This document shows positions 1 through 39,162 of a stretch of DNA of 39,162 nt, in pieces. A program made the position numbers and the translations under genes. Source of the DNA: Sphingobium sp. (lineage in GTDB: Bacteria; Pseudomonadota; Alphaproteobacteria; Sphingomonadales; Sphingomonadaceae); assembly GCA_023266575.1 (NCBI GenBank), contig JAHFPV010000023.1, positions 1-39,162 of the forward strand. The letters are read 5' to 3'. Position 1 is the stretch's first letter, and every line of letters starts with the position of its first letter. A model generated the notes under the pieces. It saw nothing but the letters and a program-made list of their open reading frames with translations. It ran no database searches and had not been told where the DNA came from.

Positions 1-2
1 CC

Positions 3-63
3 GGTTGTCTGGTCCGCTCTCCGGTCGGGGCTGCGCCCCTCCCTACGATCAGACCAGACAACC
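3..63. repeat. 12-bp inverted repeat with inner hairpin
   Basis: Perfect 12-bp arms (3-14, GGTTGTCTGGTC, and 52-63) enclose a second small GC hairpin (27-31 paired with 35-39). It lies just beyond the stop codon of the minus-strand gene at 78-293, so it could act as that gene's terminator, although no T-tract follows. It could also be part of a mobile element end cut by the window edge. I saw no second copy in the window. Confidence 0.45.
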
Positions 64-77
64 GATCCTACCGGCCA

Positions 78-293
78 TCATAGTCGCCGCTCAACCGGCC
101 ATCGTAGTTGTCGCCGCGCACAGTAGCCAAGCCTCACTTCGTCGCGCGTGCCGACAGGTTTGAGACGGGCGATCGGTGCCTCAGTTTCCAACAGGTAGAG
201 ATGGTAAGCGCCTTTGTCCTCGTACCAGCCCACGCCGCCGCCGTTGGCTGCGTCGAAAGTTTCGATGCGCATAATGATTTCGTCGTCTTTCAT
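78..293 (-). CDS. Small hypothetical protein, possibly C-terminally altered
   Basis: A 71-residue protein that I do not recognise. The start at 293 is supported by a GGAAG ribosome binding site five bases upstream; a second in-frame Met is at residue 8. The first 55 or so residues look like a compact soluble domain (RIETFDAANGGGVGWYEDKG, then a hydrophobic LYLLET strand). The last 20 residues are Arg-rich and run through a tandem duplication in the DNA, where two near-identical copies of about 16 bp containing GATGGCCGG lie 24 bp apart. This suggests the natural C-terminus was replaced or frameshifted. It lies 24 bp after the gene fragment at 318-479 on the same strand, so the two probably formed an operon before disruption. 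No function can be given. Confidence 0.45.
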   Translation of the reverse strand: MKDDEIIMRIETFDAANGGGVGWYEDKGAYHLYLLETEAPIARLKPVGTRDEVRLGYCARRQLRWPVERRL

Positions 294-317
294 GGAGCTT
301 CCGTAGCCGTTTTCAGG

Positions 318-479
318 TCACAGCGTATCCGATTCACCTCGCCGCATGGCAACCACCCAGGCGTTGCAACGTGCTTCAGTTAGGATTCGAAGCATGGGAT
401 CTTGGACCAGAACAAGGTCGTTATCGGCGATCCCGTTCCCCAGATCCTGCGCCAATGGCTTCAAGCATGGCGTCTCTGC
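318..479 (-). pseudogene. C-terminal fragment of an unknown protein
   Basis: An open frame of 53 codons ends at a TGA (318-320) and begins just after an in-frame stop at 480-482, next to the 40-bp palindrome. Its translation reads like a genuine protein tail, with segments such as GNGIADNDLVLVQDP and RILTEARCNAWVVAM, but there is no ATG with a ribosome binding site at its beginning. The frame is followed after 24 bp by the start of the small gene at 293. I read it as the remnant of an upstream operon partner whose 5' part was removed by the palindrome/IS21 insertion. The parent protein family is not recognised. Confidence 0.35.
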
Positions 480-492
480 TTACTGCCCCCTT

Positions 493-532
493 CATCTCAT
501 TCTGCCGGGGCTAGCCCCGGCAGAATGAGATG
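493..532. repeat. 40-bp perfect palindrome
   Basis: Two exact 20-base arms meet at 512/513 without a spacer (CATCTCATTCTGCCGGGGCT and its complement). It separates the gene fragment at 318-479 from the truncated istA at 579. It may mark an IS end or an insertion junction, or act as a bidirectional terminator. Because it is perfect and unspaced, both strands encode the same peptide when read outward. No other copy was seen in the window. Confidence 0.8.
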
Positions 533-578
533 AGCCGACATTGTCCTCATCTCCTTTGCAGACGCGGAGACGGGGCCG

Positions 579-1460
579 ATGATCCGACTTGGAGAATTGA
601 TGATGATCCTCGAACTACATCGGCAGGGTGTATCGATATCCGCCATTGCCCGACGCACTGGTCGCGATCCCAAGGCCATCCGAAAATATATCGAACGGGG
701 CATCGAGGCCCCGGTTTACGGCCCTCGCATGCTGGGTCGACCGAACAAACTGGCACCCTATCTGGAATTTTTGCGTGAGCGAGTGACGGCCTTTCCCGAT
801 CTGACGGCGGCGCGCCTGACGCGGGAAATCCGTGAGCTGGGATATATGGGCACCTATACCGCGGTAAAGCGGTTCCTGGCAGCGATCCGGCCGGAAAACG
901 GCCCCAAGCCCTTCGAGGTTCGGTTCGAGACGCCGCCTGGCGTGCAGGCACAGGTCGACTTTGCCCGGTTCGTCGTCGAATTTACCGATGAGCCCGGCGT
1001 CAGCCGGATCGTCTGGCTGTTCAGCCTGGTGCTGGGCCATTCGCGCTTCCTGTTTGCGCGCTACGTCATGCATCAGGATCTCCAAAGCCTGTTGCGCTGT
1101 CATATGCAGGCCTTTGAAGCGCTCGGCGGCGTCCCGATTGAGATCCTCTACGATCACATGAAAACCGCTGTGACCGGGGAAGATGATCAGGGCCACATCA
1201 TCTACAATCGATCATTGCTGGCTCTGGCCGGGCATTATCGCTTCGTGCCGCGCGCCTGCCGTCCCTATCGGGCCAAGACCAAGAGAAAGGTCGAGCGGCC
1301 ATTCAGCTATATCCGCAAGGACTTCTTCCTGGGCCGGAGCTTCCGCAATCTGGACGATCTCAATGTCCAGCTGATCGACTGGCTCGATACTGTCAAGCCC
1401 TATGCTTCGCGGCCTGATCGTACAAAGTCGAGCTTAGCCGATCCACAAGTAGTTCATTGA
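579..1460 (+). pseudogene. istA: Truncated IS21-family transposase (IstA remnant)
   Basis: The first 272 residues match an IS21-type IstA transposase. A helix-turn-helix covers roughly residues 3-40 (GVSISAIARRTGRDPKAIRK). The DDE catalytic residues are visible as D127 (QVDFARF), D192 (YDHMKTAV) and E239 (KRKVERPF). After the DWLDTV motif (codons ending near 1393) the sequence stops resembling IstA and continues with unrelated residues to a stop at 1458-1460. The family is normally longer and keeps a further C-terminal domain, and the partner ATPase gene istB is absent. The 3' part of the element was therefore lost, probably by an insertion or deletion near 1394-1400, and the copy should be immobile on its own. 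Bases 1461-1496 hold nothing recognisable. Confidence 0.85.
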
Positions 1461-1496
1461 TGTCCGGCGGCGCCTTATGTTTTAAGCCAAAATGCT

Positions 1497-2645
1497 TCAT
1501 TTCGGCCGTCCGCAATAGACCGCCCAGTCCTCCATCATCTTGCGCCGCTTCTCTAAAAGATTGCCGCGACGATATGCTGCTTCTGTTTTGTCTTTGACCG
1601 CGTGAGCCAGTGCCGCCTCTGCAACATCGCCCTGATGGTCCGTTTCCTCGCTCACCCAATCTCTGAAGGCGGACCGGAACCCATGCGCCGTGTAAGGCTG
1701 CTTCATCTCCCTTAGCAGCTTCGTTAGAGCCATGTCCGACATAGGCTTGTCGCCGCGCATGCCTGGGAAAATGATTGGGCAATGTCGCACCCTCAGTTCG
1801 GCGCAGCGCTCGATAATGCGGATAGCACGCATGCAGAGCGGGACGACATGCTCCCGATTAGCCTTCATACGATCCTTGGCGATCGTCCATAGCTTCTGGT
1901 CGAAGTCGATTTCTTCCCACAGAGCCCCTCGCACCTCGCCAGAGCGCGCGGCTGTAAGGACTGCGTACTCCAGCGCCAGACGGCTGTACGATTCTCTGGC
2001 CCGAAGTTGCACAAGAAACGCTGGTATCTGGGTGTAGGGCATGGCGGCGAAATGGCCGTCCTTCTTGGGCTGGCGTGGCAGTCCTTTGCTGATGGCCCGC
2101 ATAGGGGCCTCATTCTCGCGATAGCCGGAGGCATAGGCCCAGTCCAACACGGTCCCGATCCTCTGACGCACCCGCCGCGCAGTCTCAGGCTTTGCTAGCC
2201 AGATTTCCGATAGTACATTGCGGATCATAGGCCCGGTGATCTCGCTTACCTTCACGTCGCCAATCTGGGGGAAGGCGTAGCTGGTTAGGCTCTGAAGCCA
2301 TTGGCTCTCATGCTTTTCGTTCCGCCAGCTTTTGCGATGAGCAGCAAGAACCTTAGCTGTCGCTTCCTTGAAAGTTGGTATGCCCTGCGCCTTCTTGCGC
2401 TCGAACAGAGGATCGAGGCCGAGCTCCATCCAAGTACGAATTTCACGCGCCCTATCGCGGGCCTGCGCAAGCGTCACCTTCGATGCGCTGCCTAGGCCGA
2501 AGTCACGCCTATTGCCGTTCTTCTGCACCCGGCAGACCCAACTTTTCGTGCCGCCAGGCTGCACGATGAGAAAGAGCCCGTCGCCGTCGCCTATTCGGCC
2601 GGGTCGTGATGCGGCTTTGACGCCAGTTGCTGAAAGCTTTCCCAT
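1497..2645 (-). CDS. int: P4-type tyrosine recombinase (island integrase)
   Basis: A 382-residue site-specific recombinase that would insert and excise the island at the neighbouring tRNA. The N-terminus (GKLSATGVKAASRPGRIGDG through about residue 80) is the DUF4102-type arm-binding domain of P4-like integrases. A core-binding domain follows, then the catalytic domain with R234 (TAARSGEVR), H321 and R324 (HGFRSAFR), H348 (LAHAVKD) and the nucleophile Y358 (TEAAYRRGN), so it appears intact. I chose the ATG at 2645 because family members begin at this point; upstream in-frame starts at 2663 (ATG) and 2681 (TTG) exist. Its 5' end faces the tRNA-Ser 3' end about 145 bp away. Its base composition looks less GC-rich than that of the core genes to the right, which fits acquisition by transfer. 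Confidence 0.9.
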   Translation of the reverse strand: MGKLSATGVKAASRPGRIGDGDGLFLIVQPGGTKSWVCRVQKNGNRRDFGLGSASKVTLAQARDRAREIRTWMELGLDPLFERKKAQGIPTFKEATAKVLAAHRKSWRNEKHESQWLQSLTSYAFPQIGDVKVSEITGPMIRNVLSEIWLAKPETARRVRQRIGTVLDWAYASGYRENEAPMRAISKGLPRQPKKDGHFAAMPYTQIPAFLVQLRARESYSRLALEYAVLTAARSGEVRGALWEEIDFDQKLWTIAKDRMKANREHVVPLCMRAIRIIERCAELRVRHCPIIFPGMRGDKPMSDMALTKLLREMKQPYTAHGFRSAFRDWVSEETDHQGDVAEAALAHAVKDKTEAAYRRGNLLEKRRKMMEDWAVYCGRPK

Positions 2646-2646
2646 A

Positions 2647-2715
2647 CCCACATTCTCCCACATTTTTTCCCACAAATCCAATCGAATGCCGGTGGAAAAC
2701 TAAGGAAGAATGTGG
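2647..2715. repeat. Helically phased CCCACATT repeats at the integrase start
   Basis: CCCACATT occurs at 2647-2654 and 2657-2664, CCCACA at 2669-2674, and an inverted copy (AATGTGG) at 2709-2715. The first three are spaced 10 and 12 bp apart, about one helical turn. They overlap the 5' end of the integrase gene and lie between it and the tRNA. They could be arm-type sites for the integrase or an operator controlling it; both are inference. Confidence 0.35.
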
Positions 2716-2739
2716 ACGCGAATCATCCCGAAAAGCCGC

Positions 2740-2757
2740 AGAAAGCCTAGGCTTTCT
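2740..2757. promoter_or_regulatory. 18-bp perfect palindrome between integrase and tRNA-Ser
   Basis: AGAAAGCCTAGGCTTTCT is a perfect unspaced palindrome lying 33 bp past the tRNA 3' end and about 95 bp upstream of the integrase start. Its position suits an operator or a core/excisionase site; it has no T-tract and so is not a convincing terminator. Confidence 0.35.
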
Positions 2758-2789
2758 CGCCAAATTTAGGATGGTCCAGGATGGAGAAT

Positions 2790-2881
2790 TGGCGGAGACG
2801 GAGGGATTCGAACCCTCGGTAAGGAGTTATCCCTACGACGGTTTAGCAAACCGTTGGTTTCAGCCACTCACCCACGTCTCC
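2790..2881 (-). tRNA. tRNA-Ser (anticodon GCU)
   Basis: The minus strand folds into a full serine tRNA of 92 nt. The acceptor stem pairs GGAGACG with CGTCTCC, and a discriminator G is followed by an encoded CCA (2790-2792). The anticodon loop TTGCTAA gives GCU, reading AGC/AGU. A long variable arm, typical of serine tRNAs, precedes a perfect T arm (GAGGG/CCCTC around TTCGAAT). The 3' end serves as the probable attachment site of the island to its left, and the gene is restored intact there. A good promoter lies upstream at 2933-2961. Confidence 0.97.
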
Positions 2882-2932
2882 AAACATGGCCTGAACGCCC
2901 GCTTGAGGCGGGGCTGCGGCTAGGCGACGTGT

Positions 2933-2961
2933 CCTATAGCGACGGCTTTGACGCATGGCAA
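2933..2961 (-). promoter_or_regulatory. Promoter of tRNA-Ser
   Basis: On the minus strand TTGCCA (2956-2961) and TATAGG (2933-2938) are separated by exactly 17 bp, placing transcription start near 2926 and a leader of about 45 nt before the tRNA. The leader contains a small hairpin (CCCGC/GCGGG, 2898-2912). This is a sigma-70-like prediction from sequence alone. Confidence 0.6.
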
Positions 2962-3115
2962 CGGTCCTGTTCGGGGATTTTTTGCCCTTTTGCCATGCTC
3001 GTAAATCGTTCCGGCCCGGAATCGACTCAGGTGGGCGTTCGTTCATTGTCGTTTCAGGTTGAAAGCCGATAGTCTGGGGGATGGTTAAGATGGCAATTTA
3101 CGGGGAGCATCGGGC

Positions 3116-3901
3116 ATGAACGGGATTATGGGACGGACAAGCGCCCGCCTGGCGCGGGCAGCCGCGCTGGTGGCGGCACTGGCGGGGCTGGCGCTCAGCC
3201 CTGTGGGGGCGTCGGCGCAGGTGCGCACGATTGATCCCAACACCGCAATCGATGCCGATCTCGCCCCGCCGCCGCCCGCGCGCAGCGCCCCCACAGAACC
3301 GGGCGTCGATCCCAGCGTCTATAGCGACACTCCGGCCGACAGTGCCGTCACGTCCGGCACGACCGCAACTGGCGCGCCCGTCACTGCCGCATCGCCCCCC
3401 GCCGCGATCGCGCCGAGCGATTCTTTCCAGCAGGACGATCTGATCGGCGCGGCCGAAGGCGTGTTCGGCAAGGGCGCGGAAGGGCTGGCGGGCCTTATCG
3501 AAAAGGTGCTGAAGGATCAGGGACGCCCCAACGCCTATATTGCGGGACGCGAGGCATCGGGTGCCTTCGTCGTCGGACTGCGCTATGGTTCGGGTACGCT
3601 CAATCACAAGGTGGAGGGTAAACGCGAAGTCTACTGGACTGGCCCGTCGATCGGCTTCGATGTCGGCGGCAACGCGGCCAACACCTTCGTCCTTGTCTAT
3701 AATCTCTACGACACGCAGGATCTCTATCACCGGTTCCCGGCAGCCGAAGGCACTGCCTATCTGGTCGGTGGCTTCACCGCCAGCTATCTGCGCTGGGGCA
3801 ATGTCGTGCTGATCCCGATCCGCCTGGGCGTCGGCTATCGGCTGGGGGTCAATGCCGGCTATATGAAGTTCAGCGAAAAGCGGACTTGGTTGCCCTTTTG
3901 A
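3116..3901 (+). CDS. eipA: EipA-like periplasmic envelope protein (DUF1134)
   Basis: A 261-residue exported protein. Residues 1-35 form a signal peptide (basic start, hydrophobic core, cleavage after ...VGASA). A Pro/Ala-rich linker of about 70 residues follows, and the C-terminal half is the DUF1134 domain with its typical segments VYWTGPSIGFDVGGNA, LVYNLYDTQDLYHRFP and IPIRLGVGYRLGVNAGY. In Brucella, EipA (envelope integrity protein A) is a small beta-barrel periplasmic protein under cell-cycle control that supports envelope integrity and resistance to wall-acting stress; the same role is inferred here. The start is supported by GGGGAG about nine bases upstream, although a second Met at residue 4 is possible. 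It is a stand-alone gene next to the island boundary. Confidence 0.88.
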   Translation: MNGIMGRTSARLARAAALVAALAGLALSPVGASAQVRTIDPNTAIDADLAPPPPARSAPTEPGVDPSVYSDTPADSAVTSGTTATGAPVTAASPPAAIAPSDSFQQDDLIGAAEGVFGKGAEGLAGLIEKVLKDQGRPNAYIAGREASGAFVVGLRYGSGTLNHKVEGKREVYWTGPSIGFDVGGNAANTFVLVYNLYDTQDLYHRFPAAEGTAYLVGGFTASYLRWGNVVLIPIRLGVGYRLGVNAGYMKFSEKRTWLPF

Positions 3902-3947
3902 GAGGCGTTCGTACGCCCACCTGCGCGGGAGCATGTCGTCCCTGCGC

Positions 3948-5036
3948 CTACAGCCCTAGCGCCAGTTGATCGCCCTGCTCGCCTTCCTCCGCCGCTTCCA
4001 GATTATGCACGCCCAACCCCAGCAACCGCGCACCCATGCGCAGGGGTAGCTGCGCCAGCAATAACTCCCGCGCCGCCTGTGCCAGCAGGTCGGGCGACCG
4101 TACCGGGATCGCAAAGCTGCGCGACCGGGTGATGATGCGGAAATCGGCGAATTTTATCTTGAGCGTCACCGTCCGGCCCCAGGCCTGCGCCTTTTCGATC
4201 CGGCCCCACAGGCTGGTCGCGATCCGGTCGATCTCCGCGATCAGTCGGTCCCGGTCGGTCAGATCGTCGAAAAACGTATCCTCGACGCTCACCGATTTGC
4301 GCTGTTCGCGCTCACGCACCGGCCGATCGTCCTGCCCGCGGGCGGCACGATAATAATAGTCTGCCGCGCTACCAAAATGCGCCTGGAGGAAGGCCATGTC
4401 GCGCGCGCGCAGATCAGCCCCCGTCTCGATCCCCAGCGCGTGCATCCGCGCCGCCGTCACCGGTCCCACGCCATGGATGCGGCGCACCGGCATCGCCGCG
4501 ATAAAGGCCGGGCCTTCGCTGGGCCGCACCACACATATCCCGTCGGGCTTGTTCTGGTCCGACGCCAGCTTGGCGATCAGCTTGTTATAGGAGACGCCCG
4601 CAGAGGCTGTGAGGCCGGTTTCGGCGCGAATCAGCGCGCGTATCTCCGCTGCGACCTGCGTCGCCGATGCTATGCCCGGCTTGTTCACCGTGACGTCCAG
4701 ATAGGCTTCATCCAGCGAGAGCGGCTGGATCATGTCGGTAAAGCGCGCGAAGATCGCCCGGATCTGCCCGGACACGGCGCGATAGGCGTCGAATCGCGGC
4801 GGCACGAAGATGAGGCCGGGGCAGAGCCGCCGCGCCCGTGCGCCGGGCATGGCGGACTTCACGCCGAACGCCCGCGCCTCATAGCTGGCGGTCGCCACCA
4901 CCCCGCGCGGCCCGCCGCCGCCAACTGCGATCGGCTGGCCCCGCAGCGTGGGATCGTCGCGCTGTTCCACCGACGCATAAAAGGCGTCCATGTCGATATG
5001 GATGATCTTGCGCAGCGGTGGCGGCGGGGCGTCCAT
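3948..5036 (-). CDS. dinB: DNA polymerase IV (Y family)
   Basis: A 362-residue translesion polymerase of the DinB/Pol IV type, which extends damaged or misaligned primers with low fidelity. The palm shows the metal-binding residues D15 and D17 (IIHIDMDAFYASVE) and the catalytic pair D109-E110 in SLDEAYLD. The fingers segment PRGVVATASYEARAFGVKSA is present, followed by a helix-hairpin-helix thumb (VRRIHGVGPVTAARM) and the little-finger domain with KSVSVEDTF. The last residues (GDQLALGL) resemble a beta-clamp binding motif. The length is normal. The start codon has no ribosome binding site but has a -10-like element eight bases upstream, so the message may be leaderless. It converges on eipA with a 46-bp gap. 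Confidence 0.95.
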   Translation of the reverse strand: MDAPPPPLRKIIHIDMDAFYASVEQRDDPTLRGQPIAVGGGGPRGVVATASYEARAFGVKSAMPGARARRLCPGLIFVPPRFDAYRAVSGQIRAIFARFTDMIQPLSLDEAYLDVTVNKPGIASATQVAAEIRALIRAETGLTASAGVSYNKLIAKLASDQNKPDGICVVRPSEGPAFIAAMPVRRIHGVGPVTAARMHALGIETGADLRARDMAFLQAHFGSAADYYYRAARGQDDRPVREREQRKSVSVEDTFFDDLTDRDRLIAEIDRIATSLWGRIEKAQAWGRTVTLKIKFADFRIITRSRSFAIPVRSPDLLAQAARELLLAQLPLRMGARLLGLGVHNLEAAEEGEQGDQLALGL

Positions 5037-5044
5037 GGCGCGAT

Positions 5045-5073
5045 CTTATGCCATGAAAGGAACGAAAGGGAAA
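5045..5073 (-). promoter_or_regulatory. Predicted dinB promoter, leaderless arrangement
   Basis: TTTCCC (5068-5073) and CATAAG (5045-5050) are separated by 17 bp on the minus strand. Only eight bases lie between the -10 element and the dinB ATG, and no Shine-Dalgarno sequence is visible. I saw no clear SOS operator here. Confidence 0.4.
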
Positions 5074-5093
5074 CATCGTTGCCGCCGCGACGC

Positions 5094-5624
5094 TTATTCC
5101 TTACCCTTGAGCGCCAGCAAGGCTGCGAAGGGACCGGCCTGATCCTCCCGCAGCACGCCTGCTTCACGTAAAACGGCGTCGGCATCAGGCGCGCGGGGAT
5201 AGGGCGTCATCGCCAGCGCCACGGTTTCGGCCACCGCCTCCCCCATGTCGATGATATTGCCGCTATAACCGATCGTGTCGCAATCCTCCGCGTCCAGCTC
5301 CATTTCAGCGCCTTCGACGACATCGCCATCCTCGGCGATGAAGCGGAGCAGGAAATCGCTATCGATCGTTTCAGGCACCGGCAGGCCGGTCGCGACGCAG
5401 GCCTGGGTCAGGCTGGCCCGCACCCGGCCACGCGCGAAGATGCTGCCATTCTCCTCACTGATCGCATAGTCCGCCTCCAGCGCGTCGAGCGCCAGCAATC
5501 CGAACCGGCGCATCAGCGCGTCGCGCTCGGCTGCTTCGGCGGTGATGGTCGTGGTGCCGCTGATATGGCCGATCTGGTCCAGCCTGATGGGCCGCGAAAA
5601 TTCAGGCGTCGGCAGCGCGGTCAT
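5094..5624 (-). CDS. DUF177 (YceD-like) protein
   Basis: A 176-residue soluble protein of the DUF177/YceD family, whose members are linked to 23S rRNA accumulation and in other bacteria neighbour rpmF and plsX. The family pattern is visible: an acidic central region with LTQACVATGLPVPETID (the usual Cys-containing strand), then FLLRFIAEDGDVVEGAEMEL, and the C-terminal helix IDMGEAVAETVALAMTPYPRAP. The role here is inferred only. Its start overlaps the stop of the chaperone gene upstream by four bases (5621-5624), indicating translational coupling. The rpmF-plsX context is missing. Confidence 0.85.
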   Translation of the reverse strand: MTALPTPEFSRPIRLDQIGHISGTTTITAEAAERDALMRRFGLLALDALEADYAISEENGSIFARGRVRASLTQACVATGLPVPETIDSDFLLRFIAEDGDVVEGAEMELDAEDCDTIGYSGNIIDMGEAVAETVALAMTPYPRAPDADAVLREAGVLREDQAGPFAALLALKGKE

Positions 5625-6148
5625 CCCAGATCCCCCGCCAGCATCGCATCGCGGGTCAGGCAGCCCAGCCGCGTCCAGCGCTCCCGCAGCGCGCCCTCGA
5701 CATGGGCGAGCGCGGCGTCGCTCACCGGCGCACCGCGATAGAGGTTGCGGCGCAGCGCATCGGTCATGTCCGCCTCACCCGCCAGCGCCGCGCGATAGGC
5801 GCTGATCCGGCCACCCAGCGCGCTCATCATCCGGCCGATATGCTTGCCGACCACGACGTCGCCAATCCCTTCCTGCCGCAATTGGCCGTCCATATCATCG
5901 ACGAACAATTCGGTCAGCCAGACGCTTTCCTGGGTTGCCCCCTGCTGCTCCAGCCGCATCAGCACCTGCGCCAGCACCGCCACGATCATGTCGAAGCGCC
6001 CGTCCAGCGTATCGGGCACTGCGCCGTTCATATACCAGTGTGGCTGGCGACCCTCCGCGACCACGGCATGGTAGAGCGGCATCAGCCCGGCCTTGGGATC
6101 GGCACGGCCAAACAGGCGCTGGAGGAAGGAAGGGGAGGCTGTGGACAT
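5621..6148 (-). CDS. Ubiquinol-cytochrome c chaperone (CBP3/UQCC1 family)
   Basis: A 175-residue protein of the CBP3-type chaperone family. Mitochondrial CBP3 assists cytochrome b synthesis and assembly into the bc1 complex, and the bacterial relatives are presumed to act on the same complex at the inner membrane. The family signature is the helical core YHAVVAEGRQPHWYMN (residues about 26-41), then DTLDGRFDMIVAVLAQVLMRL, and LTELFVDDMDGQLRQEGIGD, VVVGKHIGRMM. It is the first gene of a two-gene operon with the DUF177 gene, overlapping by four bases. A weak -10-like CATAGT (6153-6158) lies four bases before the ATG. It is divergent from bamE. Confidence 0.88.
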   Translation of the reverse strand: MSTASPSFLQRLFGRADPKAGLMPLYHAVVAEGRQPHWYMNGAVPDTLDGRFDMIVAVLAQVLMRLEQQGATQESVWLTELFVDDMDGQLRQEGIGDVVVGKHIGRMMSALGGRISAYRAALAGEADMTDALRRNLYRGAPVSDAALAHVEGALRERWTRLGCLTRDAMLAGDLG

Positions 6149-6312
6149 GAGGACTATGCTTTTTTAAGACGGATCGTTGGACGGGACGTCGTCCTGCCAA
6201 GTGTCGCCCCTTGCCGGGAGCGACGCATTTCCATATTGATCGAGCCGCTGCCCAATGCAATGGCGGCATTATGTTTATTGGGTTCGCGGGTGCGTTCCGC
6301 CAGGAGAAGTCC

Positions 6313-6828
6313 ATGCGTCAGTTCAGCCGTCATTCCACACGCGGGCGTTTCCTGTTGGCTCTTGGCCTCGGCGCGCTGGTGCTGGGGGCATCGGGCTGCA
6401 CCCGTATCCGCACCCATCAGGGCTATCAGGTCGATAAGCTGCTGGTCGATTCGGTCCAGCCGGGCATCGACAATCGCGCATCAGTGGAAGGGACGCTGGG
6501 CCGCCCCAGCTTCACGTCGCAATTCGGTGAGCAGGACTGGTATTATGTGTCGCGCGACATGCGATCGCTGGCCTTCTCCAACCCCAAGCCCGCCGACCAG
6601 ACCGTGCTGCGCGTCCGCTTCGATGCGGCGGGCAATGTCGTAGCGGTCGATCGCGCGGGACTTGAGCAGGTCGCCAACATCTCCCCCATGGGCGACAAGA
6701 CCCCGACGCTGGGGCGCAATCGCAGCCTGTTTGACGAGATATTCGGCAATATCGGCGCGGTTGGTGCCGGTGGCATGGGCGGCAATGCCGGCGGCAGCGG
6801 TCCAGGCGGCGGCCCCAACGGCAGCTAA
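6313..6828 (+). CDS. bamE: Outer membrane assembly lipoprotein BamE
   Basis: A 171-residue lipoprotein of the SmpA/OmlA (BamE) family, the small accessory subunit of the BAM complex that inserts beta-barrel proteins into the outer membrane. I placed the start at 6313 because it has an AGGAG site and gives a clean lipoprotein signal (RGRFLLALGLGALVLGASGC, lipidated Cys at about residue 30). The BamE fold follows: GYQVDKLLVDSVQPGIDNRASVEGTLG, then FGEQDWYYVSRDM and VLRVRFDAAGNVVAVDR. The C-terminus is an unusual Gly/Ala/Asn-rich tail of about 30 residues, likely disordered. It converges with pepN, leaving only 11 bp between stop codons. Confidence 0.93.
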   Translation: MRQFSRHSTRGRFLLALGLGALVLGASGCTRIRTHQGYQVDKLLVDSVQPGIDNRASVEGTLGRPSFTSQFGEQDWYYVSRDMRSLAFSNPKPADQTVLRVRFDAAGNVVAVDRAGLEQVANISPMGDKTPTLGRNRSLFDEIFGNIGAVGAGGMGGNAGGSGPGGGPNGS

Positions 6829-6839
6829 CTGGCTGCCCC

Positions 6840-9437
6840 TCACTCTAGGCTCTTGCTGGCCTGCTCAGTGACATCCTTCGACAGACCCGGCTGCGCCAAT
6901 ATGCGCTGCAATTGCGCTCGCATCAACGCGGCGCGATCAGCGTCAAAGCGCTTCCAGCGGCCCAGCGGCGGCACCAGCCGTGCGGCGGTTTGCGGATTGC
7001 GCGAATCGAGCGCGATGATGCAGTCCGCCACCAGTTGATAGCCCTTGCCCGACCGGTGATGGAATGCCCACTGGTTGCCGGCAAATGCGCCATAGAGCGA
7101 TCGCACCCGGTTGGGGTTGGACAGGGTGAATGCCTTGTGCCGCCCCAGTTCCTCGACCTGATCGACCGTATCGGGGTGCAGCGCGAACGCCTGGGTCTGG
7201 AACCATTTGTCGAGCGTCAGCGCATCATGGCCGTAGCGGTTGTAGAATATATCGATCGCCGCATCGCGTTCGGGGTTGGTGCCATTGGCGAGCGTTGCGA
7301 GCGCCGCTTGCCGCTCCGTCATATTATCCGCCTCATGAAATTGGGCGAAGGCGATAGCGGGGCCATCGTCAGCGCCCGACGCCACCAGATAGTGCAGCGC
7401 GGCGTTGCGCAGCTTGCGCGCGCCCTTCGCCGCGGGCGACAGCGAAAAGCCGTTCGCCTTGGTGCGGCTGTGAATGTCGCGCCATAGCGGCTCCAGCTCC
7501 GCCCCGATCCGCTGTTGCAGCGCTTCCCGCGCGGCGTGAATCGCATCCGGGTCCACCACAGCCATCTGGTCACCCAGATAGGCTTCGCTGGGCAGGCGGA
7601 TGGTTTCGGCGATGAAGGCCGGGTCAAGCAGCGGGTCGGTGATGGTGTTGCGCACCGCCGCGATAACGGCAGCGTCATCGACCGGCTGCCCGGCGATCGC
7701 GCCGATCAGCACATTGACCATCAACTGCTGCATCGCCTCATAGCGCGCGAACGGATCATCATCGCGCGCCGACAGGAAGGCGAGATCATCCTGGCTGCGG
7801 TTGGCTTCGACGATCACCGGGGCGGAAAAGCCGCGGTTGATCGACAGGATCGGCGGGGCCGCAAAGCCCTCGAAGCGGAAGCTCTGTTGCGCCTCCGTCA
7901 GCATCAGCAATTGGTCGCCCTGATGTGTGCCAGTTGCCGGGTCGAACAGCGCGACACGCAGCGGGATCGCCATCGGCTGCTTGTCAGGCTGACCGGGGGT
8001 TGGCGGGATGCTCTGTTGCAGATCAAGCTCGACCGCATGTGTCACAGGATCATGGCGCAGCAGCGCGCGGACATGCGGGGTGCCCGCCTGTTCATACCAG
8101 CGGCGAAACTGGGTCAGGTCGATGCCCCCGCCCTCTTCCATGGCGGCGACGAAATCCTCGCAGGTCGCGGCCTGCCCATCATGCCGGTCGAAATAGAGAT
8201 CGCTCCCCGCACGGAAGCGTTCGGCCCCCAGCATCAGCGCCATCATGCGGATGATCTCCGCGCCCTTGTTATAGATGGTCGCGGTGTAGAAGTTGCTGAT
8301 TTCCATATAGGATTCAGGCCGGATCGGATGGGCGAGCGGGCCGCTATCCTCCTGAAACTGGGCCGCGCGCAGGATGCGGACATCCTCGATCCGCTTGACC
8401 GCGTGGCTGCCCATGTCGGCGGAGAAATTCTGGTCGCGAAAGACGGTGAAGCCTTCCTTGAGGCTCAACTGGAACCAGTCGCGGCAGGTGACGCGATTGC
8501 CCGACCAGTTGTGGAAATATTCATGCGCCACCACGCCTTCGACGCCGTCATAATCGACGTCGGTCGCGGTTTCGGGGTCAGCCAAAATATAGCGCGAATT
8601 GAAGATGTTGAGACCTTTATTCTCCATCGCACCGAAATTGAAATCAGCGACGGCGACGATGTTGAACACGTCCAGATCATATTCGCGGCCATAGACGCGC
8701 TCGTCCCAGGCCATGCTGTCCTTGAGCGCCTGCATGGCGTGCGCGGTGCGCGGCAGGTCGGCCTCCCGCACCCAGATGCCCAATTGCACCTCCCGCCCAC
8801 TCATCGTGACGAAGCGGTCGGCGTTGCAGGCCAGATCGCCCGCGACCAGCGCAAAGAGATAGCAGGGCTTGGGGAAGGGATCGTTCCAGAGCGCCCAATG
8901 GCGGCCATTGTCAGCATCGCCCTGTTCAACCGGATCGCCATTGGCGAGCAAGATGGGGAAGCGCGCCTTGTCGGCGGTCAGCCGGACGCTGTAGCGCGAC
9001 AGGACATCGGGCCGATCGGGGAAGAAGGTGATGCGGCGGAACCCCTCCGCCTCGCACTGGGTGCAGAGCAGACCTCCGCTGGCGTAGAGGCCCATCAGCT
9101 TGCTGTTATTCTCCGGCACCAGTTCGACCAGCGTTTCGATGCTGTGCGCGGTGCCGGTCACGGCGATGGTCAGCGACCCGGCCTCCAGATGCCAATCGTC
9201 CGCAGCCAGCACCGCGCCATCGACCTTCACCTCCAGCGGCACCAGCCCGTCACCGTCCAGCCGCAACGGCCGTTCATGATCGCCATTGCGCGTCACCGAC
9301 AGCGTCGCGCGAACGCTCGTCAGCGCCGGGTCGAGATCGAAATCCAGCGCGATGGTGGGGACGAGCCAGTCGGGCGGGCTGTAGTCGGAGCGGCGGATGA
9401 TCGCGGGGGCGGCGGTGGAGCTTTGCATGTCGGCCAT
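6840..9437 (-). CDS. pepN: Aminopeptidase N (M1 family)
   Basis: An 865-residue zinc metallopeptidase of the bacterial PepN type, a cytosolic enzyme that removes N-terminal residues from peptides during protein turnover. The exopeptidase motif GAMEN is at residues 269-273 and the zinc site HEYFH at 305-309, with the downstream glutamate in LKEGFTVFRD. The N-terminal beta domain, the CTQCEAEGFRRITFFPDRPDV segment and the C-terminal helical domain ending PLGRWKRFDADRAALMRAQL are all as in E. coli PepN, and the length is normal. The start at 9437 has a second Met at residue 4 and no clear ribosome binding site. It is a single-gene unit downstream of parB. Confidence 0.96.
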   Translation of the reverse strand: MADMQSSTAAPAIIRRSDYSPPDWLVPTIALDFDLDPALTSVRATLSVTRNGDHERPLRLDGDGLVPLEVKVDGAVLAADDWHLEAGSLTIAVTGTAHSIETLVELVPENNSKLMGLYASGGLLCTQCEAEGFRRITFFPDRPDVLSRYSVRLTADKARFPILLANGDPVEQGDADNGRHWALWNDPFPKPCYLFALVAGDLACNADRFVTMSGREVQLGIWVREADLPRTAHAMQALKDSMAWDERVYGREYDLDVFNIVAVADFNFGAMENKGLNIFNSRYILADPETATDVDYDGVEGVVAHEYFHNWSGNRVTCRDWFQLSLKEGFTVFRDQNFSADMGSHAVKRIEDVRILRAAQFQEDSGPLAHPIRPESYMEISNFYTATIYNKGAEIIRMMALMLGAERFRAGSDLYFDRHDGQAATCEDFVAAMEEGGGIDLTQFRRWYEQAGTPHVRALLRHDPVTHAVELDLQQSIPPTPGQPDKQPMAIPLRVALFDPATGTHQGDQLLMLTEAQQSFRFEGFAAPPILSINRGFSAPVIVEANRSQDDLAFLSARDDDPFARYEAMQQLMVNVLIGAIAGQPVDDAAVIAAVRNTITDPLLDPAFIAETIRLPSEAYLGDQMAVVDPDAIHAAREALQQRIGAELEPLWRDIHSRTKANGFSLSPAAKGARKLRNAALHYLVASGADDGPAIAFAQFHEADNMTERQAALATLANGTNPERDAAIDIFYNRYGHDALTLDKWFQTQAFALHPDTVDQVEELGRHKAFTLSNPNRVRSLYGAFAGNQWAFHHRSGKGYQLVADCIIALDSRNPQTAARLVPPLGRWKRFDADRAALMRAQLQRILAQPGLSKDVTEQASKSLE

Positions 9438-9530
9438 GCCCGCAACCTAGGGAGCGGGTGGGCAAAAGACCAGACTGCTTTGGGTCTAACTCGTCAAACT
9501 TCGCCCATATCGACCATGGTGATTCACGGC

Positions 9531-10454
9531 CTAGATGCGTTCGCCCGACAGGCGCTGGCACAGCATGTCAAGCTGGTCGAGCGTCGAGTAACGCAGCGAC
9601 AGTGTGCCACCCGCGCCGCTCATATGGTCGATATCGACCTTCAGCCCCAATATGTCGGCCAGATGCTGCTCCAGCGCGGCAATGTCCGCATCCTTGTCGC
9701 GCGAACCGCCGCCGCGCCGCGCGATGGGCGCATCCTCGCCCTTCTTGACCCGGCGCACCAGCTGTTCGGTGTCGCGGACGGACAGCCCCTTCTGTTCGAC
9801 CTGCCGCGCCAGCGCCTCGCAATCGGGCGCGCCGATCAGCGCGCGGGCATGGCCCATGCTGATCTTCTGTTCGACCACCTGCTGCTGCACCATGGCGGGC
9901 AGATCGAGCAGCCGCATCAGATTGGCGACATGGCTACGCGACTTGCCGACCAGCCGCCCCAGCGCTTCCTGGCTATGATGAAATTCGGCGATCAGCTTGC
10001 GATAGGCTTCGGCCTCTTCGATCGGATTGAGGTCTTCGCGCTGGATATTCTCAATGAGCGCGATTTCCAGCGTCTCCGCCTCGTCGAAATCGCGGACGAT
10101 GGCGGGGATACGATGGAGATGGGCGCGCTGCGCCGCGCGCCAGCGGCGTTCACCCGCGACGATCTGGAAACCGCCGCCATGGGGCCGGACGATGATCGGC
10201 TGGATCACGCCGCGCTTGGCGATGCTTTCGGCCAGTTCCTGCAACGCGCCTTCGTCGAAATGACGACGCGGCTGTTCAGGGTGCGGCTGAATCAGCGCCA
10301 CCTCTATGCTCTGGATCGCCTTGCCCGATGGCGACGGCGCGGCTGCGGCCACTGGCTCCTCACGCGCGACGTCGCCGAGCAGTGCGGACAGGCCACGGCC
10401 CAGCCCGTGCGGGCGCTTGACCACCTTGGGCTTTTCGCTGGTGTCGTCGCTCAA
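9531..10454 (-). CDS. parB: Chromosome partitioning protein ParB
   Basis: A 307-residue CTP-dependent DNA clamp that loads at parS, spreads along DNA and works with ParA to segregate the origin region. The N-terminal CTPase domain shows GERRWR (residues 101-106) and ENIQRED (135-141). A helix-turn-helix domain with [24 protein letters not shown] recognises parS, and the C-terminus is the dimerisation region. The conserved N-terminal segment [13 protein letters not shown] is the ParA-contacting region. Its start overlaps the parA stop by four bases. Two parS sites lie 1.4 and 3.3 kb upstream in the same operon (11815 and 13761). Confidence 0.97.
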
Positions 10455-11233
10455 GCCGCTACCTCCTGCCGGGGCAGGCGCGCGATCAGTTCGCGCGCCA
10501 GTCGCATATAGGCTTCCGATCCCGAACAGCGGAAGTCATAGATCAGGGCCGGAACGCCATGACTGGGCGCTTCGGACAGGCGCACATTGCGCGGAATGAC
10601 CGTGGTGAACACGAGATCGCCCAGGCAGGCCCGCACATCGTCGGCCACCTGATCGGTCAGCCGGTTGCGCCGGTCATACATGGTCAGGGCCACGCCCATG
10701 ATCGACAGACCCGGATTGAAACGGCCGCGGATACGCTCGACCGTCTGGAGCAGTTGCGACAGCCCTTCGAGCGCGAAAAATTCGCACTGCAACGGCACCA
10801 GCAGGGATTGCGCGGCCACCATAGCGTTGATCGTCAGCAGCCCCAGCGAGGGCGGGCAGTCGATCAGGCAAATGTCCCAGCGGCCCGCAGGCGCTTCGGA
10901 CAAGACCCGTTCCAGCCTGTGGGTGCGCTCTTCATATTCGATCAGTTCGATTTCGCAGCCCGACAGATCCTGCGTCGCCGGGACCAGATCGAGCTTGGGC
11001 ACGCGGGTGGCGACGATGGCGTCCTCCAGCGCGCAATTGCCGACCAGCAGATCATAGCTGGACTGCGCGCGATCCGCCTGCATCACCCCCAGCCCGGTCG
11101 AGGCATTGCCCTGCGGATCGAGATCGACCAGCAACACCCGCAATCCCGTAGCCGCCAATCCCGTGGCCAGATTGATCGCGGTGGTGGTCTTGCCCACGCC
11201 GCCCTTCTGATTGGCGATGGCGATGCAGATCAT
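10451..11233 (-). CDS. parA: Chromosome partitioning ATPase ParA
   Basis: A 260-residue deviant-Walker ATPase that binds DNA non-specifically when ATP-bound and is stimulated by ParB to move the origin. The deviant Walker A box KGGVGKTT is at residues 10-17, the Walker A' segment [13 protein letters not shown] at about 34-46, and the Walker B segment ICLIDCPP at 121-128. The length is typical of the short chromosomal (Soj-type) ParA, lacking the N-terminal helix-turn-helix of plasmid type Ia proteins. The start overlaps the rsmG stop by four bases and the stop overlaps the parB start by four, so the three are translationally coupled. Confidence 0.97.
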
Positions 11234-11874
11234 GCGCGGCCTTTCCTCCTGGCGACGGGTTGGACAGAGTGCGCGATCAGGATGGCGCTATCGGCATCCG
11301 TTACGCTGGCTTCCATGTGAAAGACACCTTGCCACGATGGGCGCACCGCCTCCAGTTCATTTTGCGCATTTCGTCCTTTGGGCAGCACCCAGAGCGTTTT
11401 TTCATTCCCCAGATGCGCGGCGGAGGATAGAAGTTTGGGTAGGGGCGCATAAGCGCGGGCGCTGATCACCGCTGCGGCCGTCGCCGGGACAGCCTCGACA
11501 CGCCCGCCGAATACGCGCGCGCGTTTGAGGTCGAGCTGGTCAATCACTGCGTCGAGAAATTCGATCCGCTTGCGCCGCGATTCCACCATCGCCACCGGAC
11601 GGGTGGAGAGGCAGGCGACGACGATACCCGGCAGGCCAGCGCCAGAGCCAAGGTCATACCAGTCGCCCTCGCTCGCATTTTCCGCATGGCGCAGCAGTTG
11701 CGCGGAATCGACGATATGCCGCGCCCAGATATGGGGGCGGGTCGATTCTGCGATCAGATTTTGCTCGTCCATCGCCCCCAGCAGGATCGCGACATAGCGT
11801 TCCAGCCGGTCCCAAGTTTCACGTGAAACATCGAACTGCGTATCGAGCCAGGCGCGCGCTTCCTCTTCCGTCAC
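11230..11874 (-). CDS. rsmG: 16S rRNA m7G527 methyltransferase RsmG (GidB)
   Basis: A 214-residue SAM-dependent methyltransferase that modifies G527 of 16S rRNA (loss gives low-level streptomycin resistance in other bacteria). The SAM-binding loop [10 protein letters not shown] is at residues 74-83, and the family segments [10 protein letters not shown] and [14 protein letters not shown] are present. I chose the GTG at 11872-11874 because it overlaps the mnmG stop as GTGA, the coupling seen down this operon, and gives the normal N-terminus TEEEARAWL. The codons for DVSRET (residues 15-20) contain a parS site, so this stretch is under dual constraint. The Sec-less cytosolic protein is otherwise standard. 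Confidence 0.95.
11815..11830. promoter_or_regulatory. parS: parS centromere site inside rsmG
   Basis: AGTTTCACGTGAAACA matches the conserved chromosomal parS consensus (TGTTtCACGTGAAACA type) at 15 of 16 positions, with a perfect 14-bp palindromic core at 11816-11829. It lies within the coding sequence of rsmG, where it encodes the DVSRET segment, a location known for parS in several bacteria. ParB encoded 1.4 kb downstream is the expected ligand. Confidence 0.92.
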
Positions 11875-13721
11875 GCAGCCACCCGCCGCACATGGACGAG
11901 GATCGCGGCCAACGCCGCCGGGGTGATTCCCCTGATCCGGCTGGCCGCCGCCAGCGTATCGGGCCGGGCCGCATCGAGCCGCTCGATCATTTCGGTCGAC
12001 AGGCCACCGATCACAGCGAAGTCGAAATCGGCCGGGATCATGACCCGTTCGTTGCGGCGCATGTCGGCAATCTCCGCATCCTGCCGTTCGAGATAGGGGG
12101 CGTAATGCGCATCCTCCAATATCTCGGTGCGCAGGTCGTCGGGGGCATCGCGCAGGCCGGGGGCAAGGGTCAGCAGCAAGGCCTGATCGACTTCGGGGAA
12201 GCGCGCCCATTCAAACAGGCTGCGCCGCACGCCGTCCTGCCGCACGGTTGCGCCAGCGCGCGCCATTTCTGTGGCGGTCATCTGACGGGCCAGTTCCGTC
12301 TCCACCGCAGCGAGTTGCGCCGCGCGATCCGCCAGACGTGCGGCGCGAACCGGGCCAATAAGTCCGTGCAAAAGGCCAATCGCACCCAGCCGCGTCTCCG
12401 CATTATCGGCGCGCAACCGCAGCCGATATTCGGCGCGCGCGGTCAGCATCCGATAGGGTTCCGTCACGCCCTGCAACACCAGATCGTCGATCATCACGCC
12501 GATATAGCTGCTGGCCCGGTCGAGCACCAAAGCCCCCTCGCCCCGCGCCCGCGCAGCGGCATTGGCCCCGGCGACCAGCCCCTGTGCGGCTGCTTCCTCA
12601 TAGCCGGTCGTGCCGTTAATCTGCCCGGCGCAGAACAGGCCGGGGATGGCGCGCACCTCCAGCGTGGAATCGAGCGCGCGCGGGTCGACATGATCATATT
12701 CAACGGCATAGCCCGGCACGACGATCTCGGCGCGCTCCAGCCCGCGCATCGATCGGACCATGGCAACCTGCACATCGGTGGGGAGCGAGGTGCTGATGCC
12801 GTTGGGATAGACGAGCGGATCGTCCAGCCCCTCCGGCTCCAGAAAAATCTGATGCCCGTCGCGGTCGCCGAAGCGCTGGATCTTGTCCTCGATCGACGGG
12901 CAGTAGCGCGGTCCCCGCCCCTCGATCGCGCCGCTGAACAATGGCGACCGCCCCAGCCCGTCGCGGATGATCTGGTGCGTGCGTTCGTTGGTGCGGGTGA
13001 TGGCGCAGGCGAGTTGGGGCAGCACGCGCCCGTCCGACAGGGGCGACATGGTCCAGTGCGCAATGTCGGAGGGCTGCGCCTCCAGCTGCGCCCAGTCGAT
13101 CGTGCGCCCGTCGATGCGCGGTGGCGTGCCGGTCTTGAGCCGCCCGATCGGCAGGCCGATGGCGCGAAGCTGGATGCCCAATGTGGTCGCGGCGCGCTCG
13201 CCCACGCGACCGCCAATCTCCCGCTCGTCGCCCCGGAACAGCTTGCCGCCCAAAAAGGTGCCGGTCGCCAGCACGACAGAGGGCGCGTGCAGGACGCGGC
13301 CATCCGCCAGCGCCAGCCCGGCAACGGCATCGCCGTCGAGCAACAATGCGTCGGCTTCGCCCTCGACGATAGTCAGACCCGCTTGCGCGTCGAGCATCTG
13401 ATGGATCGCCGCGCGATAGCGTTTGCGGTCGGCCTGAACGCGCGGTCCCTGCACGGCGGCGCCCTTGCTGCTGTTGAGCATCCGATAATGGATAGCAGCA
13501 GCATCGGCAGCGCGCGCGATCAGCCCGTCGAGCGCATCGACCTCGCGCACCAGATGGCCCTTGCCCAGTCCGCCGATTGCCGGATTGCAGGACATCGCGC
13601 CCACAGTCGCGCGCTCGAAGGTGAGCAGCGCCACGGTCGCGCCCTTGCGCGCAGCCGCCGCTACTGCCTCACACCCGGCATGGCCGCCACCGACCACGAT
13701 CACATCATAGCTTGTTCGCAT
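11871..13721 (-). CDS. mnmG: tRNA uridine-34 carboxymethylaminomethyl enzyme MnmG (GidA)
   Basis: A 616-residue FAD protein that, as a complex with MnmE, installs the cmnm group on uridine 34 of certain tRNAs. The dinucleotide-binding motif GGGHAG is at residues 11-16. The family motifs [40 protein letters not shown] and [18 protein letters not shown] are all visible. I used the ATG at 13721, which gives the family's normal N-terminus ([16 protein letters not shown]); an in-frame ATG at 13757 would overlap the parS site upstream. The stop overlaps the rsmG start by four bases. MnmE is encoded just upstream, so both partners come from one transcript. Confidence 0.97.
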
Positions 13722-13760
13722 GGCGTTGCCCTTATCAGAAAGGCGCGGCGGGGGCAAAAG

Positions 13761-13776
13761 CGTTCCACGTGGAACA
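13761..13776. promoter_or_regulatory. parS: parS centromere site between mnmE and mnmG
   Basis: CGTTCCACGTGGAACA has a perfect 14-bp palindromic core (13762-13775) matching the TGTTYCACGTGRAACA parS pattern at all but the first base. It occupies the 61-bp gap between the mnmE stop and the mnmG start. Together with the site at 11815 it gives two parS sites 1.95 kb apart, consistent with an origin-proximal ParB loading zone. Confidence 0.9.
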
Positions 13777-13782
13777 TGTGGC

Positions 13783-15066
13783 TCATTTGCCGATGCAGAA
13801 TCCTGCGAACAGCCGGTCGAGCATATCCTCGGTTCCGGCCTGTCCGGTCAACGCGTCAATCTCGCGCCGCGCCTGCCGCAGCTCCTCGGCCAGGATCAGC
13901 AGATCGCGCGCGCTGGCGGCGGAATCGAGAAAGGCTGCAATATGTCCAACTCGCTGTCGCTGTCGCGCGTGCAGCGCATAGTCGCCCTCGCCCGGCAACA
14001 GCTTTGCCGCACGATCGAGCAGCAGCGCAACCAGCGCGTCCATCCCTTCGCCGGTGCGGGCGGACAGGCGGAGGCCGGGACGATCCCCCTCCCCGTCCCG
14101 GTCGCATTGCGCAGCAATCAACAGCGCATCGTCGCGCGGCGCGTCCGCCGCGTCGCCCAGCCACAGGATGATGTCTGCCGCGACCAACGCCGACCGCGCC
14201 CGATCAATGCCGATCGCTTCGATCGCATCGCCTGTCTCGTCGCGTAGCCCTGCCGTGTCGGTGAACAGGAAAGCGACGCCGCCGATCCCCGCTGGCACCT
14301 CGATCCGGTCGCGGGTGGTCCCGGCAATGTCGGAAACGATCGCGGCGTCGCGCCCAACCAGCACGTTGAGCAGGGTCGATTTGCCCGCATTGGGCGGTCC
14401 GGCCAGCACCACCCGCACACCGTCACGCAAGCGCTCGGCCGATGGCGCGGCCAAAACGGCAGTCACGTCACGCGCCAACGCCGCGATCCCTTCGCCGATC
14501 CGCGCTTCAATGGCGGCATCGGGAACATCATCCTCGTCGGAAAAATCGAGCGCCGCTTCAGCCATTGCCGACAGGTCGAGCAGGGTCGCGCGCCATCCCT
14601 CGATCCGGCGGGAAAAATGCCCCTCCGCCATTATCAGCGCGGCGCGGCGTTGCTGCTGGGTTTCGGCGGCGAGGAGATCGGCCAGCCCTTCGACTGCGTT
14701 CAGGTCCATCCGGCCATTGGCAAAGGCGCGCCGGGTAAATTCGCCAGCCTCGGCCCGGCGCAGGCCCGGCATCGCACCCAGCGCCGCTTCCACCGCCGCC
14801 ACCACCGCGCGACCGCCATGGCAGTGCAGTTCGACCAGATCCTCGCCGGTCACGGTCGCCGGGCCGGGCAACCACAGCGTCAAAGCCCGGTCGAGCGGCG
14901 CATCGTCCTGCGGATCGACCAGCAAGGCCAGGCTGGCGGTGCGGGGTGGCGGCACGCGGCGGGCAAGCGCTTCCAGCGCGGAGCGGGCGGCGGGGCCACT
15001 GACGCGGATCACTGCAATCCCTGCGGGCGGCGCGCCGCTCGACAGGGCGAAAATCGTATCGGTCAC
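13783..15066 (-). CDS. mnmE: tRNA modification GTPase MnmE (TrmE)
   Basis: A 427-residue GTPase partner of MnmG in tRNA wobble-uridine modification. The N-terminal domain binds the one-carbon folate donor. The G domain shows G1 GPPNAGKS (223-230), G2 GTTRD (249-253) and G3 DTAG (270-273). The C-terminal FCIGK (423-427) holds the family's conserved cysteine. The G4 guanine-specificity motif, normally NKxD, reads AQCD at 319-322, so Asn and Lys are missing; see findings. The gene follows the DUF6489-like gene by 15 bp and precedes mnmG, with a parS site between. Confidence 0.95.
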
Positions 15067-15081
15067 GATTGGTGGCGCGGC

Positions 15082-15330
15082 CTATTTCTTCTCGGTGCCG
15101 GACATGCCCGACAGGCCGATATTCATCATCTGTTGGAACAGTCGCACCCCTGCGTCACCCATGGGGGAGAAGCTTTTGAACAGGGTTTCCATCTGTTCGA
15201 TATTGCCGACGCCTTCAAATCCCTCCAGCATCGTCTTGATATATTTGTCGTGAATCGGGGTCACATCGGGCAGGCCCAGAAAGGCGCGGGCTTCGGCCGG
15301 GCTGCAATCGACATCGACGGTCACCTTCAT
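15082..15330 (-). CDS. Small DUF6489-like protein
   Basis: An 82-residue soluble protein, first gene of the mnmE-mnmG-rsmG-parA-parB transcript, 15 bp before mnmE. I set the start at the ATG at 15330, which gives MKVTVDVDCSPAEARAFLG. This N-terminal strand and helix (VDVDCSPAEARAFLGLPDVTPIHDKYIKTM) recalls the small proteins labelled DUF6489 in sphingomonads and relatives; the family name is from memory and not certain. A Met-rich helix (LFQQMMNIGLSGMSG) ends it, somewhat like short phasin-type helices. No function is known to me. The conserved position before mnmE would be worth testing. Confidence 0.6.
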   Translation of the reverse strand: MKVTVDVDCSPAEARAFLGLPDVTPIHDKYIKTMLEGFEGVGNIEQMETLFKSFSPMGDAGVRLFQQMMNIGLSGMSGTEKK

Positions 15331-15478
15331 GTTCCAAGCCCTTCCAGCGCGGAAAATTCCGTTGCGCCCGTCATGCCGCAAATGGGGCGGTCATGGCAAA
15401 TTTTTTGGGTGACGCGCCCGTTGCGCTGCCTGGCGAACAGGCCAATATGGGCTACACAATAGTTGGAAGGGATTCCCC

Positions 15479-16177
15479 ATGGCAGGCTTTATTTCCGTCC
15501 CGACGCTGGAAGGCGACGGCGCATTCGACGCTTATGTGGCCAAGCCGGCAGAGGACGCCACTGCCGCGATCATCGTCATCCAGGAAATTTTCGGCGTGAA
15601 TGAAGGCATCCGCCGCAAATGCGACAGTTGGGCGCAGGCTGGCTATGTCGCCTATGCGCCCGACCTGTTCTGGCGCGAAAAGCCGCATGTCGAACTGGAC
15701 GCCGACGTGCCGGAGGATTTCCAAGCGGCAATCGGGCATATGCAGAAGCTCAATCAGGATCAGGCGATCCGCGACATCGAAGCGACGATCCGCGCGGCGC
15801 GCGCGGCTGCGGGCGGCGGCAAGGTCGGGCTGGTGGGCTATTGCCTGGGCGGGCGGCTGGCGTTCATGGCGGCGTGCCGGACGGATGGCGATGCGTTCGT
15901 CGCTTATTATGGCGTGGGCATAGACGGGCTGCTGGGCGAGCAACATGCGATCGGCAAGCCCACCCTGCTGCATATCCCGACCAATGATGGCTTCGTGCCA
16001 GCGGAGGCACAGGCGGCGATGCATGCCGGGCTGGACGATAATCGCCATCTGACGCTGCATGACTATGATGGGCTGGACCATGGCTTTGCCGCCGAAATGG
16101 ACAATCGCCGGGATGAGGATGCCACGCAACTGGCGGACAAGCGGACGGCGGATTTCTTCGCCGAGCATCTCGCCTGA
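15479..16177 (+). CDS. Dienelactone hydrolase family protein
   Basis: A 232-residue alpha/beta hydrolase of the dienelactone hydrolase family, whose founding members open dienelactone rings in chloroaromatic degradation. The catalytic triad fits the family: Cys122 in GYCLGGR, Asp170 in IPTNDGFVP and His201 in GLDHGFA, with the oxyanion/activating Glu36 in QEIFG. The substrate cannot be inferred, since many chromosomal members have no link to aromatics and no other catabolic genes are nearby. A GGAAGGGA site precedes the start. The stop codon overlaps the start of the quinone oxidoreductase gene by one base, so the two are cotranscribed. It is divergent from the mnmE operon. Confidence 0.9.
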   Translation: MAGFISVPTLEGDGAFDAYVAKPAEDATAAIIVIQEIFGVNEGIRRKCDSWAQAGYVAYAPDLFWREKPHVELDADVPEDFQAAIGHMQKLNQDQAIRDIEATIRAARAAAGGGKVGLVGYCLGGRLAFMAACRTDGDAFVAYYGVGIDGLLGEQHAIGKPTLLHIPTNDGFVPAEAQAAMHAGLDDNRHLTLHDYDGLDHGFAAEMDNRRDEDATQLADKRTADFFAEHLA

Positions 16178-17145
16178 TGAGCGGTGCGTGGCGCATGGTC
16201 GCCCGCAGCCATGGCGGGCCGGAGGTGATCGCGCGCGAGGATTTAGATCCCGTCGCACCGGGTGAGGGCGAATTGCTGGTCGCGCAGGAAGCGGTCGGCC
16301 TCAATTTCATCGACACCTATTACCGCACCGGCCTCTATCCCGCGCCCCTGCCTGTCCCTTTGGGGTCGGAGGGTGCGGGGCAGGTCGTGGCGGTGGGCGC
16401 GGGCGTCACCGGCTTTGCCGTTGGCGACCGGGTCGGTTGCGCCAGCGGGCTGGGCGCCTATGCCAGCCAACGCATCATCGCCGCCGAGAGGGCGGTGAAA
16501 ATCCCCGATGGCGTGTCCAACGAGGATGCCGCGGCGATGATGCTCAAGGGCATGACCGCCTGCTATCTGGCCGAGGATATGATCCAGCTTGTCGCCGGAC
16601 AGGTCGCGCTGGTCCATGCCGCAGCGGGCGGGGTCGGATCAGTGCTGGTGCCATGGCTGCGCGACAAGGGCGTTATCGTCATCGCCCATTGCGGATCGGC
16701 GGAAAAAGCGGCGCTGGTCGATGCCGACCATAGCCTGCACGGACCTTTCGATGGCCTGGCCGCAACCGTGCGCGACCTGACCGGCGGCAAGGGCGTCGAT
16801 GTCGTCTATGATGGCGTGGGCAAGGATAGCTGGGCGGCCTCACTTGCCAGCCTCAAGCGGCGCGGGCTGATGGTCAGCTATGGCAATGCGTCGGGCGCGG
16901 TGCCGCCGGTCAGCCTGCTGGAGTTGAGCCGGGGCGGATCGCTCTACGTCACCCGCCCTACCCTGTTCGACTATATCGCGACGCCGCAAGAGCTGGCGCA
17001 CACTGCCGAGCGGCTGTTCGACCGGATGCAGCGCGGGGTGGTGAAGGCGGTGATCGGCCAGCGTTTCGCGCTGAGCGAGGCAGCGGAGGCGCACCGCGCG
17101 CTGGAGGCGAGGGAGACGACTGGGGCGACGGTGTTGATCCCTTAA
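16177..17145 (+). CDS. qor: NADPH:quinone oxidoreductase (zeta-crystallin type)
   Basis: A 322-residue zinc-free medium-chain dehydrogenase/reductase of the QOR family, which reduces quinones with NADPH by one electron. The hallmark NFIDTYYRTGLY is at about residues 43-54, the nucleotide-binding glycine motif AAAGGVGS at 148-155, and the segment VDVVYDGVGKDSWAASLASLKRRG is typical. No catalytic zinc cysteines are present. The length is normal. It is the second gene after the dienelactone hydrolase, joined by a TGATG overlap, and the unit is closed by a palindromic repeat and a strong terminator. Confidence 0.92.
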   Translation: MSGAWRMVARSHGGPEVIAREDLDPVAPGEGELLVAQEAVGLNFIDTYYRTGLYPAPLPVPLGSEGAGQVVAVGAGVTGFAVGDRVGCASGLGAYASQRIIAAERAVKIPDGVSNEDAAAMMLKGMTACYLAEDMIQLVAGQVALVHAAAGGVGSVLVPWLRDKGVIVIAHCGSAEKAALVDADHSLHGPFDGLAATVRDLTGGKGVDVVYDGVGKDSWAASLASLKRRGLMVSYGNASGAVPPVSLLELSRGGSLYVTRPTLFDYIATPQELAHTAERLFDRMQRGVVKAVIGQRFALSEAAEAHRALEARETTGATVLIP

Positions 17146-17151
17146 CAACAT

Positions 17152-17225
17152 CCGTTCGCTTCGAGCGAAGTCGAGAAGTGAAAAGCGCCGCGCCAGCGTT
17201 TCTCGACTTTGCTCGAAACGAACGG
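17152..17225. repeat. Palindromic repeat, family A copy 1
   Basis: The left arm CCGTTCGCTTCGAGCGAAGT and the right arm ending ACTTTGCTCGAAACGAACGG are inverted, with a variable centre of about 20 bases. Each arm is itself partly self-complementary (TTCGAGCGAA). It lies just after the qor stop and before the terminator. Other copies are at 26315, 28055 and 39003. Confidence 0.9.
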
Positions 17226-17240
17226 CCGGTAGCGCAGAAA

Positions 17241-17281
17241 CAAAAAGGGGGCGGAACCTGGGTGGTTCCGCCCCCTTTTTG
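17241..17281. terminator. Bidirectional intrinsic terminator between qor and terC
   Basis: A perfect 18-bp stem (17241-17258 with 17264-17281) closes on a five-base loop. The GC core GGGGGCGGAACC is flanked by A5 and T5 tracts, so it can terminate transcripts arriving from both converging genes. It is the clearest rho-independent terminator in the window, and notably sits beyond the rho-terC operon. Confidence 0.93.
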
Positions 17282-17301
17282 CGCATCGCTGCGTCCCGCC
17301 T

Positions 17302-18024
17302 TCAGCCAAACAGCGTCAATATGCCCACCTGATGATCGACAAAGCCGTCATAGATCATCTTGACCGCGACATAGACGATGACGGCAAGGCCCAGATAGGC
17401 GATCCAGCGGAAGCGTTCGATATATTTGGCGATAATATTCGCCGCGATGCCCATCAGCGCGACCGACAGGATCAGCCCGATGATCAGGATGCCCGGATGA
17501 TCCTTGGCCGCGCCGGCGACTGCCAGCACATTGTCCAGGCTCATGCTGACATCGGCAACGGCCACGGCCCAGGCAGCCGCGGCAAAGCTCTTGGCTGGGC
17601 GCAGGCCCGATATATCGTCGTCGCTGGTGTCGCCCGGCGTATCCCCGCCCCGCTTGGGGTGAAGTTCCCGCCACATTTTGAAGCTGACCCACAGCAGCAG
17701 CAGGCCACCGGCCAGGATCAGCCCGACAATCTGCATCAGCTGGCTGACCACCAGCGCGAAGCCGATGCGCAGCACCAGCGCGGCGATGATCCCGATCAGG
17801 ATCACCTTCTTGCGCTGGGCGGCGGGCAGGCCCGCGGCCAGCGCGCCGACGACGATGGCATTATCGCCCGCCAGCAAAATGTCGATCATCAGCACCTGAC
17901 CAAAAGCGGCCAGCGCGCTCGGCGAAGTTATATTGCTGAAATCATTAACGATATGCCCCCAGATATCGGCGGGCGAACCCAGACCCTGAGCGGCAGCGGC
18001 GGCGGTAGTGAGGAGGTCGAACAT
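17302..18024 (-). CDS. TerC-family integral membrane protein
   Basis: A 240-residue membrane protein of the TerC family, members of which export manganese or are tied to tellurite resistance and metal homeostasis. About seven hydrophobic segments are seen. The two conserved acidic membrane motifs are MIDILLAGDNAIVVGAL (about 45-61) and VADVSMSLDNVLAVAG (about 155-170), the family's likely ion-binding sites. A cytoplasmic loop (HPKRGGDTPGDTSDDDISG) separates the halves. The start lies only 16 bp after the rho stop, so it is probably cotranscribed with rho and ends at the terminator at 17241. Substrate is not determined. Confidence 0.88.
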   Translation of the reverse strand: MFDLLTTAAAAAQGLGSPADIWGHIVNDFSNITSPSALAAFGQVLMIDILLAGDNAIVVGALAAGLPAAQRKKVILIGIIAALVLRIGFALVVSQLMQIVGLILAGGLLLLWVSFKMWRELHPKRGGDTPGDTSDDDISGLRPAKSFAAAAWAVAVADVSMSLDNVLAVAGAAKDHPGILIIGLILSVALMGIAANIIAKYIERFRWIAYLGLAVIVYVAVKMIYDGFVDHQVGILTLFG

Positions 18025-18040
18025 ACAGTCGCAGTCCCGC

Positions 18041-19297
18041 TTACTGGTTCATCGAATCGAAGAAATCTTCGTTGGTCTTGCTGTCCTTCATCTTGTCCAG
18101 CAGGAACTCCATCGCATCGATCGTGCCCATCTGCATCAGGATGCGGCGCAGCACCCACATCTTGCTGAGCTTGGCCTTGTCGACCAGCAATTCTTCCTTG
18201 CGGGTGCCGGACTTGCCGACGTCCAGCGCGGGGAAGATGCGCTTGTCCGCGACCTTGCGATCCAGCACGATTTCCGAGTTACCGGTACCCTTGAATTCTT
18301 CGAAAATGACTTCGTCCATGCGGCTGCCCGTGTCGATCAGGGCGGTGGCGATGATCGAGAGCGAACCGCCTTCCTCAATATTACGCGCCGCGCCGAAGAA
18401 GCGCTTGGGCCGCTGGAGCGCATTGGCATCCACACCGCCGGTCAGCACCTTGCCCGACGAAGGGACCACCGTGTTATAGGCGCGGCCCAGACGGGTGATC
18501 GAATCGAGCAGGATCACCACATCCTTTTTATGTTCCACCAGGCGCTTGGCCTTTTCGATCACCATTTCGGCGACCTGGACGTGGCGGGTGGCGGGCTCGT
18601 CAAAGGTGGAGGAGACGACCTCCCCCTTCACGCTGCGCTGCATGTCGGTGACTTCTTCCGGGCGTTCGTCGATCAGCAGAACGATCAGGAACACTTCGGG
18701 ATGATTGTCGGTGATAGCCTTGGCAATGTTCTGGAGCATCACCGTCTTGCCGACGCGCGGCGGCGCGACGATCAGCGTACGCTGGCCCTTGCCCTGCGGC
18801 GATACGATGTCGATGACGCGCGCCGACTTGTCCTTCTGGGTCGGATCATAAGGGTCGAGCGTCAGCTTCGATTCGGGATAGAGCGGCGTCAGATTGTCGA
18901 AATTCACACGATGGCGGACCACATCGGGGTCATCGAAATTGACGGTGTTGAGCTTGACGAGGGCAAAGTAGCGCTCGCCATCCTTGGGCGCGCGGATTTC
19001 ACCGTCGACCGTGTCACCGGTGCGCAGGCCAAAGCGGCGCACCTGATTGGGCGAGACATAGATGTCGTCGGGACCGGCCAGGAAATTGGCTTCCGGGCTG
19101 CGCAGGAAGCCAAAGCCGTCGGGCAGCACCTCGATCGTGCCTTCGCCCATGATCTGCTCGCCATTTTCGGCCTCGGCCTTGAGGATCGCGAACATCAGAT
19201 CCTGTTTGCGCAGGGTCGACGCGCCCTCGACGCCCAATTCCTCTGCCATGGTGACGAGGTCGGCGGGCGCGGTTTTCTTGAGGTCCTTGAGATGCAT
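18041..19297 (-). CDS. rho: Transcription termination factor Rho
   Basis: A 418-residue hexameric RNA helicase that ends transcription at rut-dependent sites. The N-terminal helix bundle is followed by the RNA-binding cold-shock-like domain with DGFGFLR (60-66). The ATPase core has the P-loop APPRVGKT (178-185), [12 protein letters not shown] and the Q/R loop region [14 protein letters not shown] chose the ATG at 19297 (MHLKDLKK), the usual N-terminus; an upstream in-frame ATG at 19381 lacks family support. A promoter is predicted at 19408-19436, leaving a leader of about 100 nt. In many alphaproteobacteria rho precedes mnmE; here terC follows instead. Confidence 0.97.
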
Positions 19298-19407
19298 TGC
19301 GAGTCGGTCCGATGACGAGAGGAGAGTAGCGCCGGAAACAGCGGGACACAGGCGAGCAGGACGCCGCCAGACGCCTGCCATGAACAGGCAGGGTCGATAG
19401 TGGGCGC

Positions 19408-19436
19408 ATTTAGCGAAGCGGGCCGGTCCAAGTCAA
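19408..19436 (-). promoter_or_regulatory. Predicted rho promoter
   Basis: TTGACT (19431-19436) and CTAAAT (19408-19413) are spaced by 17 bp on the minus strand, about 110 bp upstream of the rho start. The resulting leader of roughly 100 nt could carry the autoregulation known for rho leaders in other bacteria; that is inference. Confidence 0.5.
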
Positions 19437-19562
19437 GGCAGGACTGTGCGCGGGACAAGGGGAAGCGGCGGCGGAGCGTCGATTCGGGTCGAGGGGTGTC
19501 ACTGGTGCGACCACCCGGCTTCATGCTATAGTCGTGCCATAAAATCGGGAAAGGATGCGGCA

Positions 19563-20552
19563 ATGGGACGGCACCGGGCGATGCGGCTCACGGGGCTGGC
19601 GATCGGCCTGGCGGCGATGGGGCTGCCGCTGGCGGCGCAGGATATCTCCGCGCTCGACCCGGCCATTCCGCCCGCCATCGTCCGCACCGGTCCCTCGCCC
19701 GACGAGCGGGTGACGATCCCCATCCATATCGATGGCAAGGGACCGTGGAACTTCATCATCGACACCGGATCGCAACGCACCGTCATTGCCCGCGATCTGG
19801 CCGAGCAGCTGGCGCTGTCACCCCGCGCCAATGTGACGATCCTGAGCATGACCGGCCGGTCGGAGGCGGGAACCGTGGCGGTGCCCAAGCTGGGCTTTGG
19901 CGGCGGGACGATCGACGATATCGAGGCGCCGGTGCTGGAGGGCGAACATCTGGGCGCCCCCGGCCTGCTGGGGCTGGACAGCCTGCACGCCAAGCGGCTG
20001 CTGCTCAATTTCCGCACCGGACGGATGGAGATCAGCGCCAGCGGATCACGCCGCCGCGTGGCGATCGACCCCGACGCGATCGTGGTGGAGGCGCGGCGGC
20101 GGCGCGGTCAGCTGATCCTGCTCGATTCCGAGGTGAACGGCATGAAGGTCGCGGTCATGCTGGACACAGGCAGCCATTTTAGCATCGGCAATCTGGCGCT
20201 GCGCGACCGGCTGATCGCGAAAAAACGCGCGCCGGATATGGCAGAAGCAGTCCTGACCAGCGTGACCGGCGGGCAGCTGACGGGCCAGGTGGGGCGGATC
20301 AAGTCGGTGCGGATGGGGCGGGTCAACCTGACCCAGGTGCCAGTGCTGTTCGCCGAAGCAAGCCCCTTTGCCGAACTGGGGATGAAGGACAAGCCCGCCC
20401 TGCTGCTGGGGATCAGCGCGCTGCGCATCTTCGACAAGGTGGCGATCGACTTTGGCCGGGGCAAGGTGGATTTCCTGCTGCCCGATGCCAGTGCGATCAG
20501 CCCGGCACAGCTGGCGGCGGTGGTGCCACCGGATAAACTGCCCGTTCAGTAA
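19563..20552 (+). CDS. Exported protein with two retropepsin-like aspartyl protease domains
   Basis: A 329-residue protein with an N-terminal signal peptide (LTGLAIGLAAMGLPLAAQ, cleavage after about residue 25). Two tandem retropepsin-type domains follow. The first has the active-site motif FIIDTGSQRT (DTGS 67-70) and its partner LLGLDSL (about 135-141). The second has VMLDTGSHFS (DTGS 201-204) and LLGISALR (281-288). Retropepsin-type enzymes normally need two chains to supply two aspartates, so this chain could fold into its own active dimer. It was started at 19563 because of the AGGA site just upstream. Substrate and role are unknown. An extended -10-like TGCTATAGT (19524-19532) lies about 30 bases before the start. 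It stands alone between rho and the penicillin-binding protein. Confidence 0.82.
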   Translation: MGRHRAMRLTGLAIGLAAMGLPLAAQDISALDPAIPPAIVRTGPSPDERVTIPIHIDGKGPWNFIIDTGSQRTVIARDLAEQLALSPRANVTILSMTGRSEAGTVAVPKLGFGGGTIDDIEAPVLEGEHLGAPGLLGLDSLHAKRLLLNFRTGRMEISASGSRRRVAIDPDAIVVEARRRRGQLILLDSEVNGMKVAVMLDTGSHFSIGNLALRDRLIAKKRAPDMAEAVLTSVTGGQLTGQVGRIKSVRMGRVNLTQVPVLFAEASPFAELGMKDKPALLLGISALRIFDKVAIDFGRGKVDFLLPDASAISPAQLAAVVPPDKLPVQ

Positions 20553-20559
20553 TCAATGG

Positions 20560-20636
20560 CGTATCGAAGGATGCGTATGGGCGCGATGCTTAGATACGGG
20601 ACTTCGACAAGCTCAGTCCCTACTCAGCACGAACGG
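20560..20636. repeat. Palindromic repeat, TTCGACAAGCTCAG type
   Basis: Nested inverted arms CGTATC/GATACG (20560-20565, 20593-20598) and GGGACT/AGTCCC (20598-20603, 20615-20620) surround the motif TTCGACAAGCTCAG, followed by GCACGAACGG. This resembles REP-type elements widespread in proteobacterial intergenic DNA. It lies between the converging protease and penicillin-binding protein genes and may also end their transcripts. Confidence 0.7.
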
Positions 20637-20658
20637 TAATTTTACAGATCACCACGCC

Positions 20659-22743
20659 CTACGGACTAGGCGCTGGCCTCGTCGGCGGCTGGCGCTGCCG
20701 GTCGCGGCCCAGCACATTGTCGATCCATTGCTGGTCGATCCGCTGTGACGACAGCCGGTCCTGGGGGTCTACCTCCAGATCCTGATCATCGCGTGGGTCC
20801 GGGGCGGCCGGGCGGGCGCGCTCGATCGGCAGGCCATTCTCGTCCACCATCATGCCCTCATCCGCGCCATTATCCGGGCTGCCATAATAGGCTTCGGCGT
20901 CGGGCTCCAATTGCCATTCGGGCAGGGTCACTTCCGTCTCGAACGGTTCGACCGGGCGTTTGGCGACCGCTACCTTCATATAGTCGGCAAAGGCGCGGGC
21001 TGGCGCGCGGCCACCCTGCAACACGCCGACTGCGCGGGCGTCGTCGCGGCCCATCCACACGCCGGTGGTGACGCCGCTGGAGAAGCCCAGGAACCAGCCA
21101 TCCTTGTTGCTGCTGGTCGTGCCGGTCTTGCCCGCGACCGGGCGGCCGATCTGCGCCGCCTTGCCGGTACCGGTGCTGACGGCGGTCTGCATCAGGTCGG
21201 TCATCCCCGCCGCGACCCAGGGAGCGACCAGCACGCGGCTGGTATCGTCCTGATGCTCGTAGAGGGTGCGGCCGTCCGCTGTCGTTACCTTGGTAATGCC
21301 ATAGGGCGTCACTGCGATGCCCTTGCGCGCAATCGAGGCAAAGGCGCGGGTCATGTCGATCAGCCGTACGTCCGACGTCCCCAATACCATCGAGGGATGG
21401 GTGTTGATCGGCGTGGTCACACCAAAGCGGCGCGCCATGTCGGCGACGGTCGGGAAGCCGACCTCCACGCCCAGCTTGGCGGCAACCGTGTTGATCGAAT
21501 AGGCAAAGGCGGTGCGGATATCGATGTCGCCGGAAAAGCGCCCCGAACTGTTGCGCGGCTTCCAGCCATTAATATCGACTGGTTCGTCGGTCACGCCGGT
21601 GTCAGGGGTATAGCCCGCCTCCAGCGCCGCCATATAGACAAAGATCTTCCACGCCGATCCGGGCTGGCGGGTCGCGGTGGTCGCGCGGTTATAGTTGGAC
21701 GTCACATAATCGAGACCACCGACCATCGCCCGCACCGCGCCGTCGCGGTCGAGCGACACCAAAGCGCCCTGCGTCCCCGCAGGCACATTGGCCTGGATCG
21801 CTGCGGTCGCCGCCTTCTGCATATTGAGGTCGATGGTGGTATAAACTTCCAGCGGTTCGTTCGGCTCATCCATCAGCACGTCGAGCTGGGGCAGCGCCCA
21901 GTCGGTGAAGTAGCGCACGCTGTTCTGCGGCGGTTCGGGGGCCAGCTTGACCCCCTCTATATCGGCGGCCGCCCGCTCCGACGCGCTGATCACGCCATTG
22001 TCGCGCATCAGGTCCAGCACCACGCCCGCACGGCCAATCGCGGCGTCGGCGTCGGCAGTGGGCGAATAGCTCGACGGCGCTTTCACCAGGCCTGCGATGA
22101 TCGCAGCTTCGGGCAGGTCCAGTGTGGTGGCGGGATGGCCGAAAAATTTGCGGCTGGCGGCGTCGATGCCATAGGCGCCGCCGCCGAAATAGACTTTGTT
22201 CAGATAGAGTTCGAGGATCTGGCGCTTGGAGAATTTGCGCTCCAGCGCCATCGCCAGCACCATTTCCCGCACCTTGCGGCCCCAGCTATAGCTGTTGTTG
22301 AGGAAGATGTTACGTGTCACCTGCTGGGTGATGGTGGACGCACCCTGCCAGCGGCGGCCCTTGCCGCGATTTTCCACCGCAACCCAGGCCGCGCGCGCCA
22401 TGCCGATCGGGTCGACGCCGGGGTGGAGGTAGAAACGCTTGTCCTCGGTCGAGATCATCGCATCGACCATGACCTTGGGAATCTGGTCATAATCCATCCA
22501 GCGCCCGAAACTTGGCCCCAGCGATACGATGACGCTGCCATCGGCGGCGTGGACGCGGATCATCTGGCCATTGGGGGAGGATTTGAGGCTGTCATAGTCG
22601 GGCAGCGACTGCATCGCGATGACGACGGCGATCACCACCGCCAGCAGCCCGGCGACCCCGGCCGCGACGCTGATCTTCAGGCCGCGAACCAGCCATCGCT
22701 TCGCCTTGCCCGGCGTGCCCTTGCTCTTGCCTGATCCTGCCAT
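20659..22743 (-). CDS. Class A penicillin-binding protein (PBP1A type)
   Basis: A 694-residue bifunctional peptidoglycan synthase. A basic cytoplasmic start is followed by one membrane anchor (about residues 22-44). The glycosyltransferase domain has the catalytic E100 in EDKRFYLHPGVD and the motifs GASTITQQ (135-142) and RKVREMVLAMALE. The transpeptidase domain has S363 in SAWK, SIN (416-418) and KTGT (539-542), so both activities look intact. The acidic, Pro-rich C-terminal tail of about 90 residues (after VTLPEWQLEP) is probably disordered in the periplasm. It is shorter than E. coli PBP1A, lacking the OB-like insert. It is read after three hairpins that separate it from msrB. Confidence 0.93.
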   Translation of the reverse strand: MAGSGKSKGTPGKAKRWLVRGLKISVAAGVAGLLAVVIAVVIAMQSLPDYDSLKSSPNGQMIRVHAADGSVIVSLGPSFGRWMDYDQIPKVMVDAMISTEDKRFYLHPGVDPIGMARAAWVAVENRGKGRRWQGASTITQQVTRNIFLNNSYSWGRKVREMVLAMALERKFSKRQILELYLNKVYFGGGAYGIDAASRKFFGHPATTLDLPEAAIIAGLVKAPSSYSPTADADAAIGRAGVVLDLMRDNGVISASERAAADIEGVKLAPEPPQNSVRYFTDWALPQLDVLMDEPNEPLEVYTTIDLNMQKAATAAIQANVPAGTQGALVSLDRDGAVRAMVGGLDYVTSNYNRATTATRQPGSAWKIFVYMAALEAGYTPDTGVTDEPVDINGWKPRNSSGRFSGDIDIRTAFAYSINTVAAKLGVEVGFPTVADMARRFGVTTPINTHPSMVLGTSDVRLIDMTRAFASIARKGIAVTPYGITKVTTADGRTLYEHQDDTSRVLVAPWVAAGMTDLMQTAVSTGTGKAAQIGRPVAGKTGTTSSNKDGWFLGFSSGVTTGVWMGRDDARAVGVLQGGRAPARAFADYMKVAVAKRPVEPFETEVTLPEWQLEPDAEAYYGSPDNGADEGMMVDENGLPIERARPAAPDPRDDQDLEVDPQDRLSSQRIDQQWIDNVLGRDRQRQPPTRPAPSP

Positions 22744-22869
22744 CTGTGCGCCCCGGATACCCGCTAATCCCGGCCCCGGCCAGCGTGTTTCATGCGCCCT
22801 GCCCGGAAAATTGCCGTGACCGTCTCCATGACGATCACCGCTTTACATGGCATGAACGGTTAATCTTTG

Positions 22870-22983
22870 AAAATGCGCGGAAGGGCGCATTTTGTGCCGC
22901 ACCAGCCTTCAAACGAGGCACGTGACTCGTTTGAACCCCACCCGGCCACCCATAGGCTACTATCGTGGGTTGGCCGGGTGGGG
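22870..22983. terminator. Three tandem hairpins between msrB and the penicillin-binding protein gene
   Basis: Three separate inverted repeats follow one another: AAAATGCGC/GCGCATTTT (22870-22878, 22885-22893), TTCAAACGAG/CTCGTTTGAA (22908-22917, 22926-22935) and CCCCACCCGGCCA/TGGCCGGGTGGGG (22936-22948, 22971-22983). Read on the minus strand they follow the msrB stop. The hairpin at 22870 ends with four T residues in that direction, so it can work as an intrinsic terminator for the upstream operon. The central CACGTG in the second loop is not a parS site, because its flanks differ. Confidence 0.65.
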
Positions 22984-23004
22984 GAGCGGGCTGGTGCCGA
23001 ACGA

Positions 23005-23409
23005 CTATGCGTCAGCGTCGCGTGGCTTGAAGTCTAGCGAGGCGCTGTTCATGCAATAGCGCAGGCCATTGACGCCCGGACCATCGGGGAACACATGGCC
23101 CAGATGCCCCTCGCAGGTGGCACAGCGCACTTCGGTGCGGATCATGCCATGGCTGGCGTCGCGAATTTCCTCGACTGCGTCGATGTCCACGGGGGCGGTG
23201 AAGCTGGGCCAGCCCGACCCGCTGTCATATTTTTCTTCCGCGTCGAACAGTTCCGCGCCGCAGCCCGCGCAATAATAGACGCCGTCGGCCTTGTTGCTGT
23301 TCAATTTGCCGGTAAAGGCCCGCTCGGTCCCGCCCTCGCGCAGCACATGATAGCGTTCGGGGGAAAGGCGGTCGCGCCATTCGGCGTCGGTCAGGTTGAG
23401 CTTGTCCAT
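23005..23409 (-). CDS. msrB: Peptide-methionine (R)-S-oxide reductase MsrB
   Basis: A 134-residue enzyme that repairs the R form of methionine sulfoxide in proteins using thioredoxin. The structural zinc is held by Cys47, Cys50 (CAGC) and Cys96, Cys99 (CATC), and the catalytic Cys119 sits in RYCMNSASL. Motifs SGSGWPSF and [11 protein letters not shown] are present. The start at 23409 gives the family's normal length; in-frame codons further upstream overlap the neighbouring gene and are not used. The start lies 31 bp after the oxidoreductase stop on the same strand, so it may be the last gene of the polyketide synthase operon. No signal peptide, so cytosolic. Confidence 0.95.
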
Positions 23410-23440
23410 GGCCGCAATATGGGCGCAGGCAGCGCCCCGA

Positions 23441-24523
23441 TCAAGCGTCCGCGATGCGGGTGAGGCGCATCGCCAGCCGCGCCGCGCCCGGCGTCGCCGC
23501 CAGCAGCCGGAGCAGCCCCGGCTTGCGCCCCAACGCCCGAAACCCCGCCGCCGCGCGCAGCGGCAGCAACGCCCGCCGGGCAAAATCGCGCTGATATCGC
23601 GCCGCGCCCTCGCGCCCCGTCCCCTGCCACTGCGCCACCGCCGCTTCTGCACTGGCCAGCGCGATCCCGATTCCCTCCCCGGCCAGCGACGGAATCACCG
23701 CCGCCTGATCGCCCAGCCGGTAGAGACCCGGCCAGTTGGTCGTCGCGCGCCAGCCATAGGGAACGTCGCCAATCGCATCGACAGGCGCATCGACCGGCAC
23801 ATCCCCCAGCCGGTCGGCCAGCGCGGGCGACTGGTCAGCCAAATGCGCGATCAGCGCCATCGGACGCCCGCCCGCCGCTGCCAGCGCGCTCTTGCGCACC
23901 GCCATGCACAGATTGGCGCTGCCATCCTCCTGCAACAGCAAGCCGACATAGCCGCCATCGACCCAGTGAAGTTCGATCCGGCTGCCGATCAGCCGATGCC
24001 GCGCCGCGCTGGGCGGCAGACGCAGGCGCAAGCCCAGTTCCGGGTCCGCCCTGCCATGGGGCCGCGCCGCGCCGCGCAGGTCATGCTTGCCAGTGGCCAG
24101 GAACAGGTTGTCCCACGCGATCGCGTCGCCATCATCCATGGTGATGGCGGTGGACGACAGCGTCCGCACCGCATGGCCGAGGCGGAAGCTCACCCCCGCA
24201 TCCTGCGCAGCGGCGCGCAGCAGCGTATCGAGCCGGTGGCGCGACAGACCCATACCCGGCGCGGGGAGCGGCAGGACGATCTCCTGCCCGCCCGCAAACA
24301 GCGCCAGCGTGTCGATGCTGTGGCCACCCAGCGCTGCCGGCTCAATCCCCAGCGCCGCGATCTGCGCGACCGTCGCCCAGCTGAGAAACCCGCCACACAG
24401 CGCATCGCCCGGCACGACCTGCCGGTCGATCAGCAACGGTGCCACCCCTGCCCGCGCCAGCCGCATCGCCGCTGCCGCCCCCGCCGGACCTGCGCCGATG
24501 ATTATCGGCACCGGGATACGCAC
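23441..24523 (-). CDS. FAD-dependent oxidoreductase of the polyketide operon
   Basis: A 360-residue flavoprotein related to the geranylgeranyl reductase/aromatic hydroxylase superfamily. The FAD-binding motif GAGPAG is at residues 10-15, a CGGF motif at 43-46 (as in the reductase branch), and the second FAD motif [19 protein letters not shown] lies in the C-terminal half. It overlaps the upstream methyltransferase gene by 22 bp, so the two are translationally linked. In Streptomyces srsABC the third gene encodes a hydroxylase that oxidises the methylated alkylresorcinol to a quinone-type product; an equivalent role is inferred here. A reductase acting on an unsaturated chain is an alternative. 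The substrate cannot be read from sequence. Confidence 0.82.
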
Positions 24524-25176
24524 AGCCGGAAGGGAAAGACGCGCTCAATCCGCGCCTCGCTGATATGCGCCGCGGCCAGCATCGCCCGCCATTCGTCCGC
24601 CACGAAGCTGCGCGCGATCGAGAGTTGCCCGTCCTGCCGCACGATCGGATGGACCCGCAGCAGCCGGGCCAGCAATGGATAGCCATGAAAGGCGAAACCA
24701 TGACGATGCAGGTCGTTGACGAACCAGCCCATGCGCGCCTGATCCTCCATGAAGCGCAGGAACGCCAGCCGTTCCGCATCATCCATATGGTGCGCTACCA
24801 GGCTGGACACGATAATGTCCCATGGTTCATGCGCCAGAGCGGCATAGTCGCCGGTGCGATAGTCGATCGCCATGGCCGGGTCGGTGCGCGCCTGCGCGAC
24901 CGCCTCGCTCCGTGCATTGAGGTCGATGCCGACCAGTTCGCAGGCGATGCCGCGCAGCTTGGCCCAGCGCGCGACCTGCCGCAGCATCCCGCCATCGCCA
25001 TAGCCAACGTCGAGCAGCCGAAAGTGCCCGGTCACTGCGCGATCGAGAAAGCCAAGCGTCGGTCGCGCCGCCAGCGTCACCCGGTTGACCCGGTCGAGAT
25101 CGGCCAGCACCCGCGCATAGACATCCGCAGGCAGGTCGGCTGCGTCCATCTGTTCGTCGGCAAGCGACCGCTTCAT
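24502..25176 (-). CDS. Class I SAM-dependent methyltransferase of the polyketide operon
   Basis: A 224-residue methyltransferase with the SAM-binding motif I LLDVGYGDGG (residues 54-63), the acidic motif II end VGIDLNARS, and WDIIVSSLVAHHMDD as post-motif II. The length and lack of signal or membrane segments suggest a soluble enzyme. Its start overlaps the polyketide synthase stop by four bases (ATGA) and its 3' end overlaps the oxidoreductase start by 22 bp. The likely job is O- or C-methylation of the polyketide product, by analogy with SrsB of Streptomyces; the substrate is inferred only. Confidence 0.85.
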   Translation of the reverse strand: MKRSLADEQMDAADLPADVYARVLADLDRVNRVTLAARPTLGFLDRAVTGHFRLLDVGYGDGGMLRQVARWAKLRGIACELVGIDLNARSEAVAQARTDPAMAIDYRTGDYAALAHEPWDIIVSSLVAHHMDDAERLAFLRFMEDQARMGWFVNDLHRHGFAFHGYPLLARLLRVHPIVRQDGQLSIARSFVADEWRAMLAAAHISEARIERVFPFRLCVSRCR

Positions 25177-26255
25177 GGTGCCTCCCGACGAAAGGTCAGC
25201 CCCTCCGCCGCCAGCCCCGGCCCGAAGGCGAGCGCGATCCCCTGCCCGGTCGCTTTCCCTGCCAATATGCGCGCCAGCACGAACATCAACGTCGCCGACG
25301 ACATATTGCCAAAGGCGCGCAGCACCGCCCGGCTATGCTCCAGCGCATCCGGGGCGAGATCAAGCGCCCGCGCCACCGCGTCGAGGATGGAGCGTCCCCC
25401 GGCATGGACCGCCCACAGATCGACGCTTTCGGCAGGCACCGGCAGCGTCACCGTCCCCGCCAGCGCCTGCGCGATTGCGCCCGGCACTTCGCCCGACAAA
25501 TGCATGGCAAAACCATGATCGCCCAGATCCCAGCGAATGAGGCCTGCCGTATCCGGTACGGTCATGGCAAACGGCTGGCCGAGCGCTATCCCGCCCGGCG
25601 CGGCGCTCACCAAGGCCGCTGCCGCGCCATCGCCAAATTGCAGCATCGCCAGCAACGGCTCGACCCGCGCATCATCCTGCAAATGCAGGCTGCTGAGTTC
25701 CACGCACACCACCAGCACCCGCGCGCCCGGTTCCGACCGCACGATATGCCTGGCGGAGCGCAACGCGACGATCGCCGCATAACAGCCCATATAGCCGACC
25801 ATAAGCCGCTCGACCGAAGGGTTCAGTCCCAGCAGCGTGATCAGCCGCTGGTCGATTCCCGGTGCAGTAAAGCCCGTGCAACTGGCCACCACCAGATGGG
25901 TAATGCCGTCGATGGCAACTTGATCCGCCAATCCCGCCACCGCCCGCGCGGCCAATAGCGGCGCTTCGTCGGCATAGATGGCCATGCGCTGCGCCGTCGT
26001 GGGCCATTGCGCGGCGTAAAAACCGTCCTGCGCCGTTGGCGATTCCAGCACCGACCAGCGATGCTCAATCCCGCTGCGCTGCGCCATGCGCGTGAACAGC
26101 GCCCGCTCTCGCCGGTCGGTGATGCGTCCGCCCGCCCAGTCGATAAAGGCCGGGTGGACATCAGTCATGGGAACAGCGGTGCCGATGGCGTGGATGGTGG
26201 CGGTGGATGAAATGTTGCGCTGCCTTTGTTGCGCGCTGGCACGGTGGCCGGTCAT
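25173..26255 (-). CDS. Type III polyketide synthase
   Basis: A 360-residue chalcone/stilbene-synthase-type enzyme that condenses a starter acyl-CoA with malonyl-CoA units. The catalytic triad is Cys126 (ASCTGFTAPG), His284 (AVHAGGRS) and Asn317 (AFGNMSSATL), and the C-terminal loop AFGPG is at 343-347, so it looks active. The N-terminal HAIGTAVP and GIDQRLITLLGL segments are family-typical. The start at 26255 has only a weak GGA upstream. It is the first gene of an overlapping operon with a methyltransferase and a flavoprotein. The starter unit is unknown: fatty acyl (alkylresorcinols or alkylpyrones) or malonyl (small phenols) are both possible. A long palindromic repeat lies between holA and this gene. 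Confidence 0.93.
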   Translation of the reverse strand: MTGHRASAQQRQRNISSTATIHAIGTAVPMTDVHPAFIDWAGGRITDRRERALFTRMAQRSGIEHRWSVLESPTAQDGFYAAQWPTTAQRMAIYADEAPLLAARAVAGLADQVAIDGITHLVVASCTGFTAPGIDQRLITLLGLNPSVERLMVGYMGCYAAIVALRSARHIVRSEPGARVLVVCVELSSLHLQDDARVEPLLAMLQFGDGAAAALVSAAPGGIALGQPFAMTVPDTAGLIRWDLGDHGFAMHLSGEVPGAIAQALAGTVTLPVPAESVDLWAVHAGGRSILDAVARALDLAPDALEHSRAVLRAFGNMSSATLMFVLARILAGKATGQGIALAFGPGLAAEGLTFRREAP

Positions 26256-26284
26256 GCCATCCGTGCCGCGACCTGTTTTAGGAT

Positions 26285-26399
26285 GTGATCACTTCAGAGT
26301 AAAACCCCCAACCTCCGTTCGTTTCGAGCGAAGTCGAGAAACCCGCGCAACCGTTTCTCGACTTCGCTCGAAACGAACGGATCAAGGTGAAGTCATCAC
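26285..26399. repeat. Palindromic repeat, family A copy 2 with outer arms
   Basis: The inner element (26315-26380) has arms CCGTTCGTTTCGAGCGAAGT and its complement. Outside it are a second pair of arms, GTGATCACTTCA (26285-26296) and TGAAGTCATCAC (26388-26399), complementary at 11 of 12 positions. The whole unit fills the gap between the holA stop and the start of the polyketide synthase operon, and so may carry that operon's upstream region. Confidence 0.88.
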
Positions 26400-26428
26400 G
26401 TTCCAGCCGTCAAAGCGCCTGTCGCCGC

Positions 26429-27454
26429 CTATCGTTCCCGCGCCGCCTGCCGCGCGATCGTCAGCAGTTCGTGCCGCACCAGCAGGTCGCCTGTCCCCCG
26501 GCCCGATCGTGTGGCCCGCTCGGCCTGCGCCAGCCGCTGTATGACGCGGGCGATGCCGGTCGCGTCCCACAGCCGCACCTGCCGCGTCACCACGCCCTTT
26601 TCCTTCCAGAACACCGCCTTGCCCGCCGCCTCGACCGCGCTCTCCAGCCGTCCGCTACTGTCGAAATCGGCGCGGATATTGGCCAGCAGCATGGCGCGGG
26701 TCAGCAGCGGGCGGATGACCGACGCCATGCTGGCGCCAACCTCCGACAGGCTGGTCAGTTCGCGGTGCATGGCTTTCAGGTCACCGCCCAGCACGGCATT
26801 GACCAGCGGCGCAACCTCCGTATCGGGATTGTCGGCCGACAGCGCGTCCAGCGCCTCGGCCGTCGCTTCGCGCGGCCGGTCCGGCGCGGCGTCCAGATAG
26901 AGGATCAGCTTCTCCACCTCGCCGCTCATCAACGCCCGGTCGCCATTGGCCAGATCGACGATCCGCCGCGCCAGTTCGGTCGACAGCCGCAACCCGCCTT
27001 CGCGCGCGATGCCGATGGCGATCTGCTCCGATTCGCGCGCATCGGGCTGGTAGGAGACGAAGGCGAGTGTCGCCTTGTGATCCAGCGCCAGCTTGAGCAG
27101 CTTCGACGTGGCTTTCAGCGCGCCCGCCACCGCGATGACGGGATTGCCCGCCGCCTCCGCCTCCAGCAGCGCGGTCAGCGCGGGCAGCGATTCCTCGCCC
27201 ATGCCATGGACGCGAATCCAGCGCTTGTCGCCAAACATGGAAAAGGATGCGGCTTCATCGGACAGGCGTGCCGGATCGTCGCGCAGGGTCGATCCGTCCA
27301 GGTCGACCCGCTCCGCCCCCGGTCCCATCGCCCGCTCCAGCCGCCGGACCAGCGCCTGGCTGGCCGCTTCGTCCGGGCCATAGAGCAGAATGAAGCGCAG
27401 CGCCGCCGATGGCGCGTCGAGCGCCTTTTCGATCTGGCCGCGATTGGCCTTCAA
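26429..27454 (-). CDS. holA: DNA polymerase III subunit delta
   Basis: A 341-residue clamp-loader delta subunit, which opens the beta sliding clamp for loading. The N-terminal fold is recognisable from ILLYGPDEAASQALVRRLERAMG, the clamp-interacting SFSMFGDKRWIRV region (about 70-82), and the AAA-like PVIAVAGALKATSKLLKLAL. The C-terminal collar helices contain ALMSGEVEKLILYL and the LARAMLLANI-type helix. The length is normal for alphaproteobacteria. It overlaps the lptE stop by four bases, so holA is translated from the leuS-lptE transcript. Confidence 0.93.
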   Translation of the reverse strand: MKANRGQIEKALDAPSAALRFILLYGPDEAASQALVRRLERAMGPGAERVDLDGSTLRDDPARLSDEAASFSMFGDKRWIRVHGMGEESLPALTALLEAEAAGNPVIAVAGALKATSKLLKLALDHKATLAFVSYQPDARESEQIAIGIAREGGLRLSTELARRIVDLANGDRALMSGEVEKLILYLDAAPDRPREATAEALDALSADNPDTEVAPLVNAVLGGDLKAMHRELTSLSEVGASMASVIRPLLTRAMLLANIRADFDSSGRLESAVEAAGKAVFWKEKGVVTRQVRLWDATGIARVIQRLAQAERATRSGRGTGDLLVRHELLTIARQAARER

Positions 27455-27954
27455 GGGGCGGTGTCCCGGCTGGCATAGAGGGCCAGCCGCGCGATGATCT
27501 GGTCCGCCACCGTCTGCGACAGGCGTTCCAGCGCCGTATCTTCCGCTGCGATCGTCGCAAATTCGCTGGAAGTGACGTCGATGCCCGCGTCCGACCCGGC
27601 GCTGTCGTCCAGCAATTGCGCGCCCGTCGCCTCATCCACCAACTGATAGCGCGCGCGCAAGGTGCGGCGTTCGCGGGTGACGGCAGCGTCGGACCGCAGG
27701 CCGAAGCCGGTAATCTGGTCGTCCAGCTTGACCACCAGCTTGTAGCGCGGCCCGGACCCGCCCTGCTGCATCGCGGCCAGCCGGTCATTGAGCGCATTGC
27801 GCATCAACCAGCCATTCTTGCCTGCGATCGGCTGCACCTCGACATGGCCCAACGCCTGCGCCACCGTCCCGTTCGCCCCCCCGCCATAGACCGGGCGCAG
27901 GCCACAGGCGGTGAGCAGGAGCGGGACGGCGAGGAGGGGAATGATGCGCTTCAT
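27451..27954 (-). CDS. lptE: LPS-assembly lipoprotein LptE
   Basis: A 167-residue outer-membrane lipoprotein that plugs LptD in the final step of lipopolysaccharide transport. The lipoprotein signal ends LLLTACGLRPVYG (lipidated Cys17), and the GLRPVYG following the cysteine is a common feature of alphaproteobacterial LptE. The body contains the short alpha/beta domain with LVVKLDDQITGFGLRSDAAVTRERRTL, mid-sequence. It sits between leuS and holA, the common alphaproteobacterial arrangement. The 188-bp gap to leuS is filled by palindromic repeats. Confidence 0.9.
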   Translation of the reverse strand: MKRIIPLLAVPLLLTACGLRPVYGGGANGTVAQALGHVEVQPIAGKNGWLMRNALNDRLAAMQQGGSGPRYKLVVKLDDQITGFGLRSDAAVTRERRTLRARYQLVDEATGAQLLDDSAGSDAGIDVTSSEFATIAAEDTALERLSQTVADQIIARLALYASRDTAP

Positions 27955-27967
27955 GAAACCACCTCTA

Positions 27968-27996
27968 ACCGTTCAGGCTGAGCTTGTCGAAGCCCT
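27968..27996. repeat. Short REP-like element (CTGAGCTTGTCGAAG)
   Basis: The motif CCGTTCAGGCTGAGCTTGTC followed by GAAG matches the complementary motif of the repeat at 20600 (TTCGACAAGCTCAG) but lacks its outer arms here. It lies immediately upstream of the lptE start, inside the leuS-lptE intergenic region. Confidence 0.6.
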
Positions 27997-28019
27997 GCCC
28001 CTTCTTTCTGCTCGGCGTC

Positions 28020-28145
28020 TAGAGCCTGATGACTATAGGTCAAAATCCAAACATCCGTTCGTTTCGAGCGAAGTCGAGAAACCTGCTCACCACGTTTCTC
28101 GACTTCGCTCGAAACGAACGGATCGAGATAAAGCATCACGCTCTA
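28020..28145. repeat. Palindromic repeat, family A copy 3, reaching into the leuS stop codon
   Basis: The inner element (28055-28121) has near-perfect arms of about 28 bases. The outer arms TAGAGCCTGATG (28020-28031) and CATCACGCTCTA (28134-28145) pair at 11 of 12 positions. The right outer arm contains the leuS stop codon (28143-28145), so the repeat appears to have supplied the end of that gene. It separates leuS from lptE within a presumed operon. Confidence 0.9.
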
Positions 28146-30671
28146 AATCACCAAATTCACCAGACGATCCGGCACGACGATGATCTTCTTGGGCGTCGCC
28201 CCGTCGAGGATGCGGACCACGTTCGGCGCGGCCAGCGCCAGTCGCTCCAGCTCTTGCCTGTCGGTCCCCTTGGGCACGGTGATGGTATCGCGCAGCTTGC
28301 CCATCACCTGGCAGGCGATGGTCACTTCATCATCCACCAGCAGCGCCGGATCGACTGCGGGCCAGGCCGCATCCGCGATCAGGCCGGTTTCGCCCATATC
28401 GGCCCAGGCTTCCTCCGCCAGATGCGGGGTCATCGGCGCGACCAGCAGCGCCAGCGCGCGGATCGCGGCATTGCGCGACGCGGACGGCGCGGCCTTCTCC
28501 ACCGCATTGGCCAGTTCGTAAATCTTGGCGACCGCCTTGTTGAAGGACAGCGCCTCGATATCCCTGGCGATCCCGTCGATCGTCTGGTGCAGCTTGCGGT
28601 CGAGCGGCTTGTCGGTGCCTTCCGCACCTGCCTCGATCTGCCCGAACAGCCGCCACAAGCGATTGACGAAGCGCCACGATCCCTCGATCCCGCTTTCGGT
28701 CCAGGGCAGGTCGCGTTCGGGCGGGCTGTCCGACAGCATGAACCATCGCACCGCGTCCGCGCCATATTGGGCGATGATGTCATCGGGATCGACGACATTC
28801 TTCTTGGACTTGGACATTTTGACGACGCGGCCGACCTCGACCGGTGCCTTGTCCGCGATCAGGGTCGCGCCATCGGCCGCCCGCTCAATCTCGCCCGGCG
28901 CAAAATAGACCGGCGGCAGGCCATCGCCCTGTTCGCGGCTATAGGTCTCATGCGTCACCATCCCCTGCGTGAACAGGCCGGTGAACGGCTCGGCAAAGCC
29001 CAATTGCCCCATATGCTGGAGCGCGCGCGTCCAGAAGCGCGCATAGAGAAGATGCAGGATCGCATGTTCGACCCCGCCAATATATTGGCCGACCGGCAGC
29101 CATTTCTCCACCGTCTCGCGGTCGAACGGCTTGTCCCTAGGCTGGCTGGCGAAGCGGATGAAATACCAGCTTGAATCGGCGAACGTGTCGAGCGTGTCGG
29201 TTTCCCGCACCGCCGCCTTGCCGCACGCGGGGCAGTCGACATGCTTCCAGGTCGGATGCCGATCAAGCGGATTGCCCGGAATGTCGAAGGTCACATCGTC
29301 GGGCAGCACGACGGGCAACTGCGCCTTAGGCACCGGCACCGCGCCGCAGGCATCGCAATGGATCACCGGGATCGGCGTCCCCCAGTAACGCTGGCGCGAC
29401 ACGCCCCAGTCGCGCAGGCGAAACACCGTCTTGCCCGCGCCCCAGCCTTCGCTTTGCGCGCGGGCGATGACGGCGGCCTTGGCCTCCTCGACCGCCATGC
29501 CATTGAGGAAGCGGCTGTTCACCAGCCTGCCCGGCCCGACATAGGCTTCATTGTGGATCGGCGCGGTCTCATCGCCCTCGGCCGCGACGACGCGCTCGAC
29601 CGGCAGCATATATTTGCGCGCAAAGTCGAGGTCGCGCTGGTCGTGCGCGGGAACGCCCATCACCGCGCCGGTGCCATAGTCCATCAGCACGAAATTGGCG
29701 ATGAACACCGGCAGCTGCCAGTCGGGATCGAACGGATGGGTGACGGTCAGGCCGGTGTCGAAACCCAGCTTCTCCGCCGTTTCCAGCTCCGCCGCGGTGG
29801 TGCCGCCCGCCTTGCACAGGTCGATAAAGGCCTGCGCCTGCGCATTGTCCGCCGCTAGCCGCTGCGCGACCGGATGGTCCGCCGCGATCGCAACGAAGCT
29901 CGCCCCGAAAATCGTGTCGGGCCGGGTCGAATAGACTTCGATCGCTTGATCGAACGGCGCGACCGGCTCGAAATGGAATTGCAGGCCCACGGACTTGCCG
30001 ATCCAGTTTTCCTGCATCGTCCGCACCTTGTCGGGCCACTGCTCCAGACCTTTGAGGCCTTCCAGCAGATCGTCGGCAAATTGGGTGATTTTCAGGAACC
30101 ATTGGGACAATTTGCGCTTCTCGACCGTCGCGCCCGACCGCCAGCCCTTGCCGTCGATCACCTGTTCATTGGCCAGCACGGTCATGTCGACCGGGTCCCA
30201 ATTGACCGCCGACTCCTTACGATACACCAGTCCCGCGTCCAGCATGTCCAGAAACAGCGCCTGTTCATGGCCATAATAATCGGGGTGGCAGGTCGCCAGC
30301 TCCCGGCTCCAGTCCAGCGCAAAGCCCAATTTCTTGAGCTGCGCCTTCATATTGGCGATATTCTCATAGGTCCATTTGCCCGGATGGACTTGTCTCTCCA
30401 TCGCGGCATTTTCAGCCGGCATCCCGAAGGCGTCCCAGCCCATCGGATGCAGCACTTCATGCCCCGTCATCCGGCGGAATCGCGCCAGCACGTCCCCCAT
30501 CGAATAGTTGCGGACATGACCGATATGGATGCGCCCGGACGGATAGGGAAACATCTCCAGCACATAGGATCGCGGCTTGGGCGAAGCATCGTCCGCCCGA
30601 AAGCTCTGCTTCTCGTCCCAGATCGCCTGCCAGCGGGCGTCGGCCTCCAGCGGATTGAAGCGCCTTTGCAT
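28143..30671 (-). CDS. leuS: Leucyl-tRNA synthetase
   Basis: An 842-residue class I synthetase that charges tRNA-Leu. The HIGH signature (HIGH 49-52 in [16 protein letters not shown]) and KMSKS (618-622) are both present, with the editing-domain segment [19 protein letters not shown] and the zinc-type cysteines in [12 protein letters not shown] and [12 protein letters not shown]. The length is normal. I placed the start at 30671 ([15 protein letters not shown]) with AGGAC just upstream; earlier in-frame codons run through a hairpin and are unlikely to be translated. It follows the DUF3576 gene by about 100 bp that hold a strong hairpin. Confidence 0.97.
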
Positions 30672-30693
30672 GTCCTGTCCTACCAAATGCGAG

Positions 30694-30721
30694 GGGGCTG
30701 GGCCTTTGCAAGCCCAGCCCC
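30694..30721. promoter_or_regulatory. Strong hairpin in the leuS leader
   Basis: Perfect 10-bp GC arms GGGGCTGGGC (30694-30703) and GCCCAGCCCC (30712-30721) with an eight-base loop lie 23 bases before the leuS start. On the minus strand a CGGTTTTTTG tract lies upstream of it. It could stabilise the end of the DUF3576 transcript or act as an attenuator before leuS. There are no T-box features, so a T-box is not claimed. Confidence 0.5.
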
Positions 30722-30773
30722 GAACCGTCAAAAAACCGGGGCTTCGCGCACGCAAAACCCAGGCGAAGAAAAA

Positions 30774-31223
30774 TCAGCCCGCAATCGCGGTGCGGCGCAG
30801 GTCGCGGGCCTTGGTCAGGATGACCTCTTCCAGCTTCTGCACGGTCGCAGCCTGCACCGGCGCGTCGATCCACTGGCCGCCCTGGCTCACCTGACGGCTG
30901 GCCGCAACGCGCAGCGCGTCGGCGCGCAGATCCTGGTCCAGGATCGATACGGTCAGCTTCATCCGCTCATTGGGGCTGTTGGGGTTGGCATACCAGTCGG
31001 TGACGATCACGCCGCCATTGGAATCGGTCTGCACCATCGGCATGAAGGACAGAGTATCCAGGCTGGCGCGCCACAGATAGGCGTTGACGCCGATCGTGGT
31101 CACCTTCGACGCGGCCAGATCCGCCTTGGGCCGGTCCTTGGACCCGCCACCGCAGGCGGCCAGCGGCAACAGGGCGGTCAGCAGCATTGCGGCAGAAACG
31201 GAACGGAAAAGGCGGCTGGCCAT
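30774..31223 (-). CDS. DUF3576 lipoprotein
   Basis: A 149-residue predicted outer-membrane or periplasmic lipoprotein: signal LLTALLPLAAC with lipidated Cys24, then a Gly/Ser linker. The DUF3576 core is visible as TTIGVNAYLWRASLDTLSFMPM, GGVIVTDWYANPNSPNERMKLTVSIL and the helix TVQKLEEVILTKARDLRR. Its function is unknown. The family regularly precedes leuS, lptE and holA in alphaproteobacteria, and here it is the first gene of that unit. A promoter with 16-bp spacing lies at 31265-31292, about 40 bases upstream of the start. Confidence 0.88.
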   Translation of the reverse strand: MASRLFRSVSAAMLLTALLPLAACGGGSKDRPKADLAASKVTTIGVNAYLWRASLDTLSFMPMVQTDSNGGVIVTDWYANPNSPNERMKLTVSILDQDLRADALRVAASRQVSQGGQWIDAPVQAATVQKLEEVILTKARDLRRTAIAG

Positions 31224-31264
31224 CAGGCATGTCCTAGCTGAAAAGACGAAAAAAGCTCGCGCCT

Positions 31265-31292
31265 TCTATAGTGGCACCGCGCGTAGGAGCAA
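31265..31292 (-). promoter_or_regulatory. Predicted promoter of DUF3576-leuS
   Basis: TTGCTC (31287-31292) and TATAGA (31265-31270) are spaced 16 bp on the minus strand, about 40 bases before the DUF3576 start at 31223. The 12-bp palindrome AAACATATGTTT (31334-31345) lies further upstream and could be an operator. Confidence 0.5.
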
Positions 31293-31413
31293 GGGGCGGC
31301 TGGCACGTCCGCGCGCGATCCGGCGCAGGATCGAAACATATGTTTGTGTGTTCCTTGCAACAGTCCGACAAAAAGGGCCGCTAGAAGAGGCGCGGCACTA
31401 GCCAGTGGCGGCT

Positions 31414-31442
31414 TTGCGCGTGTAGAGCGTTATGGACTATAA
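31414..31442 (+). promoter_or_regulatory. Predicted promoter of the exported protein gene
   Basis: TTGCGC (31414-31419) and CTATAA (31437-31442) are spaced 17 bp. The start codon at 31466 has a GGGGAAAG site in between. This divides a 242-bp divergent intergenic region with the DUF3576 promoter. Confidence 0.45.
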
Positions 31443-31465
31443 GTCGGTGGGGAAAGAATCGAGTC

Positions 31466-32188
31466 ATGCGCGTGAATAGGGGACATTTGGCATTGGCGGG
31501 CGCGGCGGTTGCCGTGGCTGGCTTCATGCTGTCTCCTGCCATCGGCGCAGCGACCGATCTGGTGCGTATGCAATCGCCGGTGTCATTGGGCGCGCTGGGC
31601 AGCATCTCCTCCTTCACGCCCACGACCAAAGACCCGCGCCTTGCCGCCGCTTATGCGAAGATCGCAGCGTCGGCCAGCCGTCAGGGCTTCCGCTTCACGC
31701 CCACCAGCGGCTCGCTCAGCGGCCAGCGCGCAATCACCGTGATGGTGCGTGCGGGCGGCAATGATCGGGTTGCAGTGAACAGCACCCTGACCCCGGTCAA
31801 TATCGCCCCGGTCGCCTTCAGCCTGAACGGCGCACATGGCTGGCGCAAGTTCGCCCTGCCCGAAGCAGTGGGCCGCAAGGCGCTCGATCCGGTGCCGGTC
31901 GAAACCATGGTCGATGCCAAGAATTTCTCGCTGGATAGCAGCAAGAAGGATCGCTTCAGCACCAAGATGCTGATCGAAACCCGCCGCGACGCCATCGCTG
32001 CGACGCGCAACCCGACTGCTGACAAGGATTATTCGCTGGATCTCGCCAGCTCCTATTCGCTGACACGCAACCTGAACGTCACCGCGGGCGTACGCTATAA
32101 CAACAGCGTCGCAGGCCGCCTGACCCCAATGACCGACGACCGCCAGGACAGCCAGGCCGTCTATCTGGGCACTGTGTTCAAATTCTGA
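31466..32188 (+). CDS. Exported protein, outer-membrane-type C-terminus, unknown function
   Basis: A 240-residue protein that I do not recognise as a named family. Residues 1-28 form a signal peptide (HLALAGAAVAVAGFMLSPAIGAA). The middle is Ala/Ser/Thr-rich with a DPRLAAAYAKIAASASRQGFRF segment and a domain that contains IAPVAFSLNGAHGWRKFALP. The last 50 residues alternate polar and hydrophobic residues (DYSLDLASSYSLTRNLNVTAGVRY) and the protein ends YLGTVFKF, a terminal Phe strand of the kind the BAM machinery reads. I infer localisation in the outer membrane or anchoring there by a short barrel-like hairpin. A ribosome binding site GGGGAAAG supports the start. Confidence 0.7.
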   Translation: MRVNRGHLALAGAAVAVAGFMLSPAIGAATDLVRMQSPVSLGALGSISSFTPTTKDPRLAAAYAKIAASASRQGFRFTPTSGSLSGQRAITVMVRAGGNDRVAVNSTLTPVNIAPVAFSLNGAHGWRKFALPEAVGRKALDPVPVETMVDAKNFSLDSSKKDRFSTKMLIETRRDAIAATRNPTADKDYSLDLASSYSLTRNLNVTAGVRYNNSVAGRLTPMTDDRQDSQAVYLGTVFKF

Positions 32189-32277
32189 TCGGCTGAAAGG
32201 CTGGGATTGCGGAACGTCGGGCGTATCGCCTGATCGCGTTAAAAGTCAGTGTCTCGAAAAGGCAGACTTCTCCGCCG

Positions 32278-32394
32278 CCGTCATCCCGGACTTGATCCGG
32301 GATCCATTCACACAAGCGTTGCGATTATGCGTGAAGGTCGTGCGAATGGATCCTGACGTTAGCTACGCTGCCCTTCGGGTCGTCAGGATGACGG
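32278..32394. repeat. Palindromic repeat, CGTCATCCCGGACTTGATCCGG type
   Basis: The arms CCGTCATCC and GGATGACGG form the ends, and GGATCCATTC (32300-32309) pairs with GAATGGATCC (32344-32353). This is a common class of intergenic repeat in sphingomonads and other proteobacteria. It occupies the 351-bp gene-free stretch 32189-32539. The rest of that stretch holds only a small hairpin (TCATTCAG/CTGAATGA, 32467-32474 and 32490-32497) and nothing else I can identify. Confidence 0.85.
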
Positions 32395-32539
32395 GGGCAG
32401 TCGCGGGCAGGTAACGACCAATCGCGGGCACTCCGTCAGATGATCCGCACCGCTGAAACCTGCCACTCATTCAGATGACAAGTCGAAGGCTGAATGACCA
32501 AATGTGGTTGGAAAGCGGACATTGAGCCCGGCTCGACGT

Positions 32540-32980
32540 TCAAGCTCCAGACGTGCTCAGCATCACGCGCGGAGGACCGACGCTCACCACATCCACGCAG
32601 TGATTTAGCGTGGTCAGCGACCAGTGCTCTAGTGGCCCCGGATATTCATCGTCGGCGAATGTGGTAGCGGAGACATACTGGAAGAATGCTGTGTCGAAGC
32701 GCCGCTCAAGCATCTTTCCTCGGGGCAACTCGTCATCCTCGCCCTTCCAGAAGCTCTCGTTTCTGACTGCGTATGCGACGTAGTTGTCCCAACGTAGCTC
32801 GAAAGACCGGCTCTCGTCGCTCACAAGGATCGGCCGACCTTCACCCAAGTCGACACCGTCGATGTCGATCTTAGTCGGCTCGCCGAGCAGGCCCTCCGCC
32901 ACTACGATCCGCAACTGGTTTTCGGACGGCTCTCCTATATCAGTGAGGTATAGGTTGAGCAGACCGTCGGGAAACTCCAT
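32540..32980 (-). CDS. Orphan hypothetical protein
   Basis: A 146-residue soluble, acidic protein with no signal peptide or membrane segment. I do not recognise it. The start at 32980 has GAAGG upstream, and the coding pattern (acidic surface with regular aromatic residues such as FELRWDNYVAYAVRNESFWKG, then AFFQYVSATTFADDEYPGP) looks like a compact globular domain. Its base composition and codon use differ from the GC-rich neighbours, with more AT at third positions, suggesting acquisition by transfer. Small lone proteins of this look are sometimes immunity or antitoxin-like proteins, but nothing in the sequence proves that. It is bordered by a repeat on the left and the ThiE-like gene on the right. 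Confidence 0.6.
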   Translation of the reverse strand: MEFPDGLLNLYLTDIGEPSENQLRIVVAEGLLGEPTKIDIDGVDLGEGRPILVSDESRSFELRWDNYVAYAVRNESFWKGEDDELPRGKMLERRFDTAFFQYVSATTFADDEYPGPLEHWSLTTLNHCVDVVSVGPPRVMLSTSGA

Positions 32981-33078
32981 CGGACACCTTCAAGCCATTT
33001 GTAAGCAAGCGTTGTTAGCTGGGTTTCCGTAACGTCCGCAATTGGGCGATTGTTGCCGAGTGATTTTTTCCGCGCAAG

Positions 33079-33113
33079 GTCAGCTTTCGCCAATAATCTC
33101 CCCAAAAGCTGAC
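33079..33113. terminator. Hairpin after the ThiE-like gene
   Basis: Arms GTCAGCTTT (33079-33087) and AAAGCTGAC (33105-33113) form a 9-bp stem with a 17-base loop just beyond the minus-strand ThiE-like stop. The loop is long and there is no clear T-tract after it in that direction, so termination is plausible but not certain. Confidence 0.35.
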
Positions 33114-33140
33114 TGACCGCAACCCACCCAAACACGCCGC

Positions 33141-33698
33141 TCACTCGCCAGCCAACCCATCAATCGCCGCCCATCCCGCAGCCCCGATGGCGCGCAACAT
33201 CCGGCCATGCTCCCGCGTCACGCCACCCAGCGCAACAACCGGCATCATCGCCCCCCGCGCCAGTGCAGCGAACCGCACCCGACCCAAACTCGCCCCACCC
33301 GGATGCGATCGTGTGGGAAACAGCGGCGATAGCAGCACCATATCCGCCCTGCCCCGCCGCGCCGCCGCCATCTCCCGCGCGTCATGCACCGGCGCGCTGT
33401 GCCGCATCGGTCGCGCTACCCGGCGCGCGTCGCGCCCGTGCCAGCCGTCCGCTGCCCAAGCCGCCGCCTGCCGCGCCGTCCCCGCCAGCATCAGCATCAG
33501 CCGCCGCCGCCGCGCGATTGCCCGCACCGCATCGAACAGCGCCCGCCGCGCCCCCGCCTCCGTCCCGTAATGGCGAAAGATGACCCCCGCCCGCCCCCTG
33601 GGCAGCCGCGCCACCGCCGCCAGCAAAGCCGCATCGCCGATCCGCTCGTCGGTCATCAGCCAGATCAGGGGCATATTTTTGCGGTGGCGACAGGTCAT
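33141..33698 (-). CDS. ThiE/TenI-like thiamine phosphate synthase family protein
   Basis: A 185-residue TIM-barrel protein of the thiamine phosphate synthase/TenI superfamily. The N-terminal strand MPLIWLMTDER corresponds to the LYLVTD of ThiE. The loop HSAPVHDAREMAAARRGRADMVLLSPLFPTRSHPGG and the phosphate-binding VVALGGV segment are family features. It is shorter than E. coli ThiE. No other thiamine genes are nearby, so it could be a TenI-like homologue with a different task. A start at 33674 is possible instead of 33698. It faces the yggS gene with a 23-bp gap holding a shared -10-like hexamer, so it may be leaderless. Confidence 0.75.
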   Translation of the reverse strand: MTCRHRKNMPLIWLMTDERIGDAALLAAVARLPRGRAGVIFRHYGTEAGARRALFDAVRAIARRRRLMLMLAGTARQAAAWAADGWHGRDARRVARPMRHSAPVHDAREMAAARRGRADMVLLSPLFPTRSHPGGASLGRVRFAALARGAMMPVVALGGVTREHGRMLRAIGAAGWAAIDGLAGE

Positions 33699-33705
33699 GA
33701 CCCTG

Positions 33706-33714
33706 CCCTATAGC
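33706..33714. promoter_or_regulatory. Shared -10-like element of the ThiE-like and yggS genes
   Basis: The hexamer reads TATAGG on the minus strand (33706-33711) and TATAGC on the plus strand (33709-33714), overlapping at CTATAG. Each lies seven bases from its gene's ATG, and neither gene has a Shine-Dalgarno sequence. The -35 hexamers are weak. Divergent leaderless transcripts are inferred. Confidence 0.35.
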
Positions 33715-33721
33715 AGCGCGC

Positions 33722-34468
33722 ATGACGACAGACAGCAGCATTGCCACCCATGACGCCGCCAGCCGCCTGGCCACCATCCAGGACGACATCGCCAGGGCCG
33801 CGCGCCTGACCGGCCGGACCGCTGACGCAGTCACGCTGATCGCGATCTCCAAGACCAAGGATGCCGACGCCATCCGCCCGCTGGTTGCCGCGGGGCAGCT
33901 GGTGTTCGGCGAAAACCGGGTGCAGGAGGCGCAGGAGAAATGGCCCGCGCTGCGACAGGCGCATCCCGACATAATCCTGCATCTGGTCGGCCAGCTGCAA
34001 TCCAACAAGGCCGCCGATGCCGTCGCCCTGTTCGATGTCATCCACAGCCTTGATCGCCCTTCCCTGCTGACCGCGCTGGCCAAGGCGATGGACGTAGCGG
34101 GCAAGCGCATCCCCTGCTATATTCAGGTCAATATCGGCGCGGAGCCGCAAAAGGGCGGCTGCGCGATCGCGGACACGCCCGCGCTGATCGCTGCGGCCCG
34201 CGCCGCCGACATTCCCCTGCTCGGCCTGATGGCCGTCCCGCCCGCCGATGTGGAACCCGCCCCCTATTTCGCGCTGCTTGCAAAAATGGCGCGGGAGGAG
34301 GGCCTCCCGCGCCTGTCGATGGGCATGTCCAGCGACTATGAAACCGCGATCATGCTGGGGGCTACCGACATTCGCGTCGGCACCGCCCTGTTCGGCGATC
34401 GTCCTCCGCCAGCCCGCCCCGTACCCCGGAGCGGGCTGGGGATGCTTAGAAACTCCCCCGGAGCGTGA
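33722..34468 (+). CDS. YggS/PLPBP-family pyridoxal phosphate homeostasis protein
   Basis: A 248-residue PLP-binding protein that maintains the pool of vitamin B6 aldehyde and has no known catalytic activity. The PLP lysine is K44 in AISKTKDAD; the family motifs FGENRVQE, HLVGQLQSNK, YIQVNIGAEPQKGGC, GLMAVPP, LSMGMSSDYETAIMLGATDIRVGTALFG are all present. A Pro-rich tail of 24 residues extends beyond the usual end and lies across the 3' end of the TonB receptor gene, which converges and overlaps by 23 bp. The start is preceded by a -10-like TATAGC seven bases upstream and no ribosome binding site. Confidence 0.92.
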   Translation: MTTDSSIATHDAASRLATIQDDIARAARLTGRTADAVTLIAISKTKDADAIRPLVAAGQLVFGENRVQEAQEKWPALRQAHPDIILHLVGQLQSNKAADAVALFDVIHSLDRPSLLTALAKAMDVAGKRIPCYIQVNIGAEPQKGGCAIADTPALIAAARAADIPLLGLMAVPPADVEPAPYFALLAKMAREEGLPRLSMGMSSDYETAIMLGATDIRVGTALFGDRPPPARPVPRSGLGMLRNSPGA

Positions 34469-37244
34469 TGCCGTAGGTGCGCGGCTCGGCGAGGTAGGAG
34501 GAGATCAGCTGGTTGGCCATCGGCGCGCCCTGGCTGAACTGACCGGTGGTGGAGGTCGCCGGGCTGCTCGACTGGAGCGGGCTGCTGAACGACACCTGGG
34601 TATAGTCCTGATTGAAGATATTCTGGCCCCAGAACTCCACCGCCCAGCGCTGGTTGGGACCGCGAATGCCGACGCGCGCATTGAAGATGGCATAGCCATC
34701 CTGCCGCTTTTCGGGGAACAGGTCCGACCCGGTATTATAGTCGCTGGTCATGCGGCCATCGACATAGAACAGCGCTGACAGGCCACTGGTGCCAATGTCG
34801 GGGGTCCAGGCCATGCTGGCGGTCGTCACCATCTTGGGCGCATTGCTGTTGATCGCGCCGGGCAGCAGGAACAGGGCCGGGTCCAGTGGCACCGCGCCAT
34901 TGCCGCTGCCGACCAGCCGGTTGGCGAATTTCGCCTCGGCATAGGTCGCGCCGCCCGATACGCGGAGATTGCGCGCCGGAGTGACCGACCATTCCAGTTC
35001 GATACCCTGGCTGATCAGGCCCGGCCCGACATCATCCGCCGCACAGGTCCGCGCCACGCTCAGTGCGCCGTCGCAGCCATTGATATTCTGGACGACGAAG
35101 CTGGTGCCGTTGAAGGTGTTGAGCTGGAAATTCTTGAACTCCTGCCGGAATCCCGCCAGATTCACGCTCCATTTGGGCGCGCTATATTTGAGGCCCACCT
35201 CGAACGAATCCACCTTTTCCGCGGCGAAGCGCAGGCTGGTCACGTCGGCATTGGTGCGCGGCGCGATTACGGCGGGCAGGACGTTCAGCCCGGTCGATCC
35301 CAGCTGGAAACGATCCAGGTTGAAGCCGCCCGCCTTATAGCCCTTGGAATAGCTGCCATAGACCATCAGGTCGTCGGTCGCCTTCCACGACAGCACCGCC
35401 GTGCCGGAAAACTCGCCGTCGCTGATCTTGTCGTTCAGGTCGAGCGCATTGAGGCTGGTGGAGCCATTGCCCAGGCACCCCAGCGTCAATATGCCGGCCG
35501 CCAATGCCGCCGCGCTGCCCAGTGCCGGATTGCTGGCGATGGGTGCCAGTCCCGGCTGCAACGCCGCGCAGGTCGCATTGTTATTGTTGAAATCGGACGA
35601 GAATGTCTTGCTCTCATGCGTGTAGCGCAGGCCCAGCGTCAGATCGAGGCGCTTGGTGATGTGGACGATGTTATGGGTGAACAGCGCCCAATTCTCGCTC
35701 TTCTGGCGATAGATGGACGCAATGTCGCCGGTGCCCGACGGGATCGCCGCCAGCGCACGCAGGCCGTTGCCCAAACCCGTCGAAATCGCGCCCGCCTGTG
35801 CCGCCGCGATCGGCGCGGGGACACCCCGTCCGATCAGCGCGGCAGTCAGCCCGGCGTTCAAATTGGCCTGCGTCCCGGTGATCAGCGCCGATGTTGCGGC
35901 ACCACTGCCACAGGCGGCCAGCGTGGATGCCGGGAAGTTGCTGTTGACGGCTGCCCCCGCCATCAGGCGGCAGGCGGAAAAGCGGCCATAATCCGCGCCA
36001 AAGCGGATATTATCCTGCAAGGTCAGCCGTTCATTGGCATAATAGCCCCCGACCAGCCAGTCGAGCATCTCGCCAAAGGCAGAGCCCTGCGCCCGCAATT
36101 CCTGGGTGAAGGTCTTGAACTGGCGATAGGTGTTGGGATCGCGATAGAGCAGGTCGGCGCGATTATAGTCATAATCGCCATAGTCGCTCGACTTGTAATC
36201 GCGATAGGCGGTGATGCTGGTCAGCTTCGCCCCGCCCAGGTCATAATTGACCTCGCCCGACACACCCCAGTCCTTCAATTTGCTCACATAGTCGCGGCCC
36301 GGCGTGGTCGTGAGTTCGCGATCATAGGGATCGGCGGCGATCACGCTGCCCTGCCCTGCCAGGATCGCAGCGATTCGGTTGAAGCTGGCCGTGTTGTAGC
36401 CGCCGCCAGCCGCCGGGGTCCGTTCCCGCGCTTCGGTGTAGGCCGCGCCGCAGCAGCTTTCGTCGCGATTGGTATAATCGCCGATCAGGCGGATCGACAG
36501 GTCGTCATTCGGCTCGATCAGCGCCTGTCCGCGCAGGAAATAGCGGTCGCGGTCATTGGTGTCGCCAACTGTGTTGCCGGCCGTATCGACCAGCTTGTAG
36601 AAGCCGTCGCGCTTGGACCAGACGCCGTCCAGGCTGAGCGCAATGCCATCCGCCACCGGCCCGGTGACGCGGCCCGACAGCCGCCAATAATCATAATTGC
36701 CATAGGTGATCTCACCCTTGGCGCTGAACGTGCGTTCCGGTGCCTTGCTGATGATGTTGATCAGGCCCGCCGACGCATTGCGACCGAACAGCGTCCCCTG
36801 CGGCCCGCGCAGCACCTCGACCCGTTCAATCTCGCCCAACTCATTGAGGCCCGCGCCGGTGCGCGAACGATAGACGCCGTCGATGAACACCGCGACCGAG
36901 CTTTCCAGCCCCGGATTGTCGCCAACCGTGCCGATGCCGCGAATGCGCGCGGACGCATTGGCTTCCGATCCGGTCGATGACACCAGCAGCGACGGGGCCA
37001 GCTGGTTCAGCGTGCGGATGTCGCTTGCACCGCTATTCTGCATCGCCTGCGCGCTCACCGCAGATACCGCGATCGGCACGTCGGACAGCGGACTGGCGCG
37101 CCGGGTCGCGGTCACGATGATTTCCGAACTGTCCTGATCGACGGCGGCTTGCGGCGCGGCCGTCTCCTGCGCGGCGGCGGGCATCGCCATCGTCAATGCG
37201 ATCATGCCGGCGGTCGTCAGCCAAAGGCTCTTGTCTGTCATCAT
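34446..37244 (-). CDS. TonB-dependent outer membrane receptor
   Basis: A 932-residue ligand-gated porin. A signal peptide (TTAGMIALTMAMPAAAQ, cleavage about residue 26) precedes a TonB box-like EIIVTATRR (41-49) and the plug domain with RIRGIGTV, VDGVYRSRTGAGLNELGEIERVEVLRGPQGTLFGRNASAGLINI. The 22-strand barrel ends in the terminal Phe (GITLRGSF). Sphingomonads carry many such receptors and the substrate cannot be told from sequence. A stretch near residues 430-520 is unusually rich in Ala/Gly/Thr with cysteines (CRLMAGAAV ... CGSGAATSAL), probably an extracellular loop. I placed the start at 37244 because AGGAGAGG lies upstream; the frame extends further 5' without support. No regulator or biosynthesis genes are adjacent. 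Confidence 0.93.
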   Translation of the reverse strand: MMTDKSLWLTTAGMIALTMAMPAAAQETAAPQAAVDQDSSEIIVTATRRASPLSDVPIAVSAVSAQAMQNSGASDIRTLNQLAPSLLVSSTGSEANASARIRGIGTVGDNPGLESSVAVFIDGVYRSRTGAGLNELGEIERVEVLRGPQGTLFGRNASAGLINIISKAPERTFSAKGEITYGNYDYWRLSGRVTGPVADGIALSLDGVWSKRDGFYKLVDTAGNTVGDTNDRDRYFLRGQALIEPNDDLSIRLIGDYTNRDESCCGAAYTEARERTPAAGGGYNTASFNRIAAILAGQGSVIAADPYDRELTTTPGRDYVSKLKDWGVSGEVNYDLGGAKLTSITAYRDYKSSDYGDYDYNRADLLYRDPNTYRQFKTFTQELRAQGSAFGEMLDWLVGGYYANERLTLQDNIRFGADYGRFSACRLMAGAAVNSNFPASTLAACGSGAATSALITGTQANLNAGLTAALIGRGVPAPIAAAQAGAISTGLGNGLRALAAIPSGTGDIASIYRQKSENWALFTHNIVHITKRLDLTLGLRYTHESKTFSSDFNNNNATCAALQPGLAPIASNPALGSAAALAAGILTLGCLGNGSTSLNALDLNDKISDGEFSGTAVLSWKATDDLMVYGSYSKGYKAGGFNLDRFQLGSTGLNVLPAVIAPRTNADVTSLRFAAEKVDSFEVGLKYSAPKWSVNLAGFRQEFKNFQLNTFNGTSFVVQNINGCDGALSVARTCAADDVGPGLISQGIELEWSVTPARNLRVSGGATYAEAKFANRLVGSGNGAVPLDPALFLLPGAINSNAPKMVTTASMAWTPDIGTSGLSALFYVDGRMTSDYNTGSDLFPEKRQDGYAIFNARVGIRGPNQRWAVEFWGQNIFNQDYTQVSFSSPLQSSSPATSTTGQFSQGAPMANQLISSYLAEPRTYGITLRGSF

Positions 37245-37430
37245 GGTCGATCCTCTCCTGGCCCGCACGCCTTTTCGGCGTGTCGGGTGCTGTGCCTGTT
37301 TATGCTGCCACAGCCCGGCGAAGGCAAGAGAGCCTAGCTTTTCTGCGCCTTTTGCGGGGTCGGGTGGCGTGATATTCACACCCTGTTGCTTATCGGCAAC
37401 GGCTTAAAATCCGGTTTCCGTAGCGTTTCT

Positions 37431-38090
37431 TTACGATAACGGAAAGCGTAACAATCTGTTCGAAACAGGCACCAAAGCGCTTGCTCCCGGTCCCACCACA
37501 CGCCGAATCTCGCCATGGCCTGCATCCAGTCCCCCCGTCAGCGCCCCCAGCGCGGGTAGAATCAGCTTGGTGGCCGATTCCACGAAGCAGCGGCGCGCCA
37601 CATGGCGACCGCGCACCGACAGGCGGAATTTCGGGTGGAAATGGCCGGATATTTCGGGTCGTGGATCGTCCGGCTGCGCCTCATGCCGCAGGATGATCCC
37701 GCCCAGTTCCGCCTCGACCAGCCTGCGTCCCCCCGGCATGTCCGCCACGCCGACGTCATGATTACCGGTAATCCAGGTCCAGTCCAGCCTTTCCGTAAGG
37801 GAATCGAGCCGCTGGCGCGCGCGCGGGTCCAGCCGCGCCGCCCCCCCCGCATCGTGAAAGCTGTCCCCCAACGACCAGACCGAACGCGCGCCCGTCTGCG
37901 CCACCAGCGCCTCGATCAGATCCAGCGTCGCCTCACTGTCATGGGGCGGCAGGAACTGGCCAAAGCGGGCATACCAGCTCGCTTTCTCAAAATGCAGGTC
38001 TGCGACCAGCAAGGCCGCGCGCGCAGGCCAATAGAGCGCGGCCTGCGGCAGCGCCAGAAACGCCTCACCAGCGAACGAAAGGGGAACCAT
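37431..38090 (-). CDS. pdeM: Ligase-associated DNA damage response endonuclease PdeM
   Basis: A 219-residue calcineurin-like metallophosphoesterase of the PdeM type. The metal-binding motifs are DLH (31-33, VADLHFEKASWYARFG), GDSFHD (mid-sequence), GNHD (ITGNHDVG) and GHFHP (EISGHFHP). The HFEKASWYARFG segment is typical of this family. PdeM normally sits beside an Lhr-like helicase and an ATP-dependent DNA ligase as a DNA-repair module; here neither partner is in the window, so it is an orphan locally. A well-formed promoter (TTGAAA, 17 bp, CATAGC) ends six bases from the ATG, so the message is probably leaderless. It is divergent from trhO. Confidence 0.9.
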   Translation of the reverse strand: MVPLSFAGEAFLALPQAALYWPARAALLVADLHFEKASWYARFGQFLPPHDSEATLDLIEALVAQTGARSVWSLGDSFHDAGGAARLDPRARQRLDSLTERLDWTWITGNHDVGVADMPGGRRLVEAELGGIILRHEAQPDDPRPEISGHFHPKFRLSVRGRHVARRCFVESATKLILPALGALTGGLDAGHGEIRRVVGPGASALVPVSNRLLRFPLS

Positions 38091-38096
38091 AGCCCG

Positions 38097-38148
38097 GCTA
38101 TGCGCCGATGCGGTCCCGCTTTCAAGAGGGCCAACGAACGCCTATAGC
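38097..38148. promoter_or_regulatory. Divergent promoters of pdeM and trhO
   Basis: For pdeM (minus strand) TTGAAA (38120-38125) and CATAGC (38097-38102) are 17 bp apart, with only six bases before the ATG. For trhO (plus strand) TATAGC (38143-38148) lies six bases before the ATG, and its -35-like TTTCAA overlaps the pdeM -35 at 38120-38126. Neither gene shows a ribosome binding site in this spacing. Both are predicted leaderless. Confidence 0.5.
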
Positions 38149-38154
38149 GCCGCC

Positions 38155-38991
38155 ATGTCCGACACTGCGCCTTACACCGTTGCCGCCCTCTACCGCTTCG
38201 CCAGCTTCGATGATCCCCAGGGCATCGCGGCGGATCTGCGCACGCTCTGCGCGTCGCTCGACACGCGCGGCACGCTGATCGTCGCGGGCGAAGGGATTAA
38301 CGGCACCGTGGCGGGCAGCGCGGACGCGATCGCAACGCTGATCGATCATCTGCGCCAACTTCCCGGCTGCGCCGATCTCGACGTCAAATATGCGACCGCC
38401 CATATCGCCCCGTTCGCCCGGATGAAGGTGAAGGTGAAGCCGGAGATCGTCACGCTGGGCGTGGGCGATCTGGACCCTGCGCATCGGGCCGGCACCCATC
38501 TCGATCCGGTCGACTGGAACGCGCTGATCGCCGATCCCGACACGGTCGTCATCGACACCCGCAACGCCTATGAAGTCGCGGTCGGCACTTTCGATCGCGC
38601 GATCGACCCCGGCACCCGCGCCTTTCGCGACTTTCCCGGCTGGTTCGACGCCTTCGCCGCCGACCTCAAGGCGCAAGGCCGCAGCCCCAAGATCGCCATG
38701 TTCTGCACCGGCGGCATACGCTGCGAAAAATCCACCGCTTTGGTCAAGGCGCGCGGATTCGACGATGTCTATCACCTCAAGGGCGGCATCCTGCGCTATC
38801 TGGAGGAAATGCCGGAGTCCGAAAGCCGCTGGCAGGGCGACTGCTATGTGTTCGATGAACGTGTGGCGGTGGGCCATGGCCTGAAAGTCGGCGACTATAG
38901 CACCTGCCGCGCCTGCGGCCTGCCCTACCCCAACGATACAGCCCATGCGTGCGCTGCCGACAGCTCAGGGGTGTGGCCGCACCGAGGGTAA
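38155..38991 (+). CDS. trhO: tRNA uridine-34 hydroxylase TrhO (rhodanese-like)
   Basis: A 278-residue rhodanese-domain protein of the UPF0176/TrhO type, which uses oxygen to hydroxylate uridine 34 of tRNAs in the cmo5U pathway. The N-terminal ferredoxin-like domain has LIVAGEGINGTVAG (41-54); the rhodanese domain carries the loop FCTGGIRCEKST with C184 as catalytic cysteine and C190 beside it. The C-terminus ends with a CRACG ... HAC cluster that may bind a metal. E. coli TrhO is longer (about 350 residues), so this is the short alphaproteobacterial form. It pairs functionally with mnmE and mnmG of this window, which modify the same base in other tRNAs. Confidence 0.9.
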   Translation: MSDTAPYTVAALYRFASFDDPQGIAADLRTLCASLDTRGTLIVAGEGINGTVAGSADAIATLIDHLRQLPGCADLDVKYATAHIAPFARMKVKVKPEIVTLGVGDLDPAHRAGTHLDPVDWNALIADPDTVVIDTRNAYEVAVGTFDRAIDPGTRAFRDFPGWFDAFAADLKAQGRSPKIAMFCTGGIRCEKSTALVKARGFDDVYHLKGGILRYLEEMPESESRWQGDCYVFDERVAVGHGLKVGDYSTCRACGLPYPNDTAHACAADSSGVWPHRG

Positions 38992-39002
38992 AAAACCCAC
39001 CT

Positions 39003-39046
39003 CCGTTCGTTTCGAGCGAAGTCGAGAAACCTGCGCGCTGCGTTTC
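39003..39046. repeat. Palindromic repeat, family A copy 4, truncated
   Basis: The left arm CCGTTCGTTTCGAGCGAAGT and the start of the second half (GCGTTTCT) match family A, but the right arm breaks off after that. The last 116 bases of the window contain no gene; a 30-bp palindrome follows at 39088. Confidence 0.8.
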
Positions 39047-39087
39047 TTGCATCTTGCGGTTGACCTGAGAGCAGTTGCATTCGGGTT

Positions 39088-39117
39088 GACCGTCTGGGGT
39101 GGCCACCCCAGACGGTC
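39088..39117. repeat. 30-bp perfect palindrome
   Basis: Two exact 15-base arms (GACCGTCTGGGGTGG and its complement) meet without a spacer at 39102/39103. It lies downstream of trhO, within sequence that has replaced the missing right arm of the truncated family A repeat. It could be an insertion into that repeat, or an unrelated terminator-like element. No second copy was found in the window. Confidence 0.75.
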
Positions 39118-39162
39118 TGACGGATGGGACCGTGGGTTTCTGGGTTAGAGCCGAAGTCGAGC

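Follow-up and report, generated by a model that had tools for sequence, protein, structure and literature searches.

Organisation of the locus

The window, which is the whole stretch of 39,162 nucleotides that was analysed, comes from a 3.6 Mb draft genome and carries three overlapping genes that encode a type III polyketide synthase (PKS), a class I SAM methyltransferase (MT) and an FAD enzyme (Table 1). The genome contains a single match to the PKS family PF00195. The PKS and MT genes overlap by 4 bp (25173-25176) and the MT and FAD genes by 22 bp (24502-24523), as originally predicted, and the open reading frames and the Pfam and NCBIfam families agree with this layout. The profile matches likewise place the cluster between leuS-lptE-holA and a penicillin-binding protein (PBP), the upstream genes being holA, lptE (48.6 bits) and leuS (1005 bits, cut-off 548), although the original prediction omitted msrB, which is part of the conserved site and probably outside the pathway.

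Table 1. Features of the window and of the encoded PKS
Feature	Location	Strand	Remarks
PBP1A-family penicillin-binding protein	20659-22743	-	Pfam; common downstream neighbour of the trio
msrB	23005-23430	-	Pfam SelR, 167 bits; 10 bp downstream of the FAD gene
FAD enzyme	23441-24523	-	360 aa ORF; group A monooxygenase / geranylgeranyl-reductase / flavin-halogenase superfamily
Class I SAM methyltransferase (MT)	24502-25176	-	224 aa ORF; PRK06202-like
Type III polyketide synthase (PKS)	25173-26255	-	360 aa ORF
Near-perfect palindrome	26314-26381	.	29-nt arms; between holA and the operon; genome-wide repeat
holA	26429-27454	-	NCBIfam TIGR01128, 108.5 bits, cut-off 80; upstream border of the site in the genus
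Second palindrome copy	28053-28123		Between lptE and leuS; arms across both copies 29-33 nt
Palindrome half sites	17198-17218 and 39010-39030		
Trp242 and Met251	PKS cyclisation pocket		Alignment to Pks18

Among the named genomes scanned, Sphingobium terrigena EO9 is closest, its PKS being 95% identical to that of the window, and the genus is therefore presumed to be Sphingobium. Comparison with S. terrigena yields dN/dS ratios of 0.12 for the PKS, 0.18 for the MT and 0.17 for the FAD gene, indicating purifying selection on all three genes. The FAD gene diverges faster than the PKS and MT genes, and its G+C content is 72.5%, compared to 66.8% for the PKS gene, 65.6% for the MT gene and 64.4% for the window. 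Scans for promoters and terminators found 0 and 1, respectively, against 0.6 and 1.7 in shuffled sequences, and the two Rfam matches were both far under their gathering scores and were taken as chance. The 21-base core of the palindrome is present 72 times across the genome (3.6 Mb), in many cases as pairs facing each other, as compared to 0 copies of the reversed control; the palindrome is a genome-wide REP- or MITE-like repeat.

Distribution, gene order and movement of the operon

How widespread is the operon? Three scans with the PKS, which have some genomes in common, were used. The family scan gave matches in 125 of 199 genomes, in 103 of them (own genome included) to orthologs of at least 53% identity, two of these partial, and in 22 to distant PKSs at 28-37% identity. 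The class scan matched 53 of 289 genomes, eight at 51% identity or more, six of these eight outside the family, and the phylum scan 31 of 398, twelve at 47% or more, one of which (G766) lies outside the class. Within the genus an ortholog of at least 55% identity was found in 41 of 94 genomes, again including the own genome, and four more hold only a copy at 31-32%.

The three-gene order is common across sphingomonads. Sixty regions were fetched: 58 of the 103 orthologs, in general a single one for each genus, plus two distant copies. PKS, MT and FAD genes follow each other in this order on one strand in 55 of the 58 orthologous loci read with flanks (the exceptions are L045, L069 and L071), and the MT and FAD genes overlap in all 55 ordered loci under the start codons chosen by the script. 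Taken together with the purifying selection, the conservation of this order means that the operon is no product of chance. The same order was present in 70 of 86 further loci (80 named, six from the class scan), and 48 of the 86 have the PBP downstream of the trio; five of the 86 hold PKS and FAD genes without the MT gene and three the PKS gene alone, some being cut by contig or fetch ends. Eight loci outside the family were read at length: five have the trio in the window's order, two a PKS with a weak FAD match and one a PKS alone. One genome of the genus (G890) has two PKS copies on a single contig (C5), 60 and 64% identical to the window PKS, one accompanied by an FAD gene and an inverted MT gene (L280) and the other alone in the stretch read (L279).

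The original prediction regarded the cluster as resident in the core chromosome and not transferred. Residence at the msrB-PBP site over deep time is consistent with the pairwise distances between PKSs, which correlate with those between PBPs (r = 0.82; 54 rows including the window, each with the trio, msrB and PBP on a single stretch, and PBP matches below 55% identity left out), as they do with the distances between MTs (r = 0.84) and FAD enzymes (r = 0.73), none of 500 permutations being as high. The correlation fits old vertical descent at this site. The claim is half right: empty sites and rearranged and plasmid-borne copies exist as well. For the genus, 18 of 49 non-carriers and 12 of 40 other carriers were queried. 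The PBP locus was obtained in 17 of the 18 non-carriers, and the site is empty in 12 of these 17, the holA match ending at most 160 nt from msrB, with holA outside the flank in the other five. Among the 12 carriers of more distant copies, nine have holA beside msrB, two have an FAD gene there and one has neither. The distant copies themselves were read in ten of these 12 carriers; nine have PKS followed by FAD with the MT gene inverted and one has the order PKS-MT-FAD. Seven of the nine inverted copies form, with four more rearranged ones, a single clade (11 rows, support 97) apart from the window's. The two forms within one genus, one at the holA/msrB site and the other rearranged at another place or on a plasmid, lend themselves to a comparison of gain, loss and function.

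In plasmid records, matches to the PKS were found in 45 and matches to the MT in 24; among the best 40 of the 45, 24 PKSs are at least 49% identical to the window's and the rest 28-40%. Several Sphingobium plasmid records of about 1 Mb may be second chromosomes. On the 139-kb plasmid pSRL1 of Sphingobium indicum the inverted form sits next to the genes of a tripartite efflux set, a Roseomonas plasmid copy encodes a PKS 52.7% identical to the window PKS, and in Methylobacterium, also met in the search of plasmid records, the PKS gene overlaps with a gene for an MFS transporter. By the distance correlation, the empty sites and the plasmid copies, the operon has a long history in the family, has been lost and gained there, and resides on plasmids elsewhere.

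The efflux set consists of an outer-membrane factor, a DHA2 MFS protein and HlyD, with a MarR regulator in some cases. It lies at positions 10926-15605 of locus L284 and is also found near the rearranged trio at L174, L262, L264, L265, L266, L267 and L280. In the sequence read around 13 rearranged loci, genes for the outer-membrane factor and DHA2 protein recur at seven, and the recurrence of the set suggests that the product of the operon, or a related compound, is exported.

Active sites and families of the three enzymes

The Chal_sti_synt_N and _C domains of the PKS score 102.7 and 75.9 bits (Pfam, cut-off 27). Of the proteins with a solved structure, Pks18 matches it best over the full length; Cys175, His313 and Asn346 are reported as the catalytic residues of Pks18 (PMC6274091). 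The original prediction had named Cys126, His284 and Asn317 as the intact triad. In the alignment to Pks18, His284 and Asn317 keep this role but Cys126 does not, as it aligns with Ser143 of Pks18 and it is Cys158 that aligns with Cys175; the triad is therefore Cys158-His284-Asn317, with Cys158 as nucleophile, and Cys126 is a second active-site cysteine. Cys158, His284, Asn317, Cys126, Ala131, His191, Trp242 and Met251 are each invariant in 150 of 150 ortholog rows, that is, the window and 149 of 158 fetched loci (144 different sequences, some genomes represented twice); nine loci were excluded on account of a stop within the translated match, which in some of them arose only where the match overran the end of the gene. 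The same set of loci served for the distance correlations and for the clade of rearranged copies. In 35 rows of more distant bacterial PKSs, derived from 40 loci and with at least one genome present twice (L091 and L210), none has Cys at position 126, where Ser, Thr or Ile is found, none has Met251 or His191, and Ala131 is replaced in 34. His191 takes the position of Pks18 Asn208 at the entrance of the acyl tunnel, which makes the length of the starter uncertain. DpgA, the 3,5-dihydroxyphenylacetyl-CoA synthase, was rejected as an assignment (121.7 bits, cut-off 425).

Which ring closure could be expected? In ArsB Trp281 is reported to steer the reaction to the resorcinol and in ArsC Gly284 to the pyrone, with Met293 nearby (PMC6274091), and the Trp is described for the resorcinol formers FtpA, SrsA, PKS10 and PKS11 (PMC5916927). 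Trp242 and Met251 of the window PKS are nine residues apart, as are positions 284 and 293 in ArsC, and a fragment structure search aligned Trp242 with the Trp of Pks11. The match to the ArsC structure 3vs9, reported to be the G284W variant (PMC6274091), spans query positions 9-74 and chain positions 276-349, so that Trp242 would fall at about chain position 285; the link to ArsC is therefore drawn from the Trp-to-Met spacing and the Pks11 alignment, not from a direct alignment to ArsC. Trp242 and Met251 are consistent with resorcinol-type ring closure and are no proof of it. Trp242 was withdrawn as proof of a resorcinol product and is not diagnostic, since the 35 non-orthologous PKS rows all have Trp at this position as well. 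Alternatively, the PKS could release alkyl-alpha-pyrones by lactonization, which the MT would methylate and the FAD enzyme oxidise. Pks18, the best structural match, is an alkylpyrone synthase, and Pks11, which has the same Trp, is reported to make methylated alkylpyrones in PMC6274091 and is placed among the alkylresorcinol formers in PMC5916927. Nevertheless, such a pyrone product seems rather unlikely, as Pks18 has Leu266 where the window PKS has Trp242 and trios of the planctomycetal organisation are reported to make alkylresorcinols (PMC10896814).

The MT matches Methyltransf_25 and Methyltransf_11 above the Pfam cut-offs and gave no match to ICMT (PF04140). For the profiles, alignment sets A1-A3 of 27-28 rows and A4-A6 of 36-44 rows were used, and all 36 MT members matched soluble methyltransferase families. 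In the fold search (VIA-align), which considered the best 50 of 1000 chains such that further families are possible beyond those 50, the aromatic C-methyltransferases NovO and CouO head the ranking. Their lead is less than 1 Z and amounts to a tie with others, and they were rejected as single best fold.

The FAD enzyme matches Pyr_redox_2 and FAD_binding_3 above the Pfam cut-offs and stays under the cut-off in all 20 NCBIfam families matched. All 44 FAD members matched the geranylgeranyl reductase family and likewise the family of the monooxygenase QhpG. As the former (TIGR02032) is the best NCBIfam match of the FAD enzyme, it could be imagined that the enzyme is a reductase of this kind with a prenyl or alkyl chain as its substrate; such a role appears quite improbable, as the score of 79.8 bits falls short of the cut-off of 158.8 and a prenyltransferase gene is absent from the three genes. 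Flavin-dependent halogenases are marked by a WxWxIP motif. The top folds of the FAD enzyme are halogenases, and a halogenated alkylphenol would then be the product, albeit the motif is absent in the alignment to CmlS, where the FAD enzyme has GYxG instead, which weakens the case for a halogenase to the point of being very unlikely.

Proposed product and comparison with known systems

Judged by homology, the window operon belongs to a known kind, the trios of class I MT, FAD enzyme and type III PKS. In Paludisphaera borealis (L281) all three proteins are homologous to those of the window (PKS 38%, MT 33% and FAD enzyme 31% identity), although the gene order is MT-FAD-PKS instead of PKS-MT-FAD. 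The Paludisphaera FAD enzyme has the GGYVGL..EDGS.N stretch of the window's, and the active-site signatures of the PKSs are the same except for Ser in place of Thr127. The Paludisphaera MT was found by blastp (E 4e-17) and by profile A5 (E 1.5e-39), whereas tblastn gave no match to it; PRK06202 is the best NCBIfam match of both MTs, at 126.8 bits for the window and 232.4 bits for Paludisphaera (cut-off 243). According to the report on planctomycetal type III PKSs (PMC10896814), 58 of the 96 PKS genes of planctomycetes are found in operons of MT, oxidoreductase and PKS, expressed PKSs gave C15 and C17 alkylresorcinols, and co-expression of the MT and FAD enzyme of Gimesia maris led to one methylation, probably on carbon. 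The Paludisphaera PKS lies outside the six selected for expression in that report, where the natural function in planctomycetes is said to seem unlike that in other producers.

A tree of 24 PKSs splits into the window's side and a side of PKSs that are accompanied by an ICMT (support 100/100), with the PKSs of the planctomycete, Deinococcus and Paenibacillus on the former side. Cys126, Ala131, His191 and Met251 are common to the planctomycete and Deinococcus PKSs and absent from the ICMT-side clade; the Paenibacillus PKS sits on a long branch, and both position 131 and position 251 are Leu in it. In Paenibacillus all three proteins have matches, in the window's order. Deinococcus radiophilus has the order PKS-MT-FAD and an MT 31% identical to the window MT over 175 columns, but its FAD protein is without real similarity to the window's and matches monooxygenase models best, under their cut-offs. 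Deinococcus was thus rejected as a full match, and with a dissimilar protein in the third slot the third step is not fixed. PKS-MT-FAD clusters of Acetobacteraceae (PMC8776678) resemble the window, by description, in that all are reported to contain a methyltransferase and an FAD monooxygenase. The cyanobacterial hierridin cluster hidABC is likened to the window in the same manner, by description and not by sequence; the same three functions are reported for it, arranged either as hidABC or as hidC>hidA>hidB, the latter being equal to the window's order (PMC8086630). HidA O-methylates two hydroxyls, as reported in PMC10896814, and hierridin B is described as a methylated hydroquinone (PMC7181126).

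What could the operon produce? The gene-for-gene homology with Paludisphaera, the alkylresorcinols obtained from planctomycetal operons and the hierridin parallel lead us to favour, with moderate confidence, an alkylresorcinol-type phenolic lipid that would be methylated and probably hydroxylated. The original prediction had likewise considered a phenolic membrane lipid plausible, on the view that sphingomonads lack canonical LPS, although the window does carry lptE. The gene content, the gene order, their conservation and the kinship with the planctomycetal operons agree with a phenolic lipid, and from these we infer the chemistry. Briefly, the PKS would load a fatty acyl-CoA or acyl-ACP starter and extend it, most likely with three malonyl units; aldol condensation would then close the ring to a 5-alkylresorcinol or an alkylresorcylic acid. 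Methylation of the ring by the soluble MT, perhaps at a carbon, would follow, and the FAD enzyme would hydroxylate it to a hydroquinone that could be oxidised to the quinone. In searches of open-licence papers on sphingomonads and alphaproteobacteria, no paper seen assigned a product to the operon. An antiSMASH prediction of an alkylresorcinol cluster is reported for Sphingomonas in PMC9611098, where text and table name different strains, and T3PKS is given among the most abundant cluster types over 26 new species including Sphingomonas (PMC12067966). With the operon in about half of the sphingomonads sampled, an undescribed lipid may be widespread in a large environmental family.

The srsABC operon of Streptomyces griseus, with which the original prediction had compared the locus, is similar in some respects. 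SrsB is an ICMT-type methyltransferase, unlike the window MT, which is of class I and has no ICMT match. Membership in the srsABC system was therefore rejected on the type of methyltransferase, and what stands of the comparison is the gene order and the logic. Both srsABC and the mycobacterial pkqABC have the order PKS-MT-flavoenzyme of the window and proceed, as reported, from a resorcinol via methylation to oxidation (PMC9927152), a likeness by description for which no srs sequence was aligned. A more far-reaching idea, speculative and quite doubtful as it is, would be that an old sphingomonad pathway, repeatedly lost and regained, leads to a methylated alkylhydroquinone that serves as a membrane redox lipid beside ubiquinone, like the polyketide quinones of mycobacteria and Streptomyces, with an unrelated MT and a flavoenzyme of a new subclass.

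Pairs of a type III PKS and an ICMT constitute a different arrangement. Two of the 22 distant sphingomonad PKSs (L090 and L091) were checked for their neighbours, and in both an ICMT gene is next (92.6 and 89.9 bits). In Rhizobium BG4 (L286) the PKS gene is likewise followed by an ICMT gene, and the next gene encodes an MFS transporter. These pairs share with the window the position of a type III PKS beside a methyltransferase, but their PKSs form a clade separate from the window's and their methyltransferase is an ICMT. By these sequence comparisons, there are at least two type III PKS systems in sphingomonads, the PKS-ICMT pair and the trio with class I MT and FAD enzyme. If this split holds true on a wider tree, it would be a better rule for genome mining than 'alkylresorcinol, as in srsABC'.
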